From Cloeon dipterum (Eukaryota; Arthropoda; Insecta; Ephemeroptera; Baetidae), in the NCBI RefSeq assembly GCF_949628265.1, contig NC_088788.1:22058335-22122334 (forward strand): a DNA stretch of 64,000 bases, written 5' to 3'. Positions 1 through 64,000 of this stretch are shown here, piece after piece. Within the stretch, counting starts at the first letter, position 1. Every line of letters begins with the position of its first letter. The translations under genes were made by a program, and so were the position numbers. A model generated the notes under the pieces. That model was not told where the DNA came from, did not search any database, and saw only the letters and a list, made by a program, of their open reading frames with translations.

Positions 1-677
1 AATCTATACTAATGAGACCATGAAATTGAATCTGAGAAAAACGTACTAATAATGTGTAGATACGCGAGTGAGAGTGGTTAAAAGAAAAATAAAGGAAATA
101 ATATTTAATAGCGAGAAAAACAGTCAAGTTATGGCAAGACAAAGATAAAACGGATAAAACAATAATATGATCCTCGCTTAATTATTCCATTTTCTTCACG
201 TTTCGCTTAAAATTGAAGCATTCAAAATATATAATATTATAAGAGGTTATTTATATTTTGTTTAACCAAATATTTTTTTACATATTTTTCTTCTGGTGCG
301 ATGAGCATCATCTGATTAAATAATTTATTTAAAATATATTCCAATAATTGTTAAAACATAAATATACAGTGTCATTTTCCTCTTTTCCTAAATTCTTATA
401 GGATTATTAACCAAAAGTAGGTGCTTTAGGCCCAGTCAGGCCCAGTACACTGCAGTTCCTGAAATTCAATTAGCGTAACGCGCGACTTTTAACATCTTGT
501 CACTAGATGGCTCTAAGCTGTAAGCATTGCTTCAGAAAAAGAAAATAACAATAACATAGGCCACAGAGCAGATAACATAGCCCTTAATATTCCCATCATA
601 CAAAATTGATAAATTTGACCCAAGTTTCATGACATAAGAAGCGATTTTCCAGACGAACCGATTTGGAACGCTTCAAA
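1..677. other. Noncoding upstream region and probable 5' UTR of the RBM42-like gene
   Basis: This stretch is AT-rich and has no convincing coding exon on either strand. Its right end, roughly the last 100 bases, is the likely promoter and 5' UTR of the gene that starts at 678. No TATA box at a convincing distance was recognised. The left end may be flanking DNA or the 3' end of a gene lying outside the window. Confidence 0.4.
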
Positions 678-3600
678 ATGTCTAACAAATACCAAATGAT
701 GGAGGCGGAGATGAGCAGGTTTGTAATTTTCTACAACTTCCCCCGACAAAATCCACCAAAGATTATCGTGCCCTGATTACAAACTTTATGCTTCCGTTCC
801 GTAAACAATTTGTTTGTATGTGTAGCAGCGTAGGGAAGCATGGTGAAACGTCATTATCATTTCCGTGCGTTGTTCCAGGTTTGAAGCCGAAATTGGAGCA
901 CGACCAGCGTCATTTTCAAAGCCTCCATCCGGCAGTGCACGTTCGACTCTTCCGCCGCCACCAATGCCACCAATGTTAATTCCTCACTCTGTCCATAAAT
1001 CTGCATCTCTTCAGAAACCGCCATGTAAGCTATCATCCTCCTAGACCACTATGTAGATACATATAATTATATGTATACATATATATGTGTATTTTTTAAA
1101 TCGTATTCATACCCTCAGATTTAAAAAACTTTCTTGAGCCAGTTATGTAATTATAACACACCAATAATTAAAATTTAATTGACTTCTCTCATCTCAACTA
1201 ACCATAAATGATGGTTGGAAGGTGAGAGATATGATTCAATCTCAATTTTGGCTTTGGTTCCCCTAATGAGAAAAGTTCAAAGTTCAAAGGCACACATAAC
1301 TCATTGTTGAAGCAGTTGTATTAATTGTATGTATTCATTTATTCCCTTATTTTCAGTGTTTCGGCCAAGCTCTGTAACAGCAGCTGCAGGCAGCATAGCG
1401 ACAGTTTCGTAAGTATTCAAGAGACTTCAAGTTATGGTGTTATTATTCAAAATCGAACATTAACATAGATATAAAATAATACTCTCCTCTCTTGCAGAGC
1501 AACACCAAAAATTTATAAAGCACCACCCCCACCGCCTGTTGCATTCGCACCGCCAGTCTTGAAGAAACCTGCACCGACACCTTTATCAATGGAAATAAAA
1601 GGACTGCCGCAAGCCAAAAAACCTCGTAAGGTAGACAACCTGGTAAGACAAGGGGACAAGTTAGGCATGCTGGCCTTCAGTTTTGTTTGCTCACCCAGCA
1701 TGGAGAGGTTGAAACCCTAGTCTGCTACTTCTGCTATTTTATTGTAGTGATTAACCTTTTTAAGTTGAGCTTCTTGGATTTATTTGTGAATCTAAATTAA
1801 ATCATTTGCTCATCGCATCACTTAATAATTCAGTTACTGTTAAATGTGGGTTAATTCTAACATGATTCCCTAAAATTAAACAGAAAAAAAGCAAGGATGA
1901 CGGTTTGCCTGCAAATGTTGGACCTTCCATTGACTTGGCAGAGATTGGCTACAAGAAGGCCAGGGAAAAGAGACAGGAGAAGATTGAGAAAGCTGGTGGA
2001 AAACGTATCATTAGGCAAGGTGGAAATCAAGTTTGGGAAGACACATCCTTGCTTGACTGGCCAGATGGTGAATTATGCACATTTTTCAAAAGTTTATATT
2101 CCTTACTTTCTTTTTTTCTGTCAGATGATTTTAGAATATTCTGTGGTGATCTTGGTAATGATGTCACCGACGAAGTGCTTACCAGGGCTTTTAACAAGTA
2201 TCCTTCATTCCAAAGAGCCAGAGTGATTCGAGACAAACGATCTAACAAAACCAAGGGATTTGGATTTGTTAGCTACAAAGATCCGCAAGACTTCATACGA
2301 GCTATGAAGGAAATGAATGGTGAGTACAAAACTTTCTAATACTTATATCTGACTAAAATTAACCTTCAATCAGTGCACAATTTAACTAGAATTTCTCAAT
2401 AATTTTGGTGCAACATGAAAAATATTTGCAGTACCTGAACTCGCTTCTTGCTTGTTTGCAGTTTGCATCAAATCCAGCATGCGAGAAATAATTTCAAGTG
2501 ATTAATGTCTAGCATTTTGTTTAAACCCTTGGTGTGAAAATGATAGCACTATAACACAAGGTGGTCCTTTTTCTGGACTGAACTGATTCACTGAGGCTCG
2601 CGAGACCATTTTATTTGTTTGCGGTATTCATCAGATGAAAGTTTTGGCGAATTTCTTGCCATGAGAAGTAGATAAACTGTTAACAAAATCGAAAATTTTT
2701 GCAATTTGAGGCAAGTTTCAAGAAAGTTAAATTTAGACCAACAAAATATTCTGTAGGACTGTCTAGGATCTTTTAAAATCTTGCCCGACAGCAACTTTAT
2801 AACTATCTAGATCAGGTTGTAGCATCAAACATGGTTTTTGGAGATGAAAATAATCCTAAAATGAAAATCCCTTCGAGTTTGCATTGCACATTTATTGCTG
2901 CACTAATAACCTAGTAATGAGCGAATTAACAATGAGAAAATGAACAAACCGTGAACCAACATGTTAAATGAAACTGCAGCATTTCCAAAATTATTTTCCA
3001 AGCGGTCCCCAACCGTAGGAAACAAACAGCTGTGGCAGGCTGGAATAGTTTTTGTTGTGATGCAAGTTGTTCTCGGCCCTGGGCTGGCTGATCTGCGTTT
3101 GCGAGATTTCCGGGGGCTGTGTGTTTTCATCAAAGTCCTCTTCAAATATCCTAGAGTCGGCAATCAACGCCACTCCGGGATTGAGGCCGAGCAGGGGGCT
3201 GAAACGCGGCTGGCGAACCTTGCCTTCCACTTCGGGCTGCCTCTCCTGGCGAAGGTTGTCGCGCTGTTGTTGCATCAGTTTTCTGTTGCTGGCGTGATTG
3301 AGGTGTGCCGACACCATCCCTCCGGCACCCCAACCACGGCTGGTGAACACATCTTTCTTTGAAAGGGTCCTCGAGGGGAACAACTGCTCCAGCTGCTCGA
3401 TGCGCATCTCTTCCAGTGCCTGACGCATTCGTTTTTTGCACCACTCCATCCTCCAGCAGCGAATTAAGTGATCGCGCATTCGCTCTGTAATAATTAAATC
3501 AAATCAAGAATTTAATGCATATGTGTCAATTAATATTTCAATTTAGGTCGTAATTTGGAAGTCTTATCTGGTTTTACGTGAATTGCTAATTAAATAGATA

Positions 3601-6600
3601 GCCGTGGTAACGAACATAATTCTGAAATAAATTTGGTAATTTAGCTTTTTTTAGTATGTGAGCAATTGAAGAAGGCCAAAGTATCTCATAATGAGCAAAT
3701 CAATATATTCCTGGAACTTTTATTTAAATGTATGCTCCCCTAAGTACATAATGTTCCTCTCATACTTAATTATTTCGTTCATTAGAACATGAAAGAAATC
3801 GAGATATTGCTGTAGCTTACAATTAGATCAGTACATTATCGAAGGACCTTTTATTGGAACAGCTTTTCTTTTCAGTAAAACTTTCCATACTCAAGAGAGA
3901 CTGATATATCGAATATCAAAAATATTTACCATCTCTTCGCTATCTCAAATCTTAAAGAAAGCGTATACCTTTGACATATTAAATATACTGGCTAGTATTA
4001 TTAGAAAAAATACTTTGAGCATAACTTTAAAAGAAGGTACTAAGTTAATTTTTCCATTTTGAAGATTTACATCTGTTTTTTCATGACGTTGTTTCGGCCG
4101 TTTCCTCTTTCCGCACCATCTACAAATCTTTTGCACGGCTCCTTTTCCTTCTTTACTGGAACCCGACACACGTTCAAAACCTTATTATCTGGCATACGCG
4201 CTCTCTCGCAAAGGTGATGTCTCCAGAGGACAGGGAGGAAAATCTCGTGTGCCAAATCCACTCGCACTATCCATTGTGAATTATTCAAAGTGTGCCCCAC
4301 ATGGGCACGGCATCAATGATCTCTAACCCACCCCCGCATGAGAAGTGCGAAAGCTTCTTTGGCTTCTTTTTCCGGATATACGTCAACAGATAATATTTTT
4401 CTCCCTTAAATTATTCCATTAACTCTTTTTCCTGGTACAGGCTGACTGTTACATTCAAAATAAAGTCTGAGGGCTGTACTACATTTTTTTAAGACATCAA
4501 CGTTTATCTGTAGCATGATACTGTATATTATTTACTTTAGAAAAAACGAAGTTTTTAACCAATTAAGTTTTTGGGCATCGATCGCAAGCATAATCGAGAA
4601 ATTTCAACCAGGCCAAAGAAATTGAACTGTCAAGGAAATCTGTCAACCACGTCACATATCCAAATATGCTTATATATAAGTATAAAAAATTTCCTGTCGG
4701 TGGCTTGCATAAGTTTTGTTCCTATTTGAGATTTTCCCATGCTTCAATTGCTTTTGCATGTGCAAACCCTTTTGGTTGTGATCATTTTTCTTTCGTTTGA
4801 TGTACGTAATTTACGTAACATAATTACCAATGCTGATCTACAGTAGAGTTTACCTTTGCTAAACCTGCAATTTTTGATAAATTTTGTTCACATTTAGCTC
4901 TGTTTTGGTTAGGTCAAGACTAAGTCTTATCGTGTTGTGCTCTTTAGCAGAGCAGATTCCACTCCGCAAATGTATCTTTTTTTGCGACAGGAATATTCGT
5001 AAAGATATTAAATCTGTGCAAAATTATTTTATTTGAGTTCATACTTACTCAATTTTACATTTTTATCAGTAAAAAGATCAATGAGAAATGATGCAATGCT
5101 CATTGAAACACACTTACCTTCAGTCCAGTAATCTGGACAGTCCTCTGGTGAAACACAGGGCAGTACGGCACTGAAGACGCTTGAAGTGGCAATCAGGAAG
5201 AACGCGCAGATCAGCAGGTGCTTCATGTTGGTCGGGTGGTGGCAGATTGAAGCGAGGGCGGCTCGTCCCTTTGGCAAGTGGGCACAGTCGCGATTGAGTC
5301 AGGCGCAGATCTAAGGCTCGGGTGGTGAAGTACTTGTGCAAACTCCTCCTCTTGAATCCTACTCATTTTGAGCCTCATCAAAGTTGGCCCAATTTTTTCT
5401 TTTATAATCACTGCACGACATTTATTTAATATCTTTCTTACACGTTAAAATTTTCACCACATACTGGCCGGTTTTTTGTATTCACCCTAGATCGCAAAGC
5501 AATATTACGCATCTTGGTGTGTGGGCGTAAGGCAACCCAAGAGAGGGTTGCTTCTTCCAATGTTATCGCGCCCCGGGTGTCCAAAATCTCATTTCCCAAA
5601 TACTTCCGCCGCTTTGGTATGCACTGCACAATCAGCCTGCGACAACGGGCTGAAGCTGTCCTACAAAAACTGCCAACCTTTTTAGTTACATTCTGCTCGC
5701 TTTTCATCATTTGTAACAATTTGCAGTGTTCCTTTTTCTCTTGTTTATTTCTTTTAACCGATTTTTTTTTCTCTTAACTGAATTATCTACCTTCTATGCT
5801 CTGCAGGGATATGTAGAAAGCACTATAGATTCAGTTCAAATTTTACATAAATATAAAATAAATTAAAATTGGGAATTAAACGGCACACTAAGGCCGAGTA
5901 TTATGCTTGTAGCTAATTTTTTATATTGACTCTAATTCATTGTTATTTAAAATCAGGGCACGTGTGTGAGTGTTGACAATAATTTATAAGATCGGGTTAC
6001 TTGAATTAAATTAAAAATTAAGTTAACTGTGGATCAGTAGAGTAACTTAATACCATGCATTCTCACATAAAAAAACAACGAAAATCACTGATTGTAAACA
6101 TGAATAAATCATTCAGTGGAGGGTGTTGACGAAAATATTTGGCTGAGGTTTAGATTCAATAAAATTTGAGTTCTCGTTAAAATCAATTCGGTGAAAAAAA
6201 GTTCCACAGACAGAAGCTTTACTCAAGCACTGATAAACTTTACAAATATGGAGCTAAGGATACGCCCTTGGTCTGCCTAACCTGAAATAGTCCAAAAAAT
6301 ACTCCAAAAATGAGAACCGCACACATTTTTAGCCATTAAAATCATAGGCGATCGGTGCATGTAAGTGGGTCAAGGGTCACTTGAGGTGTCCAAAGGAGGC
6401 AGGAAGGAAAAATTCATAAATTTCAATTTTCCTGGCCAAATTTCCCTTTGGTCGCTATACCATTTACGGTTTATATATATATGGTTTTTTTCCTGTTTTT
6501 TCCACGATATTGGCCACTGCCACTTGAGGTGTATCCAAATCCACCGATCGCCTATGATTAAAATGTTATAAAGATAATATTTTCTCCCGTCAGTTATTCA

Positions 6601-7980
6601 GTCACTCTACTCTTATTGAGTTTGCCAGAGTGCTTAATGAAATTTCCTTGGTGTCCATTAATGATCAATCAATTACCCTTTTATTCGAGTGCTTTTTATA
6701 CTGTTCTCTCTCGGGAGAAGTTTTTTTCCTTCAATGTCTTTTAAGCCTCTCAACTCTTGATCGTACCGTTAAACGTTCTTAGTAAATAAGAAAGAGCGAT
6801 CTTGCATGAAAACGAAACGAAAAAGGTTTTGGTAGATATTATGAAGGGTGCTGAAGCGTGAGTCTTAATCGCTTTTGTTTCTGTTTGATGGTAATACATT
6901 CCTGGAACTGAATTCAAAACAACATCCTGCTCTCTCGTCAAACTTAATGTAGCTCAAAGCTGGAATTTGCAATAAACTCGAAATGATGCTACCGCTTGGG
7001 AAGTCATAAAATTGTACATTGCAGGACGTGGTCTAGTGGATCTTATCAATGGCTATCATATCTCATTGTAAAACCTCAAATAGAGCTCAAATCGTGTGAT
7101 ATTTCAATATGCTTTCGCAATTCTAGAATTCTCTGAAAATCCTATAATATCCATAATATTCTTACTTGAAATGATTATTTCCTTAATGGTATAAATTTAT
7201 CCAAGTAAATTAGCCATGCTTCCCTAAACCTGAGCAAATCCTATCTCGAAAATTGCTTGTTAAAAATGTTAAGCAAAGTTTTATTATCTCATGTTGACTG
7301 GAAGAATGATTGACCACGTTTATTGGCATAGTAACAGGTAGGTATTTCTTTAAAAAGTGCGTCAGCAAATGATACTTAAAAAGTTCATCCCAATTAGGGT
7401 GCGCGATGAGAATCTGTTAGCGTTAATGATTTTATCGTTAACATTCCATTTCGCTAACACCTACACATTCCAAGATCAATTTTATTGGGGTGCTTTGAAT
7501 TCAATTTTTATTTTTGTATCATTAACGTCAGTATTTCTCCTGCTAATTCTGACGAAAACATAAAACTCAATAATGAGCAATTGAGCAATCTCAGGAGACA
7601 CCTCTTGCGCCATGATGAATTCAAAGAAACAAAAAATCATTACCTCTAGGGAGTTAAAAAAATCCGTAGCAAAACTTTGTTATTAAATTTGTTACTTTTG
7701 AAGAGTCCCAACTCTTGATTGTACTCTGTGAAAATTTTCCACGCAACGTTTTTTGACAGGCTGCCATACTTTCCGTGTGTTTTGGTTTCTTTCCTGCTTT
7801 GTCACTTTCAACCATCTTCCCTTGAGTAAACCGTCGTTTTTGTTTTTCTTTGCAGGTCGCTACGTGGGCAGTCGTCCCATTAAACTGCGAAAGAGCGTTT
7901 GGAAGGCGAGAAACATCGAGGTGGTACGCAAGAAGGAAAAGGAAAAGGCAGCCTTAATTGGCATGCTGACTGGACGCTAA
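678..7980 (+). CDS. RBM42: RNA-binding protein 42 (RBM42) orthologue, seven coding exons
   Basis: Coding exons read in one frame: 678-718, 879-1024, 1357-1408, 1498-1642, 1884-2067, 2125-2319 and 7856-7980, giving 295 residues. The N-terminal part is proline- and alanine-rich with a PPPPPP run, followed by a basic helix (about residues 145-170) containing KKAREKRQEKIEKAGGKR and then WEDTSLLDWPDDD. A single RRM fills about residues 190-270, with RNP2 IFCGDL and RNP1 KGFGFVSY. The last exon supplies the final RRM strand (GRYVGSRPIKLRKS) and the basic tail ending GMLTGR. RRM, tail and upstream helix match RBM42, a nuclear and cytoplasmic RNA-binding protein tied to hnRNP K and pre-mRNA processing. 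It is shorter than the roughly 480-residue human protein, mainly in the low-complexity N-terminus. The 5.5 kb last intron splits the RRM and hosts another gene. The start is the first ATG of a clean exon (MSNKYQMMEAEMSR); an extra upstream exon cannot be excluded. Confidence 0.9.
2891..2896 (-). terminator. Candidate polyadenylation signal of the nested prepropeptide gene
   Basis: AATAAA on the minus strand, about 95 bases downstream of the stop codon at 2991-2993. A second copy lies near 2610-2615. Confidence 0.4.
2991..5226 (-). CDS. Putative secreted prepropeptide nested in the RBM42 intron
   Basis: Two exons on the minus strand, 5226-5118 and 3484-2991, join at a GTAAGT donor and TTATTACAG acceptor to give 200 residues in one frame. 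Residues 1 to about 20 (MKHLLICAFFLIATSSVFSA) are a textbook signal peptide. Four cysteines follow, in CVSPEDC and, across the splice, CWRMEWC. Next come dibasic sites (KKR, SKK, NRK), the segment DVFTSRGWGAGG, a glutamine-rich stretch and the C-terminus YGWGPLGK. A GK immediately before the stop resembles an amidation signal. A minus-strand AATAAA lies at 2891-2896, about 95 bases past the stop. Signal peptide plus dibasic sites suggest a neuropeptide or peptide-hormone precursor, or a small cysteine-containing secreted protein. I do not recognise the family. The start chosen is the ATG that begins the signal peptide; an in-frame upstream codon would bury it. Confidence 0.6.
6335..6564. mobile_element. 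hAT-like MITE with 15 bp terminal inverted repeats and 8 bp target duplication
   Basis: Perfect 15 bp inverted termini, CATAGGCGATCGGTG at 6343-6357 and its complement at 6542-6556, enclose a 214 bp element. Both sides carry the identical 8 bp ATTAAAAT (6335-6342 and 6557-6564), as expected of a hAT-type target-site duplication. A 12 bp direct repeat, CACTTGAGGTGT, lies inside near each end (6378-6389 and 6521-6532). There is no transposase coding sequence, so it is a non-autonomous element. The perfect termini suggest fairly recent insertion. Confidence 0.8.
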
Positions 7981-8237
7981 TGGAGGCGATGACAGTTCAA
8001 GCAAGTAGTGTAAGCGCCTCTTTGATCTTTGAACGTAAAAGTAAGAAAGTGAAACTCACGTTCGTCTAAGGACATTGATTTTTCTTCCTGATAATATTAT
8101 TTCCTCAATTGAATTCATTGCGTGAACAAGATTAATGCTAATATTGTATCACTCAGTGTCTACACATCTCGTTCAAATCTAATTCGTGTTCTGTCTAATT
8201 CAAATTTTTTTCACAAACATGATGTCAATATTTCACA

Positions 8238-8243
8238 AATAAA
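8238..8243 (+). terminator. Candidate polyadenylation signal of the RBM42-like gene
   Basis: AATAAA about 260 bases downstream of the stop codon at 7978-7980. Confidence 0.5.
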
Positions 8244-8931
8244 ATGTTGCCTTGGCTCTTTACTGGATTAATCTTTGTTCATTTGACAAACAAATGTTTT
8301 TGAACTTCATTTGGGGAATTGAAAACAGTGATGAAAAGTCGAAATATGAATAGTCGAGTATATCTAAATAAAATATGAAGCATATCTCCATTTCTAATTC
8401 CTTTCTTCAAATTATAATTTAGTTTAGAACGTATGGTGCAAGCTATGATAATTGAGTTATCGCACTGTATTAATGATAGTTCAGGATTTGAAAAAATTAA
8501 CAGACTATGTTCCCCTTTTTGATGGGTTGCATGTTGGATTTAAATGATTTTTTCCAAACATTACAATTTTCAAAAATTTACTACACTAATCAGTCTGAAA
8601 TACATGTGTATGTATTTGTTTCTAATAAATATGTACATCATCACAATCAGTCTGTGGTATATCGATTCCTATATGTAATATTTTTCCTTCCTCACACTGG
8701 GATACTGATTGTTGGGTTGCTTTTGTTAACCCATCCCTTTGCAGTTTCCTAAAAGTACGTAACTCAACTGATATGTCTCAAATAAAAAATGAACAGTTGA
8801 AAAAGCCAATTGTTGATCAGAACTTGATAAATTCACAAGATTGACCCAAACTTATCTTTTTGTCGAATTTTTTGCTGAATTTAAATTGGGGAGATAAACG
8901 AAATAGGCAGAGTTCCAAAGCCATTAAAGCA
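8244..8931. other. Intergenic region between the RBM42-like and RSPH1-like genes
   Basis: AT-rich sequence with no supported gene. It should hold the RSPH1 promoter and short 5' UTR. Open frames here, such as the one at 8507-8752, have no recognisable features. Confidence 0.5.
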
Positions 8932-10243
8932 ATGTCGGATGAGTCTGGAGATGAGAGTGACGAGAACACCAATTTCCTTGGGGTAAGTGGAGTTCTGAGT
9001 GAAGAGTAAATAGAATTATAGAATTCCACGTAGTCACGCAGTATAAAGTGGGTGAATTCGGAATTATACAAAACATTAATTCTCCTTTAAGTTTAACAAA
9101 GCGTTGAACTATTGTTATATTACATAGTATGAAATTAACAAACTTTTATCGCTAATTCTTTGTTAGACTTACGAAGGAGAACGGAATGATTTAGGCGAGA
9201 GGCATGGAGATGGGAAAGCCATTCTGCCGAACAAGGATACCTACTCTGGCCACTATTCAGGAGGTGTGCGGGAAGGTTTAGGTGTTTATCAGGTCATGAA
9301 AAAGGGCAAAATCTTGGCCACTTACGAAGGAGAATGGTGCCTGGGGAAGCGGAGTGGCTATGGTATTTGCAAATATGAAGATGGCTCTGAATACAAAGGT
9401 TATTCTTCAAACAACATCACATTGCAAAGTCAGTAAAAATAATAATTTTCCACGTGCAAGTTAGGCTTTTGGGATCAAGATGAGCGAAACGGTCGTGGCA
9501 CAATTAAATTCGGAAATGGTCAGGAATATCGAGGTTTCTGGAAGTCTGGACTGCGCGAAGACTCAGCTGGACTTTTAAATTTTACTGGAGGTCTTTACAT
9601 TGGTGGCTGGAAAGCCGGTGTCATGGAAGGGCCAGGAGTGATCGTTTACAAATCTCCTGCAACTGCAATCTGCCTTATTTCAACCTGGCAGAATGGCAAG
9701 GTAACAGGAGCGGGTGTGAATCACTGGCTAGTTTCTCACTATTAATTTTGCGCCTATATTTTTTTACCGTGTTTTATATCAACCCCAATTGAAAGACAGG
9801 ATGTGTTTCTATTTCAGCCTCAAGGACTTGCAATCGTGATCAGAGAGAGTTATTTCCTAAAAGGCAACTTTTTGCCTGATGGCACCTGGCGCACATCCAG
9901 TCATCACCCCATAGCAGTTGTTGAGCAAGCCTTGAGCGAACCTCAGTTTCTGCAAGTAACTAAAGTTCTTCGTCCACTTATCCAAGTTGATGAAACAGGA
10001 TTTGCTGTAAGTTTCATAAAAGAAAAAATCCCATCAGTCAAATCATCATCAGAAACTCAACAGCTAAAAATTGAGAGTTTCTTGGAAGAGCCAGAACCAG
10101 ATCTGTGGAAGTGCACCAGCATCAGCGAGATTGCAGGTTTCTATCTTGCTGGCAAAACCTGGAAAGCTGAAGTCAGCAGAAATAAGCTAATTGAAAACAA
10201 TTGCATCAACATCCCCACATCTCCAGAAGTTCCGCAAGATTGA
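8932..10243 (+). CDS. RSPH1: Radial spoke head 1 homologue (MORN-repeat protein)
   Basis: Four exons, 8932-8982, 9167-9398, 9465-9700 and 9818-10243, join in frame to give 314 residues, close to the 309 of human RSPH1. The acidic N-terminus MSDESGDESDENTNFLG is followed by about five or six MORN repeats over residues 18-155, with units such as TYEGERNDLGERHGDGKA, DTYSGHYSGGVREGLGVY, TYEGEWCLGKRSGYGICKY and EYRGFWKSGLREDSAG. The first repeats match the RSPH1 start (YEGGRN-AGERHGRG) rather than other MORN proteins. RSPH1 belongs to the radial spoke head of motile 9+2 axonemes, so expression is expected in sperm and possibly sensory cilia. The C-terminal 140 residues are not repeat-like. The ATG was chosen because it opens the acidic leader and has an exact GTAAGT donor after codon 17. 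Confidence 0.85.
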
Positions 10244-10616
10244 TAGAGATGAGAGACAAAAAGAAGTTCAAACAACAGTTCTATTGTCGAGTGATTTTAA
10301 TTTGAAACAGTTACATAATCCAGATTTTTTTAATAAATAAACCATTGCAGCCTTCGGATTTGCTGCTTTTGACAACAAACTAAATATTAAGACTCTCGTT
10401 CGCAGACAATTATCTTCAGTGTGTATGTACTGCCAATCAGCAAAAACGCTTATGCATGTGCAAGGAGTGCAAAATACAAGATTCTGGGCACCATACAATC
10501 ACATTAGTAAAATGCATGTTTTGGAATTAAAATATGAAAAATTAACAGGAATAACAGAATTTCCTAACAAAATTAATGTGATGGATGAGATTGGCTGCTG
10601 CAACCATAGCCATCTG
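10244..10616. other. Convergent intergenic region (RSPH1 / TBC1D23 3' UTRs)
   Basis: Only 373 bp separate the two stop codons, so the 3' UTRs probably meet or overlap here. The minus strand has an ATTAAA-type signal near 10295 but no clear AATAAA. No coding content is seen. Confidence 0.5.
10332..10337 (+). terminator. Candidate polyadenylation signal of the RSPH1-like gene
   Basis: AATAAA 89 bases beyond the stop codon, in the 373 bp gap between two convergent genes. Confidence 0.5.
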
Positions 10617-14804
<4,188 letters not shown>

Positions 14805-15018
14805 TTTTCTCGGTATTTGAACAGTTTTCGCATTAGCCGCCAGATGGTCTGTCAGTGCAGCTGTTCCCCTTTACTTATGATCTGGTCGCCACCATCACCA
14901 TGGCCTGTATCAACAAAACAGCGGAAACAGTCCAGGACTAATTTTATTTGGCTTAAAATTCAGCCCCTCTAATGATTACGTAAAAACTCTTGATGTTTGC
15001 CTAAACATTTGGGAGTCT
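14805..15018. promoter_or_regulatory. Putative bidirectional promoter between TBC1D23 and B3GALNT2-like gene
   Basis: Only 214 bp separate the two divergent start codons. The segment must therefore hold both 5' UTRs and core promoters unless either gene has an upstream noncoding exon. It contains CGCCAGATGG near 14840, but no clear TATA box was recognised. Shared regulation is an inference from the spacing. Confidence 0.5.
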
Positions 15019-16682
15019 ATGGAGATGCAACCGCTAGTTTCATACTTTGTCTGCTTACTGTCAATCCTTTTCATAAGATTTATAATTTTTCGGCCAGACA
15101 ATGGTATGTACAAACAATAAGAAAAAAAGAACAAAAATTCGTAGGAATTAAAAATAATATTTAAATAATTTGTCCAGAATCTTCAGACCTTGAAGACCAC
15201 AACCACCTGTTCCTCATTGGGATCATGTCCAGGAGGGAAAACCTGAAAATGAGGGACAGCATTAGAAACACCTGGGTCCGCAGCCTGAACAGTTCTCTTG
15301 GGAAACACAAATTTCTCATCGGCAAGGATTTCTGTCCCATACCTCCTGTTGACAGGACTTCAGAGTATTCTTGTGAAGAGTGGACTCCAAAAATAGCCAA
15401 AAGTACTGTCATAAATGCATCTACATATTGGTGCAACTTTTAAGAATTTTTTATATTTCAGGCCTCTCTAGAAAAGACACTTCCTATGAGATTGAATCTA
15501 GCAAAATCATTTTTAACTCCAGTCAAACCATGGTCAAAGATCTCAACTTTCAAGTTCACTACGAAATAGTCATCAAAAGACTGTGTCTCCTCTCTGAGAT
15601 AATTAAATCTCACGCCAGGCTGAGCTTAATCAACCTAATGACCAATGAGAGAGTTTTCACAGCCACATTCTCTTCTGAAAATGTGAACGAGAAAAAAGAG
15701 CTATCAACTTGCAAGCAAGTGGAACCGTTTGTGTTCCCCAAAGGATTTGAGGGGAAAATCTTGCTGACCACAGACAACAGTGTGAATTTGGAGAGCAGCT
15801 GCAATGTGATCTTGACTGACGACTCTCACTTTGTTACATACAGAAGTACCAGGAAAATGCTTCGAAAAGAATTTTGTGCCCCTTTCTCAATGTCATATTT
15901 TGTTAAAGGTGTTGTTAATGTTTTTAAGCCTACAACCTAAACTAACAGATTCACGTTTTTAGACATGGAGGGACTAGAGAAATTTCTGTCACAGAAGCAG
16001 CAGAGGTACTTTGACTGGATGACTGAACAAAAACTTCTGACTTCTCAACTGATTTTGGAATCTGAGAGACATGATGATGTCATTCTTCTAAACATTGTAG
16101 ATGTGTACAGAAATCTTCCTAAGAAGCTCATTTACTTTTTTAAATGGTAAAATACTGTTTCCATCAAACAAATATTCATTTTGCTAATTTTTAAAAACTG
16201 CGATCGTCATCTTTTGCTATTACAGGGCGGACAGAAATGCAGAGTATGAGTTCCTTTTGAAGACAGATGATGATACTTTTGTGGACACAAAGAGAGTGAC
16301 ACAAGAACTGCTGAAGCTGCAAGACACGAAAAACCTGATATGGAGTTCATTTCGTGAATTTTGGCCTGTGCAGTCGTCTGGAAAGTGGAGGGAGGATAAT
16401 TACAACTCCCTCACCTATCCTCCTTTTCCTTGCGGATCTGGATATGTGTTAAGTGCAGATATTGTCAGCTACCTAGTTGACAACAGTGAAGAACTTTTCA
16501 AATTTCAAGGAGAGGACACCTCAGTTGGTATTTGGCTGGCTCCGCTCTCACCATTTTACAAGAACGACTGTTGGAAGTGTAGTGACTGTTATAATTTTGC
16601 TTGTAATCAGCCACAATTGACAGAAAAAGAAATGTATGATGCGTGGGTTGTGTATGAAAAAGAGGGGGCCATTCTGTGTTAA
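15019..16682 (+). CDS. B3GALNT2: Beta-1,3-N-acetylgalactosaminyltransferase 2-like glycosyltransferase (GT31)
   Basis: Exons 15019-15103, 15178-15402, 15462-15908, 15963-16146 and 16226-16682 join in frame to 465 residues (human B3GALNT2 has 500). A single membrane anchor lies at about residues 5-25 (SYFVCLLSILFIRFIIF), the type II topology of Golgi/ER glycosyltransferases. Hallmarks include RDSIRNTWVRSL and KFLIGKDF near the N-terminus, VDVYRNLPKKL, the metal-binding DDD in LLKTDDDTFVD, PPFPCGSGYVLSADIV and FQGEDTSVGIWLAP. The long insert between the KFLIG and VDVYRN blocks is typical of B3GALNT2 rather than of shorter beta-1,3-galactosyltransferases. In vertebrates the enzyme adds GalNAc to O-mannosyl GlcNAc on alpha-dystroglycan. 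That the insect enzyme has the same substrate is inferred. The exon 2 donor (A|GTACTG at 15402) is weak but is the one that keeps the frame. Confidence 0.88.
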
Positions 16683-17506
16683 ATAATAATATGATTAAAT
16701 TGACTTACTGAATTTTATGTGCAGCTTTAATAAAGTTTTAACTGCTAGTCAAAGATTAAAAAAAATTGGCAGTTATGTAACAGAAGTCAAGCCAAATATA
16801 TTAAGTAACATAAGTGTGAATTTAAGTAAAAACACAATAAAATTACTTAAACCCTAACAAGATGAGTGTTTGTTTTCAGTGGTTGAAAATGACGCTACAG
16901 AAATATGTTTTATGGTTGGTTGCGATTTAAGTTTCTGTTCCTTCTAAGTCTATTTTCAAGTATTTTTAACTATCTGATAAAATTGCATACTAAAAAAATG
17001 GTGAGTTGTGAGCAGCTCATATGTCATGAATAATTCATGATTTAGCGCCTCATTTCACCGTAATTTGAGGTTTGAACTTAAAAAAAATCAAGATGCATCA
17101 TCCCAAGATACTAATGTGAGATCTATTGTTTTATTTTTTAGTTTAAAACAAGGTGAATTTAAAAGTACACATGTCATTTCATTAATGTTTATTGTCATGC
17201 CTATCCTATCGTTCTGTTTTTGAAATTTTCCCTCACTGTAATAAAATAGTTGCAATGGTATCGCACGCAACTCGACTGCGGTAGCGGCAGGTTCTTTTTT
17301 ATTTTTCTAAATTTATAATCTATGGCTAGGAGGGATTGAGCAGTTTTTCTTTTTATCGACAAATGAATAAAAAATGTAATTATTTCAGGACACAAAGTTA
17401 TTCAAACAAAATATGTGGGTTGAATTAATTTTTAATTTTAATTTTGGTTCTTTCACATTAATTTTTTCTTACGTTTTCTACTAACAGTAAATAAACACAA
17501 AAGCAA
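16683..17506. other. Convergent intergenic region with B3GALNT2 3' UTR
   Basis: AATAAA at 16729-16734 on the plus strand, 47 bases after the stop, should end the B3GALNT2-like transcript. The right part is probably the dynein heavy chain 3' UTR; a minus-strand AATAAA occurs at 17298-17303. The rest is AT-rich and no gene is seen. Confidence 0.5.
16729..16734 (+). terminator. Candidate polyadenylation signal of the B3GALNT2-like gene
   Basis: AATAAA 47 bases downstream of the stop codon at 16680-16682, followed by a T-rich stretch. Confidence 0.55.
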
Positions 17507-20500
17507 TTATGCGTAGAGAGCAACCCCTTTCCTTGTCCAATGACCAACTGATTTTGATCCTATATGAAGTGGAATATAGAAAATCGCTTCTTTTGACGTG
17601 TGAATAAATACTGGGCACATGAAATGGTCTGAAAAGTAACCGTTCATTTTAAAAGCATACTTCCTCTCATTTAAAATTATGCATTGTTTACCTTGGTAGT
17701 CTGTTGTGAAGACAAAATTTGATGGCTTCATTAAAATCTTTGGCATTTTTGAACAAATATTTAAGTCTATTGCCTCCACAAGAAAATTATTTTCACAGTC
17801 CCAACAAGCACCAGACAATTTAAGTCCGTCCAAAATCACATCTCTCTGTTGTAAAATATATTTAAATCTATAGTTTAAAACTGCCTGGTAGTGTATTTAC
17901 CTCTTCTAATTGAGAGATGTCAGTACCAAGCACCTCGAACGTCCATGATACTGTGATGGCCTCATAGAAATGACCACTCAAATCCTTTACATTTATAAAT
18001 TAAACTATAATTTTAAGAACTTAAAATACAAGACTTGCCTGCTTTAGAGACGATAAAAGCGCGGCCGCATATTCAAAAGCTATTAGTTGAATTGTTATAG
18101 GGGATAATCTTTTCACATCTTGAACAACTTGGGTCAGTAGCAAAAGTTTCGTCTTAATATTTTCAAAACTCAAGGTCCTCCCTTCTTCTGAAAAATGTAA
18201 GTGGAATTAGTATGATTCGGTCAATTTTTATAATGCTCTAGTTTCTAGAAGTATAATAGAAGCTTTTTCTAGGGAAATCAAAGTTGATGCAGCAATGGTT
18301 ACGCAGTTAAATTTTAGAACTTCTTAAAACTTCTTAAATTGACTCAAATAATATGGTGTAGAAGCGTTGTCAAAAGGTTTTTGATTCTTAAGTGTAAAGA
18401 CACTGTATTTGTTGACGGAATTTTGGAAAATGCTAATAAATCAAATGTACTTAATTAATTAAATCTGCACCTTGATTTGAAAACCATCTTGATGGGACCT
18501 GCTCTTTTTCCAGTGCAATCGCGTCTGATAGCATGCCGCGGTTGAAAACAAGTTTTCCTGAAATCGCTTCTTTGAGATCCAAAACATGCATCTTCATCGG
18601 CGTGAATACTTCATGAAGCAGAAACTGAAGCTGAAACAATATCGTTATTATAAGTCTACCCGCTCGATAAATTGTACCTCTCGCTCCAAATGTTTCCGAA
18701 GTTGTGGCCATGCGATGGAGTCCTCATGAAAGTCAAGATTTTTTGATTCCGCTAATCCAAGAAGTGCGTCTATTTTGGCGATTGCTTGCTGCAAATTCAC
18801 ATCATTTATGGCTCCTGCAGACCATTTTTTTAGCTATAGATATACCTTTGCAAGTCTTGCAATCTGCGTCTCCAGCGTTAATCCTCTCAATTTGCGAAGA
18901 CTGTTGAGCAAACTTTCACTTGCACGCAAATCATTGGCAAAACTCGCGTTGATCGCAAACATTTGCTGGTTATTTGAGGACTTAGTTGGCAAATCGGAAA
19001 ATGCAAATGAAAGTCCATCTTCGCTCCACGTCATTTGCAGTGGACTAAAGAAAATTTTAAAATTTCCTAAGGCTGAAAAACGTATCGTTAAAAAAGCTTT
19101 ACTTATCATCTGATGATGCCGTGAACGCGTGCTCCCACATTATCTCACTGCTTATGTTAGTCAACATCGTTCTGTCCACTTCGTTGATTATCCGACCCAA
19201 GTAAGCTACGTCGATGGTCCATTCTAAGAATTCCTTGCTGATAGTGTCAGTAAATCCCCTCGCAGCAATTTTCTCCAGCAAGCAAAGAGCAACCTGAGAG
19301 AAAATCATAATTTTATTCCTAATTGGGATTTACTCGCTCACATGAAAATCGGTGTCTGGAAAGTCATATTGCTGCAAAAGTTTCCCTTCCAAAAGATTCT
19401 GCCTGCCAAGAATACATGTGTGCAGAAGAGAAACATTCCATGCATGTTGTTTCAAAGAATGGGACCAGTGCCTAATTTGCAAATTTTGCAAGAGACGCTT
19501 CATGTTGTCTTGAATACTCTGAAAACAAAGCTTAAAAGCTCTTAAATGGTTCCTTTTTGCTTAAATCTTACCTGTGGTTTTTCCAAAACAAACAAAGCTG
19601 AATGCTGAAAATCGTAATTCTGCAGTTGCTCTTTAATGTCTATCACCACCCAAGTCCTTGAAAATAATCACGTAATTATATAGTTTCGAAATAGATAAAT
19701 TTTGATGAACCTGACACTGTTGTTTGGTTCTATTAACTGCGCCCGCTGCAATACCATTTGAAGTTTTTCTTCAGTAGGAAACAACAAAATATTCCACCTC
19801 TCCTGGATATCCCGGCCGATGGTACTAAATGGAGCAGTAAGATTTTTAGCAGTAATTTTTTTATTGGATTTACCATTCTCTGTCTCCAAAATTCACGCCA
19901 GTGATTACTGCTTTATTCAAATTTGCAATGCATTCTATGGTTGAAACAATATCAATACACGCATCTGCTCTAATCACAATCGGAACTTGAAGCGTGGACT
20001 GAGAAGCCACTGAAAAGAAATCTATCTCTTGTTTTTTCAAGAAGTCGTCGCCGATCCATAGCGATACAAATTCAGAAATGCACTGACAAACTCTATCTGG
20101 CCGCAGTGACGCGATGAGCATTAGTCGCAGGGAGGGTACCATGCTGTTATAAACGCCTGCGTGAAAGAAATGTTATGCAATTTGACCTACAACGAAATGC
20201 TGCCGGTTGCATACACTTTACAATCAGCAGGCGCCATTGGCTTACCAGGCAAATCCAATTGTTCTGCGTGTTCGCACCGCAACAGAATCTTCCAATCTTC
20301 CTTGTTTGCTTCCAGATCTCTCGCTAAATTCACAAACGGTCCTCCAAAACTTTGCAAAATTTGCACGTTTTTCCAAGCAGCACCTGACACCCATCCTAAA
20401 TCTGGATTTAGTGACCTGTTGTGTGTTTTAAAATTCTTGCCTACCAATGCCGTTTGAATCACTTTCCTCTGAAGATATTTTCATTTTGTGCAGCACATAG

Positions 20501-23500
20501 TCGACATAAAGTTGAAGTGGCCCGTCTCCAGAATTTTCAAGGAAACAGAGACAAATCACAAATGATAATAGTAGTTTGTGTTCCTCTTTGAATTTAGGCA
20601 GACACATGCTGAATCAAAGAGCATTTTTTAGATTTCTTGGTTAATTTTTGCTCAATCATTCAAATTACCTGTAGATGTTCAAAGCATGGTTGCGAACAAA
20701 ATCCGCTCGATGTTTTGGTGACAGTATAGAGGGTATTTTAGAAGGGATAGCTCTCTCAAAACATGAGATGAATGCTTCTAAATTTAGAGTGAACAACGAG
20801 TCAACTTTGTTTAGCCTTTTGACCATTACGTAGAAGTTTGCAGCTTCATTGCACATTTGGACGAAGTGCTATAATCAAAGCACGTACATTTATAAAAAAA
20901 GTCCGAGCAACTGTAAAAACTGACAAACCTTTCTATGCTGGTTTATGTGATCTTCATTTTCAAGTAGCGCTGACATGGTCTTTTTTGAATAGTCTAGTGC
21001 TTCTTTAGTTTTCTCCAGTGTATCCATGACTGTTTTGTCATCTAAAATTGTTTCCTTGCATTCCAAAATTGTTCTATCGAAAAAAAATCAAGGGTAGCTT
21101 TAACTTTCAAGGGAAGTGCACCAAGAAAGTGCACCAATTGTCCGATAATTTTTTTTAACCAGATGATAGTTAATAAACAAAAAGTTTCACCTTACAAGGC
21201 TAATTTCCCCGTTATTGGTTGAATTTTAATTTTTAACAAAGCGTTGAGAGATTCTTGCAACACTCAAATTGTGTTACAGATATTCGCCGCTACCACAGCG
21301 CAATAAAAACGACCGCGATCCTCCAACCGCCCGATATAACCCTCGTTTACCCCATAAAAATGGGAAATTCACCATAATTATGTTTTTGAACTATCATCTG
21401 GTTTTAAAAAAACGTTCAATTTGATAATTGGTGCACGTCCAATGTTTAACAATTACTTTTGAAGTTTATGAACAAGCCTTTTGAGTGATTGCGATTCCAA
21501 CAAAATTTTTTTGGAATTCTCAATTCTGTCAGCATGCAGTATTCCGTTTTCTTTCTTAACGAAAACATCCAGGAGACAGTTTTGGAGACCTTAAAATCCA
21601 TTCATTCATATTAATGTCATAAAACCCTAGTAGCGTTATTTTTACCTTCGACTTGACACGAAAATTCCACGATATTGAAATGTGATGCAATGATGGGATT
21701 GGTAAGTACATTTTCAACTGACGCAAAAAAGTATATTTCTGGCCGTCTCTCATGATCTTTAAATGAATTAAAGTTTACTAAAAAATATGAAGAGCTCCGT
21801 TTAATCTTACCAGCATTTTGAATGGTATTTAAAATACTAATTGCTTTCGAACAGAATTTCAAGGTTAAATCTAATATAAAGATAATTTCTCCTCTTTGCA
21901 AAGATGTAGTGACTCTTTCTACCAATTCGCAGTCACTGACCTTCAAATACACCAATTTTGCTGGATCCTGCATTGAATTAGAAACGCTATCTACTCAAAT
22001 TAAGGTTTAAATTTTTATTTTACCCAATCAACGTAGACTTCTTTTAACCATGAAAGTGTTAACCCTTGAGGATCGTACATAAGGGTCGGTCTTTGGTTGT
22101 GTTCTGATATGCCGATTTTCATCACTATTTCCGCACTCTGTTCTAAATACCGATCTTCATGGAGCTTTTGCAAGTTCCATCTTCTTATTGTCATAGCACT
22201 GTCATCTACGCATCGATCCTCATCGTTCAGCCGTAATTCATCAAGCTATTTTTGACTCTTCATTTTATTGATAATTTTTATTGTAATTAGGATTACCAAA
22301 TTTTTCAGTATTTTTAACGAAGATAGTCTTTCATTGTGTTTAAGCGCCCCAAAGTAATGGTACTGGATTGAGCGGTTGATGTTTTGTACACATTTGCCTT
22401 TGCAAACAAGGTGGAAATTGTCATCAAACGTATGCCATTCCTGTTCCTCAGTTGAAAGATCTGTCAGCAAATCATTTGCTCTTTGCAGCTCTGAAGCCAT
22501 GTCTTCAACCTTAGCAAATACTTAATTACCACAAAATCACTGTATTTCTCATGAGCTACCTCTGCGTCCAGGATTCTTTTGCTCTCCAAGCATTTCTCAT
22601 ATTCAACTTTCTGCTTGACGAGTTTATTCTGGAGAACAATAATTTTGGAATATATATCTGCAAGCTCTGCTTGGTGCTCTCGCAGTTCTTTAGACGCACG
22701 CTCTAACTTAGAACGCTTCGGGGCAGCAATTCTGAATTTCACATTAAAATCACTACGGGTGCAAAGAGTCGATCAATGAAAAATGACCGTACCTGTATAT
22801 TTTCCCATATTTTTCCATCGCTAGCACCCACTGCGCCAACAATTTGGCTCCGTTGGAAATGAGCTCGATTTTTTCCAATACAAAGTCCTCGTTGCTTGTA
22901 ATTAATGAGACACTTTTAAGAATTTTTTCCGGAATGTGGTCTTTGTCAAACTGGTGGAGCTGAAAGAAAGTTTTTCGATCCAAACAAAAAACTTCAATCT
23001 CTTATTATACCTGTTCAATGAATGTTGGATCAGCAAGTTGCCGTTTGGCCTCTGCCCAAGTTGGATCGGCTTGCTTTAAAAGCATTACTGCAGAAATAAC
23101 TGATTCTACAATGGGTGGCGGTCTTCCGTATGATCGCAGATTTTGTAAGTCGATCGGTTCAATCGTCTCAAGTGCCAAATCTGCATCCTCTAGGTACGGA
23201 ATAGCCTCGTCCATTGCTTGGTGAGCGATTCTAGCTAGTTGCTGAATGGAAACTTCTTCCTGATCAATTTGATGCTGCTTTTTCTCGTGTAAGGATTTTT
23301 GCTCCTCAACTTCTCGCTTCTTTTGGCCCAACATAACCAAAGCTGTTTCGCACTGTCGCTGGCTGTCGACAACTACAAAACAGGACGTTTAGAGTTATTT
23401 AAGATTAAATTTCAAACAGCCATGGCCATGGCTACCCTTTCTTTGTGCTCGTAAAAGTGCTGAAGACATTGCCGCCATTTTTTTCATGGATGCTGTTAAT

Positions 23501-26500
23501 TGAACCGTGCATTTTTTAAACATTTCTCTCTTCGATTGCAGTTGAGTTTGTTGCTCTTCTACCGTGCTATAAATTAAAACAATGTAGTACACAATTCTTC
23601 TCAATTTTTATCTCCAAAAACCTCTCAAATGTTCTTAGGCACTGAAATAAATGAACAGGTGTGATTTTGGCTTCCCAGCCTTGTTTCCTTATCTCGCTTA
23701 AAAGATCTGAGTGAAACTTGGCGAAACACATCGCTATTTGTTCTTTTCTGTCGTTCTTTGCAAGTGAATAATAATTTGATTTCATTCTGTTAAATATTTC
23801 AATATAATCAACGTTTTACCATGAAAGGCAGATCAAGGTTAGATATATATTTTGAGGTAGCATGGAGGTACGTTTCGTAAGAACATTCTTCATGAGCAAC
23901 AATATTCCACTTCAAAAACGCTGGATTGCTGACAAGGAAGTGTCTAATGAAGAGAAGATCCAGGCTTAAGAATTAACTAATTTTCGTTGAGTACCTGAGG
24001 AAATCCTTGTTGAAGTTCAATTTAATTGCGATGCGCAAATTTTTCTTCACTTCTTGGACCAAAAACATTTCCACGTTCTCACGATATTTTAGAGGGACAA
24101 CTAATCGTAACTATAGTCGAGCGAATAAAATAAAAATTAATGTAATATTAATCTCAACAGAGCAGATGATGCAAACTCACTTTATCAAGTTCGTCTGATG
24201 AAATAAGTCCAGGAGACGTACCATTTTCCGAGATGCAGTTAATGAGTTCGAAAAACCTTCCATCACATATCTGCGACAAGCAAGTGGCATTTGTTTTAAT
24301 ACCAAAACAATTAAAACATTATCTCACATGCTCTCCATCTATGCCAACTAGAATTTTTTCTCCTCCCAATCCAGCCCTTAAAATAATGTTTTTCCAAAAG
24401 AGCTTGAATTCTTCGAATCCACTGATGAGCTCCACAAGTACAAACGACAACCCACAAATAAATGACGATAGTTTAAGGAGAGATTTTCTTCCACTTCCAG
24501 CTGCATATAGCGATTAATAAAAGATTTATTTTGAAATTTTATCAAAACATATCAATATATACCCTCTCCATTCAGAATGATGTTGTGGTATGAGGGCTGC
24601 GACAAAATGCGGACCAAGTTAGTCACCTTCTGTACTGTGTCATCAACTATTACTAATTGCAGTTCAGTGTTTTTCTTGTCACTATTGTAATCCAGCAAAG
24701 CGTTCTCAATCCGTGCACTAGCGTTTTCTATTGAAATCTCCACTTGACTATCAAGTTCATCATCTTTATCACTATACAACCCTGCACAAAATATTTAAAA
24801 TTTACATTAGTGTAACGAGTTAAAAAAATCGCTCACCAATCAAAGGTATTATTTTATCTGGGTACAAATCAGCATAAGCCAAGCCAATTTTATGCTTCAT
24901 ATGTGACAATGCCTCCTTCCAAATTTGATCTTTTAATCTGTAAATTATCTGTCAAAGGGGTTTTTGACTTGTTTTTTTTTAAATTCACCTCTTTTCTGTC
25001 AGCCTCGAACCGTACGCCCGCTGCATTTCGTTCATCCACAATCTGCACATTGCTGGCAAAGTGTTATGGTGGTTTACATTGCTCAATGTCAATCCCTGAA
25101 TAACCTGCTCAAAAAAAATTGAAATAAGCTTTTTGTGACAATAGCTGGTTCGAACCTGTGACAAGATCTGGAGGCTGTACACACACTGAGGGTTGTCTAT
25201 ATTAGCAACAATATTTGCTTTGATTGATTTGTGTAATGCTACTGTCGATTCGACCAGTTGATTTCCTGAAAAGCCACACAATTAGGTTTGGTATCAATTG
25301 AGTTTAACAATAATATATACCCAAAACTTTGATGTGCTCTCCGAAATGAAGTAGGTGTTGGCCGAGAATTGAACCGTAAATGTGGACAAGCTCGCTATCC
25401 GTGGGGCTTGAGAAATTCAAATTCGCAAATTTGTTGCTAAGCCTTTCGTCCAAATTCATATCGTATCCCCTGTGACTCAGAGACACAATGAGGCCCAAGT
25501 GCTTCAAAACAAAGTTGGAGTGTACAATTAATTATTGTGATAAGTCTTTAATACTTCTAATGCAGACTCCTGTAAATTCTCATTCATAAAGAATCCATAG
25601 TCAAGCCATTGGCGGAAAATTTCAGCCGCCGATGGATTCTTCTCTGTCAAATTCAGATCTTGAATGAACAGTATAAGAGATTTAGCTGAAAATGTGACAT
25701 TTTTAATTAATCAAAATGATTTTTATAATTATCACGCATAATCAATCAACCTGTACCTTTCTTATGTGCTAAGACATTATTTGATCTAGGCTGCATTTTT
25801 TTAGAGATAATATCCATCAACACAGTTTTGCTAGTCTATTATTTGTCAGTTTTTGTTATTAAAACATTTTACGCCCAATTGAAGATTTTTTACCATTGCT
25901 GTGCAACTGATTTTCAAGCTACTGTATTTTTCACATTCAAAGCTTTCCATGACTTTATCGCTTGTGTAAGATTTTCCACTTCCGAGACAGCCACTGACAA
26001 GCACGGGACGTTTTTGCTCAATGAGAATTTTCAATACGTATTGGAACTTCGCTAAAGTTGCAGTTGGAACCAGGATTTCATGAACTGGTAATCTGCGAGT
26101 TTTTAATTTGCAGGACGAGTTAATAGATCTTCACATTCAGAGAAAACATACCCTTGGTGGTATTTCCAAACCCGTGGTATGGTGCTGGTCCAGTTGACAA
26201 ACTTCTTCCGCTTGGAATCCACAAAGTAGTCAAACACAGTTTCCTCTTTCGGAAACACATCACTCTCCAATGACCGCACAAACTCGTCAACCAAAGAGTG
26301 ACAAGATTCATGAGTCGCTCCAAAAATCCCCCAAAGAACACTGCAAAAACTTTTAGCCGAAAACATTCGAGCATCTTATCAAATATACCTGAAGTAAAAC
26401 CACTTCTTCGCGAGCTGTGTAGTTTCCTTTTCGCCGTTGAATTTCGGGTGTTTCGATATAAGCCATTGCAAAATGGCACACAGGTTCTTGGATGCGCTCA

Positions 26501-29500
26501 CTTCATTTTGCCGAATCCTTTCTGAACATCTAGCCTTTTTAAAATCAAAGCATTTTTGCAAAGACTCCGAAAACAGAAGTTGAAGCTAAATGATAAAAGT
26601 TATATACATTTTAAGAATCCTCAGGTAATTTTTCTATAATATATATTGATATATCTACCTCCAATTTTAAAGCGCCTTCCTCAAATTTTTCGATCCACGG
26701 TTGAACAATTTGCCGCCACCCAATATGTAAGTCTCCGAAATAAATGGAGCAGAAAGCGCTGATGATGTTTGGAGATACTGCGTCTAACGAACTTGTTTCA
26801 ATCAGGATTTTCGCCTTTCCATAAACAAGTAAATATTATACATGAAAATTAATTATTTAACAGTAAATGCAGTCACCTTCCTGTTGGTCAATATTAGTCC
26901 CATTTCATTGAGACCACAGAATTGATATTTATGATCTAAAAGCTGCACCACGTTTCCCAACCAAGTATCGCTCACTGTGCCATCAAAATATATCCAGTGT
27001 GAATCAACTCGCTCATCTGGCTCACACGCTTGTAAAATTCTTTGTATTATACCAGGTATCAATTTATTTTCTTGCTTCAACCCGAAAATGTCGTTGTAGC
27101 TTAGTAAATCAGGATTAATAGCGTGGAGCTGGAAAATGGCGAATTAATTAATATGAATTAGAATATAAGGTTGAAATTTTAGTTTCAAAAATTAATCAAA
27201 TTCATATTTGCGATCAGTTTTTTGCAACATTATTGATTTTTTTGAATATATGTTACCTTAATCGTTGAAAAATCAGGTAGCTTTAATTTCCTCAAGGCGT
27301 GAATTAGCATTTTAAGTGTGGTCGTCTTTCCAGAAATAGATTTGCCAACTAACGCGACTGGTTGGCTACCGCGAATAGCATCAAAAAGTTGCAGGCCGAA
27401 TTTTATTTGCTCCTCAAGTGGCTTAAATCATTAATTAATAAAAAGCAAAAGATCTAAGTTTCTTTACCTCCATTCCGTTATCTTGAAAAGCTGACTCCAG
27501 AGCACCTTTCAAATCGTTGTTTTCAAATATCATTAATTCTATCCCAGGGAAAATTTGATACACGTAATGCTTAAATATTTGCTGATCCTCTGAGTTCAAT
27601 TGAGGTTCAATTTTGTTTACAAGAGAGTGTAAAATAGCCTAAAAACTATGTGGTAGACATCTACATTATTTACCTTTAGAGTGATTCTTACCTCTTCCTC
27701 GGTCAAGTTGAAGTGATTTCGTTTGATATCTACAGCAGATTTCACAACTGTCATAGTGGTTGTGTTGGTGGAAAAAATCCATCTTGATTTGTTGCTCAGG
27801 TGCAATCGGCAAAACAATCCCATCTGAATCAACTGCATTCGGAAAATAATCCTGTATTTAGTGACTTGATGGCAATATTAAACCTTTTGAGAGAGCATTA
27901 AAGCTTCTGTAAATCCCTCAGCAATCAGCAACATCTCTGAAATTTTGCCCGTGTCGGGTCCCTTCATCGCGATGGGTCTGAAGAAGGCTCTGAGTGATGC
28001 TGGCAGACCATGTGTGTTTGGACCTATTTTAGGGCAATGTAATAAAAAAGTAGTAATTGCTATAATATATACCTGTAGAGGCTAAAAAGAACGTTGGTTT
28101 CAGTTGAATACTGATAGGAATGCCATTTAATGTGACACTGCTGTCAAATTCATTGTCATTCATCGATCTTAAAAACCGTGATAGATGGTATGAAACCTCT
28201 TCGAGTACGTTTTTGTTCATGTCTAAATAGTTTTTAATGACTGCCCAAGCGCCTAATTTTGCTGTGACTGATGTTAGATGAATTAATATTAATCACAATA
28301 ACCTCAATAACCGACAGTGAAGATTACCTTCAAATGCCATCAACGCTGAATCTACTGACGAATAATTGCTGCAGCAGTAGGGAAGAACCAGACGTCCTAA
28401 AGTTTTAGCAAGGCAACGAATTGTTTCAAATTTTCCACTTGCTCTTGAGCTCTCAATTGCTACGTATTTGTTCAAGTTCAGAGCCGTCGTTATGTGAATG
28501 ATGTATCTAAAATTAAATGGTTTCACTAAATTGATTTAATGCAACGTGCAGTGCACAGATGCCTAGCAGGTTGCCTAACTACATTTTACCTTTCGGTTTC
28601 CGGAGTAATAACCGCCTGATATACATCTTCGTAAGTTTGATAAGCATATTGAGAAGATGAAAACATTTGAATGATTGTGATTTCTGCAGTGTCTTCGTTG
28701 AAATAGAATTTCATCAGGGTCGAAACTTCAAGTGAAGTAGGTTCAACCCAATCTGAAAGCAATCATGCATTAATATAGACTATCTGGTGTTAGAAATCGT
28801 TTATGAAACCATTTTTTATGAGATCACTGATTTTCTTAGACAAAAATAGCTCAGAAGTTAATAGAGCTGTCGTTTTCTGTCGGTCTGCTAGAGACATGTT
28901 TGTGGTGAGATTTTCACTAAGGCGCGTAATCACGCCATCATATTCTTTGCGCATTTGTTTCAAAGACTTTTTTGACTCGCTCTTGTACCAGCTTTCCAAC
29001 GCTTTGTCCAGCTCAGACGTCCAATAAATCTAGAGATTATACTTAAATATTTTGGAGCCGCAATCTTGTTAGAAACCTGTCCTGCAAGAATGAGAGTTTG
29101 TGCTGGGAAAGTGCGAATCCAGCGGTCGGTTTTGTTAGGGTTTTTTATTAGTCCAGAACAGCAGCGAATTTGCAAGGACTGTAAAGCATCTTTCATCATT
29201 TCAGCTGGGAAGTTTAATACATATTTGCTAGTATTTGCAACGTACATGAATTTCCAAAATATTTCTCACCTAGAGCAATGATAGCATCAGCAATATTATC
29301 ACTTATTTTAATAATCTCATTAAAGAGGAGCATTTCACCACTTGGCGTGACAAAGCCAACAATCTCATTTGCCTAGGTATGAAATATTAAAAAAGCTTAG
29401 AAACAGGAAACTTGCTTTCTACCTGTCGGCCAAATTTAAAGCTGCTTATCCCTGGAAAACATTTCGGGATCAATGTCCGGTAAGGTTCACCTCCGAATTC

Positions 29501-32500
29501 AGGCTTGAGGAAAAATTCCATCAGCTCTTCGTTGTTCAAGAAGTAGAGTCGTGGCGCTCCTTTAACTCGAGTTTTGATTTCCGATTGGGCCTCATATTCT
29601 GCCATTTCCAAATGATTTTTGAGTTTCTTCGCCGAATTCTTCCCACCTTTAATAAATCCTTATTACTAACTTAAAATCACATGCAAGATTCAAAGTCTAC
29701 CTCCAGGCACGGCTTTTTCCGCTAATTCCAAAAAGTTTTTACTGGATACAACACGTGCCATGATTTCATTCCATGCATCCAAGATATTAACTTCTGAGCT
29801 CTCGCTAATCAATTTTTCTTGACAGGCAGTTTGAGGCTGGATAAAAAAATCAAAAGTTATAAATATAACTTTTGAATTCAATATTAGTGTTCAATAAACC
29901 TTAAGACACAGTATTCGATTTTGTAGATCAAAGATTTCATTCAAATAGTGCAAGCCGTTTTCCAAAAGAACTTGCCACTTTTTCAGATCTCCGTCAAAGA
30001 CCAGCGCATTTCTTGAATTAGATTAGTTAACGGTTATTAAAAATACTAAAGTAAATTTTAGTTCCTTACTTTGACCCTTCCAACACTGCTAATTTGTCTA
30101 AGCTCGAGTCGATTTTTCCCAGTACTTCCACTGGTTTCTCGATCGTAGTAATTCCTTCTATGTCTTCTCCAGGGGACAAATTCATACCTTGCCACTCGAT
30201 TTGTAGCTCTGACAGGCCTCTCTCGATTATTTCTTCTTCAATAGCATGAGCGCAAATTGCTTTTATTTCCTCTTCAAAATTGTGCATTGAGAGCGACAGA
30301 AGGAATTGTAAAGTAAAATTCTCTGATGTGCTATCAAGCCTCCTTGAATTGCAAAAATAATTTAAAATGAAAATTATGTCGGATAGTATTTACTGGTTGA
30401 TCATTTTCTCCACATCTATCCAGTGCCGCTCCCGAAGCGATGACTTCTTCAATTTGCATATAATTGGCAAACCGTATTTCAAATTTTCAACGTGTTCCCT
30501 TGTCTGCTCGACAACGTTCCACTGTCGAGCCGGTCCATTGGAGATTTCTTGCAAAGCTGACGATATTTCATCTATCTAGAAATTAGTAATTTTGCAATCT
30601 CTGACGATCGGTAAAAATTTGAAATTAAACCTTTTCTTGCAACTGAACTATTTTAAGGTTTTTGAACAGGCATTTTTCATAAGTTGCCCAGCAGCAATTC
30701 CAATCTTTTCTTACGATCCACACTTGCTCCAACATGCTAATTGTCTGCGAACATTTTGGCATAGAGATATTTCATTGAAGACATTTTATTAAAACCTTTT
30801 CCAAAACACTCATTTCTGCTAGCTGAGGTGGATCTACGCCGAATATGTCAAATTCTCCACTTAGGTCCTCTTTGTGCTTTTGTAACGCAACAAACTCAGA
30901 TTTCACATCTTTCAGACACTTGAAGACATCTGTTCATGTTTTAATTTAAAATTTACCAACTCTTCAAATTTTGAAACAAACCTGAATCATTCCAGTCGAT
31001 CGTGTATGGACCTTCGATGTTAACTTTTGCGCACAACGTGCCCAGCTCTCTATTCAGTGAGTTCCCCTTCTCTATCATATTTGTACGAAATTTGTCTTTG
31101 CTTTTTTCAAGAGAATTTTTTGCGTCTTCTAATGCAAGCAAAAAGCGCTTCCAATCTGTATTAACGCTCTTTACAAGGGAAGATAGATGGTCAGGAAAAT
31201 CAACCTTAAAATTTCCTGCGAATTGAACCGTGGTTTATTAACTGCAAAAACTGTGAACTGTATTTACGCAATATCTGGCAATATTCATTAAATAGCTCCA
31301 AATTTGCCTCGTTGCTTTGCATGTGGGCCATTGTTAGTTGACAAAAGATGGTCTTCTCTGCCACCTGCTGCAATGACTGTGGCTTGTAGTAAAGCCTGCA
31401 AATTTGAACCTGTTGGCAGGACTACTTTTCGAATTAAGGATCACCATACTTTTGTATATCAACTGAAAGCTGCGAGCTCATTTTGTCGCCGATGCGTGTA
31501 GCGGAGTCCAAGATGAATTTGATTGTTGCATTGTGCCATGATTTTGTTAAGACAAAAATCTTTTTTTGCAAGTTTATGGCATCCAATTTTATGAATGCTA
31601 CAGTAGCTGAGGTAGGCAGATTTGCTTGAAACAACAGATGCGAAAAGCTGGGACGAAAACAGTGCTATGAAAGTAAGTGCGTCATATTATATTATTTCAC
31701 CTTTCCACGTCCTTGGCGAGTGCCGAGGCACTTTGTGTGTGGTATCTTTGTAGAAAGTCGTCAATACTGGTGTCCCAAAGCCATGAAAAGTGAAGCCATT
31801 TTTCTAAAAACTCGTTCATTTGTCCTTTCAACCATATCAGCTCTAATAAAACATTAGAAGATGTATATTTATTGCATTAATCTTCATACTTGTATTTTTA
31901 AAACCAGCTTACCCGCTTGAAGGTCAGACCTGACTTTTCTACAAGCTTTGTTTGTTATCGTTTTGTGTTCTAAAGTCACTTCTGGTTCGATTTGCTCAAC
32001 TCCAACTAGTTCCAGCAAACTTGGAACTGTTTTTACTAAGCACAAATGAAAATTAAATGCTTGACTTAATTTCATCTCAATGTCTTGCAGTACTTCACTG
32101 AAAATTATCTAAAAAAGCCGGTTTTACAATTTTTCGAAGTTAAAATGAGAAATATGAGAAAACCTGTTTGTCTTCAATATCTACTGTGACCGTCATGTGA
32201 AATGGTACTGCGTGGAAAATATTCAAAATATCCACGCATGAGTTTTCAATAATTGAGATCACTCCATTTTCCAGCAAATTATTAATCTTTTGGTAAAATG
32301 CCTCCCAGTATGGTTTGACCTTTTATTATTTGAAAATTTAGCTCAGACGTGTTTTAAAATATTTTGATTTAATTTTTACATTAACTGAAATATCTCCAAA
32401 CAGCATTCTGACTTTCTCAAGGCAGGCTAGTATCTCTTCAAAATCGTGCCTCACGGTGTGCTCAAATGCTTCCTGCACTTCACTGAAACTATACAAGTCG

Positions 32501-35500
32501 ATGGGATTGATTTTCATAATTTTGGATGCTGCTAAATTGGTGGCTATGGTTTCCATCGACGTCTTCGTCTCATTAAGTTCTCTTACGAGCTTCTTAAACT
32601 GAAAGTTAAAACAAAATTAAGATCTTTTCCGGTTAATTATTGATATTCACTTCAAGAGTAGACTTGAGTTGGCGTTGCAAATAATTTTCTGGCACATTTG
32701 AAGACCACGTGTAGAAAAACATCGCAGGATTTAAATCTTCGTTCACCTTAGCAATGTAGTCAATAAATAGACCAAAATCCTCTTCTTCGATGCCTATGAA
32801 TATTCATAGCTTAAACCGTTTAAAACTGTTTAAAACTTTAAATTCAATACTAACCTTGGATTGCTTCATTGTACTGATGACACATGAGTTGAACATCGTC
32901 GTTTAAGTTCCCCAGTTTTTCTTCCAATCCATAGAGCTCCTGCATTTTTGGCGGTGCTTCATGCCCAAGACTTTTCCAAATTCTAATTTCTTGTATGGTC
33001 TCGAATATATCTCTATAGTTTTTAAACGATTTTAAAGCTTCGCAACATTAAATTTAAAATTGCCTTCCAAGGGTGGGTTCAATCATGCACTCATAGGCAG
33101 GATGATATGCTATTAGTGACCGTTTTAATTTTGCCTCCCAGTCCATCGGAAGGGCAATCACCCATCTGTCAAAAATTTCCTGAATAGTCTCATCAACCAC
33201 CGACACGAAAAATCCTAGTTCCTTGTGAACCTTCCCAGCATTTTCACAGTCGGTTAAAAAATTGCATTTCTCGACGAGCTGAGTTTTTCTTCATCAGTCA
33301 AAGAGAACTCATCAGTAATACTATAGCTTTACCAGCATTTGGCCGACCAAATAGCATCTGCTGTTATGAGCTGCCAATGCAATTCCTGAGTAAGGAGGAT
33401 ATCCTGAGTAGCCAATCAGCTCACCGCCAAGTAACGATTTGCTTGCTTTTTCAATATCTTTCAACAGCAAACCAAAAACCTATTGAAACGAATGAAAATT
33501 TATTACACTTTTACAGGGAAAAATTATACTATTTTGTACAAAGTTTGTTTTTTCTTTTAAAATGCCCTGGAGTGAGTCTTTTTGGAGAAAGTGTAGAAGT
33601 CCCTGTAAGCTGTTGACGCCTTCAAATACATTTGCAGCATCATCCATTATGGAATTTATCACGGCAACTATTTTTCTCTCCAACTGTTTTATTTTGTGGG
33701 AAAATCTAAAACATTTGAAAACGATTAAAGTTTTATAATCGTTTGCATTTAGTTCGAAATGAACTTTTCCATTTCATCCCGCCACTGGTTGTTTGTAACA
33801 TCTAGTGCAATATCCTGAAATTTTCCCATTTCTTGCACCGCATTCAGCGTCTCGTGACGTATTCTGTCACAAACAAATTTGTATTGAAGTCCTTTGATTC
33901 CCACAAAATTCAGGCTTCTAGGTTCTTTTTGCTCGTTGACCCTGAATATTCAATTATTAATAATTTTTCTTAACTCAACAATAGTGAGAACTTAATACCT
34001 GCCAAAAATAAGCATCGCCTCAAATATTGTTTTTAAGTCACTGCATCTAGATAGAAATGAAAACACGTTGCTGTAAAGTTCTTTCTGGTCGATAACTTGC
34101 TCAGCTTTCTGTTTTCGTTGAAAGTTCTGTAAAATTCCAAAAGTCTCAAATAAGGAAACTTAAAATTTTAATTTAATTACTTGTTCGTAAATTTTCAAAA
34201 AAGATTCGCAATCTTGAGTACAACGTCTCACTTTTTCCATCCCAAGCACAGGCTTGCCTTTGAAAAGTGATCTAAGTCTGACTGTTTTTGCGCATATAGC
34301 AATTATTTGATTTCCCAGGCATGCCAAGAGCTTAAACAGGCGGTCTCTGAAAGATTTTTATTTTATTAAAAAAATTTACTTTTGTTGAAGAAGTACCAAT
34401 ACTTTTCTTTGAAGCAATTGGTTTTCCGGATTTCCCTAATTTTTTTTAGATGATCCACTATCAAAGGTTCAGCGTCCTGATATGATGTGCACCTTCCAAG
34501 TTCCTCATTCTTCTCACGTAGCTTGTTCAACTGCTCCAAATTTTGAGAGCAGTCTTCTCTTGAAAACTAGAAATATTTTAAGCAATGGCATTAATAAATG
34601 TAATTTTCATGTTTCATTCATTTAGTAAAATATTTTTGTAATTGACAATGTATTATTTGAAAATGAAATAAATCTACGTTCGAATTCAATTTTTGTTGTT
34701 TTATGAGTATTACCTGGACTGATGTCAACAATTCAACGAGAGTTTTGCTGAAATGAGATTTCCCTTGCTCCAAAATTTGGTAAACACGTTTAATTTTCTC
34801 AGCTTTCAACTGGTCCTCAAGGTAGATCATATTTTGTACTGTTGTTTGTGTTATTTTGTGTTGAGTACATTAAATTTTTTCAATAACTTACGTTTTGATT
34901 CCCAGAACGATATTAAATCGGCAATTCCTGGAAGTTTGCTTTGTAGACCTTCCAAATTAATTGCTGCGTCTATTTGGACATGCCAATGACTCACCGCAGC
35001 TGAATTAAATGAATTATTCATATGTTCAAAATTTAAAAGTTTAGCTAGTAAAAAACATACCTTCTAATTTGCCAATTAATTCTGGTGTTATTTCGTTCAG
35101 ATTTTCAGCTGGTAAGTAAAGGTTTGTTATATTTTTTCCATCTTGCGCTTCATTGTCAATTCCCACGAAAAATTCATTGAGGTTGCCACATAATTTTGAC
35201 TTGATTGCTAAATTTTTTATTTAAATAGGACAGCTATGTTGCAATATGTGAATAAAATAATACGCACTTTCAGGCCAATTGTTTTCACCGAAGATGAAGT
35301 TAGGAGCGAAAAAAGATTGCATCAAACACACAGTACCAGCCTTTGCTTTCATGGGGACAGTAAAGTGTACTAGGTCATTGGTGAAGCTCTCTTCGCTTGC
35401 ACCGTCACTTTTGTGCAGTACAAAAACGTCAATAAGCTCTGCCTCATCAAGAAGGTCGGAGTCATCGAGGCAAGCAAACAATTTCCCTTTGGCAACTCCA

Positions 35501-35848
35501 ACGTACAGAGCTCCCCTTTCAACTTCTGTTGCAAATTTTCGTATTGCTGCAAGAGACTGTTCGCCGAATTCCGCATTGGATGTAGTTTGCATTGTCAAAC
35601 ATTTCCTAATTTTTGCTGCTAGTGCATGATCGTAGCAAGGGCTAGTCGTCTGATCGTCATCTACAGTTTAGAACGATCTTATTTATGATCGGCTGTGCTC
35701 CAACTAATGCAGATTGTTGTTTACCTGAGGCAGTAGCACCCTTGTCGCTCTCCACCAAATCTTCCTTTTGCGACGGCTCTTTTTCATCTTCCACGGGGTT
35801 TATATTTCTGTCTGAATTGGTTATTTCCTCTGCTTCAAGCTCTTCCAT
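17507..35848 (-). CDS. Divergent dynein heavy chain with degenerate AAA1 ATPase site
   Basis: A full-length dynein heavy chain, split by dozens of short introns, reads from ATG at 35848 (MEELEAEEITNSD) to a stop at 17507-17509. The protein is probably above 4000 residues; I did not join every exon. In order it shows: an N-terminal tail (35848 to about 30 kb); the linker end, with TFPAQTLILAGQ and IYWTSELDKAL (about 29.14-28.99 kb); AAA1 (28506-27.9 kb); AAA2 with Walker A GKSISGKTTT (exon 27421-27257) and WIYFDGTVSDTW (about 27.0 kb); AAA3 with GCLGSGKS (about 25.98 kb) and ILFIQDLN (about 25.66 kb); AAA4 with GEGAGSGRKSLLKLSSFICG (24.58-24.44 kb); a coiled-coil stalk and microtubule-binding domain (23.6-22.5 kb) with DPTFIEQV and DKDHIPEKILK; AAA5-AAA6; and the C-terminal end VGHWTRKGVALYA. 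The C-terminus resembles axonemal heavy chains (HWIKRGVALL). AAA1 has ESSRASGKFET where GPAGTGKTET is expected, and VIKNYLDMN where CFDEFNRI is expected. It may be a DNHD1-like or a fast-evolving axonemal chain; I cannot decide. Confidence 0.88.
21129..21436. mobile_element. MITE-like inverted-repeat element in a dynein heavy chain intron
   Basis: Imperfect inverted repeats of about 50 bp bound a 308 bp segment. The left arm starts GTGCACCAATT and includes CCAGATGATAGTT; the right arm is its near complement, with AACTATCATCTGG and AATTGGTGCAC. The segment explains why this intron is about 400 bp when most introns in the gene are near 60 bp. It has no coding capacity. A clear target duplication was not resolved; a TGCA next to CCAATT on both sides is one possibility, so the exact ends and superfamily are uncertain. 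Confidence 0.65.
27914..28506 (-). other. Degenerate AAA1 module of the dynein heavy chain
   Basis: The exon at 28506-28328 begins RYIIHITTALNLNKYVAIE and carries ESSRASGKFET in the Walker A position, followed by the normal helix RCLAKTLGRLVLPYCC. The next exon, 28261-28073, has GAWAVIKNYLDMN where other dyneins have GAW-CFDEFNRI, so both acidic Walker B residues are gone. At the exon end and the following exon, ASTGPNTHGLPASLRAFFRP stands for the usual MNPGYAGRxxLPxxLKxLFRP, so the sensor-1 asparagine context and the glycine-arginine pair are changed. Flanking AAA1 landmarks (FFRPIAMKGPD, LLIAEGFTEAL) are preserved, which makes the alignment firm. Splice sites at 28328/28261 and 28073 are canonical and in phase. 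Confidence 0.85.
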
Positions 35849-36821
35849 TTTCAACTCATGAGAGCGATTGAGGTCTCATGTAAAACAGTTTATTCGTATC
35901 CTAGCGACAACGACTTCAAAAGACTGTGGCGGTGTGATACCCGCACGAAAATAACAAATTAGGATTTTTGTTCCATTATTTCTAAAGGTGATTGATTTTT
36001 TTAAATTTATTTTATTAATCCAGGTAAGGCTTTCTCTCATCATTACTGCTTGGCTTGACTAAACTTTCCGGAAATAATAAATAATATGTGAGGGGATCTT
36101 AGAAGAAAAAATGAAAATGTTATTTTTAATTTGTATTTTATTTGTTTGCACCCTTCAGTTACATTATGCGCTCAAATTCTCATGTTTCATACCGCTCGAA
36201 AATAATATAATATTTACACAATAAAATCTGTTGCATTCGTTCTCAATTTGCTGTTTGCATATTAACATTAGTATACTGCATCATACCACTGAAATGCCAA
36301 CTCTGATCATAATTTATTTTTTTACAAAGTAATCGTTTGGCAACTGACAATAGTGGCGGACTGTGATAGCTCACATATATATGCTTTTATCTCCTCTCGT
36401 CGACTGTCAATCAATATGAACAATGAGGGGCCATCTTAATGGCAAGGATGCTGTGATATGATTGCGAAGGGCAGGCATACGCGCATTACAAAAACACTTG
36501 GATAAATTACGTACAAATATAAAACAATATCACAAGGTCTCAAGGCGGCGAGACTTTTAAGAAAATTTATCATCTTATGAAAGAACTGTTCGCGTATACG
36601 AATCGTAAGAGGAGAGAGCGGCCGTGCCGTCTGAATTTTGTAATCACAATGTAATATTGCATTAATTTAAAAAATTTTCTCTGTACAAACAATCAGATCT
36701 CCTTATCATTTTCTCCTGACTCTCGGTTGAGCAACGCGAAATTCGCGAGAATGTGTCCAGTTTTGATTTTATATTTCACAATATTCACACTTTCTACACT
36801 TGAGGGGTAAGAGGTATCACA
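35849..36821. other. Dachsous 3' UTR and dynein heavy chain promoter region
   Basis: This gap separates two genes on the minus strand. The right side is the ds 3' UTR. A minus-strand AATAAA at 36137-36142, about 680 bases past the ds stop, is a plausible polyadenylation signal. The remaining 290 bases would hold the dynein heavy chain promoter and 5' UTR. No additional coding exon was found. Confidence 0.5.
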
Positions 36822-39800
36822 CTAGATTCTCAGTTCCGCTTCGGAGCCGGACGGCGTGCCCGATACGAGGCCCGTGGGTCTAGGTGGCAGGGCCCGACCG
36901 TGGTGGGGTCCCAGCGAGGGGCCCACCAGAGGGGAAATAGACGGCGATCTTGTGGCCAAGGGGGAGAGGGAGGGCGAGAAAGACGGCGACATTGCAGCGG
37001 CAAACTCGTGGCTGATAGGCGACCGAGGCATTTGGTGGGACGCCCTGGCCACAGGGGCGATCGACCTGGGAGCTACGTTGGTGATCAACGGCGGAGGAAC
37101 GGTTTTGACTTGCGGCGTGAGTGGCAGTGGGGCCTTCTTGCCTGGAATGCCACCGTACGTCGACGAGGGAGCCGTGTCGTCCTTAAGTCTTGCGATCTCT
37201 GAGAAAACGTGCGCCAGCGGCTGGTACTGGGGCCCCCAATCGAGCAGGTAGTCCCAGTTGTAGCTGCCTGTTAGTTCCTCCTCACTGTGCACGATGGAGC
37301 TGAGCGAGCCCGTCATGCTGGGCCCCTCGTCTGCTACCGTGAAGCCCAGAAGGGTGCTGCGGACGTCGCCACCGCCTCCCGTAGACGCTGCTGACTGGTC
37401 GTCTCCCGCTGCGCTGGCGCCACTGCTGCCGGGGCCGTGTTGCAACTTTGCGTACAGAAGGTTAGCCAGGTCGGCCTCGCCGTTCTCATCGTCAAAGATG
37501 GAGTGGCCGAGCGGAGGAAGCAGCTCTTGTGAGCCTCCGGCGACGATGCTGGTGCCACCCTTACTGCTGGCGGTGTCCACCTGTGAGCGAGAGGTGTCGA
37601 TGCCTAGCCTCGCCAAGTACTGCTGAGTATTGTGCACCGAAACATCGCTCAGGTTATCCTCGTCACCCTGGATGCAGCCAGAGTCCCCAGGGAGTTGGAG
37701 ACCGCGGTTAACGTGGCCACTTGAGCTCGACTGCGGTCCGCTCTGCTGGATGAGAGGACCTTCGTTGATCATGCAGATTTCTTCGTCCACGCCGTCGTCC
37801 TCTGCAGAGCCCCTGCCGCTTGAGGCGGACTGACTTTGCTCTGAAAGCTCCGAGTTTGCGTGGTGAGAGCCGTGGTGGCGGTGATGTCTTCTCTCCGCTG
37901 CTACAACCGCGGCGGCCTCGTAAGCCGGAATTTCGTCGTATTTGGGTGGGAACTGCGCCATTGGGGAAACGGCAGAGGTGGTCGGACCACGCACGTCGAT
38001 GGTGTCGAACGACGAGTGGTCGAACGGCTCAGTGCTGATGGAAGGTTTGCATTGGCGTTGCTTTCGCATGTGCAGGAAAACGACGGCTCCTCCAAATGCC
38101 AAAAGCAGGAGGATCAGGGCGATAAGCATGCTCAGGGCCCAATCTGCCAGTCCTCCTGATGAAGCTGCTTCGGCAGATGAACCGGCTCCGGCACCGACGA
38201 GATTGGAGCCCCCTGTGGCTAGAGCATTCAGGGCAACTTCCACGATGGTCATGTTCGTCAGCGACCCTGGACGACCTGAGCTGGCGGATACGACGAGTCG
38301 CACCTCACTGCCAGCAGCTTCGTTCGAAATAGGTTTGCGCACCAAAACGGCGCCGGTCGTTCTGTTCACTTTGAAATGCGAATCTTGGCTGGCCAAAGCG
38401 TAGATCACCCTGCCGTCAGGACCAAGGTCGCGGTCGGAAGCGTGGACGCTGCCAACCACGTAGCCAACAGGTGGAGAGAGTGGTGCCACAAAACGGTAAG
38501 TGCTTTCCGTGAACTCAGGGTGGAATTCATCTCTGCTTTCAATATCAACGGCCACCAGGGTCGTGGCAGATAGACCACCTTGGTCGTTGGCTTTGAGGGT
38601 CAGGGAGTATCGATTTACCGATTCATAGTCAAAGACTGCAAGCGTTGTTATCATTCCTGTATCATCGACAGCAAATCTGCCACGGCCATCACCAGCCACA
38701 ATTGAGTAGTTCAGAAGGCCAAATTCACCCCTGTCCATGTCGGTGGCCAAAATGCGCGCCACTCTCGTTCCGACTGGCGAGTTCTCAGGCACAGATGAGG
38801 TGTACCTGGGGACAGGGAAGCGTGGCGCGTTGTCGTTTTCGTCATCCACCTTGACAAGAACTGATGCAAGGGCCGCTAGTTGCTTGTCCTGAGATTGATC
38901 TGAGGCGCGCACCACAAGCCTGTGCATCGGTGCACGCTCTCTGTCCAGCACAGCAGCGATGGAGATAACTCCAGAGCTGGGGTCTAGCGTGAACAGGCCT
39001 TCTTCGTTGCCAGAGGTGATTTCAAAGAGCAGTTTCGCGTTCCTGCCGGTGTCCCTGTCAGTGGCTGTCAACCTGAGGACTGAGCGGCCAACCGCTGCAG
39101 ACTCGCTCACGTGCGTTTCGTATCTTGGTTGCGAAAATTCTGGTGCATTGTCGTTGGTGTCGTCCACTTGCACCAGAATAGAAACGGTGGAATTTGCTGA
39201 AGGGGCCATTCGCGACCTCACACCGATTTTGACTGAGTACAGGTCACGCGTCTCTCGATCCAGAGGTCCAACCAGGATGAGCTCTCCACTCGGGCTCAAA
39301 ACTCTGAATAGGTCTTCATCGTTTCCAGAGATAATTGTGAATTCAAGGCTGCTGCGTTCCAAGTCATCAGTCAGACCTCCAGCAGGTGGAAGTCGCTTTA
39401 CCACCGATCCCAACGTTGCATCCTCACGAATGTGAACCCTGAATAAGATTGAAAAATTAATTTTCAAAGAATTGCTAAAATATATATTAGCCAAGAGATT
39501 TAAATTTTGAAATAGTTAAAGCCAAAGATTAATTTCATTTAAGATTTCCGTACCTGAATTCCTCTTGAGGAAACCTTGGAAGAGCATCAGTAACATCTGT
39601 CAAATGCACTCTAACCGCTGCGACTGCAGATCTTGAGGGAATTCCTCCATCTGTAGCTGTCACAAGTAGCTGCACATGAGGTCGTCTAGGGTCGTACTCT
39701 ACGCTGCGGTTTGTGTAAATGACACCGGTATGTTCGTCGATCTTGAAGCCGTCAGAGGCTCCCAACAAGGAGAAATGGATGCGTGCATTTTCTTCGGAAT

Positions 39801-42800
39801 CGGCGTCTGATGCGTTGACAGTCAGGATCGGCTGACCTGGCTCTGTCAGCTCTGCAAAGGGGAATGATAGTTTTATTACAAAATACGAATTTTCAAACAA
39901 CAAAATGTCGTCATTTTTAGAGAAACGCTGAAAGCAAATATGGTGGCGTGGAGGTGATATCTGCTATTATACGATCCACGGCATAAAATCTCTATTTTAT
40001 TTTCATCGCCCAATTCCTTAAAATAATTTCCATGCGAGGTTTGCTCGCTTGCACGCTCAGCACGCCGCAGTCTCCCCACCCAATGTAGCCGAAACCGGTC
40101 TTTCTGGCCACCGAATGTAAAAAATAAATGACACCCCGATACTTCTCAGCCAATTTACAATAAAATCTCCCAATACCGCTGAAAAGGCAACAAGCGAGGA
40201 GGATAAAAAAGAAAATCGACAACGGCGCTCACCTGAAAGTGCGACTTCGTAAGACTGCTGCTCGAACATAGGTGTATTGTCATTCTCGTCGGTCACATGG
40301 ACGGTTAGCGAGGTGAAGACGGCGTGGGCCGCGTCCGATGCTCGCACTTTCAATTCGTACGACTTGCGTCCCTCGAAATCAAGTTGGCGTGCGAGGGTGA
40401 CTGCACCACTGAATCGGTCAATGCTGAAGGTGGAGTCGGGGTTGCCACCCTCTGCGAAAGAGTATGTCAGGGCGGGGTTGGTGTCCACGTCGTTAGCCGT
40501 CACCTCCGCAACGACAGAACCCAATGTGGCACCTGCAAAAATAAACATTCCTATTGTTAGTCTTTATTTACTATTATTTCAATTTATTTAAAATTGTTTA
40601 ACGTGAGGGATTATCAACGAATGTAGCAGAGATAAAATATGTTTCAGTTACATGCTACATCTGCCACCAGTGGGGCATTGATTTAAAAACGACGGCTGCT
40701 GCACACAATTCGTGATATGCAAATGGAATTCCAAGGCTTCCCGTGGCGCGGAAAACAGCCTTCGAGCTCATTAGATTAATTGTCGACGAGTAGTTCAAAA
40801 ATCAGTGAACAAGTCAAAATAATGACGTCACTCGTGTCCGACGCGTACGCAAATATAGTGAGTGAATGACAGCCAGCAATGCCCATTAACCTATTTGAGA
40901 GTTCTAACTGATCCAGGCACGGCATTCGTGTCATCTCGCAACAACTTTCCCCCCGTTGGCGTAGGTCATTCATTACATTACTAGGAGCACCTGTCAATTA
41001 GACATCTCGCGACTGATCATTAGCGGCACGATTGCTTTGTGCGTCTGGAGTGCACGTCCCTATAAAATGAAATGCCAATCTGAATAGTGAAATTCGGCCG
41101 CGTCGGGGAGGGGCGTCTCCATAAATAAGAGCACTTATATTTCGTGATGAAAATTTGCACTCACTTAAACACACACTCGTGACGATAAAAGTATCAGCAC
41201 CTTATCACCGAATGGCACTCAATAGGTGCCGGTCGGCCAGCAAGCGAGCCAGCCGCCAGTCGACATCTTTGCACGACAGCCGCTTTTATACGCGAACAAG
41301 CCCCGGATAATAAACACATCAAAAGAGGTCCAGAGCGAAAATGATATTTTTGGTTGGTCGCATTATTTTCTCATGAGTGTGGGAGTGCATGTTCCAACTG
41401 CGGTGACATCATGCTTCAAAATACGCCAGCATGCACGGACTCCCCGCGGGTCAAAAAAACCGAACGAAGCATTTTCTCTCGTTTTGACTTAATTGAAACA
41501 GAAGGTCACGTGCGTGTACCCTAAATCATCGTTGCTCAACGTTTAAGAACGGACTGGGTTTTACCGACCCCAGTAACTTAATTTCAAATCAACCAACATG
41601 GTGCAAAAACTGCAAAATATATTATACAAATCTGATGCTTTCATCGTGAGTTTCCACAGTGTATTATTTTTAATGGCGTGTGAGACCAGCAGCGTCAAAG
41701 GAAGAGCGAGATAACTGGTCGTCACAATGGGATGATTTAATTTGGCGCGGCGGGCAGGAAATTAAAAATTTTATCTGCTAGTCGATAGCGAAACAATGCG
41801 TGTCTATCTTACGGCTAGACCGAGACACTCCGTCACAATTATCCCTAGAATTAAGTGCGGTTAATTGTTTCAGGTTCGAGCAAAACGTCGGCAGATTTTT
41901 AAACGTAGTTCAAGATAAGTGGAAAAGATATACATGTTATGTGTTTTTAAAATACATTTAACTAAGCTCCTATTCAAGCCAGAGGAAATGTCCATTTAAC
42001 AAATTAAATAACCTTAACTTATTTGCGAATCATATTGCGCAAGGAGATGATAAATATTAAGCTACGCCATAATTTTCCCATCCAGTACTAAGCAGACTCC
42101 TAATTTTGATTGAGCTATAAACCTCAAGCTATGGTGTTTAAACACAATTTTTTTGGTTGTAGCATAGTTTGTCACGTACCTTCATTAACGCTGATGACCG
42201 AGTGGGGTGGGAAGGTCGGCTGGTTGTCGTTGACGTCGACAATGGTGACGCTAAGAGTTGCTGTGCCGGTGAGCTGAGGTCTACCCTCGTCAGTGGCGAT
42301 GACGGTGAGCCGGTACGAGTCTCTGATCTCGCGATCGAGCACGATGTTGGTCTTTACTAGGCCCGAGAACGGCGGCTCGATGACAAACGCGTTGTCATGG
42401 TTGCCGTCAACAATGTGGTAGAGGATGTGCGAGTTTGAGCCCTCGTCGGCGTCCGTGGCCGACACTTGCATGACGAAAGTGCCCTTGTTGTTTCCCTCCC
42501 AGACGGACGCGTAATAGCGCTCTTGCGTGAAGCGCGGAGCGTTGTCGTTCACGTCCTGCACCTCCACCCACACGGTAGCGTAGCCGTAAAGGGGTGGCTG
42601 GGCGCCGTCCGCCTGCGCTACCACCACCAGGCGGAGGCGAGGGGCGCTTTCGTAGTCAAGCAATCGGGGGTCGCGTACGCGCACAAGGCCGTTATTCGAG
42701 TTGATCTCGAAAGTGTTGTCTTCGTTGCCGCTGCCAAAGCTGTAGGTGATGCGCTGCCGACGTCCGTCTGCTCGCACGGCAGAAACCTATAACAAATTAA

Positions 42801-45800
42801 TCGTTTTGTAAAACTAAAATAAGGATCTCGGCAGAGCAGCAAATTCGCAGTGTTCCAGGTGAAAACAATGGTTGATTGGACGGGTTTTTTAGTCGTTGAA
42901 ATTTTTAAGTGATACTTTTAATTGCTCAAAGTACTTGTTAAGGGATGGTGAAATATCAGGTTTGAGGCCTGAAAAGGATGCATTCCCTATTTTTTTCTCA
43001 ATCTCAAAATCCTCGAAAAATTATATTGGAATAGTCCGAATTTAATGATTTCGCTCTGATTAATATTAGTGTAAAATATGTAATCACAATATTATTCACA
43101 AAAATTAAAATTCAAAGAGTTCTAGTAATTTAAGTAAGTTATAGATTGTCTTACCTGAACGACTTCCTTGCCGGTCGGTGCGTTTTCTGGTAGGCTTACT
43201 ACATAGGTCAAATTTTGGAACCTGAGAGCAGCAGCTGCAGCAGCCGCATCTCTCGTTTCTCCGACTCTGATTTCGACCAAACCTGTAGCACTCTGCGGGG
43301 GGTTGCCTTTGTCCCTGGCTAGAACCTCGAGGTGGTAGAGCCGGCCAGAGTCCGAGGACAGACTGGAACTGGCCGTGACAACCCCTGTGCTTGGGTTAAT
43401 TCGAAACTTGCTTCCGTGCGGCTCGTTCACGAAACTGCAAATTAGAAATTACAAACGAAACGATTAGTATATTTTATTGAAGTATTGAAAAGTCCACGAT
43501 TTAAGATACAAAATAATTTGCTCTGATCTTCCAGCGAACGAAATGGAGTGTGACTTTAAAACGACGCTTATCTCGGATTTTCGACTGGAAAGGGCGGACC
43601 CGACGTTAAAGACAAGAACCAGTTGGCGCAGTTAGGAAGCAGTTTGGAATAAGCGTGTAGTGGTTTTAAACCCCTTGTGGTATAGGCAGGCAGTGTGTCG
43701 TGTGTGTCACGCACTCTGCCTATCTGAGGAATGCGGCAAAGGGTGGCCGGCGCAGCAAGCTGGCGAGAGCGAGTTAATCCGCTTTGAGAGCAGCGTTCGA
43801 GTGACGCGTTACAAATTTAATCACCGCCGAGATACAACAACAAAAGAGCTGTGTGTCGACGTGTGGGAGTGAAGCGGGACATTGACTCTGCTCGCCGACC
43901 AGACACACCTTTGATTCATTGCTCCAGTCTCTGCCGCATATGTAGTACAAAAAGAGCGTAACTGACGTACACCGAGGAAGAGGCACTAACAATAAGTGGC
44001 GTCACTTTTATTTTGGAAAACATCACGATTTTGACGAAAATTAGCTAGAGAAGGAGCTTCGCGGAACGCATGTTTGCTTTATATTATTATTTCATTATTT
44101 TGTATTGGGTAGTCACGCTCAAAGAAAATCCGGACGGACGTAGCTGCTTCACGGCGTGCTGCATACGCACACACGACGCCGCGCTCAAAATTTGATTGAT
44201 GAGGTGCAGTTTAAAAGCTTTTAAAGTCGCCACTAATTGTGCGGCCGAGACGAAAGTGACGAATCGTGAACAATGCGTCGGAATTCCGAGCACGAATTTC
44301 CCAAACTCGTCGGCCAATTAATTAGCCGGCCGTTTCGTGTGGCCAGCTTGCTTTTCCATTGTCGGGAGTGAGAGATAAATAAATTCCGCCGTTAACGACA
44401 CTAATGAGTATAAAAATGTAAATCAGCAGCGGCTGGAGAATGAGGAGGTGGAGGATGCATCCGCTTGCATTTTCGAGTCGGTGGCTGCTAGTGTTCGCCG
44501 GGTGACAGGTGATTGAGTGCACCGCCGCACTCGTTTAATGGCCCTCATAAATTTTCATCCCGATCAGCAGCAGCGCGCTAAACAGGCTGATTAACACTAA
44601 AGCAGCCACGTCCATTGTTTTCTAATTAGAGAGAAGTGAAAGAGAGTGGAAAATAATGTGCGACTACAAGAATGACTACACGGGTAAGCGAGCGAGCGAA
44701 CAGGCTCATCGCCGATGCCAGCCATCACTCCAATTAAGTTGCGCGAAAACGGGCATTACGCGATTGCGGCGACCAATTAAAATCGCCATAAACGATACGG
44801 CTCACGAATTTCCAATGACCAAATATAACTTCATATTCGAGCAACCGCAATCATTTAAGGCAAATAAACTCCATTGAAAAGCTAATTTAAATGAAAAAAA
44901 ATCAATCACATCTTTAGTAATCTTCGGTAACATTCAATTCGAGGAAGATCAGCAAGAATCCATTAAATCATTCTAATATAAAATCTCCTTACCTGTAAAC
45001 AATGTCAGCATTGGCACCCTCGTCCTTGTCTTGAGCCGAAACTTGCAGCAGTGCTTGTCCAGGTTGTGTGGAAGCAGCCACCTCGGCGGTGAAGGGGTAC
45101 CTCTCAAACACGGGTTTATTGTCGTTGACGTCATTGACAGTCAGCTGGACAGAAACCTTCTCGGAACGGGCATCGTAGCGGCCTCCGTCGGTGGCCACCA
45201 CTTGGAAGGAGTAGACGCGTTGCTTTTCGCGGTCCAGCGGGCTGTGGATATTGGAAAGCGGTGATTAAACCGACGAGTCTCTTTAACTTGGGTTGTACGT
45301 GCATGTGCAAATATGCACGCGGATCAGGCAGAAAGATGTGTTCACCAACTATTTTGAGACAATGGAGCATTAACTACAACTGCGTGGAGAGAAAGGCAGA
45401 TTGAAAATTATAAGCTGGTTGGGAGAAAACTGCCTGCGCCTTGGTCAAACGCTCAGTCTTGAATAATTGTGAGCTGTTCCACGAAATTCATTGAACAGGT
45501 TTGAGAAGTGTGCGTATTTTATTTCATTATTATTGTTTGATTCGCTGAATTCACAAAATGATACCGTGCTTAAGAGGAATTAAGGCTAATAAAACTGGAC
45601 CGCCAGCGTTTACTATATACGAGAGCTATTAGGGAATCGTTTAAGATCGGAATTTTTAGATTTCGAGTTTTGAATCAATTAACAGCCGGTCGTTTAATGT
45701 TAACTACTGACAAAATGCTGTGGCAAAGAGGTCAAATTTATTTAAAACACTACAAAGTGCCATTTTCCTCGAAAATTCACCACTCACCCAGCAGTGGTGA

Positions 45801-48800
45801 TGACTCCAGTCGCGTTGTCAATCTTGAACAGCCATTGACTCTCGTTGGTCAGAGAGTAGGTAATGCGCGCGTTGGCACCGATGTCTGCGTCTGTGGCCTG
45901 GACGGTGAGCACCGTCGAGTCTAGGGGCGCGTTCTCCGGCAGGGAGGCTGCGTATCTAGGTAGGGCAAACTTGGGGTTGTTGTCATTCTGGTCGCCCACC
46001 GTGATGCTGAGGTTGCACGCCCCGGTCAGGGCTGGCGTTCCCCTATCCTCGGCCGTAATGACGAGCCAGTAGGCGGCCTGGGCCTCTCTGTCCAGTGGTC
46101 TAGCGGACAGCTCGCCGGTGTGCGATTCGATGCTGAACTTGTTGCCCACGTTTCCACTGGTGATGCTGTAGGTGACCTCGCCGTTGCGGCCCTCATCAAG
46201 GTCAGTCGCCACCACAGTGTGAATTACGGCCAGGTCGCTGTTCTCAGGCACGGACAGGGGGTAGCACGAGCCAGGGGCGAACTGCGGCGAGTTGTCGTTG
46301 GCGTCAGATACGCTCACCACGAGGGTGGCCGAGTCCAGTTGCGGGGGACGGGCAGAATCGTCGCGCACGTAGATGGGCAGTACATAGCGGTAGTTTAGTT
46401 CGCGGTCCAGCGGGCCGGAGGTGGTCACCACCCCGCGGCGGGCGTCGATGCTGAAGCGGCCGTCAGCCATGCCTTCAGGGATGAAGTACGTCAGGTTGTC
46501 TGGTGAGCCACCTGAATGAAAAAATAGAATCGGGGTCAAATGGTTTTCACAAACTGACAATTAAATGGCTACAGTTTAAAACAATTGAACTAGAACCAAC
46601 ACAACAATAAAAAATCCAGATTTTGCCAATTTTCTTGAAAAAGTAACGGATTTTCTATTTTTCCGTTTAATTTTTATTCTTCTCGTCGTAATCTATCAAC
46701 CATGTGCGGCTTGTCATGAATTAAACTTGCTTTCTGGTAGAATAAAATCAATTTTTTTAGCTCTATACTGTCCACCTTTGTTGATCTATAAATACAAAAT
46801 TAACAGAACTGTGATCATCTGCTAGTCAACATATTTTATAGTATTTCGAAATTTGATTTTTTTAACTCTCATTAGTCCGTGAAATAATGTATAAGTAAGA
46901 GTACTGCTCAATCAGCCGACTCACAGCAAATCTAATAGCACTTGAGGCCAAAAGTTCAATTGAGGTTTTCTCTCTTTGCAATTTTACATACATCCCGACA
47001 TTAGTGCTAACTAAGTACCGGACACAAAATGCACTTTCCTAGAAAGAAAACCTCAAGCACTCAATTTGATGACTTTTCGCGAAAAGGAAGCGCCGCAAAT
47101 TCCCTAATAATTATCGACAGAGCGAGAGGAGAGAGAAATCCCATCGACATGGAATGGAGTTAGTTATTAGCAGAGTGGCTGGAGCCAGGGTTACGAGAAA
47201 AGGCCACTTTGAACTAAATCATGCGCCGGCCGGTGCCCAAGCCAACAAGCGGCAACAACAGCACTAACTTCTTCGTGTTCATATTCCGCGTATTGGACCG
47301 ACGAGCAGGCACGGTTTGCGCAATGATAATTTTACGACCGCTCGCACCGAGGATTATTATTGAGCACAGGCACTTAAACCCCTTACAACTATCCACGAAC
47401 ATAAATTAATACACACTCCGCGGCGGCTGCGAGTCCAATACATACGTATATTGGAGTTGCGCTGCTGCTACTCCACCAATCGCGTTATTACTATTGCAAA
47501 TGAATGCCTTGCTAATGGAAAACAAACATAAACGATGAAAGATGCGAATTTATACAAACATGCACTTATGCACTCGATGAAAAGTGCATTGGCACTGCAG
47601 TGCGTTTCCATGATGCAAAACCTTTAGAGAATGGTTGTCAAGTAAAAAAAGTTGCTTTTTTGCGTTTCTACAAGTCAATTTTATTATGTTTTGTAATACG
47701 TGTTTCGCAATTTTTAACGTTTGATCCAAGAATAATCTTCTGGAAATGCTAATTTCATGAGCCGAAAGGAAGTAAGTAATTCTAAACACAACTTGTCAGG
47801 TAATCGAAATTTTGCCTCTCTGCGGCTTTCGGTAATCGGCAATTCTTCGATGCACGCTTACGATAAAAGCAGCGAAATGACGCCGATAATTCCAGTGGCT
47901 GGAATCAAATAAATATAAATAATCGACGGCCGGCTGCTCGGCTGGCTTTATTAAAAAGGACTGCTGTCGATGTGTGGCCTGTTACACTGTGGGTAAAATA
48001 TTTATACACTACCGGCCCGGCTCTTTATAAGTCATAACTCAAGGGCGGTTGCACTGCTCAAGCATTATAATGTTGCCCCATCATCAATTCTCTGCTTTGC
48101 ATTCAATATCTTTTCTGTGTGCCGCGCTCAGCCAGCAGAGACAATGTTTAGTTCATTGCAAGCCTCGGAGAAATATTTCTTCATTAAGGCACTAAAGTTT
48201 AAAACCGCTGGATAAATTTTCAATGAGAGATAAATTTAAAACTTTCATGCGCCAACCAGACTTTTCAGTTGATATATGGGAAATTAAGAGTGTGTTGTGC
48301 GTCGGTAAGACGCTCATTTAACTCTCCGCGGCTACTTTTGAAAGCAATTAGCAGCATTTGCATCTCGGGTTGCTCAAGAAATCTGCGGAAAATCAGATAA
48401 CGTGAAAGGCTGAATATGCACATAAGAGGTTTTCGAACATCCGCGGCGGCGGCGGCGGTGGGCTCCAGCTCACCAGCAGACTCATCCGTTTTAAATGAGG
48501 CGAATGCCGTGGGAGTAGATTTTAATAAATAGCACGATGACATGCAGACCAGCCTCCTCGGACGTTGGCTTGAAACGACTGCTGCTCATTTCGCACTGAT
48601 GATATATCGAGCCATTGTCTTTGCTCTTATGCCGAATCGAATGAAGAAAGAAAGCTGGCTGCTCTGCTATAGCAATCGCGGTTTTATCTCCTTAATCAAT
48701 TAATTGGATTGTCCCGGTAAGTGCTGAAAATTATCACTTTGCCAAGAGATTTATTGTTTATTATTATTATTTAAACATGCTGACCGTAGCAGATAATTGA

Positions 48801-51800
48801 TGAATTTTTGAATTAAATGATAGTATTGTTTTTCCTCGGGAAGTTTTCTAAATGGCTTGAAACTCCTTAAATTGAACAAGTCTCCGGCAACAAATGCAGC
48901 AAATTCTAGTAGTTACGCTGGTGAGGAAAAATGTATAGAAGCAATCCTCTCCAAATCGTTGCTTTTGACTATGCACTGCTGCGAGACTCGTTTATTACTC
49001 TGCTCGCCCAGCGTACGTTTTTCTCAATCATGCTCTCCAGGGTCATATCGAAAGCTGTACATATACATACACCCAATCTGGCTCCGAAGCAGCAGCCGCG
49101 GCAGCTACGGCGGCGGCAGCCAGATCTCTTTTTCTCTCCTTTCTTTTTGAGATAGGTGTCTCAAACAAATGCTGGCTGGCAAGTTACTAATAAAGAAACC
49201 CAAAGGTAACACGGCCGACGCAAATTAAACCCCCGAGCAGCCATATTTAATGTCTAGTAATTATCTGTGGAAGAGCGAGAGCGACTCAGGCAGCGAGCGA
49301 GCGGGAGATGGGATTCGTTCGTGTGCTGGAGAAGACGCGCAGAGGCAATGTTGCCATGTGCTGTTAATGAAAATACACAGCACACACATATATACATTTA
49401 GCTCGGCCGAGTGGAACAGATGGTAATGGGATTCATGGCTAATCAATGAATCTGTCTAATAACGAATGGCGAGCCTAATTTCCGAGCCGCGCGCGGGCAA
49501 CCTGCCCGACGCTGCTCTCGCTCGCTCATTCCCCGCGTGCACATTTAAATAATTTGCATGTCGCTAATGTGCGAGTTTAATTGATTGTGCCAATTTTTAT
49601 GGTCAGCCGTGTTCATTAACAAGACCTCTCATCCTCTGCAAATTAGCGACTCGATCTTCGCGGTGGGCGTCGCCAACAATTAAATGCACAACCGCGATCC
49701 TGAGCCTGCGTGACAATTAGTTTCTTTCATTTGCTGATCATCAATGTCCCCCGGGCTAAGAATGTTGATTGTGCGTGGTGGAGCGTGAGGAGCGCGACAA
49801 ATCACGTACGATCGAAGGAATTTGAATGTTGCAAGTTGAGAGGCACCCATTGAAATCTGGATATTTTTTGTGTGATTATTTATCGTTTCAATTTTTCCAT
49901 ATTTTTTAAACTGGTTTAAAACTAAATTAAAAAATAATTAAAGCTTGGAATAAAAAAAATATATTTCGATCTTTTGCTTTGGTAGACAAGGAAAAAGGTT
50001 TGCACTCACCGGAATCAGGATCCCTCGCTGACACCTTGACCACAAACGTCCCACTCGGGACATCTTCGGACACGGTGGTTTCGTAGACACTCTGCAAGAA
50101 CCTCGCAGGACTATCACTGCCGCCGGCAACCTCGATCTCGAGCAACTGCGAAGAGGCTTTAGCGGGTTTTCCGCTGTCCCTGGCGGTGACATTGAGCACC
50201 AGTCTAGCACCACCGTGCCTCCGTCCAAGAGGCCTGGCGAGTCCTAGCAGGCCGCTCAGGTGGTCGATGGTGAAGAGACCCTCGAGGTGGTCGTCGCCGT
50301 TCAGAAAGTAGGAGACGCGGCCGTTGTCCTGCGCGTCGGCGTCAGTGGCGATGACCTGCATGAGTGGCGCGGCCCCGATGCCGGACGGCTCGTCGCCGGA
50401 CAGCCACAGGATCGAGCGGGACACAAATCGCGGCGCGTTGTCGTTGGCGTCGAGCACAAGGATTTTGGCCGTGGCCGACGAGCGAAGACGTTGAGACGCG
50501 TTCACCGCCTGGTCAGTGGCCGTCACCACCAGCGTGTACTCAGCGTGCAGTTCCCTGTCCAGCGTATTGGACACGCTGAGGACGCCGGTTTCAGGGTCGA
50601 TCGTGAAGTCGTCGCGAGGCCACTGGTGGCTCAGTGAGTAGCGCACTTCGCCGTTAACACCTGCGATGGGAGCAAGCAGAAAAATGCGGGTTTAATTTAC
50701 AGGATGTTTATGGAGATTAACTTGTCCTGATTAGCATAATTTGGTGAAAATTATGGCCGAGTGAAATCGAGTGTTTTGCGCAAAATTCGACCTGATAAGC
50801 ATATGAGTTATACGTATCTAATTACATTTTATCTCCCATTATTTTATTATAGTTATTAAATGCCTGCAATCTGGGCCAAAATATACAGTCAATATCACAC
50901 ATTTCAGTGGTGGTGAACTGTAAAAAAATTATGCTTTGATTCTGCTCTTAGTTTTTTTACATCAACTATGTCGTAAACACTTTTGAAGCAAGCAGGCTAG
51001 TAAAAAAACGGCATTTTTTGTTAAAAAATCTCTGGGCTGTTAGTTTCCTTTTTATGGTTTGTAATTGCTAACAGTTCAACACCATTTAACTGAAAAAAAA
51101 TTTCACTTGCGTGTAAAAACCAAATGAAATACTTGTTATATTAAAAAGCTGCATATTTTGGGGGTTTCTTGCTGAGAAAAAACGTCTCTGCATAGAGATT
51201 GTGAAGTCCATTCTGAATTATACAACTTTCGAAAATCGTTAATCTGTTGACAAAACACTTACCCAAATCATTGTCCTCTGCGGTGAAATTCCAAACAGAC
51301 GAGCCGACGGCAGCATCCTCAGCAACCGTCGCCAGCACAGGGTCCTCGGCGAAGAAGGGTGCCTCGTCATTGACATCCTCCACCTCGATCGTGATGCTGA
51401 TCAAACTCGTCACCTGAGGCACGCCGCTCGAGTCGATGGCACGCACTTCCAGCTGATAAGATGAGGCGCGTTCTCGGTCGAGGTCACGGGTGGTCAGCAT
51501 CACACCGGTGGTGCGACTGACGGTGAATGTCGCCGCCACCTCTTCGTCCAGCTCGTCTGCGCTCAATGTGTATGTGACTTTGCCACCCTCTACGCTGTTC
51601 TCACCCTCGCCGGCGGTCACGGTGCCCACCTCAAAGCCCACGGGCACGCCTTCGGGTACCTAAAGAAACAACAAATTTGTCCGGATCCGATTAGTAAAAT
51701 TAAAGAGATGCAAATAGAAATAATAGGAGTGACTCAGAAACGCATGTAATTAGTGAATATTCTCACGAGAAAGAATTCGCGGAAAAAATGACTTCCGACG

Positions 51801-54800
51801 CACGCAGAAAATTATTTTACGTTCGTTTTTCTCCATCGGGATATTTTTTCTATATTTAAACAGCTGTTTCCGTGAAGTTTCCATTGCTGCTTTCGTGTCG
51901 TCCCGAGGCGGACAACGTACAATAATTCGAATACGGTTCGATAGCCTGGCAATTTTTTCCCTTTTCCAATCGCAATCACCAAGCGTCGGGCAAAACAACG
52001 CACATCTAGGCATAAAAAGTTAATTGCAGTGGCAGTTGTTGCGGTGGTAGTTATGTGAATTTGCAGAAAATATCTGAGTGAGAAAAGAGCAAGAGAGAGA
52101 TGGAGAGAGAGAGAGAGAGAGAGAGACTCGCGCGCAACGAGAGGGAATATCGCGTCAATAAAAAAAGATTTATGTGGAGTCATATTCTTAAATTATCCCC
52201 CACTTTATTACCAGCGTGGTGATAATTCGCGACCGCTGCTTTATTGTTTCTTGCCACTGCGAAAATGACTGCTTTGATGATCGCGCAAACCAGCAAAAAG
52301 GGAATGGGCATGAAAAGAGCACTTGATGAGAAATAAATTTGGCGCTGGCTGGACGTGGAAAAAACGCGGCCGCAGAGACAAATAAATGCAATGTAATAAT
52401 GCACGCGATATTATGAAAGGCGGAGGGGAAAAAATATACACCGGCTTGAAAGACAAATCTGCTGGGTGCAATTTTCGAAGGCAAAAAGCGGCGATCGAGC
52501 AGTCTGAAGGTAGCCAGTGTGTAAGTAGGCGAGTGCGAGCAAAAAGCGAATTTCTCGTTTGACGTGAGAAAAATAGGGAAAGGGTTTCGAAGATTAATGA
52601 CAAGTCATGTGAAAAGTTGACATAAAAATGGAACAGAGGGCGTCGGGAGAGCTGGCACGTTAATGAAGGGCTAATTACCATAATGCCGTGATAATGAAAA
52701 CACGATGAAAAGTTGGTCGGGCTACGCGCGCGGCCGCTCAAATTGCTCCGATCGATCATTGTAGCCAAAGAATAAACATGTCACCACGCTAGGATGCTTC
52801 TCACCGGTAATTAGCATGCATGCATGCGAGTTTCATTTTGTCAAGGCTAATGAATTGATTACAAGCTATCGGAGCTGAAAAGTCGCAGACAGAACGACTG
52901 ACTGACGGAGAGTCGGCAGATGGACGGGCGCGTGCAAAACAACCGGCGGCCCCCATCAGGCGCGAGTTCGGCTAGCTAATAGCTAATTTGCCTGGCTCGA
53001 TGATTAATGTGCCGCGAGGAGAGGCTCTTTGGGCTTGCCTTCATAATTTAACAATGGGTTGTTTGAACTTATTCACCGGGATAAGTAATATACCAAATAT
53101 TCCAATGCCCTGCGTGTCTGTAACCTGCATTTCTAAACCAGCAACTCCTTACACTTTGTTTCTGAATATGATTTTAAAAAAATGGAAATGATTTTAAGCG
53201 TTGTTTTTTTCAGACTGTACGCGGCACAAGAATTTTGACATCAAAAATTTGTTTGTGTTTCAAAACATTTTGGCTTTTTAATAAATTCTAAAATATAAGA
53301 TCTCTCTGTTGTCTTTGCTACAGAGAATCTCGCGAGAGAGTGTAGAGATCATGCAAAATTCAAACATGAGCGTCACATTATTAATGAAAAGTGCATGATT
53401 TCGATTGAAAATATAAACTACAGTTATGGCTCTCATATTTGAATTAAACATAACGAAAATTCAGACCGTATTGAAACTGCTGTTTAATATTTTACAACAG
53501 CGCTTGTGCACGTATAAGCAGTAGAGTTTGTAAGACCGATACTATTAAATGAAATAAACCGTTTTGAAAACTTACCCGGAAGACGAGACTGGCGCTGCTA
53601 AAAGTCGGTCTGGAGTCATTGACGTCCAGCACCTCCACCCTGAGAAGGCGAAGACTTTGCTTGGCAGGGCGGCCGCGGTCTGAGGCGGCCACTGCCAAAC
53701 GGTAAGCACCCTTCTCCTCGTGCGTCAGAATAGCTTTAGTGCGAACAACCCCTGTGACGGGGTCAACTGTGAACACAGCGTAGCCGTCACTTGCTTCTGG
53801 GCCTGCAACAAACAAACACCCGGGAAAATTAAATTTTCGGGAAAAGAACTTCTAAAACTTTTATCTCAATACAGTTGGATCATAATTTGAAATACTATAT
53901 GGTAAAATAAAACTTACTCTGAACGATGGAGTAGGCAATAGAAGAGTTCTCGCCCTCGTCCCTGTCGATGGCTCGCACCCTGACGACCTCAGTTCCCACT
54001 GGCTGCTGCTCCCTGACGCCGACTACGTCTTCCTCAGGTTCAACGATGAGCGGCGCGTTGTCGTTGACGTCGGCCACCTGTACCTTTACCGGCACCCGGG
54101 AACTCCTTGGAGGACTTCCCAAGTCCCTGGCCTCTGCGATCAGTTCAAAGAGGGCCTTGGCCTCTCGGTCCAACGGTTCCCTTGTGAAAATTTCGCCTGT
54201 AACAAACAAATGCAAATAGTGTAAGCAACAGATGCAAATGAAAAAGGAACACAACGGAGAATAATTTACGCGTTGACTTTGAAAACGCCGAAAATGCAAT
54301 TTGCCGCTTCCAATTTGATCGATAGAGAGATGACAATCGAATATTATTTTTATTGCAACGTGTGTGTGTGAGTGCGAGTGTTTGTATACAATGGAGCAGC
54401 CGGGTCAGCGCGGTTGACTCCGAGGGTTGCCTCAACGTTAACGGGTCTAATTTTTCCTCGTTGAGATGCTATCACAACAACAGCAACGGCTAAATGCTGA
54501 ATCATTTAGCGTGCATCAGTCAAAAGTCTTTGATTTATTCGACGACGCGGCGGACACCATTTAGTAATTTGTAGATTACGGCCGGGCGCATTCTCGCTCT
54601 CTCGCAGCACGGCTTGCTCACTCGCGGACTTGATTGTTGAACTGCCGGGCCGATTCCTCTGCCTCAACATGTCATTGACACCTAATTCAAATACTAACTC
54701 CCTCTGGTACTGTCTGCTGCTCGGATGATCACATACTTTTGTTCGCGCATAAATATATTGAAATGAGGACCTCATCTGGAGGATTTAAATCTTGGGTGGA

Positions 54801-57800
54801 CAGGATTCCTCTTGCAAATAGCGGAGAGCATCACAGTTTCGAGAGCCGCTGTCCTGCCTTTGTCTGAAGAGAAATAAGCTAGTTTCCCACAGTATTAATC
54901 CTCATTAATGCCACTTTGCTTTGCGGTGACAATATTCTCTTTTCGAAGAAGTGCACAGCTCGTTAAGACCGCGAGAAGCGTTTATCTTGTTTCGGTTTCC
55001 TTGAATCCCAGTATTTTCAAGTATTTTCCGATAATATTTGTCGACCGCGTGCATCCTCTTGATTCCATGTTTTCCCAGCTCGGTCGCAGCATCAGTTTGT
55101 TTGCAAAGAAGGAGTAGAGGAATCGCTTTGAGCCCGGCCAATTCACCGCCTCTGCTTGCGGGTTATACTCTCAAATAAAATAATAATAAGCCTGCACATG
55201 TTAAATATTCATAGAACAAAAAGCGGCGCGCATTGTCCGTCTCTGCTCTTTCTTAATTCCCCCGCTAAAAGTGCCATGTTCGATTGTGCGTTTCGAGTAC
55301 CTAAACACGGCTTGATTTATGGCTATTAAAATTACAAACGTGTCTCTTACTTCGCGAGCAAGAGAGCAAGCAGTGTTCCCAGCCAGCAACCGGCGTTTTT
55401 GCGGATTGAGCTGAAATTCAGAAAAATAATTACTGCCGGCGAAGGACGGTGGCGGCGGCGGCTTCACAAGTGCAATGAGCCCAGAATTTATCTGGTCCCA
55501 TCGTGGCGTTGTAAAACAATTCGTCCGCTATTACTTTGAATTTTAAATGAGCGCCGAAAAATTGAGATGTAATTTATCACACCGTCGCTGCTGCTGCTTC
55601 TTCTTATTTTCTCTCTTTTTCTGCAGCAAAATTTCCCTTGTAATTATGTGTACGCGCGGGGTTTTATTGCATCAACATGAAAACCCTTTCGAAAGGAATG
55701 TTCGGCACTTTTTATATCCGCGAAGGAATAGTCTTCAAGCGCCAAGAGCGAAATAATTTAATCTTCTCGCACCTAACTGCTCTTCCAGAATCGAATCGAA
55801 CTTAATGAAACTAATTGGTGGAGGATTTTTGCTCCTAAAAACACGGAATTCGGAGAACTCTGCGTTGGTTGGTTTTGCAGTGTTTTTGTCTGCGTTGCAT
55901 GCTTGCATTTTGGTGAACTTGGGTGTGACCAGAAGCAGCCTCAAGGTAATCTGGGAATATCAACGAGCGATTTGGGTCCCCATTATACCCGCGCGCTGCT
56001 GTTTGTGTACATATATAGGCAATGTCTCCCTTAAAAATGGACGAGCCATAAAATACTTAACTACACGCAAGCCTGTTTATTGTACAAATGAAAAAGCTGG
56101 CGAGCAGGCGAGCAAGCGAGGCAATTTTCGAAAAAATATCATCCTTGAAAAACAGAAACCACTTTACAACACAATTTCTAATGATTTTTTGTGTCTTAAG
56201 CTACTTTTAATCGCTTTCTGCTATCATAAAATCTGCTGCCGCCGCCGCCGTTTTGGCATCGTTCCGTCTGTTTTCTCAAGCAGCCACCGCATGACACAGA
56301 GGCCCCCTCATTCACGCTTTGATAAATCTCACTTTAATTGCCGGTTTCTAGCTGCATGTGTTCTGTGCAAAAGCCTATTAACCCCGGCGAAGAAGACGTT
56401 GCGAAATTCATCAGTCTACGAAAGAGATTCGCATCCAGTCATTTTACTAATGTGAATTTTCTCTCAGCTGGATGATTAATACAGCAATTTGACAAAGTGG
56501 CAGCTAATTTGAGGATTGCTCAGTCACATTGTTCAGACTTCATTCACTTTTATTTTTCGCAGACAGACAGTTTGAAGATAGCTTGCTATAATTTGACGAG
56601 AAAAAAGTTTTGCCGTGGCTCCGCAATTATTCTCTATATCAGTGGAAGTGTCGACATTCTGTCAAATATTTTTTCTCTTTTATCCTGGACACCAAATTTT
56701 GTAAAACTCAGCTCCAACCCTGATAGGAACGGCTATCTGACAAACAGGCTTTAAAATTTTAACTTGAAATTAGTTCATTGGAAACGAAAATCTTGTATGC
56801 ATAAAATCTGGAGAGAATGGCACATCCGCGAAGTACAGTGACATCAGTTTGCAAAAATGCGCCCGGTCGAGACAAACAATTGCGCCTAGAGCTGAAACGC
56901 GCGCGAAATGCTACCGGAATAATTATCGGGACGAGTGGCTCTCTCACTCTTAAAGCAGTCGTGCCGAACACAATGATGGCTGATGAAGAAAGAGAGACAG
57001 AAGAAGATGGAGCGGATGATCCCTGTCGAGGCCTCTCGCTCAATCAGCGCCGCATTAATTTTGGTGTGGCAGTCGAGTCTGGTTCGTTCTCTCGAGACGG
57101 CCAGCAGCCGCACAGACACAAAAAGAGCAACAATAATAATAATAATGGTACTCTGCTTACACGTACACACAATAAGTATACTCTAGGCCGGGGTTCTCAT
57201 AGATTACGGCGGTAATAGGCGTGACTGGCGGCATTACCGTACAATAAATCTCCGGGAAAATCGAGTTAGGAAGAGGGTGCAAGTCACTTCTCTATTGTTT
57301 TTAATGCCCAGGCAGAAGACATTAGCGCGAGTGTCATTACACGTGAGCCGGATAATTTATTTTGTGTTATTTAACCAAGACATCAAACTACCACGGTTTC
57401 CTACCAGGGGCCGTGTAATAAGTCGAGCTCGTTGCGCCAAGCAGGGCAAAAACGCCGCGTGTACACCTTTTTGCGTGCATCCTCTTAAGCGCGGTTTTTG
57501 ACGACCGCGGGATGCCCTCGCGGATGGATTTATTGTTTGCAAATCGATCCGCTGACGAGCAACATTGTATTCAAATTCGTTCAATTTGACTGCTGTGTAT
57601 ACGCGGATCATGCCTCGCGGAATAATTTGTGTCGGTGCACAGAGCGACAGATATTACGCGTGCACCGGCTCTCCGCACCAAGTCGAGACGAATTGCTTTA
57701 GCACGCGCGCTACCTCGCGCTAATTGATTACTCTGTTTTTCTCCCCATGTTTGTCTTTCGGATGTCTCGATTTTAATTGCATGATTTGCACCTTCAGGTG

Positions 57801-60800
57801 TATACGAATGGGAAAAAATATGCCATAGCACGATTAATAATGGTCTCTTGGTGACATCACTCCATAGGACGGACAGGTATACATGTCTTGGAGTGATGTC
57901 TACAGAGGTTGTTTTCGCCAAATTTTAGATATAAAGAAATAAATATTGCTACTTTTTAAATTAATGTCAAGAATGTTAGTAATGAAGGGGAATCGAAATT
58001 TAAAATTCAGAAAATTTATTTTCTCATTCGCAGCAATTAAAGAATTTAAGCCAATGAGTGTCTTAATTCACGATGTTGCGAAAGTAACATCTGTCACTGC
58101 TGACCGAAGGAACATATATATAGCTTAGTGCTCCATTACAACCGAGAATATTCCATATTTTAAGCTCTGCACTTACAGGAGCCAACGCCAAAACTACTAT
58201 CATGTTTCGCGTGTCCCGGACAAAAGCAGCAGCTTGGAATTGCGCGAATCGCGCCAGTTCGCACCACGCGTTGGGCCATTTTTAGTGAAAAAGCGTGTTC
58301 ATGTCAGCACGGCTGTTATTATTTCCCATCGCAGAGCAGTCCGAGAGTGGAGGACAAAGCCATTTGAATGCAGAGCGCACTGACGCAGCCTTCCTGTCGT
58401 CATTTTCCCAGCAGAGAGCATCGTGGGTATGCAGAGCAGCGGCGGCTTTTAGCAGCCGAGCCAACGATGACGACGCAGACGAGTCTCCATTGCGGTGTCT
58501 GTTCTGGTCTGGTGGCGGCACCGGCAGTGGCTGCGCCTGGGTTCGGCCCCCTAACACTTGCCTTCACCAATCATCTGCCAAGTCGCGTCCGTTTTAATCA
58601 ACCCGACGGCTGGCTGCGTGTCGTCGACGCGAATCCGACGCGCGCCCACCATTGCATAATTGAATATTATTGAACTGTGCACGCCAAGTCACAGTTTACT
58701 ATAAAGCACGTGATGCCCAGAAAAGAACAAACGAATTGTCACGACAAAATCTTAAATCTGAAAAAAATGTATTTTAACAAGTTTAATTACTCAAAGCACG
58801 ATTTATTTTATTTTTTGGACCTAGACGATATATAAAGTAAATCTTGTGTGTAAATTAATCGTTTTAAAAGACACGTCTAATTATGCCAAATGCAAACAAA
58901 TTCATTTAGCACCCGGAGCAATTAGTTCAGGCGAATCTGTTTTTTGCTCCATTATTGGTTACTGCTGGTGTTTCTCGGGCCGCATTCCTCCGCACACTCA
59001 TGATTTCGCTCAATGGTTTTTGCCTCTATAATCAGCGGCCACTCCTGGCCGGACACTAATAACCGCCGGCCGAGTTGGTTGCCGCTTTTCGTCGCCGTGT
59101 GTACAGTTCTTCTCGATGCCCACGGAGCACATGGCACGGCAGAAATTAGCTCTTAATAACGATATTGATGCCTTTTCCATGTAATTTCATTTGTGCCCAG
59201 CGTTTTTAATGACGCCTAATTATTTCTGCAGCAATCATCGGCCCGCCAGAAATAATTAAGCCGACGCAGAAATTGCGTAATTTTCGCACTAAATTGTCCA
59301 AACATAATCCGTCCGATTCTTGCCGATACTCGTCTGATATCGAAATAGCCTCTTTTGGATGTACTTCTCTCTGACTGAGTACACTTAATTTTAAATACAC
59401 GTTGCCGCGTTGATTTCGGTATACGGCCGCGAGCATATTAATTTTTCGAGCGAATTTTATCGCGTAATTGTGCACGCGGATGTCGGATTCCAGAGTCGGC
59501 TTCGAGTCTCATTAATTTAGTGGCTTGTTTCGCTGAACGGCATTTTTAATGGAAAAATCTCACTAGATCAGCGCGCGGCGTTTTTGTTATAACAAGCGCA
59601 CAGCACACGGCGAACGGACGGACGGACATACTTGCTCGTCCTTTTTTCGCAAACACCCCGCGCAACATTATTATTCCAGCGCTGGGAACAATGCTACATT
59701 AAATAATCTCGTGATTACAGTCGCAGCGAACACGCTCGTCGTTTAGGTCGTCGCTAAACCTTGACCCGCCAGCCAGGCAGTCGATCCGACTGGACGGCCG
59801 GTCGGCGGTTTTATTAAAAATCCACTGCCTTAATAGCGCATTGTGTATAATTGAAAGCAGCAGCACGCTTTAATTAAGCACGAGCGCCTCCTTAATAGGC
59901 AAATCGGCCGTCCCCTTTGTCCTGCTTGTTGCCTATACACACTAAACACGAACTCGATCTGCAGCTGCAGCGACCAGACACACGAGTGGTTTGCCAAACG
60001 ATCGACTGGCTTAAATAATGTTCTTTGGATTCTACCGCAGCCAATGTCCAAGAATTCAAGAACACACACCCGAAAGTCGCGTGTAATTATTCACTCATAT
60101 ATATGGATCGCTTAAGTGGAACTAAAGTTTGGCTTCAATACGGCAATCAGGGTTAGCCTTTGTTTTCAAATTCCTTTTACAAAAAACCCAAAGGATATAT
60201 TTTTTTAAGAACCCCTACTCAGCACATCCATGAGCTCAACGGGTCCCAATAAGTGGCCGCAGAGGAGCTTTGGCCCAATGTGGCCTTCTTTTCGCCTCCC
60301 GGCATCGAGGTCTTTTATTGAAATGCCAGACATTTGTCCATAAAGCCGCTGGAAAGGTGCGAAGACCAGCAAGTGGCGAGACGGCGCCGGTGCGCTTTCC
60401 AGCCCGTTGAGCTGTTTTAGCATTTCGAGTCATTAAATTAACCACCTTTTGCCATCTCTGACATTGAGTATCCAATATTAGATCTCCGAAATACTTAAAA
60501 ATCTCCCATTGCTTTGACAATCCTGAGAATGCCTTAGGCTGGCATATGTCTTAATTTGGATTTTGCTAGTCTCTATATTAAGACCTATTGTGTGGACACA
60601 TAAAATGAATAAATAGGTGTCTGCGTCGAGATCTCTGTGATTTCGAAATAAACAATCTGACAGCACCACGCTCGTTTCTACCCGACGGGTCAATTTTTCT
60701 CACTGTTTTAGGCGTTTTTCGAGCACACGATAAATTCCAAAACTGGTGTGTCTCGGAATCTGAAGGATTCGTGAAAACAGTCGGCGAGCACAAAAGACAG

Positions 60801-63800
60801 GCAAGGGCAACACGGCTGTGCTATTGACAGACCGACCTAAGAAAAACATCCTCGCGGCTTTGGAAATTTGAGTCAACAAGCGCGCAGACTTAATGGACGG
60901 TAAATTAAGCAAACACGGCGGCGGCGCGTATTTATCCTCGATAAATATTGGACCTGGTCGGAGATTTCCCAGAGCCCCACGTGTTCTCTCGCTAGAGCAG
61001 ACCAACCCATCCATCCGTCCATCTATGTATGCGTCTCATGAATATTTAAATTGTGATTTTCGACATGCAATCTAATTTTCAAACGTGCGCTGGGTCAGTC
61101 TGCCGCCGGTCCCAGATGCATCCTCCTTAGCCCCGAAGGCTGCGCAGCTGGTGAATTATGGAAAGGCTTGCGTGCTAGAAAAGAGCTTTTTTCAGCAGCA
61201 ATTAGACGGCGTCGACTGGATTGATTTTTCGGGTGGCGCGAGCAGCAAATGAGTGCGAATTAATTTGAGCTTCTTCAGATTATAGGCTTGAAGCGGGGGT
61301 CGTAAAATTTAACGATTCTACGCCGCTGCCATCGTCCTCTTCGATACGTATAATAATTCTCTTTTTTGACCGATTTTAATCAGCGAGATGAGCGGTTGCG
61401 CAACCGACAACGGACGTGTGACGAGACGATTATTCAAAAGCGGCACTGGCAGCAGCCAAAATATTTGACAGAAAATGTCAAGGAGCCTAATGAATGATAC
61501 TTGTGACCGGACAGCGCGTAATGAAACCATTATCCCTCTGCTGTAATTGATGAGCCGTGCTGCGAGGAAACAAATAACGCACGCCCAGGATTTGCATATC
61601 GGCTTCTCAGAGTTTAATCTGACGAGGTTAGTAATGACATAGACATTAGTAACAGGCTCGTTGACGGTGGTGAGGTTGAAGGCGACGAGTAATGCGTTCA
61701 TCATTGCCTTGAGAACGATGCTGATTAAGGCAGAGACGGCTCTTAATTGAAGTGCAAACAACAAAAAGTGTCATAGGGAACGGAAATGCAAAAAGAGATT
61801 AACGCGAAACAATTGTTTCATCTATGTTAATTTTTGCTAACGACGTATGTCATCGGAAATAAATCAAGACATTTTTCCACGCCAAACATTAAAATGCCGT
61901 CTCATTAATCGAGAGCCGCAGTCTCAGTCACTTTTGGTATCGATCAAATTGGAGCGAGTATAAATAAGAAAATGACACTTACCGGTGACGGGGTTGATCT
62001 GGAAACTGTTGTTGGCCGGAATGAGGCTGTAGCGAAGGGCAGCGTTGTTCTCTAGGTCCTTATCAATGGCTGAAATTGTGCCTACCGAGGTACCTGCCTC
62101 TAGATTTTCTCTGACGATGAAGTGGTAGGCTTCGCTTCCAAATTCGGGTGCGTTATCGTTTGAGTCCAAGACAACCACCACAATACTGGCGGTGGCTGTT
62201 CCAGCTGGAGAGCCGTTGTCTTTGGCCAGCACCTTGAGGGTGTATCTGTCCTGCGTTTCGCGGTCCAACGGCTCCCTGATATAATCAGAATTTCCAGCAT
62301 TATTCCATTGAAAATGTACAATATTTTAAATCAATTTATTTTTTAGAAATGCTTGCTTCATCTTAATTAAGTTACAATAGCCGCACGCGGAGTGGGGAAA
62401 ATCCCATTAAATATTTTTTAAGTCACTGGCTCAGCGGAAAAGGCAAATATCTCTAAAGCCGTTTGCGTGTGAGCAAATCACTCGAAAAAACTAGTCGGCA
62501 CCGAAATTAGCGCCGATTTTCCCACCCGGCGGCGACGGCTGTTGTGGCCGTCACAAAAGAAGCAGCAGTCGACTGCCGGTTGCATCAGCGCAAAAAGATT
62601 GGCTTCCGAGAAACGCACCTCAGGTAGACGGCTCCGCTGTTGGGGAAGATGCCAAAATGCGCATCGGCACCGCCCAGCAGGCGGTAGGTGAGCCTCGCAT
62701 TGTTGCCCGTGTCCTTATCGCTGGCCGCGACCTGCACGACCTGCGAGTTTGCCGGCAAGGACTCGGGGACATGCACCGTGTACTCGAGCCTCTCAAAGGT
62801 GGGAGGGTTGTCGTTGGCGTCCTGCACCTCAACCAGCACGCTCAGATTGGCGCTCATCTGCCGCTCGGCGCCCCGGTCTGACGCCTGCACCACCAGGTTG
62901 AAACGTTGGGACACCTCAAAGTCCAGCGCCTTAGCCAGGGTCAGCTGCCCACCCTTTGCGTCCACCCTGAATACACCACCAGGGTTGATCGGTAGGGAGT
63001 AGCGCACATCGCCGTTCTCGCCCGAGTCAGGGTCGCGGGCGTGCGCTGCGTAAATGGCGGTGCCCAGGTCCACGTTTTCCGGCACTGAAATCCGAACCGA
63101 CGGAGAGTCGAATTCGGGAGCGTTGTCATTCACATCCTGGACGGTGATGTAAACCTGTGCAAGTGGGAAGAAAATCATGCTTTAACGCACCAGAAAATAC
63201 TATTTTCATATTCAGAATACCGAAAAACATAAAATTTGATAATTTTAAATTAGGGATGTTTTTAAAGAAAAAATTTAAGAACTATAGTTATACTGTTGAC
63301 AATTGGTCAGTTGAATAAATTGTTTACGATAGTTATCCATTGATGGTGCCATGATTGAAATAGGTCCAAGTAACAATAAGAATAAAGGTGTTACCAAATT
63401 TCTAAAAAAAATCTTGCCATCGATGAAAATTACGATATTCAGTTAGGAAACAGAACTCGCCACTTGAAAACTACGAAAACTATAAACTAAAACTTCATCT
63501 GTGCAAATTACAATGTTTGAAAATCACTTCTCTTGCCGTAATTTAATCAACAACGCGTTGCTTGTGACGGAAAATCTCCAAAATAAGTTTTCTAATGGGA
63601 AGAAAGCGTTTATTGCCGATTAAAAAGGACACAAAAACAAAGTGGTGAAGCTGCATTTGGCAAATAGCACCCCCCTTAAATAAAATAGTAAAAATGTGAT
63701 TCATATGTGTGATATACATAATATGACACGTTAATTGAGTTATACAAACACGTGAACAATTGAACTCCTAAAAAAAGCAAATTTTGCCATGTTTAGGACA

Positions 63801-64000
63801 TAATTTGTAGGGCTATTATTTTAAATTTTTCCAACCTGGCTGTGTCCATAGGTCGGCGGGTCGCCGCTCATCGCCTGCACGTTGAGCAGCACCGAGGAGT
63901 GCGTCTCGTGGTCGAGGGAGGACGACGTGCGGATGGTGCCGGACAAGGGGTCGATGTTGAAGTACCCGTTGGGGTCGCCCGAGTAGATGGAGTAGCGCAC
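36822..64000 (-). CDS. ds: Dachsous protocadherin, 3' portion (19 full cadherin repeats, TM, cytoplasmic tail)
   Basis: Fourteen exons in coding order: 64000(open)-63836, 63154-62619, 62275-61983, 54196-53918, 53802-53576, 51659-51263, 50660-50010, 46511-45788, 45241-44993, 43434-43155, 42786-42180, 40532-40233, 39851-39554, 39438-36822. They keep one frame for 2540 residues, so about 1000 residues with the signal peptide lie beyond the window. There are 19 complete cadherin repeats and part of another, most with LDRE and DxNDN calcium motifs. One transmembrane helix follows (WALSMLIALILLLLAFGGAV, about 38140-38080), then a cytoplasmic tail of about 390 residues. The tail block YNWDYLLDWGPQYQPLAHVF (about 37264-37200) is the signature of Dachsous/DCHS proteins. 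Dachsous binds Fat across cell contacts and sets planar polarity and Hippo-pathway growth. The tail ends ELRI, which fits a class II PDZ-binding pattern. Exons coding for extracellular repeats are small, while membrane segment and tail share one 2.6 kb exon. Confidence 0.95.
40533..42179 (-). other. ds intron (1.6 kb)
   Basis: Noncoding DNA between two cadherin exons, with GC-richer patches than the dynein gene introns. No coding exon or RNA gene was recognised. The open frame at 41226-41492 lacks any recognisable feature. Confidence 0.6.
43435..44992 (-). other. ds intron (1.56 kb) rich in TAATTA-type sites
   Basis: The sequence includes CCAATTAATTAGCCGG near 44314 and other AATTA/TAATT cores in a GC-mixed background, unlike simple AT-rich filler. 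A regulatory role is possible but unproven. No gene is seen. Confidence 0.5.
46512..50009 (-). other. ds intron (3.5 kb) with short GGC repeat
   Basis: No coding exon is supported. A short CGG/GGC tract lies at 48444-48458. Several compositionally distinct, GC-rich patches (about 47.2-47.5 and 49.0-49.8 kb) alternate with AT-rich DNA, as is common for conserved noncoding elements, but nothing specific can be assigned. Confidence 0.5.
48444..48458. repeat. Short (CGG)n tract
   Basis: Five CGG units within a ds intron; simple repeat with no assigned role. Confidence 0.7.
51660..53575 (-). other. ds intron (1.9 kb) with GA repeat
   Basis: The intron contains a (GA)n tract at 52091-52126 and ATGCATGCATGC near 52815-52827. 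No coding exon or structured RNA was recognised. Confidence 0.55.
52091..52126. repeat. (GA)n microsatellite
   Basis: About 36 bases of GA dinucleotides interrupted once by TGG. Such tracts can bind GAGA-factor-type proteins in insects, but a simple slippage repeat is the default reading. Confidence 0.85.
57132..57146. repeat. Short (AAT)n tract
   Basis: Five AAT units in the 7.8 kb ds intron; simple repeat with no assigned role. Confidence 0.7.
57843..57909. ncRNA. Candidate pre-miRNA-like hairpin in the large ds intron
   Basis: A perfect 12 bp stem, GACATCACTCCA at 57853-57864 and TGGAGTGATGTC at 57889-57900, has 24 bases between the arms. Pairing continues outward after a small 2x2 internal loop: GU with AC, then after a one-base bulge GUCUC with the GAGGU side. 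Inward, AG and AC pair with GU and CU around a bulge. The whole makes about 22 imperfect pairs, the shape of a pre-miRNA. Both strands would fold, so orientation is open. I do not recognise the arm sequences as a known miRNA, and a small inverted-repeat relic is an alternative. Confidence 0.35.
63155..63835 (-). other. ds intron (0.68 kb)
   Basis: AT-rich intron between the window-edge exon and the exon beginning VYITVQDVNDNAPEF. Both flanking splice sites are in phase 0. Nothing else is recognised. Confidence 0.6.

Follow-up and report, generated by a model that had tools for sequence, protein, structure and literature searches.

A DNAH2-class dynein heavy chain of Cloeon dipterum with a degenerate AAA1 suggests inner-arm motors turned into passive struts

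The dynein heavy chain gene described here lies in a 64-kb window of the Cloeon dipterum genome (the whole stretch of DNA that was analysed). Judged by its residues, its AAA1 module cannot be a normal ATPase, as the P-loop is reduced to GK and both the Walker B acids and the sensor I segment are lost. Besides, several sister motors of the same genome are partly or wholly broken at AAA1, which suggests that motors have been turned into passive struts. Our best explanation, to which we give a probability of about 60%, is that the window gene encodes a DNAH2-class (I1/f beta) heavy chain and that the inner-arm dyneins of this insect are largely no longer normal motors, acting as non-motile cross-bridges.

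The gene was modelled by dynamic programming, ab initio from DNA alone (Table 1), and two AAA1 exons that the automatic model had clipped (28506-28328 and 28023-27884) were set by hand after inspection. Together with a third AAA1 exon (28261-28073), they are flanked by GT-AG sites and have consistent phases. Among the 79 introns of the model, whose median length is 57 bp, 76 are of the GT-AG and three of the GC-AG type. The spliced coding sequence of 4265 codons has no internal stop; for scale, shuffled sequences of the same composition contain a mean of 291 stops and the other two frames 284 and 290. Since the model was selected to be stop-free, the open frame proves a long coding path but not the correctness of each exon. 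A frameshift suspected at 27850-27690, where a second open frame is found (27.8 kb), was rejected because the frame at 27823-27692, aligned by phmmer, keeps splice phase and length. The Pfam matches succeed each other as in a dynein heavy chain (DHC_N1, DHC_N2, AAA_6, AAA_7, lids, AAA_8, MT, AAA_9, lid_11 and Dynein_C), with lid_11 at 27.5 bits, under its cut-off of 31. Elsewhere in the window, a reverse-strand gene at 36822-62310 displays cadherin-like repeats and a cytoplasmic tail and resembles a Dachsous-type protocadherin. Three further genes resemble a TBC1D23-type gene (10638-14185, reverse strand), a galactosyltransferase-type gene (14911-16664, forward strand) and an RNA-recognition-motif protein (1872-2330, forward strand).

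Table 1. Features of the window gene (window positions) and other dynein heavy chain loci of the genome (contig and position in Mb)
Feature	Position	Strand	Evidence or remark
DNAH2-class dynein heavy chain gene	17507..35848	-	80 modelled exons, 4265 codons; ab initio, start codon and weak exons predicted
DHC_N1 tail region	32693..34345	-	Pfam 2.9e-55
DHC_N2 / linker	29173..30807	-	Pfam 4.2e-55
AAA1 (Pfam AAA_6; match extends to AAA2 P-loop), catalytically degenerate	27323..28648	-	Pfam 6.5e-50 and DNAH2 alignment
AAA1 Walker A ESSRASGKFET (DNAH2 KGPAGTGKTET)	28422..28454	-	DNAH2 alignment
AAA1 Walker B AVIKNYLDMN (DNAH2 GCFDEFNRIN); D to K, E to N	28215..28244	-	DNAH2 alignment
AAA1 sensor I segment STGPNTHGL (DNAH2 MNPGYAGRTEL, 2 residues longer); intron-split	28004..28079	-	DNAH2 alignment
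AAA2 P-loop GKSISGKT, present	27323..27346	-	DNAH2 alignment
AAA3 P-loop GCLGSGKS, present	25969..25992	-	DNAH2 alignment
AAA3 Walker B LILFIQDLNL (DNAH2 MITFMDDLNM), first D to Q	25648..25677	-	DNAH2 alignment
AAA4 P-loop GEAGSGRKS, present, intron-split	24481..24569	-	Gene model; Pfam AAA_8 1.1e-19
Stalk and MTBD (Pfam MT)	22363..23352	-	Pfam 6.8e-27; DNAH2 ranks first
Microtubule-binding domain core, 51% identical to DNAH2	22795..23139	-	DNAH2 alignment
AAA_9 region (presumably AAA5)	21001..22185	-	Pfam 3e-17
C-terminal domain (Dynein_C)	17513..18701	-	Pfam 2.4e-18
g1, canonical by motif			Cytoplasmic dynein 1-like (presumed)
g2, canonical by motif			DNAH5/8-like (presumed)
g3 and g7, canonical by motif			Outer-arm beta-like (presumed); mutual identity 64% over 1005 columns
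g4, canonical by motif, Walker A outside model			Dynein 2-like (presumed)
g6, canonical by motif, model ends after MNPG			DNAH3-type by PDB match
g5, degenerate; DNAH10	C2:25.16M		Walker A GHAGTGKS kept; Walker B CLKQLDSL; RPGQFGR for NPGYAGR
g8, degenerate; DNAH7	C1:26.12M		Walker A kept; Walker B CLDELDSL retains D and E; sensor I region changed
g9, degenerate; inner-arm type without class	C3:31.12M		Top scores 194 and 182 bits, with DNAH7 among the top chains; GPACCGKS (Walker A) and LLDEVHQL retained; NPGYAGR lost
g10, degenerate; weakly DNAH6	C3:30.89M		140 bits vs 132 for DNAH2; Walker A and B lost
g11, degenerate; DNAH3-like	C2:32.17M		Walker A GDPAVGKT kept; Walker B CLKNVEHL

The loss of the AAA1 ATPase motifs, which the original prediction had reported, is borne out by alignment to the DNAH2 chain of the PDB. 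The Walker A and Walker B stretches align without gaps and change from KGPAGTGKTETV to ESSRASGKFETI and from GAWGCFDEFNRI to GAWAVIKNYLDM, respectively, while the sensor I segment changes from TMNPGYAGRTELP to ASTGPNTHGLP, shorter by two residues. Within these stretches, GPAGTGKTET has become SSRASGKFET, which leaves just GK of the P-loop, and CFDEFNRI has become VIKNYLDM, in which both acids are gone (D to K and E to N). All three elements expected of an active motor at AAA1 are thus replaced, and the degenerate module is still matched by Pfam AAA_6 (6.5e-50). Dynein is powered by AAA1 hydrolysis, as stated in an excerpt of a published account (PMC8754002). An alternative exon restoring a canonical AAA1 had been raised as the counter-case to the predicted loss. 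When all six frames of the 64-kb window were scanned, no canonical AAA1 motif turned up, so no exon within the window restores the module. The loops of AAA2, AAA3 and AAA4 had also been described as intact. Their P-loops are indeed present, but AAA4 reads GEAGSGRKS and not GEGAGSGRKS. Concerning AAA3, the P-loop GCLGSGKS stands as predicted, but a changed Walker B had been overlooked: FMDDLNMP of DNAH2 is FIQDLNLT in the window gene, with one Walker B acid gone.

The class of the gene was deduced from pairwise scores against PDB chains. For the 1817 residues of the motor, two DNAH2 chains come first, those of 9fqr (680 bits) and 8j07 (674 bits), followed by the 1-beta chain of 8glv (534 bits), which we take to be the Chlamydomonas chain, and the next chain reaches 428 bits (best 60 of 92 matches). 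The stalk and microtubule-binding domain (MTBD), searched separately (367 residues), return the same order with 187, 186 and 156 bits, the next chain being at 101 (best 60 of 81). Since the 1-beta chain scores above the remaining chains listed, the window gene is assigned to the DNAH2 class by both rankings. The gene is divergent as a whole, with 27.6% identity to DNAH2 over 856 aligned residues (236/856). The original prediction had instead proposed vertebrate DNHD1 as the possible closest relative, a view that gives way to this ranking. No DNHD1 chain appears among the matches listed for the motor (best 60 of 92 PDB matches), so that DNHD1 is set aside indirectly, by class ranking. In favor of DNHD1, the literature presents it as an orphan among the genes related to dyneins (excerpt of PMC8754002); against it, two DNAH2 chains and the 1-beta chain outrank the other listed chains for motor and stalk alike, and we regard orthology with DNHD1 in place of DNAH2 as very improbable.

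Conservation is unevenly distributed along the protein. Compared with DNAH2 of 9fqr, the window gene is 28.8% identical over AAA1 and its lid (83/288), 51.0% over the MTBD core (50/98) and 58.3% over the first part of the MTBD (35/60). DNAH6 versus DNAH2 of the same PDB entry, a thin control made of a single pair of classes and not of a DNAH2 orthologue pair, gives 62.2% (184/296), 43.9% (43/98) and 38.3% (23/60) for the same parts. On these counts, the MTBD core of the window gene is more DNAH2-like than that of a sister class, and its ATPase part much less so. Over stalk plus MTBD, the two comparisons are alike (81/180 or 45.0% for the window gene and 81/176 or 46.0% for the control). The MTBD core is the best-kept of the parts measured and, as far as its 51% identity to the DNAH2 core can tell, the gene would retain the MTBD expected of an active motor. 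Inside the ring, the AAA1 core (56/174, 32.2%) is slightly better kept than AAA2 (23.9%) and AAA3 (28.0%), so AAA1 is not singled out; the aligned residues indicate that the entire ring has drifted and that AAA1 has in addition lost its catalytic residues. Pfam scores for the MT stalk at five scanned loci are 96 bits in the window gene, which is similar to the canonical paralogues g6 (110) and g2 (99), against 513 in canonical g3 and 26 in degenerate g5, and those for AAA_6 at five scanned AAA1 regions are 150 in the window gene, 439 in g3, 253 in g5, 244 in g8 and 87 in g10.

The genome as a whole (190 Mb, 10 contigs) was scanned by profile search, which revealed 38 exon matches of the AAA_6 family at at least 12 dynein heavy chain loci and the Dynein_C family at at least nine loci, all within the 12 AAA_6 loci. 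Of the 11 remaining loci, six were inspected over stretches of about 28 kb and five over stretches of 4 kb. AAA1 is degenerate to a varying degree at six of the 12 loci, all of which rank with inner-arm chains, and the other six are canonical by motif where read. Both Walker B acids are lost in four of the six degenerate loci (the window gene, g5, g10 and g11), with Walker A lost too in the window gene and g10. At the level of motifs, the pattern is one of a group: besides the window gene, AAA1 motifs are altered at a DNAH10-like locus and at four others that rank with inner-arm chains, and the outer-arm-like chains appear canonical. Some points that speak against the strut reading are found in the same survey, since neither g8 nor g9 has lost Walker A or the Walker B acids, and both may retain some activity, and g6, of inner-arm type, looks canonical. 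For g6 and g11, the first 9fqr chain carries another molecule's name, and DNAH3 of 8j07 is close behind. We saw no second DNAH2-class locus among the at least 12 AAA_6 and at least nine Dynein_C loci, where the class labels of g1 to g4 and g7 are presumed from characteristic motifs and local BLAST; AAA1 of g7 shares 61.5% of its residues with DNAH2, close to the 62.2% seen across classes in the DNAH6 control. The genome search found no Dynein_C match at g9, g10 and g11, in contrast to the window gene, g5 and g8, and these three genes may be truncated, too divergent or decaying further. Finally, the Ax_dynein_light (p28) family is present at two places of the genome, together with the RSP3 and RSP4/6 families and many tektin exons, which fits arms that still assemble without being a proof of it. 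Several tektin-like genes are clustered at C4:32.25-32.28M. The genome also contains exons of odorant receptors, a family specific to insects, and one of them is Orco-like, as expected of a winged insect. The Orco-like fragment matches six Orco chains at about 152 bits, with scores no more than 0.4 bits apart, and a seventh at 138.5 bits; such near-equal distances suggest a lineage outside the sampled ones. A search for TTAGG runs with a tool that may skip simple repeats found none, and this repeat is reported to be absent from Ephemeroptera (PMC8977481). The 190 Mb and at least five contigs longer than 28 Mb resemble the 180 Mb and 2n = 10 published for C. dipterum (PMC7250882 and PMC6446309). 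By contrast, a single weak match to odorant-binding proteins (OBP) was obtained, whereas the published OBP family of C. dipterum is described as much larger than that of the damselfly.

How might such a chain work? The DNAH2-class protein would still assemble at the inner-arm site through its tail and partners, and its stalk would bind the neighboring doublet without AAA1-driven release. The head could then act as a passive cross-bridge, strut, spacer or brake, with force coming from the outer arms, and the P-loops of AAA2 to AAA4 may remain able to bind nucleotide and to maintain the ring. We infer purifying selection on the window gene. The original prediction of a static tether or a regulatory partner in a two-headed dynein fits what is seen, as the gene ranks with DNAH2 (one I1/f head) and its MTBD core is the best kept, with an AAA1 that appears dead and a frame that is open. 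The stalk and MTBD of the DNAH10 locus g5 are poorly kept (26 bits for Pfam MT versus 96 in the window gene), so a two-headed I1/f tether might grip by one head only; the two heads may differ, DNAH2 having kept its grip and DNAH10 perhaps not. The I1/f heavy chains of Drosophila are described as testis only in an excerpt of PMC6367277, and the window gene may by analogy act in sperm. A more far-reaching scenario, whose chance we put somewhat short of even, is that most of the inner-arm set has become non-motor scaffolds: both I1/f chains and several single-headed arms are AAA1-damaged with their genes kept, beating or sensory motility is ensured by the outer arms alone, and the DNAH2 head is a permanently gripping cross-bridge.

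Besides passive cross-bridging, the same losses could reflect slow decay under relaxed selection on inner-arm dyneins, the window gene being a dying "ghost gene" that would owe its open frame to chance or to the harm done by truncated products. Several inner-arm genes are hit together, identity to DNAH2 is just 27.6%, and a Dynein_C match is found at only three of the six degenerate loci (the window gene, g5 and g8) and not at g9, g10 and g11. The ghost-gene idea has been published for DNHD1 (excerpt of PMC8754002), and aflagellate sperm occur in some mayflies, as cited in an excerpt of PMC7140630. However, not a single stop is found in 4265 modelled codons with 79 usable splice junctions, despite 72% of aligned residues differing from DNAH2. 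In addition, the MTBD core is closer to DNAH2 than that of another dynein class, where uniform decay predicts otherwise. We hold decay to be unlikely.

A regulatory or assembly role is a less probable alternative, in which the dead head places or paces axonemal parts (e.g. as an I1/f regulatory hub, perhaps with nucleotide sensing via AAA2 to AAA4) and makes no mechanical cross-bridge. The remaining P-loops of AAA2, AAA3 and AAA4 and the strong DHC_N1 (2.9e-55) and DHC_N2 (4.2e-55) matches would suit such a subunit. Moreover, chordotonal neurons of Drosophila, which lack I1/f, retain I1/f-associated regulatory proteins (excerpt of PMC6367277). Yet the Walker B of AAA3 is changed too, and an MTBD core that is the best kept of the parts measured points to microtubule binding. 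Finally, AAA1 could have been mis-assembled or mis-modelled, with a canonical exon elsewhere. Such an artefact could be feared from an ab initio model with two hand-set AAA1 exons and from a second open frame at 27.8 kb that resembled a frameshift. It is hardly credible given that no gap is needed to align the Walker A and Walker B regions, whose flanks are recognisable, that the six-frame scan of the window is devoid of a canonical motif, and that the phmmer-aligned frame at 27823-27692 preserves both phase and length.

Do inner-arm dyneins have to consume ATP, or do they also serve as spacers and brakes? This is difficult to address by deleting the gene, since the arm then disappears as well. 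If the cross-bridge reading is true, the motor role and the spacer or brake role would have been separated by nature in a lineage that keeps the arms but loses the ATPase sites, which would give a clear prediction for cryo-electron tomography of C. dipterum axonemes. Mayfly axonemes are typically of the 9+9+0 type. Among the matches listed in the open-licence literature (titles and abstract openings), we found no earlier report of AAA1-degenerate inner-arm dyneins, and on mayfly sperm ultrastructure the sole find was that three Leptophlebiidae are cited as having aflagellate sperm (excerpt of PMC7140630).

Among known systems, DNHD1 is, like the window gene, a heavy chain related to dyneins and under suspicion of being a remnant (excerpt of PMC8754002). 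The window gene differs in that it ranks with DNAH2 among the PDB chains listed. DNAH2, or dynein 1-beta, is a heavy chain of the inner-arm dynein I1/f, one of its two heads, and corresponds to kl-2 in Drosophila. The window gene resembles it in domain order, in the best match of both motor and stalk, and in a well-kept MTBD core, but it is devoid of AAA1 Walker A, Walker B and sensor I, has a changed AAA3 Walker B, and is only 27.6% identical over 856 residues. Lastly, the AAA1 Walker mutants of cytoplasmic dynein are laboratory-made proteins in which AAA1 ATP binding or hydrolysis has been removed, as would be the case in the window gene. Here, in contrast, the loss is natural, it hits all three AAA1 motifs, and further heavy chains of the C. 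dipterum genome also show losses.
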